Shown here piece by piece: positions 1-26,390 of a stretch of 26,390 bases of DNA. The stretch comes from a virus. The notes below the pieces were generated by a model. The model ran no database searches and was not told where the DNA came from. It saw nothing but the letters and a program-made list of their open reading frames with translations. Location: the IMG/VR virus record IMGVR_UViG_3300045135_001872, positions 1-26,390 of that record. The stretch is one strand, 5' to 3'. Positions within the stretch are counted from its first letter, which is position 1. Every line of letters begins with the position of its first letter. The translations under genes and the position numbers were made by a program.

Positions 1-37
1 TCAATTGTGAACCACTTTTTAATTTTTCGTAGCACTA

Positions 38-349
38 TTACTCATGTTCGCCACCAAACGCTCGTGAATTAATTCCGTTATCTACACGATTGGTAAAAAA
101 TGTTGGGTTTGTTCTGGCAACTTCAAAAGTTGACACAGTAATTACTATCGCCGCTAATAATAATGCATGAGCAACCATACTTACGCCCATCACAAACCAA
201 CTTCCTATATACATGCTAAACACGATACACCACATCCATGCTAAAACTTGTAGCACCATGTGACGCACGTTTGTATCTGGGATATGCCTAAGTGGATTGA
301 CGTTCATATTCATGACACCATTCCAACTGTCATAAACTAATTCTCTCAT
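38..349 (-). CDS. Small two-helix membrane protein, function unknown
   Basis: Encodes 103 aa. Two hydrophobic segments are visible (about residues 31-52 and 54-74), separated by a short turn with Gly and Met, so this is probably a two-span inner-membrane protein. The N-terminal part contains the phrase PLRHIPDTNVRHM and the tail after the second helix is polar. Size and two-helix layout would fit a holin, but the gene is far from the endolysin and on the other strand, so I do not assign that role. It is the last gene visible in the leftward operon; the next upstream gene ends only about 10 nt away. Nothing else is recognisable. Confidence 0.6.
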   Translation of the reverse strand: MRELVYDSWNGVMNMNVNPLRHIPDTNVRHMVLQVLAWMWCIVFSMYIGSWFVMGVSMVAHALLLAAIVITVSTFEVARTNPTFFTNRVDNGINSRAFGGEHE

Positions 350-359
350 TTAACTCTCC

Positions 360-608
360 TTATATAAACAGAGAATCATCAATTGATAATTCGTGTGTTT
401 TGCCTTCTATTGTATTCCAGTTAAAGATTCTAAAGTTATCCGCTTCTAAATCCCAAACTAGTTCCATACCGTCTGGATATTGTTGTTCTGAACCTGCACC
501 TGAAACTCTAGTTTCTAAAAATGTTTCTGGTAAATCTGTTAATCTTGCGAACGTCATATGACGTGATTCACCATTTTTCTTTTTAAACGATCCTTTGTAA
601 GCTTTCAT
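360..608 (-). CDS. Small conserved-looking phage protein, function unknown
   Basis: Encodes 82 aa with a predicted beta-rich pattern: a basic N-terminus (MKAYKGSFKKKNGESR), then MTFARLTDLP, and near the end DNFRIFNWNTIEG. Small marine-phage proteins of this 'KGxFxKKxGExRxMxFxRLxDLP ... FRxFNWNT' type are common and uncharacterised (from memory, not searched). The ATG is preceded on the minus strand by an AGG-type ribosome binding site. It sits between two small genes of the leftward operon. No catalytic motif is visible. Confidence 0.65.
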   Translation of the reverse strand: MKAYKGSFKKKNGESRHMTFARLTDLPETFLETRVSGAGSEQQYPDGMELVWDLEADNFRIFNWNTIEGKTHELSIDDSLFI

Positions 609-643
609 AATACCTCCATAAAAAAGGTATCATATCACTTTAA

Positions 644-946
644 TTAACCACTATGCAATCTTAAAGCGTCTTTAAATTGTTTTCTAATATTATTCCATTC
701 TTGCAAAGAGAATCTATAGTGGTATTCATATCTTTCATCAAATAGTTTAACACGGTTTGATAACTTCTGCAAGTTCCAATATCTACCATGAATCGGTCCA
801 TACCAATTTTGTACGTCTTTACTCATAATATGAGCGAATGTTTCTAAATTAAAGATTAAGTTATGAACGTGGTTTTCTGTTATTCTGATTGCCAGAGTTG
901 CGTTGCGTTCGCTGTTGATTTGAACTTTGGTTAGGTCTGTGAACAT
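644..946 (-). CDS. Hypothetical protein overlapping bS21 gene
   Basis: Encodes 100 aa, rich in aromatic and basic residues (NWYGPIHGRYWNLQ; FDERYEYHYRFSLQEW), with no transmembrane segment or recognisable motif. Its 5' 86 nt overlap, in another frame, the 3' end of the bS21 gene, where that gene encodes its low-complexity Asn/Gln/Arg tail. The two are therefore probably translationally coupled, and the tail of bS21 is constrained by this coding overlap. Function unknown. Confidence 0.6.
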   Translation of the reverse strand: MFTDLTKVQINSERNATLAIRITENHVHNLIFNLETFAHIMSKDVQNWYGPIHGRYWNLQKLSNRVKLFDERYEYHYRFSLQEWNNIRKQFKDALRLHSG

Positions 947-1214
947 TCTTTTTCTTACGATTATTACGAATTTGATTACGCTCTTCGCGTATGAATTTTT
1001 GCTCTAGTTGAATACGTTTCTTTTCCCAACGTTTACGACCAGCTTTTGCGTCTAAACGTTTTTGTTCACCTTTTGATCTAAAATACTGATTTTCTCTAAC
1101 CTCTTTCATTATGCCTTCATTAAGCATTTTTTTCTTTAATATTCTAAGAGCTTTATTTACATCATTATTCTTTACATATATCTTCATTTGGCTATCAGAT
1201 GATGAAGCAGACAT
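861..1214 (-). CDS. rpsU: Phage-encoded small ribosomal subunit protein bS21 with basic C-terminal extension
   Basis: Encodes 117 aa. Residues about 10-67 match the bS21 family: MKIYVKNNDVNKALRILKKK, then an ENQYFRSKGEQKR segment equivalent to the family's 'RRExYEKPxxxRKR' stretch. bS21 helps the 30S subunit pair with mRNA during initiation; phage bS21 genes are established in pelagiphages and other aquatic phages and are thought to enter host ribosomes. Host bS21 is about 70 aa, so here there is a short N-terminal addition (SASSSDSQ) and about 45 extra residues ending in a low-complexity Asn/Gln/Arg tail. I chose the ATG at 1214 because AGGAA lies about 9 nt upstream; starting at residue 10 is possible but has no good ribosome binding site. 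Confidence 0.85.
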   Translation of the reverse strand: MSASSSDSQMKIYVKNNDVNKALRILKKKMLNEGIMKEVRENQYFRSKGEQKRLDAKAGRKRWEKKRIQLEQKFIREERNQIRNNRKKKNVHRPNQSSNQQRTQRNSGNQNNRKPRS

Positions 1215-1242
1215 AGTTTAAATTTCCTGTAAAGTACTGCAT
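1195..1242 (-). CDS. Possible 15-codon leader ORF ahead of bS21
   Basis: On the minus strand an ATG at 1242, preceded by an AGAGGAAG-type ribosome binding site, opens a 15-codon frame (MQYFTGNLNYVCFII) that runs over the bS21 start and stops at 1195. Its ribosome binding site is better than that of bS21 itself, so it could serve translational coupling or autoregulation. This may be chance; there is no independent support. Confidence 0.25.
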   Translation of the reverse strand: MQYFTGNLNYVCFII

Positions 1243-1264
1243 CCAAATTAATTCTTCCTCTTTG

Positions 1265-1290
1265 GTTAAAAATATGCTAATTATATTAGC
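1265..1290 (-). terminator. Intrinsic terminator-like hairpin after the radical SAM gene
   Basis: Read on the minus strand, directly after the radical SAM stop codon, there is a perfect inverted repeat GCTAAT-ATA-ATTAGC followed by ATATTTTT. It is short and AT-rich, so it may be weak. A TATAAT sequence lies inside the hairpin, but no convincing -35 sits 17 nt upstream of it. Confidence 0.45.
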
Positions 1291-2148
1291 TCAGTATTCA
1301 TATCTTTTAAAAACTTCTTTTGAGTGTTTTTTGTCTGGATTTGAAGGACACATTCCACAAATCCATTCATCCTCGTTTTTAAAAAACTGTTTTATTTTAT
1401 CTAGTGAATCGGTTGGTTCAATACCCTTATATTTAGAGTAAGGTTTCCAATCGGGATCATCTAATAAATTATATTTAGATAAAAAGTCATTTAAATAAGT
1501 AATAGCTCCACATTTGTGAAGCTTACCATGATAAAGTTGAACGCTATGTTTTGATACACAATTTTTCCAGCTTTCTCGTGGCTTTTCATCCTTGTATGGT
1601 TTTGCGTTAAATCCGTTACCAGTATAAGTTTTATACCAGTGACCTCTCATATCTCTGATTTCTACTTCTATGCCATCATAATCAAAAACAGTTCTAAACC
1701 ATGTTTTCTTTTTTAGGGTTGCTATTCCCCAATTGTTTAAATATTTTAACTCACTTTTGAATTTTTTTAAATATCTTTTTTCGTCTGAGTGTAGGGTAAT
1801 GACCAAAGTGCAGTTATTTTTTATTAGGTTATCCTGTAACCATTCGTGTTTCGAAAGCGTAAACCCGTTAGTAAATAGTTTGATAGTTGAGTGTGGAAAT
1901 AGCTCTCTATATGTATCAACTATTTTTTCACATTGTTTGTTAAGAAGTGGTTCACCTCCAAGTAAATTTATTCTCTCTGGTCTGAGTATTTTAGACCAAG
2001 GTTCCGCCCATTCATATAAGGTATCTACTGAAAAAACTTCAGTAAAACCATAGTTTGACCAATGATTACAACCGTCACAGTTTAGATTACAACGATTAGC
2101 TACATGAATATCAATCATATAACAATCTATTAAATTATTAATACTCAT
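1291..2148 (-). CDS. Radical SAM enzyme with C-terminal extra Cys cluster
   Basis: Encodes 285 aa. The radical SAM signature C-x3-C-x2-C is at residues 20-27 (CNLNCDGC), followed by the SAM-binding GGEP motif at 64-67. The C-terminal third holds further cysteines (NCVSKH, HKCGAI and ICGMCPS), consistent with an auxiliary Fe-S site of SPASM/Twitch type (family knowledge). Such enzymes use a 5'-deoxyadenosyl radical to modify peptides, nucleosides or sugars; the substrate cannot be read here. The start overlaps the end of the aminotransferase gene by 11 nt, so the two enzymes are probably co-translated and may act in one pathway. A hairpin and T-run lies just past its stop. Confidence 0.88.
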   Translation of the reverse strand: MSINNLIDCYMIDIHVANRCNLNCDGCNHWSNYGFTEVFSVDTLYEWAEPWSKILRPERINLLGGEPLLNKQCEKIVDTYRELFPHSTIKLFTNGFTLSKHEWLQDNLIKNNCTLVITLHSDEKRYLKKFKSELKYLNNWGIATLKKKTWFRTVFDYDGIEVEIRDMRGHWYKTYTGNGFNAKPYKDEKPRESWKNCVSKHSVQLYHGKLHKCGAITYLNDFLSKYNLLDDPDWKPYSKYKGIEPTDSLDKIKQFFKNEDEWICGMCPSNPDKKHSKEVFKRYEY

Positions 2149-3205
2149 TTATAGTTTTAATTAACCTCTCTAAGTCTTGTTCACTTAGAAATGCATGACA
2201 AGGAATAAAGGCAACACTTTCTTGAAAAATTTTAGTATTTTCAAGATGATTACTTTTGGTTGCATACTTGGTTGTATTTGCTAGTATTTTGTGCTTTTTA
2301 CAATAATCAACAAACTCTTGGACAGGTACATCTACTTTTAATCCATATTTAAGATTAGTAATATTATTACCTTTTATTCTCCCAAATTTAAGCTCAGACT
2401 CTAATATAAGAGCAACGTCTTGTCTTTTTTCTCTTAATCTATCTTTTTTAATTAGTTCTATGTCTTTTAACAACACTGCGCATGACGTATTATCTAAATA
2501 CGACTTAGTACCAGAAAAATTATTACTTTGATAATGTTTAGTCATTTGCGTCAAAATTTGTCCATAATGATTAGAATTACAACAAATTGCACCACCGCTA
2601 CCAAGCGTACCTGGATTTTTTGTAAAATCATAGGAAAAACACGCTATATCTCCGCCTGTTCCAGGTATGTAAGCTGTAGATTCATTAATTATAAAGGTAG
2701 GAGCTGCATCTTCTATTACTTTTATGTCTTTGCTTTTACACAAACTTAAAATTTTAGAAGGGTCATACGAACACCCAAAATTGTAAACTAAGCAAATAGC
2801 AGAAGGACTTTCTTGCCTTTTATCTTCTAATCGTTCTTCTAGTTTTACCAAATCTATATTACCCGTCTCGTCAATATCAACTAGTTCTATTCTTCTATGT
2901 AAATATAAAGGTGCATTTTCAATTGCTCTCCACCCGTAAGAAGGAAGCAATATTAGGTCACCTGGTTTAGTTAAGACAGAGTATGCCATTTGTAATGAAT
3001 CAGTACAGCAATTTGTCATAAACCACCACTTAAAATTATAAGGTTGGTTAAGTGTTGTGATTAGTTCTGATTGAATTTTGCCTACTTCACGCCCGTCTTC
3101 CGTTTGCCAAGGATAATCTACGGCATCTGAAATAGCTCTTAAGTAGTCTACTTTATATTTTGAAAGTCTTTGTTTGTGCGGAATGCAGGATATGGTAGTT
3201 GACAT
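2138..3205 (-). CDS. DegT/DnrJ/EryC1/StrS-type PLP aminotransferase
   Basis: Encodes 355 aa, near the family's usual 360-400. Fold-type I PLP features are visible: TNCCTDSLQMA for the phosphate-binding loop (about residues 65-75), VIEDAAPTF for the Asp that contacts the pyridine nitrogen (about 164-172; the family's usual Gln or His after DAA is Pro here), and the Schiff-base Lys near 196 within SYDFTKNPGTLGSGGAI. Family members transaminate keto-sugars, commonly UDP- or dTDP-linked, for surface glycans. I chose the ATG at 3205, which overlaps the upstream stop by one base (TGATG), over a TTG one codon earlier. It is coupled to the downstream radical SAM gene by an 11-nt overlap. The altered motif leaves the substrate class open. 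Confidence 0.85.
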   Translation of the reverse strand: MSTTISCIPHKQRLSKYKVDYLRAISDAVDYPWQTEDGREVGKIQSELITTLNQPYNFKWWFMTNCCTDSLQMAYSVLTKPGDLILLPSYGWRAIENAPLYLHRRIELVDIDETGNIDLVKLEERLEDKRQESPSAICLVYNFGCSYDPSKILSLCKSKDIKVIEDAAPTFIINESTAYIPGTGGDIACFSYDFTKNPGTLGSGGAICCNSNHYGQILTQMTKHYQSNNFSGTKSYLDNTSCAVLLKDIELIKKDRLREKRQDVALILESELKFGRIKGNNITNLKYGLKVDVPVQEFVDYCKKHKILANTTKYATKSNHLENTKIFQESVAFIPCHAFLSEQDLERLIKTINEY

Positions 3206-3471
3206 CAAGAACCTATGGCGGCTTTAATCCAATCTACTATTTCAGAATGTTCACGCTTTGCATGTTTGAGTAACATTCTTGCGTCGTCTTTGAACAACAT
3301 AATACAAGGCATTCTTTTTGGAGTTTTAGAGTAGAGAGCTAGTCGAGAATCATCGTCTTCAGCAAGTTCAGTGGTAACGTCTGGAAGTGCATTTTCTATT
3401 GCTAACTTCTGTTCATTCATGTATTGTCTTAATAGATCATTTGTAAAAAATACAGCTTTGTAGTTAGCCAT
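3205..3471 (-). CDS. Small thioredoxin-fold-like protein lacking CxxC
   Basis: Encodes 88 aa. The C-terminal half, KTPKRMPCIMLFKDDARMLL, resembles the cis-Pro and following strand of thioredoxin-like proteins ('TPTxxLFKDG'), followed by an amphipathic helix. No CxxC redox pair is present, so if the fold is right it is not a conventional thiol reductase. The gene sits between a coiled-coil protein (8-nt overlap) and the aminotransferase (1-nt overlap) in the leftward operon. The fold suggestion is weak and rests on one local motif. Confidence 0.45.
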   Translation of the reverse strand: MANYKAVFFTNDLLRQYMNEQKLAIENALPDVTTELAEDDDSRLALYSKTPKRMPCIMLFKDDARMLLKHAKREHSEIVDWIKAAIGS

Positions 3472-3646
3472 TTATCTGACTCCTGAGTTCATCTAAATCG
3501 CTCATTAGTTGAACGACTTGAGATCTAAGTTCATTGATCTCTTGATGCAAATAATTTATGTCGCCTCCTAGATCGTTGGCGACTTCATGAATTGTACTAT
3601 GTAACTCTTTCGCTTCCATGCGAACATATTTTTCGGTTGCATACAT
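3464..3646 (-). CDS. Small coiled-coil protein, first gene of the leftward operon
   Basis: Encodes 60 aa, almost wholly helical with hydrophobic heptad spacing in LHQEINELRSQVVQLMSDL, suggesting an oligomerising coiled coil. Function unknown. Its ATG lies only 6 nt downstream of a good -10 element (TAGAAT) on the same strand, so its message may be leaderless. It overlaps the next gene by 8 nt. Confidence 0.6.
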   Translation of the reverse strand: MYATEKYVRMEAKELHSTIHEVANDLGGDINYLHQEINELRSQVVQLMSDLDELRSQING

Positions 3647-3652
3647 GTCTAT

Positions 3653-3681
3653 ATTCTATATATAATTATCTAACAAGTCAA
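3653..3681 (-). promoter_or_regulatory. Sigma70-type promoter for the leftward operon
   Basis: On the minus strand TTGACT (3681-3676) and TAGAAT (3658-3653) are separated by 17 nt. The -10 ends 6 nt before the ATG at 3646, so transcription would begin at or very near the start codon. Confidence 0.6.
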
Positions 3682-3698
3682 GAAATAATTGTCTTGTT
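3672..3698. repeat. Inverted repeat between divergent operons
   Basis: AACAAGTCAA and TTGTCTTGTT form imperfect inverted arms (one T:T mismatch) around a 7-nt centre. The left arm contains the minus-strand -35. The right arm holds TTGTCT, which has TAATAA 16 nt downstream on the plus strand (3711-3716), a weak candidate for the divergent promoter. No T-run follows on either side, so it is more likely an operator or paired promoter element than a terminator. Confidence 0.4.
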
Positions 3699-3726
3699 AC
3701 TATTTAACCATAATAAGGAATGACGA

Positions 3727-3909
3727 ATGCACAAACGTCCATCACTCTCAGAGGCAAAAGCAGTCCTCTCTCAACACTCACCTGAAACAATGGAAGAATA
3801 CTATGAACTCAAAGAATCGCATGGTGAATTCTTTGCTGCTCGCTTTATTGTAGACATTGTTGATCACTATAATCATTTAAAAGAATTAAAGAATACTGTT
3901 AATGGCTAA
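3727..3909 (+). CDS. Small hypothetical protein
   Basis: Encodes 60 aa, mainly helical and acidic (LSEAKAVLSQHSPETMEEYY), with no recognisable motif. AAGGA lies 7 nt upstream of the ATG. First gene of the rightward group, facing the leftward operon. It overlaps the following SGNH-like gene by 8 nt, so the two are probably co-translated. Function unknown. Confidence 0.6.
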   Translation: MHKRPSLSEAKAVLSQHSPETMEEYYELKESHGEFFAARFIVDIVDHYNHLKELKNTVNG

Positions 3910-4480
3910 AACTATAAACTTTTGTGGTGACTCTTTTTGTGCAAGTCCAAAACCTGATTCTTGGGTGGTGAAACTGTCTGAAAGTCTTAACGCAAATATT
4001 GTTGGATTAGGCGGTAGTGGTACTGCTCATGAACACGCCATAAAAACCTTTGACTTATCTGCTGACTATACAGTTTTTTGTTGGACAGAGGCTCATAGAC
4101 TGTATCATGAGGAGTACGCACTCAACATGGCTAGTGTAGAAACTTTAAGGCTATTTCCTGATAGTGAAGTGTATCAGGCAGCACATCTTTTTTACAAGCA
4201 TCTTCACGACTTTGAGCTGTTTGAAAAAAGACAGATTAGAGATTTATACTGGTTTGATCATGAAATACTAAAACACTACAAAGGTGTTTGTATACACCTG
4301 TGGTCTTTCAAACATCTTTATACTTTTAACTACGGAATTAACATCAATCATGTTTTATCACACTTAAAAGCAAAAGATCAAACACAAGGAGACTTATACA
4401 ACCATTTAAATATTGAAACTAATACACTTTTAGCAAACAAACTCAATAACATTATAAGGAGTAATAATGGCCAAAGCTAA
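3902..4480 (+). CDS. SGNH-hydrolase-like protein
   Basis: Encodes 192 aa. The N-terminus INFCGDSFCAS carries the GDS block I with the candidate nucleophile Ser. A Gly-rich block (VGLGGSGTAHEH) follows near residue 35, and a late His in DLYNHLN could be the block V catalytic His. SGNH enzymes are esterases, acyltransferases or deacetylases, often acting on glycans or lipids (family knowledge). No signal peptide is visible, so it acts in the cytoplasm or on the virion. Two more SGNH-like genes lie at 5758-6417 and 6410-7045. It overlaps the next gene by 14 nt. Confidence 0.6.
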   Translation: MAKTINFCGDSFCASPKPDSWVVKLSESLNANIVGLGGSGTAHEHAIKTFDLSADYTVFCWTEAHRLYHEEYALNMASVETLRLFPDSEVYQAAHLFYKHLHDFELFEKRQIRDLYWFDHEILKHYKGVCIHLWSFKHLYTFNYGININHVLSHLKAKDQTQGDLYNHLNIETNTLLANKLNNIIRSNNGQS

Positions 4481-4781
4481 ACAAACACCTTTCATGCCGT
4501 CTGGATACTCAGACTGGCCTATTCGTCGTTGCATCGCGGAAGCGGTCAATGTGTGTCGATATTCACCTTGGAAAGCCCATGAGTGGATGGAAGAAGCACG
4601 TAACCGCATTTCAATGGAATATCCATTTTTTGATGAATATGACAATGCGGTAGATACTATCAATCGCACTTGGCGCTCATTTGAAAAGTATCAGTGGTAT
4701 GACGCTCGTGAATTTTGGAAACGAGGTAACGTATCAAGTCCAGCGCAATATTTAAAACGAATAGATGAAGACTTTTCATAA
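4467..4781 (+). CDS. Hypothetical protein
   Basis: Encodes 104 aa, soluble and rich in Trp, Tyr and charged residues (SPWKAHEWMEEARNRI; RTWRSFEKYQWYDAREFW). AAGGAG precedes the ATG by 4 nt, which fixes the start inside the end of the SGNH-like gene. No known domain recognised. A promoter-like sequence follows its stop. Confidence 0.6.
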   Translation: MAKAKQTPFMPSGYSDWPIRRCIAEAVNVCRYSPWKAHEWMEEARNRISMEYPFFDEYDNAVDTINRTWRSFEKYQWYDAREFWKRGNVSSPAQYLKRIDEDFS

Positions 4782-4797
4782 TGTATAAAAATTTCGT

Positions 4798-4826
4798 TTG
4801 CAATTCCACCAATTTTCTGCTATTAA
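4798..4826 (+). promoter_or_regulatory. Sigma70-type promoter, extended -10
   Basis: TTGCAA (4798-4803), a 17-nt spacer, then TATTAA (4821-4826) preceded by TG at positions typical of an extended -10. The downstream gene starts at 4839 after an AGAGG ribosome binding site, giving a very short leader. Confidence 0.55.
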
Positions 4827-4838
4827 TTAGAGGTAAAA

Positions 4839-5213
4839 ATGTTTTTTAAATTGACATCACGCAATGCCTACCGTGATCTAGTCCGTAATTGCCGTCGCAT
4901 CTGCCTTTCTGAGTTAAGTGATAACGAGAAAAGCGAAGCTTTTCAAGAGCTGTTTAAGCTACTTTCTCCAAAGTTAGACGAAACAGAGCGTTCACTAAAC
5001 TCTCAGACAGCTTATGCACGGCGTTGTGAGCATTGGAACAGCCTTGATACAGCTTCAATCAAGCGTGTCACTACTGAAAAAAATCCTTGGCTCCTGTTCA
5101 AACGTGAGTTTGTTAACGCTATGAGCCAGCCTGTTGAGTTTCACGCGAAGCGTGTGAGCGTAGCTCTAGCGTGGTTCTATGCCACGCCCTACAAGGATGA
5201 TTGGGTTCAATGA
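4839..5213 (+). CDS. Hypothetical protein
   Basis: Encodes 124 aa, helical and basic with many Arg and Asn (RNAYRDLVRNCRRICLSEL). No signal peptide, membrane span or catalytic motif is visible. AGAGG lies upstream of the ATG, directly after a promoter-like element, so this is the first gene of a transcript that continues into the next gene through an ATGA overlap at 5210-5213. Function unknown. Confidence 0.6.
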   Translation: MFFKLTSRNAYRDLVRNCRRICLSELSDNEKSEAFQELFKLLSPKLDETERSLNSQTAYARRCEHWNSLDTASIKRVTTEKNPWLLFKREFVNAMSQPVEFHAKRVSVALAWFYATPYKDDWVQ

Positions 5214-5542
5214 CAGATGATGAAGCTGTAAGTTTAGTTTGGAAGATTCTAGGTGGTATGCCAGTTGAAGTGTTTGATGAAGATGACGGTTCAGTTTGGG
5301 AAAATACCATGTGGGAACTAGTGCGCCCTCGACCGGAGGGAGACTACGCGGGGACGCGTGCCATTGGATCTGCCAATCTTATCACTGCACTCAATATGTT
5401 GCATCAAAAACTGCTTATCAAAAACAATGACCCATCTGCTGATGCCATGAAAACCTTTAATCAAGTCATGACACAGCTTCAAGAGAAGCGACTCATTCGT
5501 CGCAAACCCGAAAAAGTAAGAGAAACCTTCAAAATCATATGA
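5210..5542 (+). CDS. Hypothetical protein
   Basis: Encodes 110 aa. I chose the ATG at 5210, which forms an ATGA overlap with the upstream stop, rather than an in-frame TTG at 5201. The N-terminal half is acidic (PVEVFDEDDGSVWENTMWEL), and the C-terminus is a basic helix (LIRRKPEKVRETFKII). No known domain recognised. Confidence 0.6.
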   Translation: MTDDEAVSLVWKILGGMPVEVFDEDDGSVWENTMWELVRPRPEGDYAGTRAIGSANLITALNMLHQKLLIKNNDPSADAMKTFNQVMTQLQEKRLIRRKPEKVRETFKII

Positions 5543-5549
5543 GGATTTA

Positions 5550-5786
5550 ATGGAAAAAGTATTACAAGAAGAAGTTCGTAAAGAAATTTCTCGCATTGTC
5601 GATTTGATGGTTCAGGCTGATTCTATTCGTGAGTCAATTGCTGAACTCAAGAAAGACATTAAAAATGAATATGCAATCCCTGTTACTACTATCACTAAAG
5701 TTGCAACGATTATTCGTAAACAAAACTTAGCTGAAGAAGAAGAAAAATGGGAAGAAATCAAAGAGTGGGTTGATATCTGTTCATAA
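5550..5786 (+). CDS. Small helical protein resembling T4 DsbA dsDNA-binding protein
   Basis: Encodes 78 aa, all helical: a first helix with RKEISRIVDLMVQADSIRE, then IAELKKDIKNEYAIP, then a turn and a third acidic helix. The pattern 'I.ELxKDIKxEYxIPxTxxxKVAxI' resembles small DsbA-like DNA-binding proteins of T4-related phages, which T4 uses near late promoters (family knowledge; similarity judged by eye). Its 3' end overlaps the convergent SGNH gene by 29 bp, leaving no room for a terminator between them. Confidence 0.5.
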   Translation: MEKVLQEEVRKEISRIVDLMVQADSIRESIAELKKDIKNEYAIPVTTITKVATIIRKQNLAEEEEKWEEIKEWVDICS

Positions 5787-6417
5787 TCAACTTGGTCAAA
5801 GCTTTATGACACTTAGCCCCAGCATGTGAATTGTCTGGGGCAAAGTTTTTATGTTTTTCACTATCTAGATGATATTCTACATAATCATCTGTTAGTTCAC
5901 TTAAATAAGGTTGTAGATGCTTAAAACAACTGTGGTGTATAACAGGTATTTTAGCACGTTGACACAATATAATTTGTTTTGCTACTGCACCACTCCAAAG
6001 TCGTTTTACTAATTCTTCTTCAGAATAGTATAACATACCTGCCCCGTGCCAAGCTGCTTTGTGTTCAGGAGTCTTTTTTCGGGTGTTGCTTAGTATTTGC
6101 TCAGAGAATATCCAGTTGCGATAGGTTTTACCATACTTCTCAATCCAGTTTGCTACTAAAAAACCTTGTATTTGGTTGCGTCTAAAATCCCAAACTTGCC
6201 ACCTGTATTCACTTGTATGACCGATGATTATCAAATCAGGATTTAGCTTGACAGCTTGCTCAACTTGTGCTGTAATAAGGTATTCCGAAGCGCCACTTTG
6301 AGATAGATTCTTAAGGTCTGCATCTAATAGTTTTGATACTAAATAGGGATATGCTTGATTTTTATTTTCAAGACCTTCACCTTCTGTATAACTGTCACCG
6401 CATGTAATTATGAGCAT
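5758..6417 (-). CDS. SGNH-family hydrolase
   Basis: Encodes 219 aa. Block I is explicit near the N-terminus (CGDSYTEGEG, candidate nucleophile Ser at about residue 9), block II is probably LSQSGASEYL, block III may lie in IIIGHTSEYRW, and block V is APDNSHAG near the C-terminus, giving the catalytic Asp-x-x-His. This is a full SGNH set for a small lone domain. It has no signal peptide. It is the only minus-strand gene in this part of the window. Its start codon overlaps that of a plus-strand SGNH-like gene, and its end overlaps the DsbA-like gene. The substrate is unknown; esterase or O-acetyl-type activity on a glycan is typical for the family. Confidence 0.75.
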   Translation of the reverse strand: MLIITCGDSYTEGEGLENKNQAYPYLVSKLLDADLKNLSQSGASEYLITAQVEQAVKLNPDLIIIGHTSEYRWQVWDFRRNQIQGFLVANWIEKYGKTYRNWIFSEQILSNTRKKTPEHKAAWHGAGMLYYSEEELVKRLWSGAVAKQIILCQRAKIPVIHHSCFKHLQPYLSELTDDYVEYHLDSEKHKNFAPDNSHAGAKCHKALTKLIMNRYQPTL

Positions 6418-6421
6418 AATT
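6406..6421. repeat. Palindrome containing both start codons of two divergent SGNH-like genes
   Basis: AATTATG-AG-CATAATT is a perfect 7-nt inverted repeat around a 2-nt centre. The ATG in the left arm starts the plus-strand gene (6410) and the CAT in the right arm is the minus-strand start codon (6417). Each gene's promoter must therefore lie inside the coding region of the other. Confidence 0.7.
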
Positions 6422-7045
6422 GTTGTTGGAAACTCCTGGTCTATACCTTCGTTAGAGGTTAGTAAGCCTGCATTTGATCAATTAGGTTTAACTAATCGTT
6501 GGGAACATCATGGAATAACACTAGATGCACAAGCAGAATACATTATTGACAATGATTTGACAAGCAATTTCAAAGTTATTTGGTTAATAGGACATCATCA
6601 CCGAGTCGATCCTAGAGCAGACGGAAATTATTTACTTCCATATGCGTGGCGCGAAGATGATATTTGGAGTGATCACTTAAAAACACTCTGGTTTAGGAAA
6701 ATTACTCGTATGGAGTGGTATAAGCGAAGTGCAGCACTTGCAATTAAGGCTGTTCTAGATTCTTCTACTAATAATAATTTATTACTTATACCCATTTATA
6801 GACCAAATACTTTAGAACATAATTGGTTTGAAAATCATCCATCTGTTTGGTTACACTATCTAAGAGATTATGTTAGAGAACATCCAGACGGTAGAGGACA
6901 TATGAATCAACGAGGGCATGATATTTTTGCTCCGTTATTGCAGGAAGAAGTATGGAGAAGATGGCAGATTTCATTGATCCTGAATGGAGAGACTGCATCG
7001 AGATTGGATTTAACCGCAAGATCGCAGACACCTCTAAAAGGATAG
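6410..7045 (+). CDS. SGNH-like protein with GNS in place of GDS
   Basis: Encodes 211 aa. The N-terminus IIVVGNSWSIPS aligns with SGNH block I, but Asp is replaced by Asn (GNS). A later GRGHMNQRGHDIFAPLL supplies a His-containing block like the end of SGNH domains. WLIGHHHRVDPR near residue 60 could be the block III region. Activity is uncertain given the change in block I. No good ribosome binding site precedes the ATG. The C-terminal 28 codons overlap the next gene and show no domain features. It heads a chain of overlapping plus-strand genes that runs to 10587. Confidence 0.55.
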   Translation: MSIIVVGNSWSIPSLEVSKPAFDQLGLTNRWEHHGITLDAQAEYIIDNDLTSNFKVIWLIGHHHRVDPRADGNYLLPYAWREDDIWSDHLKTLWFRKITRMEWYKRSAALAIKAVLDSSTNNNLLLIPIYRPNTLEHNWFENHPSVWLHYLRDYVREHPDGRGHMNQRGHDIFAPLLQEEVWRRWQISLILNGETASRLDLTARSQTPLKG

Positions 7046-7533
7046 TAAAATACTGTGAAGAACATGTAACTAGATACGGTCATCAGTGGAGATGTGATTT
7101 TGCAGGTAAGGTAGCCATATTACTAAAACCAGGCGAAGGCTATGAATGGCACTTTGATAATCTTGATTTTACTAACGGTGAATTAAGCGAAGCAAGAAAT
7201 AATAGATACTGGACACATATCATATACTTAACTACAGGTCAGCCTTTTGAAATTGGTTCTTGGAATCCAGACTCTAATAGAGTTTTAGAAACAGACTTCT
7301 CTGCGCCTGAACCTAAAAAGATACTGGCTAGAATATACCCTGAACCTGGTAAGAGCATGATGTTTCCTTGTTTTATGGTTCATAGAATTAAACCAGTAGT
7401 AGACAACCGTAGATGGGCTTTTGTAGATTTTGTTTCTAGTCCTAACTATATGGGAAAAACAAAAGAAGATTTAACTAATATATTTAATAGGTACTTTGAT
7501 GAAGATACTAGGAGTAAGCTCTTATCATCATGA
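6961..7533 (+). CDS. 2-oxoglutarate/Fe(II)-dependent oxygenase, prolyl-4-hydroxylase-like
   Basis: Encodes 190 aa. The iron triad is visible: H64-x-D66 in YEWHFDNLDF and H141 in CFMVHRIKPV, followed by Arg150/151 as the likely 2-oxoglutarate carboxylate contact in DNRRWAFVDF. This is the double-stranded beta-helix signature; such enzymes hydroxylate proteins or small molecules. I chose the ATG at 6961 because GGAG sits 3-6 nt upstream; an in-frame ATG at 6952 lacks this. It overlaps the SGNH-like gene before it and the carbamoyltransferase after it by 35 nt, so they are likely co-translated. Substrate unknown. Confidence 0.82.
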   Translation: MADFIDPEWRDCIEIGFNRKIADTSKRIVKYCEEHVTRYGHQWRCDFAGKVAILLKPGEGYEWHFDNLDFTNGELSEARNNRYWTHIIYLTTGQPFEIGSWNPDSNRVLETDFSAPEPKKILARIYPEPGKSMMFPCFMVHRIKPVVDNRRWAFVDFVSSPNYMGKTKEDLTNIFNRYFDEDTRSKLLSS

Positions 7534-8857
7534 CAGCGCTGCTGTCTCTCTAAAAAATGGTTTTATTGAGGGTGCGTCTCATGAAGAGAGGTTCTCTCGC
7601 GTAAAATTTGATAATAGATTTCCAAAAAATACTGTCGAGTGGTTAAGAGATACGTATGACGACTGGGAGTTTGCTGCTTTTTACGAAAAAGAAACCTACT
7701 CACAATTCAAATCTGACATCCGCAAATATACAACTGCAAAACCTGTACTTGTTGACCACCATGAATCACATGCTATGAGTTCAATTATTTTGACTGATTG
7801 GACTGAATGCGCTATAATGGTTGTAGATACTGTAGGTGGTAAGTTTTCAACATCATTAGGAGCGTATAGAAATGGCAAAATTGAATGGATCAAAAGGTTT
7901 CGTTATCCAAACTCTCTTGGTTTATTTTACTCTAGTGCTACTCGTCTCTTGGGATTTGAACCTCTGGTAGATGAATGCAAGATTATGAGTGCTGCTGCTT
8001 ATGGAGAACCTAAGTGGGAATCACTTATTAAAGATAAGATTTTACACTATGAAGACGGAGACTATCAACTTTTACATAACCTTATGCGTGGAGTTGGAGC
8101 AGGTGCTCTAGATTGGGATATAGCAGCATCAGTACAAAGAACTATTGAAAATATTTTAGTAAACTTAGCTGATTGGCTATATCGAGAAACTGGTTACGAT
8201 AAACTTGCTTATGCGGGTGGCGTTGCATTAAACTGTGTGGCTAATTCTAAAATTGCTAGATATTGCGCATATAACCAAATCGCTATACAACCTGCAGCAG
8301 GAGATGCTGGGTGTGCGCTAGGTGCAGCAGCTTTGATTTCAAGACCTCTGATGCAAACGCCTTTTTTAGGCTATGAATCGACAAACTATGTATCTGCGGA
8401 AGAGGCTGCTCGTAGAATAATTGACGGAGAGATCGTAGCCGTAATTCAAGGGCGTGCTGAGTTTGGACCAAGGGCGTTAGGTAATAGAAGTTGGCTTTGT
8501 ACTCCTACTCAAGCTAATATTGATAAATTGAATGAAATGAAGAAACGCGGTAAAGATTCTTGGCGTCCTTATGCACCGATTGTTCAAAAAGAAGAGGCTG
8601 ATAGGTTTTTTCACTTACATCATCCAAACGAACACATGATGTTTACTGCCGATATTATTGATGGCAATTTCAAAACCCATGACAGTTCAGCCAGAGTTCA
8701 GTTAGTAACTGGTACTAGTAACGCATATTTATGGAAAGTTTTAGAGTATACAAGACAATACGGTTGGCCTGTTCTAATCAATACTAGCTTAAATGCTAGA
8801 GGAAAACCAATAGTCAATTCTCTACAGGATATGAATGAAATACAACTATATAACTGA
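7499..8857 (+). CDS. NodU/CmcH-family O-carbamoyltransferase
   Basis: Encodes 452 aa. The N-terminal Kae1-like domain starts with ILGVSSYHHDSAAVSL and contains the metal-binding HxxxH in DHHESHA (residues 86-92) and a downstream Asp in VVDTVGG (about 110). The C-terminal YrdC-like domain has the carbamoyl-phosphate-binding signature GRAEFGPRALGNRSW and ends near INTSLNARGKPIV. Family members transfer carbamoyl groups to hydroxyls of antibiotics, Nod factors or sugars. Typical length is 500-600 aa; this one is shorter mainly in internal segments and lacks about 20 residues after the final motif. Core motifs are all present, so I treat it as functional. Flanked by two 2OG oxygenases, which suggests a tailoring pathway. 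Confidence 0.88.
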   Translation: MKILGVSSYHHDSAAVSLKNGFIEGASHEERFSRVKFDNRFPKNTVEWLRDTYDDWEFAAFYEKETYSQFKSDIRKYTTAKPVLVDHHESHAMSSIILTDWTECAIMVVDTVGGKFSTSLGAYRNGKIEWIKRFRYPNSLGLFYSSATRLLGFEPLVDECKIMSAAAYGEPKWESLIKDKILHYEDGDYQLLHNLMRGVGAGALDWDIAASVQRTIENILVNLADWLYRETGYDKLAYAGGVALNCVANSKIARYCAYNQIAIQPAAGDAGCALGAAALISRPLMQTPFLGYESTNYVSAEEAARRIIDGEIVAVIQGRAEFGPRALGNRSWLCTPTQANIDKLNEMKKRGKDSWRPYAPIVQKEEADRFFHLHHPNEHMMFTADIIDGNFKTHDSSARVQLVTGTSNAYLWKVLEYTRQYGWPVLINTSLNARGKPIVNSLQDMNEIQLYN

Positions 8858-9524
8858 CGTTAAAACCGATACTTTACCGTCTGGTAGAACCTATCACACT
8901 CCTGATGGATCATACCCATCAATTACAACTGTACTTGGAAAAACAGCTGATAATACATGGTTACAAAAATGGAAAGAACGAGTAGGAGAAGAAGAGGCCG
9001 CACGGGTTTCCAAAGAAGCGACAGATCGAGGCACTTTAGTTCACGAATTTGCAGAGCGTCATTTCAACGGAGAAGACGTATGGGACGAATTAAAAGAGCA
9101 GAGATTAGATGTCAGACAGATGAGTCGAGATCTGATAAGAGCGACTGAGCGTGGTGTAGAGGAGATATGGGGTCAAGAGCAAGTGCTATGGTCTAATAAA
9201 TACCGTTATGCTGGAAGAACTGACATGGTTGGTATTTGGAAAGGTAAACCTACTATAATTGATTTTAAAACATCAAAAAAGAAAAAGAATCAAAAACAAA
9301 TAACTGATTACTATATACAAGGTTGTGCATATGCAGTGGCACATAATGAAATGTATGGCACAGGAATCCAAGATGTAGCCATCATCATGACTATTGATGG
9401 TGACGACCCTATGATTTTTGAAAAATCTGCTATACCATTTTTACCTTTGTTGAAGAATAGGAGACAGCAATTTGACTTGTTGCAAAGAAATACCGATTCC
9501 AACTCTAAAAATATCCCCTTCTGA
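8835..9524 (+). CDS. PD-(D/E)XK superfamily nuclease, RecB/Cas4-like
   Basis: Encodes 229 aa. Motifs occur in RecB-nuclease order: His70 in RGTLVHEFAE, Glu115 in GQEQVLWS, Asp130 in AGRTDMVG, D143-x-K145 in TIIDFKTSKK, and the trailing Gln/Tyr block QITDYYIQGCAYA. These form the metal site of an exonuclease or single-strand nuclease. Homologues are frequent in marine phages, probably for host DNA degradation or recombination. It overlaps the carbamoyltransferase by 23 nt and the following oxygenase by 53 nt. There are no Cys clusters, so it is not a full Cas4/AddB-type Fe-S nuclease. Confidence 0.82.
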   Translation: MKYNYITDVKTDTLPSGRTYHTPDGSYPSITTVLGKTADNTWLQKWKERVGEEEAARVSKEATDRGTLVHEFAERHFNGEDVWDELKEQRLDVRQMSRDLIRATERGVEEIWGQEQVLWSNKYRYAGRTDMVGIWKGKPTIIDFKTSKKKKNQKQITDYYIQGCAYAVAHNEMYGTGIQDVAIIMTIDGDDPMIFEKSAIPFLPLLKNRRQQFDLLQRNTDSNSKNIPF

Positions 9525-9972
9525 GTTAAAAAGACTTGAATTCTTTTACAGAAACGCGAAACGAAAAGTTTTTGTTAATAGATACAATCTTCAAAATTGG
9601 TTTTCACTTTCTTTTGTTAACAATGAAATTGAGAGCAATATTATTGAAAACTTTCCCTCTATTAAAAAATGGTGTAGTGATATTAAAAAGTCTGAGTTTA
9701 AAGGCATTAAAAGCTCTTATTTATCTGTACTAGAACCTAAATCAAGTATTCCGTGGCATAAAGATTTAAGCACTGATAAATTTTGTGCCGCATTTTTAAC
9801 ATCAGTCAAAACAGACAAGTCATTTATTGAATTCAAAAATGATAAAAAATATACATACAAGACTGGACACAGTTATGTGATAAGAAGTGCTATAGAGCAT
9901 AGAATCCTCAATCTCTCTGATGAGACTAGATATACTCTTTGCACAGTAGCTTTGGAGAACCCTTATGTTTAA
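9472..9972 (+). CDS. Aspartyl/asparaginyl beta-hydroxylase-like 2OG oxygenase (TTG start)
   Basis: Encodes 166 aa. H96-x-D98 in SSIPWHKDLS, a distal His143 in SAIEHRILNLSDE and Arg153 form the Fe(II)/2-oxoglutarate site; the 'IPWHKD...EHRxxNxSDExRYT' layout is that of AspH-type hydroxylases. The start is TTG at 9472, supported by AGGAGA 7 nt upstream and by the absence of a suitable ATG before conserved sequence. It begins within the nuclease gene (53-nt overlap). This is the second 2OG enzyme within 3 kb. Substrate unknown: a protein side chain or a small molecule. Confidence 0.75.
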   Translation: MTCCKEIPIPTLKISPSELKRLEFFYRNAKRKVFVNRYNLQNWFSLSFVNNEIESNIIENFPSIKKWCSDIKKSEFKGIKSSYLSVLEPKSSIPWHKDLSTDKFCAAFLTSVKTDKSFIEFKNDKKYTYKTGHSYVIRSAIEHRILNLSDETRYTLCTVALENPYV

Positions 9973-10096
9973 ATGGTTAATTGAAAAATATCAGGAATGG
10001 CAGTTTGAGCGCGCCTTTCAAAAACGTAAAAAAGAGATTATGAAGGTTGATCCTTTCATTTATGAGATACCTAAAACAGATGACGAGAAGAATTAA
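9965..10096 (+). CDS. Small basic phage protein with DPFIYE motif
   Basis: Encodes 43 aa: MFKWLIEKYQEWQFERAF, then a Lys-rich stretch, then KVDPFIYEIP. Very similar small proteins ('MFKWLxxKYxEWxFxRxFxKR...DPFIY') occur in T4-like cyanophages as conserved hypotheticals (recalled, not searched). It overlaps the previous stop by 8 nt and the next gene by 17 nt. Function unknown. Confidence 0.6.
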   Translation: MFKWLIEKYQEWQFERAFQKRKKEIMKVDPFIYEIPKTDDEKN

Positions 10097-10268
10097 GAAA
10101 CCACTCAAGGATTTTTTTGACAAACAATCATTGACCGATGCTGAAAAAGAGTTTATACTTGGATGTATAAATGCACAGAATAAATACCCACAGCTCACTC
10201 ATCGTCAGTGGCAGATTGTGTGTGATATAGAAAAGAGATATAAAAATGTCAAAATATCCAGGAGTTAA
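10080..10268 (+). CDS. Small hypothetical protein
   Basis: Encodes 62 aa, basic and helical (MTRRIKKPLKDFFDKQSLTD, then AEKEFILGCINAQ). I chose the ATG at 10080, inside the end of the preceding gene, over a start at 10047 that would double the overlap. The HRQWQIVCDIEKRY segment could be a helix-turn-helix, but no family is recognised. Confidence 0.55.
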   Translation: MTRRIKKPLKDFFDKQSLTDAEKEFILGCINAQNKYPQLTHRQWQIVCDIEKRYKNVKISRS

Positions 10269-10587
10269 AAGATTACCTAGTGGTAAAATTCAATACAGAG
10301 GAACAACATTTGATGGATTCAACAAAGCAAAGCGATCAAACAGAGCAGGTAAAAAAGGAATGGTCTTGGCAAAAGAAGGAGATAGAATTAAACTCATTCA
10401 TTTTGGAGACTCTTCAATGGGGCATAACTACTCTCCAGCGGCACGAAAATCTTTTAAGGCACGCCACGCCCGCAACATCGCGAAAGGAAAAATGTCAGCA
10501 GCTTACTGGGCTAATAAAGTCTATTGGGCTGGACCTTCAGGATCTAAAAAATCGCCTCCAAAAGGTCAGAAACACAGGAAAGGTTAA
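10246..10587 (+). CDS. Conserved small basic viral protein (GDSSMGHNYSPAARKSFKAR type)
   Basis: Encodes 113 aa, strongly basic. The central part, KLIHFGDSSMGHNYSPAA then RKSFKARHARNIAKGKMSA then YWANKVYWAG, matches a short conserved module I associate with aquatic phages and some large eukaryotic viruses ('FGDSxMxxxxxxPxRRKSFRARHxC...KxxAxYWAxKxW'). The role is unknown; a nucleic-acid-binding virion or packaging protein is plausible from its charge. The C-terminus is Lys/Gly/Pro-rich. It overlaps the preceding gene by 23 nt, and aprB starts 4 nt after it. Confidence 0.65.
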   Translation: MSKYPGVKRLPSGKIQYRGTTFDGFNKAKRSNRAGKKGMVLAKEGDRIKLIHFGDSSMGHNYSPAARKSFKARHARNIAKGKMSAAYWANKVYWAGPSGSKKSPPKGQKHRKG

Positions 10588-10590
10588 TTA

Positions 10591-11070
10591 ATGCCTACAT
10601 TTGTATATATGACAGCTTGTGATGGATGTGGACACTGTGTGGATATCTGCCCCTCAGATATTATGCATATTGATCCAGTAACAAGACGAGCAGTAAACAT
10701 TGAACCTAATTTTTGTTGGGAGTGTTATAGCTGTGTAAAAGCCTGTCCACAAAATGCTATCGATGATAGAGGATACTCAGATTTTGCGCCGATGGGTCAC
10801 AAGGTCAGAGTATTACGAGAACCAGAAAAAGGTTTTATTAGTTGGCGACTTAAGTTTAGAGATGGCAGAGAGAAAAACTTTGTTAGTCCTATTCGTACAA
10901 CACCTTGGGGCAGTATACAAGGGCCTGCTGAATATGAGTTACCACCAGAAGGCATGGTTGAAAGTCAAAAACTAGCACACGAGCCAGAGCATCTTAAAGC
11001 AGGTGATTTACGTACTATTACAAAAGACAAGTTTATAAAATATGAGTTGGAGGAACAACATGCCGCCTAG
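10591..11070 (+). CDS. aprB: Adenylylsulfate (APS) reductase beta subunit homologue, 2x[4Fe-4S]
   Basis: Encodes 159 aa. Two four-Cys motifs are complete: C10, C13, C16, C20-P and C42, C45, C48, C52-P. The second has the AprB signature CWECYSCVKACPQ, including the Trp that lies on the electron path in AprB. After the ferredoxin part come the AprB-specific beta segment (ISWRLKFRDGREKNF) and PIRTTPWGS, then a C-terminal tail like the one that wraps around AprA. AprB passes electrons to or from the FAD subunit AprA in APS/sulfite interconversion, in the cytoplasm. No aprA is in this window; the next gene, overlapping by 11 nt, is a Rieske-oxygenase homologue. It may serve host AprA or be an electron donor for that neighbour. 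Confidence 0.85.
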   Translation: MPTFVYMTACDGCGHCVDICPSDIMHIDPVTRRAVNIEPNFCWECYSCVKACPQNAIDDRGYSDFAPMGHKVRVLREPEKGFISWRLKFRDGREKNFVSPIRTTPWGSIQGPAEYELPPEGMVESQKLAHEPEHLKAGDLRTITKDKFIKYELEEQHAA

Positions 11071-12151
11071 AAATCATAAAAATTGGTTGAAACAACCAAA
11101 GGTAGAATATATTAGTAGTGAGATTTACTCATCTTATGAACTTTTTGAACAAGAACAAGAAATGATCTTTTCTAAAGTTTGGGTTCCTATGTGTCATATT
11201 AGTGAGATGAGAAACAAAGGTGACTATCGAACTATTCAAATTGCAGGTAAACGAGTCATTGCAATCAATATTGATGGCGAAAATGTTCAAGCATATTACA
11301 ATACCAACGATATTGACTTTCGTAAACCGGCAGGAACTATTTCATATGATGGTTGGGCGACTACTGAAAACCCACTACACTGTGAAGTAAAATATGGACA
11401 GATGGTTTGGGTAACACTGAATCCAGATCCTATGCCACTTGATACATGGCTAGGCGGTGCATTTGATTGTATTATTGATGCAATTGATACTGAAGAACTA
11501 GAGGTATTCCATTATCATAGAGCAATCATAGATACTAATTATAAACTGTGGCATGATACAAATAGCGAATTTTATCATGATTTTATGCACTACTTCAACC
11601 GTGTGTCAGGATTTAATGATGAATACTTTGCTAGAAAGAATATACCTTTTGATAATGGTCATGTTAATGTTAGCAGTTTTACTGTTAATTATGAAGAATA
11701 TGATGGCTTTGAGGATAGGGGAGAATTATCGTTCCCCAACCTACCACCAAACCAGTGGTACATGGTTGACCTCTTCCCAGGGTATAACTTCAATCTTCGT
11801 GGCAGTGCCTATAGATCCGACATTGTAACTCCTATTGGTCCAAACAAGGTTCTAATTGAATTTCGTGGTTATGGATTGAAAAAGGATACACCAGAAGAAA
11901 GAGCAAGTCGAATTAAAGCACATAACACAATCTGGGGTCCGTTTGGTCGCAATCTACATGAAGATCTAATCGGTGTTGCAGGTCAAGGAACTACTATGAG
12001 AGAAGGCACAGAACGCCGTAATATTCTACACGGTAGGCATGAAAACAGTACTATACATGACGAAGTAGGAATGAGACATTACTACGCTGAGTGGGGTAAG
12101 TTCATGGAAATGAGTCCTTCAAACCCAGTTTATGAAATGGCAGCAGAATGA
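11060..12151 (+). CDS. Rieske-type ring-hydroxylating oxygenase alpha-subunit homologue with a ligand-less Rieske domain
   Basis: Encodes 363 aa. I chose the ATG at 11060: GGAGG lies 6 nt upstream. The N-terminal part follows a Rieske oxygenase (VWVPMCHISEMRNKGDYRT), but where C-x-H and C-x2-H should bind [2Fe-2S] it reads NTNDID (81-86) and ISYDGW (94-99). The four ligand positions become Asn83, Ile85, Ile94 and Asp97, and the interval is about 8 residues short. The catalytic domain keeps the N-W-K-L...E-x2-H spacing (Asn160, Glu170, His173), a second His177 (one residue closer than usual) and an EDLIGVAGQ block that should hold the third iron ligand. So an oxygenase fold with an iron site but no Rieske cluster. 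Coupled to aprB upstream. Confidence 0.8.
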   Translation: MPPRNHKNWLKQPKVEYISSEIYSSYELFEQEQEMIFSKVWVPMCHISEMRNKGDYRTIQIAGKRVIAINIDGENVQAYYNTNDIDFRKPAGTISYDGWATTENPLHCEVKYGQMVWVTLNPDPMPLDTWLGGAFDCIIDAIDTEELEVFHYHRAIIDTNYKLWHDTNSEFYHDFMHYFNRVSGFNDEYFARKNIPFDNGHVNVSSFTVNYEEYDGFEDRGELSFPNLPPNQWYMVDLFPGYNFNLRGSAYRSDIVTPIGPNKVLIEFRGYGLKKDTPEERASRIKAHNTIWGPFGRNLHEDLIGVAGQGTTMREGTERRNILHGRHENSTIHDEVGMRHYYAEWGKFMEMSPSNPVYEMAAE

Positions 12152-12369
12152 AACGCGGAACTAAATCAACTCGTGAATATATAAAAGCACGTATCCCACA
12201 ATTGATGGATGATATGAACAAAGCAACTGATCCTTATGATAAACAGTGGTATAATCGTATTATTCAAGAACTTACTTGGGCATACGAAATGCAATCAGAC
12301 AATAAAACCAATTGTTACATGGAAGAAACTCATGTAGGTGCGATTGGTGGAAAAGAGATTTGGAGTTAA
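12148..12369 (+). CDS. Small hypothetical protein
   Basis: Encodes 73 aa, soluble and mostly helical (STREYIKARIPQLMDDMNKA; WYNRIIQELTWAYEMQ), ending in GAIGGKEIWS. It starts with an ATGA overlap with the oxygenase gene, so it is co-translated with it and could be an accessory factor. No family recognised. Confidence 0.6.
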   Translation: MKRGTKSTREYIKARIPQLMDDMNKATDPYDKQWYNRIIQELTWAYEMQSDNKTNCYMEETHVGAIGGKEIWS

Positions 12370-12370
12370 G

Positions 12371-12514
12371 ATGGATAAGTGTACTTGCGAAAAGTGTGGG
12401 TGTGATTGTCACTGCAACTGGGATTCTTGCAACTGCGGTTGTGACGTATGTGATTGCGGAACTACTAAGTCTGAGAAAGACATTCCTTCAACATTTGTAA
12501 ATCCTAATACTTAA
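12371..12514 (+). CDS. Cys-rich metallothionein-like peptide
   Basis: Encodes 47 aa with 11 cysteines between residues 4 and 29, almost all in C-x-C or C-x2-C pairs (DKCTCEKCGCDCHCNWDSCN, then CGCDVCDCG), followed by a Cys-free tail of 18 residues. GGAG lies 5 nt before the ATG and it fits exactly between its neighbours with 1-nt gaps, which argues for a real gene. Such Cys density implies binding of several metal ions or a metal cluster. It is not obviously a known metallothionein family. Its position after the Fe-S and iron-oxygenase genes suggests metal storage or delivery (inference). Confidence 0.65.
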   Translation: MDKCTCEKCGCDCHCNWDSCNCGCDVCDCGTTKSEKDIPSTFVNPNT

Positions 12515-12515
12515 A

Positions 12516-13241
12516 ATGCCCACTAATAAAACAGTCAAATTTCACTTGATCAAAGCATTTCCTGATCAAATCACTTTGCCTCCTCTAGCATCCAAAAAAC
12601 TTATGCCGCAGTGGTTTAAGAACATACCACAATTTGTAAAGCATAATGATGATGAGATACAATCTGTAAAAAAATGTATTCCTTTTCTAGATGCTATGAC
12701 AGCTGGATGGACACTATTGACACATGTTGATGTCATAATTGAACAAAAAGAAGATGGTGAAGTTACCTTACCATACATAGATGATAAACATAAAGAACTA
12801 ATTAATATTCATAAACCTATTGAAGTTCATCCTTCTGCTCAAGTAAAAGGATCAGCTTTTGAGAATATGACTATTTTAAAGTATATGAGTCCTTGGATTA
12901 TTGAAACTCCTAAAGATTATTCCATGTTATTTTTGCCTTTGATTAATCAACTTGAGAGTCCTGTAATTCCATTGGTTGGTTTGGTAGATTCGGATGAGTA
13001 CACAAACGTAATCAATTTTCCGTTTATACATGTAGAGCTACAACGTGGCGGTAAAGTGTTCATGCCTGCTGGAACTCCTATATGTCAGATGATTCCTGTT
13101 AAGCGGGACAATTGGTCATCAAAAATAACTGTGCTAGACAAACAAGAATTAAAAAAAGCTAAAAAGCAAAGAGAAGTAATGAGCGAAGATAGAACTGATT
13201 ACTATGCTCGTAAACTACATAAAAGGAAAGGATTTAACTAA
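12516..13241 (+). CDS. DUF6065-like phage protein
   Basis: Encodes 241 aa. The stretch KKCIPFLDAMTAGWTLLT, later HPSAQVKGSAFENMTILKY then SPWIIETPKDYSMLFL, and the terminal MPAGTPICQMIPVKRD fit a family of marine-phage proteins I know as DUF6065-like (by eye). The fold looks all-beta (cupin-like or jelly-roll); no metal triad is obvious. The C-terminus is a Lys/Arg-rich helix. One-base overlap with the endolysin gene that follows. Function unknown. Confidence 0.6.
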   Translation: MPTNKTVKFHLIKAFPDQITLPPLASKKLMPQWFKNIPQFVKHNDDEIQSVKKCIPFLDAMTAGWTLLTHVDVIIEQKEDGEVTLPYIDDKHKELINIHKPIEVHPSAQVKGSAFENMTILKYMSPWIIETPKDYSMLFLPLINQLESPVIPLVGLVDSDEYTNVINFPFIHVELQRGGKVFMPAGTPICQMIPVKRDNWSSKITVLDKQELKKAKKQREVMSEDRTDYYARKLHKRKGFN

Positions 13242-13684
13242 TGAATCTACAAGAATTACGAATAGAACTTGAACGAGATGAGGGAGTCAAATATGAGATC
13301 TACCTTGATCATCTAGGATTACCAACTTTCGGTATTGGACATTTGATTAGAACAGATGATCCTGAATATGGTCAGCCTGTAGGAACACCGGTCACTGAAG
13401 AACGGGTTGAAGCCGCTTTTCAAGCTGATATGGAAATCGTTATAAAAGACTGCCATAATCTTTATGATGACTTTGAAGAACTACCAGAAACCGCAAAACG
13501 TGTTATAGCTAACATGTGTTTTAATCTTGGATACCCACGCCTATCAAAATTTAAAGGAATGAAACGTGGAGTTGATGCTCGTGATTGGAATGCAGCAGCT
13601 GACGAGATGGTAGACTCACGCTGGTATCGTCAGGTAACAAAACGTGCGGATCGTTTGGTTGAACGCATGAGAGGTTTATCCTAG
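13241..13684 (+). CDS. GH24 endolysin, T4 lysozyme-like
   Basis: Encodes 147 aa, near T4 lysozyme's 164. The catalytic triad is visible: Glu14 in LERDEGVKYEIY, Asp23 in YLDHLG, and Thr29 in LPTFGIGHL. Later NMCFNLGYPRLSKFKGM and SRWYRQVTKRADRLVERM match the C-terminal lobe. It hydrolyses peptidoglycan between MurNAc and GlcNAc at lysis. There is no signal peptide, so it needs a holin for release. AGGAAAGG lies upstream. It ends an operon; a promoter and hairpin follow. The spanins lie 2 kb downstream. Confidence 0.9.
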   Translation: MNLQELRIELERDEGVKYEIYLDHLGLPTFGIGHLIRTDDPEYGQPVGTPVTEERVEAAFQADMEIVIKDCHNLYDDFEELPETAKRVIANMCFNLGYPRLSKFKGMKRGVDARDWNAAADEMVDSRWYRQVTKRADRLVERMRGLS

Positions 13685-13713
13685 TAAAAAAAGCAAACAA
13701 AATTAAAATAAGT

Positions 13714-13742
13714 TTGCACACTTACTAATTTTTTACTATAAT
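13714..13742 (+). promoter_or_regulatory. Strong sigma70-type promoter for the synthetase-tRNA cassette
   Basis: TTGCAC (13714-13719), exactly 17 nt, then a perfect TATAAT (13737-13742). Transcription would begin near 13749, about 55 nt before the synthetase ATG. Confidence 0.75.
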
Positions 13743-13753
13743 TTATTAATTTG

Positions 13754-13782
13754 AGCGCAGGTTTTAAATCTGCGCGTCTTTT
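13754..13782 (+). terminator. Hairpin plus T-run in the 5' leader of the synthetase gene
   Basis: GCGCAG and CTGCGC form a stem that extends inward (GTT/AAT with one G-T) to 9 bp around a 3-nt loop, then GTCTTTTT. It can terminate transcripts coming from the endolysin operon. Because it lies about 5 nt after the predicted start site, it could also attenuate the new transcript. Confidence 0.65.
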
Positions 13783-13803
13783 TATATAAAGAAAGGTAAT
13801 AAA

Positions 13804-14634
13804 ATGACGCAACTTATTTCCCCCACTAAATTTACTCACACTGTTGGCCTTTTAAGGTCATTTTTTTTGGACAAAGGTTTCAAAGAAGTACACACCCAAA
13901 ATAGACTTTCTATATTAGCAGCTTGTGAAGATCCGTTTAATGTAGCAACTTATAATTATGCTGGTCAAGTCTGGCCTCTTCCTCAAACTGGTCAAATGTG
14001 GTTAGAACACGAATTACTCTCTCAGCCCAATGAAAAGGGCTTTTTTTGTGTCTCAACTTCGTATAGACAAGAACCTAATGCTATTCCTGGTAGGCATGAT
14101 ATTATCTTCCCAATGTTTGAATTCGAGATGCCTGGTGATATTGTAGACTTAAAAAAGATGGAGTACGAACTCGTAGACTATTTAGGTTTTGATCGTCCAA
14201 TTGAAAAGACCTATGAAGCATGGCAAAAACACTATAAGGTTAATGGAGAACTTGAAGCTGAACATGAGATTGCTATGTATAATGACTTTAGTACTGCGAT
14301 GATTACAGACTTCCCAGAATTTACTTCTCCGTTCTGGAACATGAGCAGATACGAAGATGGAGTACATAGTAAAAAGATTGATGTCATCTTAGGAGGTATG
14401 GAGACTATCGGTTCAGCTGAACGTTCTACGAACGTAGATCAAATGCGCGATACATTCCACACAATCACCGAAGGAGCTTATGCAAACCTACTATATGATT
14501 TGTTTGGCAAAGACAGAGTAGAAGCAGAACTTGAAGAGTTTTTACAGTTTGATTTCTTTCCCCGCGTTGGTGGTGGTATTGGTATGACTCGCATGATTGC
14601 GGCTCTTGACACCCAGCTCTCACTCGCAGCTTAA
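13804..14634 (+). CDS. Class IIb aminoacyl-tRNA synthetase-like catalytic core (Asn/Asp/Lys subclass), no anticodon-binding domain
   Basis: Encodes 276 aa. Class II motifs appear in order: motif 1 near LLRSFFLDKGFKEVHT (17-31), motif 2 with the ATP-binding R88-x-E90 in STSYRQEPN plus a flipping-loop-like GRHD and FEFE, the subclass IIb segment KKIDVILGGMETIGSAERS (190-208; compare AsnRS 'DLLxPGxGEIIGGSxRE'), and motif 3 GGGIGMTRMI with Arg263. The N-terminal OB-fold that reads the anticodon in AsnRS/AspRS/LysRS is missing; those enzymes are 430 aa or longer. Lone cores of this kind are known as AS-AR (archaeal asparagine synthetase) and EpmA/PoxA. It could charge the adjacent tRNA, make asparagine, or modify a protein. 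Only 7 nt separate its stop from the tRNA gene. Confidence 0.8.
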   Translation: MTQLISPTKFTHTVGLLRSFFLDKGFKEVHTQNRLSILAACEDPFNVATYNYAGQVWPLPQTGQMWLEHELLSQPNEKGFFCVSTSYRQEPNAIPGRHDIIFPMFEFEMPGDIVDLKKMEYELVDYLGFDRPIEKTYEAWQKHYKVNGELEAEHEIAMYNDFSTAMITDFPEFTSPFWNMSRYEDGVHSKKIDVILGGMETIGSAERSTNVDQMRDTFHTITEGAYANLLYDLFGKDRVEAELEEFLQFDFFPRVGGGIGMTRMIAALDTQLSLAA

Positions 14635-14641
14635 AAATTTT

Positions 14642-14726
14642 TGTGGGGTGGTGAAACTGGTAGACACGCACGACTGTTTCTCGTGTGCCGAAAGGCGTGA
14701 TGGTTCGACTCCATCTCCCACAGCCA
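14642..14726 (+). tRNA. tRNA with class II (leucine-type) body, Asn anticodon GUU and encoded CCA
   Basis: 85 nt, folded by hand. Acceptor TGTGGGG/TCCCACA (7 bp, one G-U); 3-bp D-stem GTG/CAC with GG in the loop; anticodon stem CACGA/TCGTG with 7-nt loop CTGTTTC, anticodon GUU at 14676-14678; 13-nt variable arm with stem GCC-GAAA-GGC; T-arm GATGG-TTCGACT-CCATC; discriminator G; CCA encoded at 14724-14726. The D-arm (GGTGAAACTGGTAGACAC) and long variable arm are those of tRNA-Leu, yet the anticodon is that of Asn, whose tRNAs have a short variable loop. Discriminator G fits Asn/Asp/Ser rather than bacterial Leu (A). Position 37 is U, very unusual since it is nearly always a purine. Probably co-transcribed with the synthetase-like gene. 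Confidence 0.85.
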
Positions 14727-14738
14727 AATTTAAAAATT

Positions 14739-14772
14739 AATTCACAAAACTGTAACAATTTTGTATTATAAT
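14739..14772 (+). promoter_or_regulatory. Promoter of the phosphate permease with a Pho-box-like element
   Basis: The 18 nt at 14739-14756 (AATTCACAAAACTGTAAC) agree with the enterobacterial Pho box (CTGTCATAWAWCTGTMAY) at 14 of 18 positions, including a perfect downstream half, and end exactly 10 nt before TATAAT (14767-14772), the spacing expected for PhoB-activated promoters. An ordinary sigma70 reading also exists: TTCACA (14741-14746), 17 nt, TATTAT (14764-14769). I favour neither fully. The A-rich core makes part of the match easy to obtain by chance. Confidence 0.5.
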
Positions 14773-14773
14773 T

Positions 14774-14805
14774 AAAATAAGAGGTCACTTGACCTCTTAT
14801 TTTTT
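14774..14805 (+). terminator. Strong intrinsic terminator overlapping the permease transcription start
   Basis: A near-perfect inverted repeat with GAGGTCA and TGACCTC at its core, extendable with flanking A/T pairs to about 14 bp, ending in a run of T. It ends the synthetase-tRNA transcript. The 5' arm starts just after the permease -10, so the permease message would begin inside the stem and escape it. Confidence 0.75.
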
Positions 14806-14821
14806 ACAAGGAGAAATTAAA

Positions 14822-15781
14822 ATGGAACTTTTAACTCTTTGGATGGTAGTCGGTTTTTTGTTTGCAGGATATTCTGTGATAGCAAATGACTCTGTGCAGA
14901 CTCTCGGCACTTGGATTGCCTCTAATAACGAGAGATTTAGTTGGAAAGTAATGTGGGGAGCAGCTTCGGCAGTTCTCCTTTATACTTTATGGTATGGTTG
15001 GTTCACTAACGGGGGTGATATCAGCTATGGACGCTTAAATAAAATCCCGTTTCAAGAGATTCAGTGGTATCATGCTCTAGCTCCTGGATTACTATTAGTG
15101 CTTACTAGGATTGGTGTCCCAGTGTCAACATCCTTTTTAGTATTAAGTGCCTTTGCTTCTACTTTTGTTCTAGAAAAGATGCTAATGAAATCTATGATGG
15201 GTTATGCAGTTGCAGCAGTAGCGGCATATGCTATTTGGATTGTAGTATCTAAAATACTTGATGAGGCTAAACCTGTTAAAGAAGAACACAAACGTTATTG
15301 GCGTATTGGACAATGGGTAACAACAGGCTTCCTGTGGTTCACTTGGTTGTCACACGATATGGCAAACATCGCTGTGTTTCTACCAAGACATATCCCTTGG
15401 GACTTAATGATTCTTATCAGCGGTGTTTTTGTCGCTGGACTGTGGTATATGTTTAGAGAGGGTGGTGGTAAGATTCAAAACATTGTCCTTGAAAAACATA
15501 ATACTCGATACGTTAGAAGTGCAACAATTATTGACGCTGTTTATTGGCTCGTTTTATGGTTCTTTAAGGAATTAAACGATATTCCAATGAGCACAACCTG
15601 GGTTTTTGTTGGATTACTTTGTGGACGTGAGCTTGCTATGGCTACTATGACAGGAAAACATAAATTTAAAGTTGTATTTCCTTTGATTGGTAAAGACTTT
15701 CTTAAAATGATGGTTGGACTTGCAGCTTCCGTTGGAGTAGTTTTGTCTATCCACTATGTGATCGTTCCCAACGGATTATAA
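14822..15781 (+). CDS. PiT/PHO4-like inorganic phosphate permease
   Basis: Encodes 319 aa with about 8-10 hydrophobic spans. Two inverted-repeat halves each show degenerate PiT signatures: VIANDSVQTLGTWIAS (19-34; compare GANDVANAxGT) with PVSTSF at 100-105, and SHDMANIAVFLP from 177 (compare SHGANDVANA) with MSTTWVFVG from 256 (compare VSTTH). PiT transporters take up phosphate with H+ or Na+; E. coli PitA is about 500 aa, so this is a compact version. Phosphate-acquisition genes are known auxiliary genes in marine phages (pstS) and PHO4 transporters in algal viruses. AAGGAG lies upstream of the ATG. It stands alone between its own promoter and the spanin promoter, which suits separate, phosphate-responsive control. 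Confidence 0.62.
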   Translation: MELLTLWMVVGFLFAGYSVIANDSVQTLGTWIASNNERFSWKVMWGAASAVLLYTLWYGWFTNGGDISYGRLNKIPFQEIQWYHALAPGLLLVLTRIGVPVSTSFLVLSAFASTFVLEKMLMKSMMGYAVAAVAAYAIWIVVSKILDEAKPVKEEHKRYWRIGQWVTTGFLWFTWLSHDMANIAVFLPRHIPWDLMILISGVFVAGLWYMFREGGGKIQNIVLEKHNTRYVRSATIIDAVYWLVLWFFKELNDIPMSTTWVFVGLLCGRELAMATMTGKHKFKVVFPLIGKDFLKMMVGLAASVGVVLSIHYVIVPNGL

Positions 15782-15791
15782 AATTCTTATA

Positions 15792-15820
15792 TTGCCATCT
15801 CCCATAATTTAATCTATACT
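15792..15820 (+). promoter_or_regulatory. Sigma70-type promoter ahead of the spanins
   Basis: TTGCCA (15792-15797), 17 nt, TATACT (15815-15820). The -10 ends 6 nt before the ATG at 15827, and there is no Shine-Dalgarno sequence, so the first transcript codon may be the start codon (leaderless message). Confidence 0.65.
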
Positions 15821-15826
15821 TTATCT

Positions 15827-16321
15827 ATGGGACTTAAAATTGCTGCTATGATGGGTGTAGCAATGGCTGTGATGCTTGGAGGCTTTTATTGGTACTATCA
15901 AGATTCACAAGCTAGGATGGCAACACTCCGAGAAAATAATGCACAACTAGAAGTCGCTGCGCAGGTTGCAAACGAAAGTTTAGATACCATGCGCAGCGAT
16001 TTTGCGCGTGTCTCAAGTTTAAATACAGAGCTTCAAAAAGATTTACAAAAAGCTGAAGAATATAGCGATGAGTTGCGAGGAAAACTTGCAAAATTAGATT
16101 TAGCAGTTGAAGCACTAAAAGATTCAAAAAGCTTAGAAGGAAAAATGAATGGTGCCACGGCAAACGTCTGGCGTGACTTTATGCGTGACTCTGGCAATAC
16201 TAACGAGTATGATTTACCTGACTGGTTGCAGTCGTCCAGAGAAAGAAGTAGTAACGGTAACCAAAGTGGAGAAAACAACAGTGCCGAAGGCAGCTCCACC
16301 GAAACCGTTACAACTAACTGA
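15827..16321 (+). CDS. Inner-membrane spanin (i-spanin, Rz-type)
   Basis: Encodes 164 aa. An uncleaved N-terminal membrane anchor (about residues 4-23, IAAMMGVAMAVMLGGFYWYY) is followed by a long periplasmic coiled coil rich in Gln, Glu and Leu, then a Ser/Asn/Glu-rich tail. This is the layout of Rz. The gene for the outer-membrane partner begins inside it in the +1 frame, which is the classical embedded arrangement. Spanins join inner and outer membranes and fuse them in the last step of lysis of Gram-negative hosts. The first ATG has no ribosome binding site and sits at the predicted transcription start; Met8 or Met9 are alternatives. Confidence 0.75.
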   Translation: MGLKIAAMMGVAMAVMLGGFYWYYQDSQARMATLRENNAQLEVAAQVANESLDTMRSDFARVSSLNTELQKDLQKAEEYSDELRGKLAKLDLAVEALKDSKSLEGKMNGATANVWRDFMRDSGNTNEYDLPDWLQSSRERSSNGNQSGENNSAEGSSTETVTTN

Positions 16322-16529
16322 CACTAGAGTATTTGTAGTCACTGAAGATAATTTTGAGCAATTTGTAGAAGAGTTCACTAGGGAATATGGTGAGCTTGCC
16401 TTTGTTGCCCTATCAATGAAAGATTATGAGAATCTTGCATTGAATGTAGCGGAAATCAAAAGGTACTTAAACCAACAGAGGGAGATTATACTTTATTACG
16501 AAAAGGCTGTGACTGAAGAATCACAGTAG
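16149..16529 (+). CDS. Outer-membrane lipoprotein spanin (o-spanin, Rz1-type), overlapping the i-spanin gene
   Basis: Encodes 126 aa. A hydrophobic signal (VTLCVTLAILTSMIY) ends in the lipobox LTGC with Cys27 as the lipidated residue. A short Pro-rich stretch (PKAAPPKPLQL) follows, as in Rz1, then a helical C-terminal part. Ribosome binding site GAAGGA lies 7 nt upstream of the ATG. The first 58 codons lie in another frame of the i-spanin gene. At 126 aa it is longer than lambda Rz1 (60 aa) and its C-terminal 70 residues, beyond the overlap, are an addition of unknown role. Confidence 0.75.
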   Translation: MVPRQTSGVTLCVTLAILTSMIYLTGCSRPEKEVVTVTKVEKTTVPKAAPPKPLQLTDTRVFVVTEDNFEQFVEEFTREYGELAFVALSMKDYENLALNVAEIKRYLNQQREIILYYEKAVTEESQ

Positions 16530-16538
16530 GAGAAAGCA

Positions 16539-17015
16539 ATGGTTGTTGCAGAGGTATTGGCAGGTATTTCACTTGTCAAAGCCAGTGTTGATTTCATTAA
16601 ATCTAATATTGATACAGCAAAAGATATAGGTGAAATTGCGGGTGCTGTAGATGATTTATTTAAAGGACAAGACGAGGTAGAGAAAAAACGCAGTAAAAAA
16701 GCAGGGTTAGGTGTAGGCGATCAACTAGGAATCAAACATGTCGCTCAAGAAGTTATTGATGCTAGATTAGCGCAAGAAGCTATGCAAGAGATGAGAAATA
16801 TGATTGATATGAGATTTGGTCCTGGCACATGGCAGACTATTCTTGATGAGAGACAGAAACGTATTCGTGAAGAAAAAGAAAGAATTGCTGCTCTTAAAAA
16901 AGAAGAACAGTTAAAAAGACAAGAAACTATGGAGGCAATCAAAGTAGCACTAACTATAGCTGCTGCAGTAGCAACTGGTATAGCACTCATAGTTTTAATG
17001 GCAGTTTATGCATGA
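16539..17015 (+). CDS. C-terminally anchored membrane protein with coiled coil
   Basis: Encodes 158 aa. A weakly hydrophobic N-terminal helix (VVAEVLAGISLVKASVDFI) leads into a polar region, then a long charged helix of heptad character (ILDERQKRIREEKERIAALK) and a C-terminal membrane span (IAAAVATGIALIVLMAVYA). A good AGGAGA ribosome binding site precedes it and it lies directly after the spanins, so a role in lysis or in the virion or membrane is possible. With one clear span and a large cytoplasmic part it is not a typical holin. Function unknown. Confidence 0.6.
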   Translation: MVVAEVLAGISLVKASVDFIKSNIDTAKDIGEIAGAVDDLFKGQDEVEKKRSKKAGLGVGDQLGIKHVAQEVIDARLAQEAMQEMRNMIDMRFGPGTWQTILDERQKRIREEKERIAALKKEEQLKRQETMEAIKVALTIAAAVATGIALIVLMAVYA

Positions 17016-17191
17016 TATACGTTTTTTGGATTATTATGGTTTATTTAATTACCTTAATGATTTACGGTATAAATGCCTATGTTCAAATTGATGAGTTTCA
17101 TTTTTCAATGAAAGAAACTCTGATCGAGAAAAAGACTAGAAGTATTAAAAGTAGGTATGGGCTATGCTTATTGCGTTATTCATCACAATAG
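17012..17191 (+). CDS. Small membrane protein
   Basis: Encodes 59 aa and starts with an ATGA overlap with the preceding gene. An N-terminal membrane helix (VFWIIMVYLITLMIYGINAY) is followed by a basic cytoplasmic tail (EKKTRSIKSRYG). No family recognised. The overlapping start and the chain of further ATGA or out-of-frame overlaps around it support it as a real gene. Confidence 0.5.
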   Translation: MIYVFWIIMVYLITLMIYGINAYVQIDEFHFSMKETLIEKKTRSIKSRYGLCLLRYSSQ

Positions 17192-17325
17192 GTGTAACAA
17201 CTTATGATTTCAATCTTTCATATATCGATATGAAAACTTGTGAGTATCATGCAAAACGAGTTTATGACTCTTTTTTAGATATAAGTCGTCAACCTATATA
17301 TACAGAGTGTAAGGAAATTAAATGA
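17164..17325 (+). CDS. Small, possibly exported protein
   Basis: Encodes 53 aa. It begins inside the previous gene (28-nt overlap) and ends with an ATGA overlap with the nuclease gene. A short hydrophobic start (MLIALFITIGVTT) may be a signal or anchor; the rest is polar with two Cys (TCEYH and TECKE) that could pair in the periplasm. Function unknown. Confidence 0.45.
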   Translation: MLIALFITIGVTTYDFNLSYIDMKTCEYHAKRVYDSFLDISRQPIYTECKEIK

Positions 17326-17747
17326 AAAGTTCAGCTTTTATTGCAGTAATATTTTTTATAGTTTATTCAAATTTTGCTTTTGGATTTATTGAAATGAGAG
17401 AGTTTAGAGGTAATATGTGTTATGATGGTGATACATGTTATGTTATAGCTAAAGATTTACCTGAACCACTACAAAAAATGAGCGTTAGAATACTAGGCAT
17501 TGATACTCCTGAAATAAGAGGTGATTGTGACACAGAAAAAGAGTTAGCCAGAAAAGGTAAATTATATGCTAATCAACTTTTCAGAAATGCAAAAGAAATT
17601 GAATTTAAAGATTTAAAATGGGATAAATATGGTGGTAGGATTTTGTCTAACGTGTACTTAGACGGTGAGCTGTATTCGGAAAAACTTATAGCTTTAGGGT
17701 TTGCCAGATCCTACGACGGTGGAACTAAAGAGGGGTGGTGTGAATAA
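17322..17747 (+). CDS. Secreted staphylococcal-nuclease-like (SNase) endonuclease
   Basis: Encodes 141 aa. An N-terminal signal peptide (AFIAVIFFIVYSNFAFG) precedes an SNase OB-fold: DGDT at 35-38 with the calcium Asp, R56 in VRILGIDTPE with the following Asp/Thr/Glu catalytic group, and a second Arg106 in WDKYGGRILSNV. Three or four cysteines (33, 39, 69, 140) could form disulfides in the periplasm. SNases degrade DNA and RNA with Ca2+. Export suggests action on extracellular or periplasmic nucleic acid, for example incoming DNA of other phages or host debris (inference). ATGA overlap upstream, 1-nt overlap downstream. Confidence 0.85.
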   Translation: MKSSAFIAVIFFIVYSNFAFGFIEMREFRGNMCYDGDTCYVIAKDLPEPLQKMSVRILGIDTPEIRGDCDTEKELARKGKLYANQLFRNAKEIEFKDLKWDKYGGRILSNVYLDGELYSEKLIALGFARSYDGGTKEGWCE

Positions 17748-18028
17748 TGTGGTTTTTCATAATTAAATCTATAGCAGGCTCTATAATAGGATCTGCAACT
17801 GAATCGTGGTTTAGAGACACAAAATTAGGAGTTTGGACATATGCTAAATTGGATTCGCTCTACACTTGGGCGTCAAAAAGATACGGAATCAAAATGCTTA
17901 CTGACGAACGAAAGCGAATGGCTAAATTCCCCGAACTCAGCCGACGACTCGACAGTCTCGAATCTCGTATCAGAATACTCGAACAACAAAAAATTAACTC
18001 AAACTCAATTAGCAACTATCAGGACTAG
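17747..18028 (+). CDS. Small protein with N-terminal hydrophobic helix and coiled coil
   Basis: Encodes 93 aa. The N-terminus (MWFFIIKSIAGSIIGSATES) is moderately hydrophobic; then come a basic helix and a coiled coil (LSRRLDSLESRIRILEQQK). It starts on the last base of the nuclease stop. After the run of six A at about 17988-17994 the sequence ends quickly in this frame (INSNSISNYQD), while the +1 frame stays open and ends exactly at the next gene's start, so the natural product may be longer through frameshifting or a sequence error. Confidence 0.55.
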   Translation: MWFFIIKSIAGSIIGSATESWFRDTKLGVWTYAKLDSLYTWASKRYGIKMLTDERKRMAKFPELSRRLDSLESRIRILEQQKINSNSISNYQD

Positions 18029-18071
18029 GTTTAACACTTGGGAAAAAGATGGTAGAGAGATTGATTTTTAA
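17841..18071 (+). other. Alternative +1 reading frame, possible frameshift extension of the 17747 gene
   Basis: This frame is open from inside the previous gene to 18071, where its TAA overlaps the ATG of the next gene (TAATG), the spacing seen for true gene pairs here. Its last part, KKLTQTQLATIRTRFNTWEK, is a plausible helix that would continue the coiled coil of the 17747 product if ribosomes or the sequence shifted by +1 at the A6 run (CAACAAAAAATTAAC). The part upstream of the run looks like a shadow of the coiled coil. Confidence 0.35.
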
Positions 18072-19246
18072 TGTTTGAAATAATTGATTATGATTCTTTT
18101 GAACCACACACTCCTGTAAATGATTCTCCAACTTTTATGTTCGCTGTAAAAAGTCCTTATTATAGTGAACACTTAAATAATTATTTTTCCTCTTTCATCA
18201 CTGATAAAAAAATTTACATAATCAATGCTCAGTCATATACAAAAAATCCATTTCCAACTTTAAGTAATTCTATCATTTCGGAAGTTAATGATTCTAAAGC
18301 TTTTATTCTTTTGTGTCAAGAGGATGAGTATGATAACTGGAGTAATTTAAGAGATAAAATACAAAACAAATTAGTTGACATAAAATCTGAAAATATATTC
18401 ATAATTACCTCAAATATTTATTTTAATTACGTCGTGCACTCTTATGAAAAAGATAACTGTCCTTTTAAAATATTCTTTTTTAATAAATTCTTTGCGTTGT
18501 TCAATGGTAAAAATTTTTATTCTAAGCATAATATAAAAAAACATTTTAACTTTTTAGCACGACGAGAAAAAGATCATCGTAGATATTTATACTATAAAAT
18601 AAAAAAATTTAATCTATTAGAAAAAGGCAACATTTCCCATCATAAAACACGTCATATAAACGATACAACTCAAGATGATATGCTTTTTGAAAACCAATTA
18701 AAAGAAAAACTCTCTAAATCTGACTATGATGAATATAAAAGGTATTCATCTGAAACTAAATTGTTGAATCAAAATGATGAGCTTAATTCTCATACTTTAG
18801 AAGAACCAGACTTTTATGATCAATTTTACATAAATCATCCAAACATTTGTAACACTGCGTTTCTTGATGTAGTTACTGAGGCTTCTGCTGATAATGGTTG
18901 TTTATTTATAACTGAAAAAACCTTAAAAAGTGTAGCTTACAAAAAACTGTTTTTAATAGCGGGTAATCCTTACTCTTTAAAATTTCTACAAAACCTAGGC
19001 TTTAAAACCTTTCCTCACATATTTGATGAAAGTTATGATTTAAAATTGTGCAAAATTTCAAGACTTGACCATATATCAAATGAGTTATTAAAATTTTGTT
19101 CTTTACCTTTAAGTGAAGTAGAAAAATTAAAAAATGACAACAAAGACATTTTAGATTATAATTATGAACATTTAGTTAAAAATTTTGATTGTACTTTTAA
19201 TTTAATACCAAAAATACAATCTTACTTGAGGAGACATCGTGTCTGA
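18071..19246 (+). CDS. Large AT-rich phage protein with glycosyltransferase-like C-terminal motif
   Basis: Encodes 391 aa. The gene is strikingly AT-rich and Lys/Asn/Phe-rich compared with its neighbours, suggesting a recent or independent origin. Near residue 280 it has LFITEKTLKSVAYKKLFLIA, then SLKFLQNLGFKTFPHIFDES and YD. This 'TEKTxKPxxxxxPFIxxG...LGFxTFxxxxDExYD' pattern recurs in marine phage proteins and resembles the nucleotide-sugar-binding end of some glycosyltransferases; I rate that link as tentative. The N-terminal half has no recognised domain. It overlaps the following gene by 8 nt. Confidence 0.55.
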   Translation: MFEIIDYDSFEPHTPVNDSPTFMFAVKSPYYSEHLNNYFSSFITDKKIYIINAQSYTKNPFPTLSNSIISEVNDSKAFILLCQEDEYDNWSNLRDKIQNKLVDIKSENIFIITSNIYFNYVVHSYEKDNCPFKIFFFNKFFALFNGKNFYSKHNIKKHFNFLARREKDHRRYLYYKIKKFNLLEKGNISHHKTRHINDTTQDDMLFENQLKEKLSKSDYDEYKRYSSETKLLNQNDELNSHTLEEPDFYDQFYINHPNICNTAFLDVVTEASADNGCLFITEKTLKSVAYKKLFLIAGNPYSLKFLQNLGFKTFPHIFDESYDLKLCKISRLDHISNELLKFCSLPLSEVEKLKNDNKDILDYNYEHLVKNFDCTFNLIPKIQSYLRRHRV

Positions 19247-19556
19247 AGAAACAAATAATTTTCACCCTGCTGACACTAATGCAGACGGTAAAGTAAGTCC
19301 AGAAGAAGAGGCTATGTATCTTGAGTTCAAGCGTAAAGAACTTGAAGATAAAGACGCACAGAGAGATGCTATTAGAAAAATGGCGTGGTTTGCACTAACA
19401 GGTCTATTAGTTTACCCACTTGGCATCTTTCTAGCAGATGCACTAAGCATGGGTAAAGCAGCTGAATTGATTGCTGATATAGCACCTACCTACTTTGCCT
19501 CTATCGCAGTTTTAGTATCTGCATTTTTTGGTGCTGATGCTCTTAAAAAGAAATAG
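19239..19556 (+). CDS. Membrane protein with one EF-hand loop (GTG start)
   Basis: Encodes 105 aa. A textbook 12-residue EF-hand loop lies at 12-23 (DTNADGKVSPEE): Asp12, Asn14, Asp16, Lys18, Ser20, Glu23. Two membrane spans follow (MAWFALTGLLVYPLGIFLAD and TYFASIAVLVSAFFGADAL). The start is GTG, set by GAGGAGA upstream, and overlaps the previous gene. Ca2+-dependent membrane action or holin activity are both conceivable: two short spans suit a class II holin. The EF-hand in front of holin-like helices is unusual to me. Function not established. Confidence 0.6.
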   Translation: MSEETNNFHPADTNADGKVSPEEEAMYLEFKRKELEDKDAQRDAIRKMAWFALTGLLVYPLGIFLADALSMGKAAELIADIAPTYFASIAVLVSAFFGADALKKK

Positions 19557-19900
19557 TGCCAGTATATTTAGCTGATGTGCCAGTAAAATTAATTCGTTCA
19601 AAAATTAATAGAAACAATGAGGTATCCATAGTAAATCAATTAAAAAATTCTGTCATTAAAAATGGTTTTCTCAAACCAATACTATTAGACGATAAATTAA
19701 ACGTTATTTTAGGTGGCACGAGAGTTCAAGTTGCTTTTCTTTTAAAATTCAAAAGTATTAAAAGTATTATTTTTACCAAAAAACGCTACAAAAAAATGTA
19801 TAGAATTAAGTCTTTTGAAGAGCTATTAGTAATTTCTAAACTTAACGCTTATGAAATTCACAGATTGAACATCGTTGGTAAATTAAATACCCTAATATAG
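19556..19900 (+). CDS. ParB/sulfiredoxin-fold domain protein (GTG start)
   Basis: Encodes 114 aa. Residues 20-73 follow the ParB N-terminal pattern: LKNSVIKNGFLKPILLDDKL, then NVILGGTRVQVAFLLKFKSI (compare 'L.xSIxxxGxxxPIxVD...xVIxGGxRxxAAxxLGxxxIP'). The GGTR box corresponds to the nucleotide-binding GERR/GxxR of this fold, used by ParB CTPases, small nucleases and sulfiredoxins. No DNA-binding helix-turn-helix follows. The start is GTG, overlapping the TAG of the previous gene. A regulatory or nuclease role is possible. Confidence 0.6.
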   Translation: MPVYLADVPVKLIRSKINRNNEVSIVNQLKNSVIKNGFLKPILLDDKLNVILGGTRVQVAFLLKFKSIKSIIFTKKRYKKMYRIKSFEELLVISKLNAYEIHRLNIVGKLNTLI

Positions 19901-19901
19901 G

Positions 19902-19930
19902 TTGCTCATTGCTTAGTCATATTTTATAAT
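19902..19930 (+). promoter_or_regulatory. Sigma70-type promoter of uvdE
   Basis: TTGCTC (19902-19907), 17 nt, then a perfect TATAAT (19925-19930). GGAGA and the ATG of the UV endonuclease follow at 19943-19953. Confidence 0.65.
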
Positions 19931-19952
19931 ATGAAAAATCAATGGAGACTTT

Positions 19953-21026
19953 ATGGAATATTTCAATCAAAACCAAACCGATTGGCGCATATCACAGTGC
20001 TGTCAATGGCATGATAAAACATTAGCAAAGAGGTACAACTTTGGAACAACCACCAAGACCTATGCTCTTAAAGATGGCGGGAAAGAACGGGTTCAGGGCA
20101 AGGCTCTTGAAAACTGTCGTAAACTGCTTGACATACTTACAACTTATTTTCCTGACCAACCTATGTCTTTACGCAGCTTTCGTATCAGCTCTGAGCTATT
20201 CCCTTGCTACACGTTGGACTTTACTCGTGACTGGTACAAAGAAATTTGGGAGGACATTGAAACTATACTGGCTCAAGCTGGAGAGGCAGCAAAACGACAT
20301 GCTGTTCGTTTATCTGTCCATCCTGGTCAGTATACTGTTCTTGCTTCTAATAAACCTGACGTTGTAGAAAAATCTATTGAAGATCTTGAATATCATGCAC
20401 TGTATGGTTCATTGATGGGCCTTCCTGCTCAAGATTTTTCTATGAATATTCACTTACAAGGACTCTACGGAGGTAAACATGAAGACGGTATTAAACGATT
20501 CGCCACTCACTTTCCCTACCTTTCAGACTACGCCCAAGGTTGTTTATCCGTTGAAAACGAAGATAAACCCAACGGATATGACATCAAGCACACACTTGAA
20601 CTTGCCCAACGGATCCCTATCCGCTGCACCCTCGACACACACCACTATGCCTGCCATAGAATGGTTGAGACTGAGAGAGTTAAGGTGGGCGAGAAAACGG
20701 TCAATCGGAAAGTGCGAGACGTGGATCATATCACCCACACGCATGAGTACTTCCGTGAAGCTGTCAAGTCTTGGAGAGGCGTACGCCCACTCTTCCACAA
20801 ATCCCAGTCATTCCCCCCAGATATTTCAGATTACTGGATGAAACCTAATGCACACTCTGAAACTTATTGGGATGAAGAATTGATGGCTAATCATGTTCCT
20901 ATGCTTGAATATGCAGATTTTGATATTGAAGCAAAATTTAAAGAGGTAGCTGTGCAAGGATTTTACAAGTTTATCAAAGATGAAGAAAATTTTAGCGGTG
21001 AAAATGTAATTACTAAAAGATTATAA
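19953..21026 (+). CDS. uvsE: UV damage endonuclease UvdE
   Basis: Encodes 357 aa, within the family's usual 300-400. The TIM-barrel metal ligands and motifs are in place: SSELFP, RLSVHPGQYTVLAS, MNIHLQG, SVENEDKPN, CTLDTHHY, PLFHKSQS, NAHSETYWD and the final DIEAKFKEVAV. UvdE nicks DNA 5' of UV photoproducts and abasic sites, starting an excision repair route independent of UvrABC, useful for virions in sunlit water. It has its own promoter. Base composition in the middle (about 20440-20830) is clearly richer in G+C than the genes on either side, which suggests a separate origin. The promoter and hairpin of the next unit follow closely. Confidence 0.9.
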   Translation: MEYFNQNQTDWRISQCCQWHDKTLAKRYNFGTTTKTYALKDGGKERVQGKALENCRKLLDILTTYFPDQPMSLRSFRISSELFPCYTLDFTRDWYKEIWEDIETILAQAGEAAKRHAVRLSVHPGQYTVLASNKPDVVEKSIEDLEYHALYGSLMGLPAQDFSMNIHLQGLYGGKHEDGIKRFATHFPYLSDYAQGCLSVENEDKPNGYDIKHTLELAQRIPIRCTLDTHHYACHRMVETERVKVGEKTVNRKVRDVDHITHTHEYFREAVKSWRGVRPLFHKSQSFPPDISDYWMKPNAHSETYWDEELMANHVPMLEYADFDIEAKFKEVAVQGFYKFIKDEENFSGENVITKRL

Positions 21027-21034
21027 AATTGTTT

Positions 21035-21062
21035 TGACACTAGCTGCAAGTATAGTAAAATG
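21035..21062 (+). promoter_or_regulatory. Sigma70-type promoter of the small basic protein operon
   Basis: Perfect TTGACA (21035-21040), 16 nt, then TAAAAT (21057-21062). The -10 overlaps the 5' arm of a terminator hairpin. Confidence 0.65.
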
Positions 21063-21089
21063 AGGTATAGAAATATATCTCATTTTTTG
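21060..21089 (+). terminator. Terminator hairpin with GAAA tetraloop after uvdE
   Basis: AATGAGGTATA and TATATCTCATT pair (11 bp, one G-T) around a GAAA tetraloop, followed by TTTT. It should end the uvdE transcript. Its 5' arm begins within the -10 of the next promoter, so the new transcript starts inside the arm and cannot form the full stem. Confidence 0.7.
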
Positions 21090-21100
21090 TTGGAGTATAA

Positions 21101-21322
21101 ATGGCTGTTCGCAAATTTAAAAAATCTTCTGATGGCACACGTATGTGGGAGTCTATGAGTTCCTCAGTCAAACGTCGCCCAACTCAAGATTGGTGTGCGT
21201 TTTACACACCACAAGGTAGAATGGTATCAAAACCAGCAGGTAAAAGGCCTAGACACATCCATCCAGAGGATTGGTGTGCTGACAAAACACCTTTTAAGGG
21301 TAGAATAATAAGGAGTTACTAA
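21101..21322 (+). CDS. Small basic protein, function unknown
   Basis: Encodes 73 aa, rich in Lys, Arg and Trp, with two related pieces: QDWCAFYTPQGRM and EDWCADKTPFKGRI, an internal repeat of a 'DWCAxxTPxxGR' unit separated by a basic Pro-rich linker. The paired Cys could bind metal or form a disulfide. TTGGAG lies before the ATG. It starts a run of five tiny basic genes linked by TAATG overlaps. Confidence 0.6.
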   Translation: MAVRKFKKSSDGTRMWESMSSSVKRRPTQDWCAFYTPQGRMVSKPAGKRPRHIHPEDWCADKTPFKGRIIRSY

Positions 21323-21480
21323 TGGCACCTAAGAAAAAGAAAGGCGCTACGCCTACAAACCCAAAACTTTATGCAAGAGTCAAAGCTGAAGCAAAACGTA
21401 AATTTAATGTTTATCCATCAGCTTATGCAAATGGCTGGTTGGTAAGAACTTATAAAGCCAGAGGCGGCGGGTACAGATAA
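21322..21480 (+). CDS. Small basic DUF5872-like protein
   Basis: Encodes 52 aa: a Lys-rich start (MAPKKKKG), then NPKLYARVKAEAKRKFNVYP and SAYANGWLVRTYKARGGGYR. The 'NPxLYxRVKAEAKRKFxVYPSAYANxWLVxxYKxRGG' module is widespread in aquatic phages and large DNA viruses (recalled as DUF5872-type, not searched). It begins on the last base of the previous stop (TAATG). Probably a nucleic-acid-binding or virion component; role not known. Confidence 0.65.
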   Translation: MAPKKKKGATPTNPKLYARVKAEAKRKFNVYPSAYANGWLVRTYKARGGGYR

Positions 21481-21758
21481 TGGGTAAACCAAGAGGAGGT
21501 CTGACTGCGTGGTTTGGTAAAGGACCTAAAGGTGATTGGGTTAACATTGGCGCACCTAAAAAGAATGGTAGATGGCAACCTTGTGGTAGAAAATCTGCGG
21601 GTGATGGTGGTAAGTATCCTAAGTGCGTTCCTCGGTCAAAAGCTAATAGCATGACCAAAGCGCAAATCAGAAGTGCTGTTCAGCGTAAACGCGCTGCTGG
21701 AAATCCTGGCGGTAAACCTACTATGGTTCGCACTATGGCTAGGAAGAAAAAGAAGTAA
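21480..21758 (+). CDS. Small basic DUF5872-like protein with Gly/Cys module
   Basis: Encodes 92 aa. GKPRGGLTAWFGKGPKGDWV, then IGAPKKNGRWQPCGRKSAGD and KYPKCVPRSKA match the other half of the DUF5872-type module ('PRGGLxAWFGxGxKGDWVxI...PCGR...YPKCxP'), followed by a basic helix (MTKAQIRSAVQRKRAAG) and a Lys tail. Two Cys in the conserved PCGR and KC positions might bind metal. TAATG overlaps at both ends. Having the two modules as adjacent separate genes suggests one function. Confidence 0.7.
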   Translation: MGKPRGGLTAWFGKGPKGDWVNIGAPKKNGRWQPCGRKSAGDGGKYPKCVPRSKANSMTKAQIRSAVQRKRAAGNPGGKPTMVRTMARKKKK

Positions 21759-22057
21759 TGGCACCTCGTATTCCTAGAAAGAAAGGACAGAGAGCTAATT
21801 CTAAAAAGCACTCTGATTTATATACAGATGAAAATCCTAAAGGTACTATTAAAGGTTTGGGCTTTGCTAAAGTTAAAGACGCTAGGGCTTCTGTGGCTAA
21901 AATTAAAGCTTCTGGTAGGAGTCATGCGCATAAGACGCAAGCGGCAATAGCTATGGAGCAACGCGCACGTGAAATGGGCAAAATATCTGCTGCTGGAGTT
22001 TACAGAAGATTTATCAATGCTCAGAAAAAAATAACGGCAAAGAAGAGAAAAAAATAA
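21758..22057 (+). CDS. Small basic phage protein, function unknown
   Basis: Encodes 99 aa with basic ends and a conserved-looking centre: GTIKGLGFAKVKDARASVAK, then SGRSHAHKTQAAIAMEQRAR and VYRRFINAQKK. I have seen this pattern in marine phage small proteins without assigned function. TAATG overlap before and after. Charge suggests binding to DNA or RNA. Confidence 0.6.
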   Translation: MAPRIPRKKGQRANSKKHSDLYTDENPKGTIKGLGFAKVKDARASVAKIKASGRSHAHKTQAAIAMEQRAREMGKISAAGVYRRFINAQKKITAKKRKK

Positions 22058-22209
22058 TGGGTCATAATAATAAAACAATCAAAGAAATCGCTGATGCTTT
22101 AGAATCTGGTTCAAAAATTCATTTGAAACAGTCTAAAATACTACGCAAAGTTTTATCAAACCCTATGCCGAAGAAAAAAAGGGTTCGTAGAAAGTCGAAG
22201 GCTAAATAA
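22057..22209 (+). CDS. Small basic protein
   Basis: Encodes 50 aa: KTIKEIADALESGSKIHLKQ, then a Lys/Arg-rich C-terminus (PKKKRVRRKSKAK). The last part resembles other virion-associated basic peptides. It starts on the preceding stop (TAATG), the fifth gene of the series. No family recognised. Confidence 0.55.
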   Translation: MGHNNKTIKEIADALESGSKIHLKQSKILRKVLSNPMPKKKRVRRKSKAK

Positions 22210-22211
22210 GT

Positions 22212-22772
22212 TTGAAAACCATCAAAATATTATTAACAGTGGCTCTGCTTGGTATAAGTGGGGCCGCTTTTGCGCAAACATCTAGCACAGTCACTACAGA
22301 CTCAACTTCTAAGTCGTCTGTGGACACTGATGCTCAATCTCGAACAATCGTAATATCACCCCCTCCCTCTGCAATATCACCAGGTGTTGGTTCTTCTTCA
22401 TCTGATTTATGTACAGTTGGTGTGTCTGGCGCAGTGCAAACACAAATATTAGGTTTGTCCACTGGTGAAATGGTCAGAGATGAAAACTGTGAACGTCTCA
22501 AAATTTCAAAAACACTATATGATATGGGTATGAAAGTTGCAGCGGTGTCTGTTCTGTGTCAGGATCGTAGAGTGTATGACGCAATGGAAATGGCAGGCAC
22601 TCCTTGTCCTTATTTAGGTGAGATTGGCGACAAAGCTTCTGATCAATGGAAAGCAAATCCACATAGGATTCCTGTTGTAGAAGAAATGGAGACAAAAGGT
22701 GATGTTCAGAAACGTAATGCAGCGGTTGCTGTTGGCGGCATTTCTCTCGCTCTCTTATTACTCTTACTCTAA
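22212..22772 (+). CDS. Exported protein with signal peptide and C-terminal membrane helix (TTG start)
   Basis: Encodes 186 aa. The start is TTG two bases after the previous stop, giving a good signal peptide (MKTIKILLTVALLGISGAAF, cleavage near AFA-QT). Then a Ser/Thr-rich stretch, a region with four cysteines (DLCTVGV, ENCERL, VLCQDR, GTPCPYLG), and a C-terminal hydrophobic helix (AVAVGGISLALLLLLL). It should reach the periplasm and stay anchored. The last 74 nt also encode the signal peptide of the next gene in another frame. Function unknown. Confidence 0.65.
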   Translation: MKTIKILLTVALLGISGAAFAQTSSTVTTDSTSKSSVDTDAQSRTIVISPPPSAISPGVGSSSSDLCTVGVSGAVQTQILGLSTGEMVRDENCERLKISKTLYDMGMKVAAVSVLCQDRRVYDAMEMAGTPCPYLGEIGDKASDQWKANPHRIPVVEEMETKGDVQKRNAAVAVGGISLALLLLLL

Positions 22773-24393
22773 CGCACAGGTAACAACTAACCCCACACAG
22801 ACTTCACCAGATTTGCTGGAGCCAGATGCAAGTAAATGGTCTGGTACTTTTGGTACTGGTTATTGGGGTGGGTCGCAAACTCCACAAGGGCCTGGAAACG
22901 ATCAAGACCCTAATATGCTCCCAAGCGGTACTGGATTTGTTTGGGGTGGTAATAATAGTATTTTAAGTACAACAATCGCAATTAATCAAGCACTACAAGT
23001 TGCAGGCATTCAAGTAAATGGATTTGAATATGAGTGGAAAGTCAAGAACGGTAACGCAAACCTTTTTGCTGGACAGCCTGGCGTAGATGATTTTGTTATA
23101 GAAGTAGATATCTATGATGCACAGGGTAACCTGTATGCGACTTACCAATATGATTACAGTTATTCACATAACTGGACAACACACTCTGGACAAGAATTAT
23201 TTACTGACCCTTTTTTACCACCATCATATTTTGGTAGTGTTGATATATCTGCACAGGGTAGTGATAGTGCAAACTGGCAAGGTTGGTATGGCCCTGAGTT
23301 TAATGTGCAGGACTCTTCCTTTTCAGTAATATTTTCTACAAACCCATGTCATAATAATCCTCTATATGACCCACAATGTCAAGGTTATGCACAAGCGTTG
23401 TTTAATCAACAATGCACCGCGAACCCACTTTATGACCCAGCTTGTCCAGGCTACAGTACTGCAAATTTCACTCAGCAGTGTACTGCAAATCCTCTGTACG
23501 ACCCAGCTTGTCCAGGCTATCAGACTGCTTACTACAACCAACAGTGTACTAATGATCCGACATCAGATCCAGGCTGTCCTGATTACTATGTAGCAATGTG
23601 TGAAGAAGATCCTTTGTTTGATCCTGGCTGTACTGGTTATGATGTAGCATACTTTAATCAACAATGTTCACTAGACCCTCAATATGATGTAACATGCCCT
23701 GGTTATGTTGATTTATCAGGTAATGATGGAGAGTTTACCGTTTTGTCTCCAGTGATTGATGATGTGGTAAATGCTGACCCGGTTGAGCCTGAGATTTATG
23801 AAGCTCCTGTTGAGACACTACCACAAGAGGAGCTAATAGTAGATCAAGAACAAGCTGAAGCAGATAGTGGATTTCAAATGGTAGAGGATGATATTGAAGA
23901 GGAGTTAGGCGAACTTGAAATGGTAGACGATATTGATGCAGAGCTTGCTAAACTTGAAGACGAGTCTGGAGGTGAAGGAGAGGGTAGCGAAGCAGGTGTT
24001 GGTAATACTAATCAAGAGGATGATATTGAAAAAGAACTAGCCGAGTTAGAAAAAACAAAGCCAATGGATGAGCAGCCAGCTCCTGGTAAAGCGCCACCCC
24101 CAGTAGATCCCGAAGATTCAAGACGAGATAAGATGAGAATGTTAATTGCAATGAAAGCTATAGAGGCTGTAAAAGAACTTGAGTCGGCTGTCACCCTTGA
24201 GCAGCAAATGGAGATTCAACGTAGACTACTTGCGTTAATTTCTTTTGTACCAGACTTCAAAACATACGCAGAAAAAGAACAAATAAATCAGGTAAATTTC
24301 TACCCACCAAAACCCACAGTTGATCACGCTTTTGCAAGGTGGTTTTTAAATGATCCTAACTTTGGTGCAATGGAAGATTTACAATACCAATAG
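22699..24393 (+). CDS. Large exported protein with Cys/Asp repeats and acidic coiled-coil region
   Basis: Encodes 564 aa. A signal peptide (QRLLLAAFLSLSYYSYSNAQ) is followed by a Gly/Asn/Trp-rich beta domain (about 45-215), then six repeats of about 22 residues of the form C-x2-N/D-P-L-Y-D-P-x-C-x-G-Y-x-x-A-x-x-x-Q-Q (about 217-340), a very acidic region with repeated DDIEEELxELE units (about 395-455), a Pro-rich linker, and a helical C-terminus. The Cys pairs probably form disulfides, and the Asp-Pro pattern could bind Ca2+. It likely acts outside the cytoplasm, on the cell surface or virion. The first codons overlap the upstream gene. An ATG at 22717 is an alternative start. Confidence 0.7.
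   Translation: MMFRNVMQRLLLAAFLSLSYYSYSNAQVTTNPTQTSPDLLEPDASKWSGTFGTGYWGGSQTPQGPGNDQDPNMLPSGTGFVWGGNNSILSTTIAINQALQVAGIQVNGFEYEWKVKNGNANLFAGQPGVDDFVIEVDIYDAQGNLYATYQYDYSYSHNWTTHSGQELFTDPFLPPSYFGSVDISAQGSDSANWQGWYGPEFNVQDSSFSVIFSTNPCHNNPLYDPQCQGYAQALFNQQCTANPLYDPACPGYSTANFTQQCTANPLYDPACPGYQTAYYNQQCTNDPTSDPGCPDYYVAMCEEDPLFDPGCTGYDVAYFNQQCSLDPQYDVTCPGYVDLSGNDGEFTVLSPVIDDVVNADPVEPEIYEAPVETLPQEELIVDQEQAEADSGFQMVEDDIEEELGELEMVDDIDAELAKLEDESGGEGEGSEAGVGNTNQEDDIEKELAELEKTKPMDEQPAPGKAPPPVDPEDSRRDKMRMLIAMKAIEAVKELESAVTLEQQMEIQRRLLALISFVPDFKTYAEKEQINQVNFYPPKPTVDHAFARWFLNDPNFGAMEDLQYQ
23347..23720 (+). repeat. Six tandem coding repeats of about 66 bp
   Basis: Each unit encodes a C...NPLYDPxCPGY...QQ module. 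Units two and three are closest at DNA level (both with GACCCAGCTTGTCCAGGCTA); the outer units have diverged. They are in frame and lack spacers of unique sequence, so this is not a CRISPR array. Confidence 0.75.
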
Positions 24394-24402
24394 GAGAAAG
24401 AA

Positions 24403-24918
24403 ATGGCTGAAATAGAATACGCCGGAGTAAAGGTTGGAGGTTCAAAACTACTACTCATATTACCACTAATAGGAACACTTGGTGGTGGATTATGGGCTGG
24501 TTTTGAATTTTATAAAGACTACATGAACATGAAAGAGATTATTGCTAACATCGACACAGATGAGATCGCAGCTAAAAATGCTGTGCTTGAAACAAAACTA
24601 GATGAAGCACTTGAATATTCTCGTGACATTAAAAACGGACTAAGGGATGATATAGTTCGTTTGGAACGTATAGTTGATAAAGTTGAGGATGACATCAACG
24701 GTGTTGAGGATGATGTTCGTACTACGATTGACGACGCTGAGGAACGTTTTGAAGTAAAGCGTCAGGATTTATTGAATCAATATGTGGCTCAAAAAGATCT
24801 ATTGATTCGTGAAAATACTGCAACCCGTGATATTTTAGAAACGAAGATTCAAAATCTTGAAGCGGATATGGAAAAACAGTTACAAAGAGCATTGGACAAC
24901 CCACTTGCAAATAGATAA
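24403..24918 (+). CDS. Membrane-anchored coiled-coil protein
   Basis: Encodes 171 aa. After a short polar N-terminus comes one membrane span (SKLLLILPLIGTLGGGLWAG), then a long acidic coiled coil (DDIVRLERIVDKVEDDINGV and following heptads) to the end. AGGAGA upstream fixes the ATG. It follows the Cys-repeat protein by 9 nt, and the pair may form an envelope complex. Similar anchored coiled coils are frequent in marine T4-like phages. Function unknown. Confidence 0.65.
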   Translation: MAEIEYAGVKVGGSKLLLILPLIGTLGGGLWAGFEFYKDYMNMKEIIANIDTDEIAAKNAVLETKLDEALEYSRDIKNGLRDDIVRLERIVDKVEDDINGVEDDVRTTIDDAEERFEVKRQDLLNQYVAQKDLLIRENTATRDILETKIQNLEADMEKQLQRALDNPLANR

Positions 24919-24926
24919 AATATTGT

Positions 24927-25103
24927 ATGGCTACTAAGAAAAAACCAAAAATTAACATCTCAGAGTTGTTGAGAAAACATAGAGCAGGTAAAAGCATTGG
25001 TTCTACGAACCGTGCTAGATTAGTTGCTCGTGGATTGATTGCTAGGAAATCTGGCCCACACAAGGGAAAGAAAAAAGATCTTGGAAACAGAGGAAAGTCT
25101 TAG
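24927..25103 (+). CDS. Small basic protein
   Basis: Encodes 58 aa, highly basic (MATKKKPKINISELLRKHRA; ARKSGPHKGKKKDLGN). A helix with an RARLVARGLIA segment suggests nucleic-acid binding. No family recognised. Its end overlaps the start of the next gene. Confidence 0.55.
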   Translation: MATKKKPKINISELLRKHRAGKSIGSTNRARLVARGLIARKSGPHKGKKKDLGNRGKS

Positions 25104-25698
25104 ATATTTAACTGAAAAACAAGATGAAGATAATTATGTTTACTACTATGATAAAAGTAAAAATATACAGTCTCAGTACATTACATCAGTAGATAACGTT
25201 CACCTTTTAAATGTAAGAAAAGTTTATACGAATGATATATATTTTGGAATATATTTCTCTACTATAGATAATCAACGCGGAATATTACATCATCTAAAAT
25301 GTAAAGACAGATCATTGGGTGTTTTAAAAACAGTTGAGGATAAACCAACATTTATTGATGAGGTTTCTAAATTTATAAAAATAAATAAAGTCAGACACTC
25401 AGAGAAAAAAACTTATACAAAACAAGATTTTGATTTACCCTTTACCGTCGAATATGTATATAATGATGATTCATATGCTTTTTGTTTAATTACTACTGAT
25501 GATAATTATTATAGAGGTTTTTATGGTAATAAACCAAAAGACTCAAATGAAATATTAAATTTTTTAGAGTCTTCGAAAAATGCTGAACAAAACAATGTAA
25601 TAACTGTAAGTACTAGTTACAGTAAAATTTTAATAGAACATCGCTCACAATATGAAAAAAGTTGGAGTGATATTAAAAGGAGAAATTGCTATGCATAA
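25081..25698 (+). CDS. Hypothetical AT-rich protein (TTG start)
   Basis: Encodes about 205 aa. The frame contains no internal ATG, so a non-ATG start is required; TTG at 25081 (LETEESLRYLTEKQ) is my best choice, overlapping the previous gene by 23 nt. The product is rich in Tyr, Asp, Lys and Asn and looks beta-rich (NDIYFGIYFSTIDNQ; TVEYVYNDDSYAFCLIT). Composition resembles the AT-rich gene at 18071. No family or motif recognised. Confidence 0.5.
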   Translation: METEESLRYLTEKQDEDNYVYYYDKSKNIQSQYITSVDNVHLLNVRKVYTNDIYFGIYFSTIDNQRGILHHLKCKDRSLGVLKTVEDKPTFIDEVSKFIKINKVRHSEKKTYTKQDFDLPFTVEYVYNDDSYAFCLITTDDNYYRGFYGNKPKDSNEILNFLESSKNAEQNNVITVSTSYSKILIEHRSQYEKSWSDIKRRNCYA

Positions 25699-25867
25699 AG
25701 AAAACAAACGCGTGATGGTTGATCGCGAAGATCCGAAAAAGATTGGCAAAGGTGGTAAAATGAATCGTAAAGCTGATAAGTTTTCAAATGGTTTGACACC
25801 TGCTCAAAAGAAACTTCCACCGGCACTTCAAGCTGCTATTTTGAAGTCTAAGAAAAAGAAGAAGTAA
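25691..25867 (+). CDS. Small Lys-rich protein
   Basis: Encodes 58 aa. The ATG at 25691 is preceded by AAGGAG, which decides this start over an earlier in-frame ATG at 25652. The sequence GLTPAQKKLPPALQAAILKS with a Lys-only tail recurs in small proteins of aquatic phages (recalled). It overlaps both neighbours by 8 nt and 1 nt. Function unknown. Confidence 0.6.
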   Translation: MHKENKRVMVDREDPKKIGKGGKMNRKADKFSNGLTPAQKKLPPALQAAILKSKKKKK

Positions 25868-26390
25868 TGAATTTATCTAAAGCCGTGCTTACTGCGGAAA
25901 TGTCTCAGAAGGTGTATGATAACTACACTGGTATTGAGGCGTGGATGCGAGACAATGGATATGATAATTGGGCTTGGTTTGATACTGATGGAACTCAAGC
26001 TTTTACTTGTCGCAAACACAAGTCAACAGAAATTTTCATCGTATTTAGAGGAACTGAGCCTGATCAAGCGAAGGATATTTTAGCTGACGCAAAAGCTTGG
26101 AGAAAACCAGCACGAGAAAAGGGTTTAGTTCATTTTGGATTTGCACAAGCTTTAGATAAAGTATATGATAATATTGTTCATTGGATAGATGAACAAAAAC
26201 TTGATGATGCAACGATTACGTGTACGGGTCACTCACTTGGAGCTGCATTAGCTACTATTATGGCAAGTCGGTTAGACGCCAACGAACTTTACACTTTCGG
26301 TTCCCCCCGTGTAGGTAATAGAGATTTCGTCAAGGAAATGAAAAAGGACGGTGTTAAACACTATCGTTTTGTAAATAATAATGATATTGT
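25867..26390 (+). CDS. Class 3 (alpha/beta hydrolase) lipase, partial at window end
   Basis: 174 codons are visible; the gene runs off the window. Class 3 lipase features are clear: FRGTE near 60-64, the nucleophile elbow GHSLG at 121-125 with Ser123, then YTFGSPRVGN, and RFVNNNDIV just at the edge, which supplies the catalytic Asp. The His is expected beyond the window. No signal peptide is present, so release at lysis or virion carriage is likely. These lipases cleave acylglycerols or phospholipids and could help host envelope breakdown (inference). It starts on the last base of the preceding stop. Confidence 0.85.
   Translation, partial: MNLSKAVLTAEMSQKVYDNYTGIEAWMRDNGYDNWAWFDTDGTQAFTCRKHKSTEIFIVFRGTEPDQAKDILADAKAWRKPAREKGLVHFGFAQALDKVYDNIVHWIDEQKLDDATITCTGHSLGAALATIMASRLDANELYTFGSPRVGNRDFVKEMKKDGVKHYRFVNNNDI

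Follow-up and report, generated by a model that had tools for sequence, protein, structure and literature searches.

An AprB gene on a marine viral contig overlaps the gene for a probable catalytic half of a split methanesulfonate monooxygenase

How an oxygenase that has lost its Rieske center obtains electrons, and why a virus should encode it directly behind the beta subunit of APS reductase, are the questions raised by the linear virus record analyzed here (26,390 bases, perhaps a fragment; the window spans the whole record). An intact AprB with two [4Fe-4S] motifs and an 11-nucleotide overlap with the gene for a Rieske-less oxygenase had been noted in the initial annotation, and both were confirmed: aprB occupies positions 10591 to 11070 on the plus strand, the oxygenase gene, here called OX, occupies 11060 to 12151 on the same strand, and the end of aprB and the start of OX share positions 11060 to 11070. 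OX begins at a conserved ATG at 11060 (MPPRN...), though a longer open reading frame opens at 11042. Two models had been offered for the pair, one in which AprB replaces the lost Rieske center and another in which AprB serves the AprA of the host.

The 159-amino-acid AprB passed the curated NCBIfam aprB model TIGR02060 with 179.7 bits (cutoff, 135.65) and matched Pfam APS-reductase_C with 93.9 bits. Its cluster cysteines are C10/C13/C16/C20 and C42/C45/C48/C52, and solved APS reductases aligned with it across both cluster motifs and the C-terminal tail. The tail is kept, as is the tryptophan of the second motif, W43, which we take to correspond, also in its role, to W48 of 1jnr. An omega of 0.076 indicated purifying selection, with dS near saturation. 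No aprA open reading frame is present in the 26,390-base record, which is perhaps a fragment, such that the window AprB is not encoded together with AprA. The absence of aprA noted earlier extended to the other viral contigs, as no AprA was found there by exact peptide patterns, which were drawn from one source sequence and miss divergent copies.

The proteins closest to the window AprB among cellular sequences are from SAR116, at 75 to 79% identity. Both clusters, W43, and the tail are common to the window AprB and the AprB of SAR116 AprBA, and the phage gene differs in standing without aprA, sat, and aprM and in overlapping OX. In a tree, viral AprB formed one group within SAR116, nearest to genomes G001, G090, and G093, with an SH-aLRT value of 83 that is weak and below the usual mark. 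Moreover, viral AprB kept 84 of the 88 conserved cellular positions (53 of 54 in the ferredoxin part, 23 of 25 in the middle, and 8 of 9 in the tail), which is the retention that pairing with AprA would require. Phage-encoded AprB has been reported once, from a vent phage, and unlike for the window AprB, no oxygenase partner is described in the accessible part of that report (PMC12043954). We conclude that the phage AprB is, as judged from its sequence, most likely an ordinary SAR116-type beta subunit pairing with host AprA, which supports the second of the two models.

The only Pfam domain in OX was the catalytic domain PF00848 (30.6 bits), and no Rieske domain was recognized. As in the alpha subunits of Rieske non-heme iron oxygenases, a 2-His-1-carboxylate triad and a bridging acid are present: E170-x2-H173-x3-H177 (11567 to 11590, plus strand) supplies the bridging Glu and both His of the facial triad predicted for OX, and D302 (11963 to 11965, plus strand) is predicted to be the third ligand of its mononuclear iron. 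All four residues are invariant in the OX alignment. Full-length viral OX was represented by 103 plus 80 rows, or 183 with repeated contigs, which reduced to 149 distinct sequences; the triad was kept in 149 of 149 and the Rieske motif C-x-H...C-x2-H in 0 of 149. The triad motif reads HEDLLG in 8 of the 103 rows and HEDLIG in the other 95, with all ligands kept. The spacer typical of MsmA, C-x-H-x26-C-x2-H, is absent from OX, and the former Rieske ligand site is a hypervariable remnant loop without C-x-H or C-x2-H (approximately residues 80 to 107; 11297 to 11380, plus strand) that has about 50 fewer residues than its counterpart in one-piece MsmA. OX as a whole had an omega of 0.073, indicative of purifying selection with dS near saturation, and omega along the gene was 0.32 at the lost Rieske ligands, the most variable part, and 0.04 in the catalytic part. 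Between phage and host genes dS was saturated, so dN/dS against the host copy was unusable. An AlphaFold model of OX alone (34 viral rows) had a pLDDT of 48.9, too weak for site geometry, and the PDB matches of this weak model were Rieske oxygenases.

Relatives of OX were found in at least 599 viral-contig stretches, and AprB was found in 21 loci. Conservation of the pair had been set beforehand as a check, and it was borne out: among the AprB contigs besides the window with enough sequence, OX lay downstream of AprB in 19 of 19, directly in 18 (spacing of −8, +7, or +16 nucleotides) and after 687 nucleotides in one. Because OX followed AprB in every one of these contigs, the pairing is not due to chance. 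No testable contig had AprB without OX. Of 149 distinct viral OX sequences, 131 came from contigs with no AprB seen, some of which are cut off upstream. Several distinct phage backbones carry the pair, and the AprB label switches at least five times on the OX tree. Phage HMO-2011 has OX and no AprB, and its OX groups (98 on the OX tree) with that of the SAR116 genome G079, a single 2.75-Mb contig that likewise carries OX and no AprB.

One way to explain such a distribution is that AprB and OX are separately useful and are together only through one spreading recombination cassette, without functional coupling. Viral AprB is a single group, whereas OX sequences are diverse and those with AprB are scattered across the OX tree, and a third gene, at 13804 to 14634, recurs nearby in varied orders, as would be expected of a cassette. 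We nonetheless consider this explanation improbable, since AprB does not occur without OX in any testable contig and both genes trace to sulfur loci in the same bacteria.

The gene at 13804 to 14634 (plus strand) encodes a 276-amino-acid protein that carries a domain resembling class II tRNA synthetases (PF00152, phrog_29758). It recurs near the pair in varied order and strand and was present in 6 of 13 AprB-positive loci of at least 8 kb versus 4 of 41 without AprB. Behind OX, at 12371 to 12514 (plus strand), is a gene for a metallothionein-like 47-amino-acid protein of no Pfam family whose first 29 residues include 11 Cys; relatives of this protein are also present in L003 and L090. An IscA/ErpA-like gene for Fe-S assembly immediately precedes OX in phages without AprB (L016:7349-7645, which matches PF01521; L060:2558-2866; L061:5893-6201). 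Elsewhere in the window are possible modification genes (1291 to 3208, minus strand, and 7496 to 8857, plus strand) for a radical SAM protein, a DegT-type aminotransferase, and a Nol-like carbamoyltransferase, and a gene for a UvdE-type UV endonuclease (19953 to 21026, plus strand; PF03851).

The OX profile also matched 13 of 136 genomes of the SAR116 order, where OX is chromosomal, and a search with a Rieske half returned exactly these 13 of the 136. Both halves were present in 12 genomes, one half alone in none, and a one-piece enzyme in G129. In 12 of 12 split-type genomes, host OX keeps E, H, H, and D and has lost the Rieske motif, of which a vestigial CP[S/Q] remains. Conversely, C, H, C, and H are retained and H, H, and D are missing in all Rieske halves with sequence across the region. 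The G092 Rieske half was seen as contig-end fragments only, and for G079 the row L225, a fragment cut at the region end, was left out, as the whole gene is in L223. The Rieske-reductase protein keeps C-x-H-x26-C-x2-H when aligned with the one-piece MsmA of G129, which has all eight ligands in one chain, the same operon, and the 26-residue spacer. Pfam divided the domains likewise: PF00355, Pyr_redox_2, and Reductase_C without PF00848 in the Rieske half, which in most cases forms a fusion protein with an FAD ferredoxin reductase; PF00848 only in OX; and PF00355 plus PF00848 in G129. In G001 (L199:15189-17575), the Rieske half and the reductase are two overlapping open reading frames with an internal TGA, which is either real or a sequencing error. 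We conclude from the ligand patterns that the split of the alpha subunit is a case of complementary loss after duplication.

The host genes run in the order tauABC, Rieske half-reductase, msmB, msmC, OX, TauE, fhs, and folD, and OX is surrounded by genes for a sulfonate transporter, the Rieske ferredoxin MsmC, sulfite export, and C1 metabolism. The same gene set appears in another order in G001 and G089, and between msmC and OX the host locus holds a gene whose 279-amino-acid product matches no Pfam family. A prophage origin of chromosomal OX was rejected, as the operon is conserved in 12 host genomes. In G001, G090, and G093, sat-aprM-aprB-aprA is on the OX contig about 10 to 12 kb away. The link to sulfur is stronger than first thought, because OX is itself part of the methanesulfonate (MSA) locus of the host. 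Both msmA and aprABM have been reported in SAR116 (PMC8547437). The Rieske motif has been described as missing from HMO-2011 and from one of the two MsmA-like proteins in IMCC1322, and the accessible part of that study identifies no partner for the Rieske-less protein (PMC4433239). We found no description of a split alpha subunit in the literature searched, which largely excluded subscription journals.

In Rieske oxygenases, electrons pass between neighboring subunits, and therefore a heteromer built from two such halves can, in principle, be functional. Since the host paralogue retains the Rieske center and OX retains the triad, the electrons for OX most likely come from the host half, as in NdmCDE. 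With a probability of roughly 70%, we propose that OX is the mononuclear-iron half of a split MSA monooxygenase with the host Rieske half as electron donor, that AprB pairs with host AprA, and that the phage supplies one subunit per step. The proposal is based on family assignments, complementary ligand loss, co-occurrence, synteny, SAR116 affinity, and retained constraint. From gene affinity, the phage host is likely to be SAR116. The host would contribute the Rieske half, usually with its fused FAD ferredoxin reductase, as well as MsmB and the Rieske ferredoxin MsmC, and phage OX would assemble with that half and receive electrons at its iron from the Rieske center of the host partner. The enzyme containing phage OX would convert MSA, the presumed substrate, to formaldehyde and sulfite, and host AprA with phage AprB would then oxidize sulfite to APS. 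In an infected cell, two successive host complexes would thus each receive one phage subunit, presumably to the benefit of the phage, much like the psbA supplied by cyanophages. Why just these subunits are carried is a matter of guesswork; fast turnover of oxygen-exposed iron proteins, as with phage psbA, might be the reason. No Rieske half was found on viral contigs by exact peptide patterns, again from one source sequence and blind to divergent copies.

The AprB clusters could instead feed the mononuclear iron of OX directly, as the first of the two models held. AprB and OX are both redox proteins, their adjacency is constant in viral contigs, and the pair recurs across phage backbones with repeated changes of the AprB label. 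We regard such a role as very unlikely: loss of the Rieske center is family-wide and mostly without AprB, G079 has OX alone, the missing center sits on a co-operonic host paralogue, and phage AprB retains AprA-type constraint, tail included. AprB as a universal Rieske substitute was rejected, as most OX copies are without it. A direct link is also conceivable, in which host AprA oxidizes sulfite and phage AprB relays the resulting electrons to OX, such that MSA-derived sulfite pays for the next oxygenation without NADH; we give it only the slimmest of chances. It counts against our proposal that AprB and OX are not neighbors in the host, and their constant adjacency in phages implies a coupling for which a shared pathway accounts only loosely. 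We conclude that the missing electron center is most likely on the host protein and not on the adjacent phage AprB.

Another possibility is that phage OX takes the place of the catalytic half made by the host and slows the enzyme or redirects it, through an altered substrate or as a dominant-negative subunit, with no boost of MSA oxidation. The former Rieske region of phage OX is variable and unlike that of host OX, and the phage brings no partner subunits. The catalytic core, however, is nearly invariant, with the triad intact in every distinct copy, which favors retained OX activity and makes such interference unlikely.

OX is carried by at least several hundred marine viral contigs and was recognized from HMO-2011 onward as an MSA monooxygenase that lacks a Rieske motif. 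The proposed split would explain the Rieske-less viral gene as coding for the catalytic half of an enzyme found as two separate proteins in some SAR116 bacteria, and phages would supply two successive sulfur-oxidizing complexes with one subunit each. The HMO-2011 gene (ADW08429) is a 71% identical homologue, likewise Rieske-less, and differs from the window OX in its lack of AprB and in its annotation as a whole alpha subunit. One-piece MsmA (Methylosulfonomonas type; here G129) has a homologous catalytic domain (58%, OX versus G129) and shares the operon neighbors, facial triad, and bridging Glu, whereas OX has no Rieske motif and its enzyme is divided over two genes. The described precedent for a split oxygenase is the N7-demethylase NdmCDE (PMC4408171), and as in that enzyme, the SAR116 host has the Rieske domain on the reductase and the catalytic domain on a separate chain, a likeness of analogy and not of descent. 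NdmCDE differs in reductase type and in substrate. The SAR116 split arises inside the MSA family, no NdmE-like (GST) protein was recognized, the 279-amino-acid protein of the locus belonging to no Pfam family, and phages carry the catalytic half only. The split MSA enzyme would represent a separate instance of the arrangement seen in NdmCDE.

Follow-up and report, generated by a model that had tools for sequence, protein, structure and literature searches.

tRNAs in phages, synthetases in viruses, and synthetase cores that stand alone are all known already, and several described systems resemble parts of the locus analyzed here. Asparagine identity in bacteria depends on the anticodon and G73 (PMC9976931). 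SerRS and tRNA-Ser are alike in principle to the arrangement considered below, with anticodon-independent charging of a class II tRNA carrying G73 (PMC9976931). In the accessible part of a 2010 study of cyanophages (PMC3037559), a 'tRNA ligase' is listed for only two of 16 cyanophages, P-SSM2 and P-SSM7 (Table 3), the 252-kb genome of P-SSM2 has one tRNA in all (Table 1), and the ligase and tRNA counts are given without being linked to each other. Among the literature matches listed, which barely covered a pyrimidine role, there was no paper on the enzyme–tRNA pair and none on a class II tRNA with asparagine signals coupled to an AsnRS-type core of its own. To our knowledge, a class II tRNA-Asn is known from no cell.

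The window (the whole 26,390-nt stretch of viral DNA analyzed here) encodes a tRNA that shares the GUU anticodon, G73, and U1-A72 with bacterial tRNA-Asn, U1-A72 being present in E. coli tRNA-Asn, but differs from it in a long class II variable arm, a Leu-type D arm, and a pyrimidine at position 37. With tRNA-Leu, which provided the nearest matches, it has in common the class II body, the D-loop sequence, and the ends of the variable arm, whereas its anticodon, G73 instead of A73, U1-A72, and U37 are its own. The likeness to the serine system is limited, since SerRS belongs to another class II subclass and the variable arm end of the window tRNA is of the Leu type. An earlier note on this DNA had called the gene a chimeric tRNA. 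That term undersells it, as the window tRNA is a member of a widespread ocean-phage family with a near-obligate enzyme neighbor.

The tRNA gene of the window

ARAGORN found one tRNA gene in the 26,390-nt window, at positions 14,642–14,726 on the plus strand with anticodon gtt. In a local scan, the Rfam tRNA model RF00005 matched positions 14,642–14,723 with 42.8 bits (gathering score, 29); the gene was absent from the default Rfam scan of the whole window with speed filters. The tRNA body (14,642–14,723) has a Leu-type class II fold and is followed by an encoded CCA end (14,724–14,726). Hand folding gave an acceptor stem of seven pairs including U1-A72 (TGTGGGG/TCCCACA), a D arm with a three-pair stem and a Leu-like D loop (GTG-AAACTGGTAGA-CAC), an anticodon arm with a five-pair stem and the loop CUGUUUC (CACGA-CTGTTTC-TCGTG), and a standard T arm (GATGG-TTCGACT-CCATC). 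The variable arm (14,686–14,698; TGCCGAAAGGCGT) comprises 13 nt, with a three-pair GCC/GGC stem and a GAAA loop. The anticodon (G34, U35, and U36) lies at 14,676–14,678, the exceptional pyrimidine U37 at 14,679, and the discriminator G at 14,723. On everything that the sequence itself can show, the hand description in the earlier note (arms, GUU, G73, U37, and CCA) was right, and its combination of a Leu-type class II body with an Asn anticodon and a G discriminator was confirmed by ARAGORN, by reading of the sequence, and by the relatives described below.

The MFE of the window tRNA was no better than that of shuffled sequence (z −0.77); folding energy is therefore uninformative here, and support for the tRNA fold is comparative. 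Downstream of the gene, a 13-bp hairpin followed by a U run (14,774–14,803, plus strand; −16.4 kcal/mol, z −6.79) is likely the terminator behind the tRNA; the hairpin was not among the elements listed by the consensus scan. Elsewhere in the window, a carbamoyltransferase (7,496–8,857), a ring-hydroxylating oxygenase (11,042–12,151), a DUF6065 protein (12,516–13,241), and a UvdE-type endonuclease (19,953–21,026) are encoded.

Conservation of the tRNA family in phages

Viral relatives of the locus were fetched with the upstream enzyme as the query, the best 80 of at least 597 enzyme loci were kept, and a class II tRNA was sought within 420 nt downstream of the enzyme with the anticodon unconstrained. 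All 76 viral tRNAs obtained from these 80 loci had GTT, T1-A72, and G73, and U33 was kept in 74 of them. The T loop and the GG of the D loop were kept in the viral relatives as in elongator tRNAs, and, of 61 distinct relatives, 40 had an encoded CCA end and 21 did not.

An alignment of 26 short-arm relatives had standard pairs in 99.7% of the paired cells, and 16 of the 23 pairs, including two of the three variable-arm pairs, showed changes on both sides. Covariation spanned all five stems, the variable arm included. When the partner was slid by one to three columns as a control, pairing dropped to 39–60%. The structure of the family is under selection. A pseudo-tRNA with broken or unconserved stems, which the earlier note had named as refuting its claim of an intact gene, is refuted by this covariation, and the RF00005 score of the window gene agrees with an intact tRNA. 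The other refuting outcome that it had named, a different anticodon in another fold, corresponded to the ARAGORN readings of relatives whose arms were very long, namely Glu-ctc, Asp-atc, Ile-aat, and a four-base anticodon with no assignment; these were miscalls, and the hand structures of the relatives placed GUU.

Variable arms in the family ranged from 11 to 38 nt, outside the short class I loop of tRNA-Asn, and ended in TG..CGT or TG..CTT, a pattern that, by comparison with E. coli, we take to be Leu-type and not Ser-type. Arms of 27–38 nt were present in long-arm members (L010, L019, L023, L027, L041, and others), and most of these arms had GCAA at the apex and a UAUUUA strand. Long and short (11–21 nt) arms interchanged approximately 15 times on the enzyme tree, and at least six of these interchanges were forced; the variable-arm tip is therefore not a fixed recognition element. 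The same interchanges weaken the idea that the tip serves the enzyme as a SerRS-like recognition signal.

The model R1, built from the relatives, matched two loci that ARAGORN had missed (L066 and L070) end to end, although matches of R1 to its own members are expected by construction. These two tRNAs (L066:2927–3024 and L070:3851–3948) have the anticodon loop CCGTTTA, in which position 33, invariant elsewhere, is C. A related GUU tRNA at L155:4077–4170 has mismatched U1-C72 and C2-C71 and the discriminator A. ARAGORN also called tmRNA* genes near the pair, one directly behind it (L018:3933–4278) and one at L067:1097–1478.

At position 37, 111 loci with distinct enzymes had T in 91 cases, A in 15, and C in 5. 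By comparison, the same viral loci had 65 further distinct tRNAs, of which 64 carried a purine, the sole pyrimidine exception (L024) being a miscalled member of the window tRNA family; at the cellular loci, all 58 of the other distinct tRNAs had a purine. The pyrimidine, which the earlier note had singled out as exceptional, is a property of the family and is not specific to the window; a sequencing error or a single mutation is ruled out by these counts and by the purines of the neighboring tRNAs. A pyrimidine at position 37 should weaken decoding, and it rules out t6A37.

Linkage of the tRNA to the upstream enzyme

The stop codon of the upstream enzyme gene lies 7 nt before the start of the tRNA at 14,642. 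The tRNA stood directly behind the enzyme in 76 of the 80 viral loci (the best 80 of at least 597); three of the exceptions had no tRNA (L058, L059, and L077), and one was cut by the contig end (L007). In the reverse direction, a tRNA-only pattern that fixed GTT and U33, and is thus silent on other anticodons, retrieved at least 80 loci on viral contigs. In 75 of the 80 tRNA-pattern loci listed, the enzyme was located −2 to 237 nt upstream, mostly 7–26 nt, with 58–94% identity to the enzyme of the window, and in the other five the pattern was preceded by no more than 132 nt, too short for judging the enzyme. All 75 loci with room upstream therefore had the enzyme, and the tRNA never occurred without it among the matches listed. 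The locus sets of the enzyme search and the tRNA pattern have contigs in common; parsing of the CCA end and the variable arm covered 78 of the 80 tRNA-pattern loci. Comparison with related phages, proposed in the earlier note, thus revealed the same type of tRNA behind the enzyme in dozens of phages and reinforced its suggestion of the neighbor as the likely partner, which has the strongest backing of all points in its interpretation.

A stand-alone synthetase core

The partner gene (13,804–14,634, plus strand) encodes a 276-aa class II synthetase catalytic core of the AsnRS/AspRS type, as identified by Pfam PF00152 (tRNA synthetase class II (D, K, N); 7.1e-15), by phrog_29758, a PHROG without assigned function, and by structural prediction. 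Searches of NCBIfam and PDB sequences gave weak matches to AspRS, AsnRS, LysRS, and asparagine synthetase A alone. The AlphaFold2 model, based on 70 aligned sequences, had a mean pLDDT of 92.9 and a pTM of 0.90. Its best fold match was human AsnRS (Z 26.2; 250 residues; 2.7 Å; AsnRS with Asn-AMP), followed by AspRS (Z 25.2), archaeal asparagine synthetase A (Z 23.4), and EpmA/GenX (Z 23.2), where differences in Z of less than 1 are ties. The model aligned to residues 230–532 of human AsnRS and 115–422 of T. thermophilus AsnRS, and the anticodon-binding domain is therefore missing from the enzyme.

The enzyme shares with AsnRS the class IIb catalytic core, the arginines of motifs 2 and 3, and an AsnRS-like QxxLE motif, but lacks the N-terminal anticodon-binding domain and has approximately 20% identity, and TIGR00457 (AsnRS) was not among its NCBIfam matches. 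In motifs 2 and 3, R88/E90 and R263 were invariant in the 70 sequences, in which phage and cellular enzymes had 61 invariant positions in common. The enzyme has QTGQMWLE where AsnRS has QSSQLYLE and AspRS has QSPQLYK; from the known AspRS and AsnRS sites, we infer that this motif may favor asparagine as the substrate.

Two stand-alone cores are also comparable. Archaeal asparagine synthetase A is an AsnRS-like protein of similar length (PDB ID: 3p8t and 3rex); however, the enzyme scored 21.2 bits against its model NF005055, far below the cut-off of 389. EpmA/GenX, a LysRS core that modifies EF-P, is likewise a class II core without an anticodon domain, but has no tRNA partner. It is lysine-specific and acts on protein. 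We know of no tRNA partner for archaeal asparagine synthetase A.

A putative asparagine-charging module

A selected tRNA structure, invariant asparagine signals, and near-strict linkage to a protein with a synthetase fold and class II motifs were observed at these loci. Tentatively, we favor a reading of the sequences in which the enzyme and the tRNA would form one phage module, expressed from a common transcript, and we consider it plausible though far from assured. The upstream gene would produce a minimal AsnRS-type synthetase without an anticodon-binding domain, which would activate asparagine with ATP and charge the tRNA encoded directly behind its own gene. Rather than the anticodon, the enzyme would recognize mainly the acceptor end (U1-A72 and G73) together with the class II core, and the charged tRNA would be used by the ribosome to decode the Asn codons AAU and AAC in infection, separately from the tRNA-Asn and synthetase of the host. 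The invariance of GUU despite an enzyme without an anticodon domain would be explained by decoding, and equally by charging by the host AsnRS.

The weak points of the charging reading are the pyrimidine at position 37, the cellular relatives without the tRNA, and the pyrimidine genes that neighbor the enzyme; two serious rivals therefore remain, namely a pyrimidine function in which the tRNA is a partner, and a metabolic enzyme with a host-charged tRNA next to it. If the charging model is true, a minimal synthetase with a class II tRNA-Asn of its own occurs naturally in abundant phages of the ocean. The pair would then be a test case for an AsnRS working without anticodon reading and for a ribosome tolerating a pyrimidine at position 37, and might serve as an orthogonal pair in the laboratory.

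Cellular homologues and pyrimidine gene context

Scanning of 84,980 species genomes with the enzyme yielded 129 relatives, of which 80 were kept, from Patescibacteria, Bacteroidota, Rickettsiales, Pasteurella atlantica, and others. These relatives had 52–64% identity to the enzyme and the same core residues. No such tRNA was present within 420 nt in 75 of the 80 genome-bin loci kept, and the five loci with the tRNA (L086, L087, L088, L092, and L155) were regarded as phage contigs within the bins. On a quick tree with open forks, which covered 62 rows, the tRNA-bearing rows formed a marine phage clade (with a few members without the tRNA) and a small branch of L092 and L155, with five changes. 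Among the 50 best-listed R1 matches in enzyme-bearing records (30 loci and 20 stretches), a class II GUU tRNA was absent; these matches were mostly Leu, with Tyr, Ser, Phe, and Gln, and one record (W02) has an ordinary 74-nt tRNA-Asn.

Twelve enzyme-bearing records (10 cellular genomes and two large phages) were searched for other asparagine systems, and AsnRS exceeded the cut-off in five, GatB in four, AsnB-type synthetases in eight, and AsnA in three. These counts weaken the idea that the enzyme is the only supplier of asparagine or the only AsnRS of the cell, and the coexistence of the cellular homologue with AsnRS in five of the 12 records counts against the charging reading.

Of 77 genome-bin loci, 18 had a gene for PyrD, PyrE, or PyrF no more than 3 kb from the enzyme, as counted with Pasteurella pyr ORFs that had been read by eye and used as queries. 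The homologue stood beside pyrD, pyrE, or pyrF in L131, L128, L102, L134, L146, L097, L106, and others, as well as in the phage loci L025, L031, L050, L087, and L092. Pfam identified OMP decarboxylase or dihydroorotate dehydrogenase neighbors in Bandiella, Rhodospirillaceae, Aureispira, and Chitinophagales, and the gene order was enzyme-pyrF-pyrE-pyrD in Bandiella and Rhodospirillaceae. PyrB and PyrC (either model) exceeded the curated cut-offs in none of 16 enzyme-bearing genomes, several of which are drafts, whereas PyrB was detected in all 14 control genomes.

These data raise another possible function, in which the enzyme would make dihydroorotate or another PyrD substrate from asparagine (e.g., from Asn, bicarbonate, and ATP), replacing PyrB and PyrC, and the phage tRNA would be a dedicated partner (an Asn carrier, cofactor, or regulator) instead of a decoder. 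The residues common to the phage and cellular enzymes and the relaxed position 37, which fits a non-decoding tRNA, agree with this proposal, as does the phage gene context. Homologues of pyrD or pyrE were found in 14 of 165 phage-type loci with the enzyme, and pyrD, the enzyme, the tRNA, and a pyrE-like gene followed one another on one strand in L025, L031, and L050.

Nevertheless, the pyrimidine function appears somewhat unlikely to us. The chemistry itself is conjectural, and the reaction would not need a tRNA if cellular copies perform it without one. The absence of PyrB is not specific to the enzyme in Pasteurellaceae, the one family to which the matched control was confined: PyrB exceeded the cut-off in none of 121 genomes of this family, although the enzyme was present in just three of them. 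Three of the 16 enzyme-bearing genomes had PyrC-model hits of 202–261 bits, below the cut-off of 279. The PyrE-like phage proteins passed no Pfam cut-off and were named by similarity to Pasteurella and Bandiella PRTases, and P-SSM2 and P-SSM7 had no match to these phage PyrD and PyrE proteins. The invariance of GUU would also be unexplained unless a host enzyme reads the anticodon. If the pyrimidine model is true, an unrecognized route to dihydroorotate exists in organisms with pyrD, pyrE, and pyrF but without PyrB and PyrC; the context of the cellular homologues may possibly reflect such a route from asparagine. The suggestion of the earlier note that the tRNA might not be used in translation gains weight from this gene context.

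Charging by host enzymes and other alternatives

In the second rival, the two genes would form a cassette in which the enzyme has a metabolic role and charging of the tRNA is left to the asparagine system of the host (AsnRS, or ND-AspRS with GatCAB), for example to supply Asn-tRNA while the enzyme uses asparagine. U1-A72 has a role as an amidotransferase signal for tRNA-Asn. Its role as such a signal for tRNA-Gln is described in PMC9976931, bacterial AsnRS reads GUU and G73, both invariant here, and an anticodon domain is lacking from the enzyme. However, a tRNA charged by the host should also occur alone, whereas this tRNA was accompanied by the enzyme at every one of the 75 informative loci among the matches listed, and the class II body and U37 would be unexplained. 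We therefore regard such a cassette as unlikely.

The pyrimidine and tRNA functions could also be joined in a tRNA-dependent pyrimidine step, in which the AsnRS-like core and a non-decoding Asn-type tRNA would turn asparagine into a substrate of PyrD, and the cellular enzyme would use an ordinary tRNA-Asn or none, replacing PyrB and PyrC. We hold this combination to be rather doubtful.

Charging by a host enzyme with serine or leucine, which would place these residues at Asn codons, is highly improbable. The best matches of the tRNA body among the tRNAs fetched, a sample enriched in Leu by the search, were tRNA-Leu with at most 74% identity, and a change from A73 to G73 can switch Leu to Ser identity (PMC9976931). 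Against this, Leu identity in E. coli depends crucially on A73 (PMC9976931), the variable arm ends follow the pattern of tRNA-Leu and not that of tRNA-Ser, and the linkage to the enzyme would be unexplained. Leucine recoding of Asn codons, raised in the earlier note, is unlikely, and the invariance of G73 and U1-A72 in 76 of 76 tRNAs from the best 80 of at least 597 loci rules it out as the leading idea. A decayed or chance tRNA-like sequence, with which the ordinary MFE would be compatible, can safely be dismissed given the two-sided changes in 16 of 23 pairs, the nearly complete pairing, and the presence of the same locus in dozens of phages.

The pair in isolated cyanophages

The isolates P-SSM7 and P-SSM2 carry the enzyme–tRNA pair, and P-SSM5 has the enzyme. 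In P-SSM7, the pair is located directly behind a tRNA-Ile/Arg/Leu cluster and next to the major head gene, which suggests decoding of Asn codons in infection; both genes of the pair are already annotated in its public record. The P-SSM2 locus yielded a single tRNA, which is a member of the window tRNA family. These isolated phages, together with simple in vitro assays, make both the charging reading and the pyrimidine function directly testable. In the P-SSM2 record (NC_006883.2), tRNA-Asn PSSM2_199 is annotated at 5,825–5,910, approximately 2 kb from the tRNA found here (L083:3814–3899). The latter lies directly behind the tRNA ligase gene, and the locus tag PSSM2_199 falls between 198 and 200.
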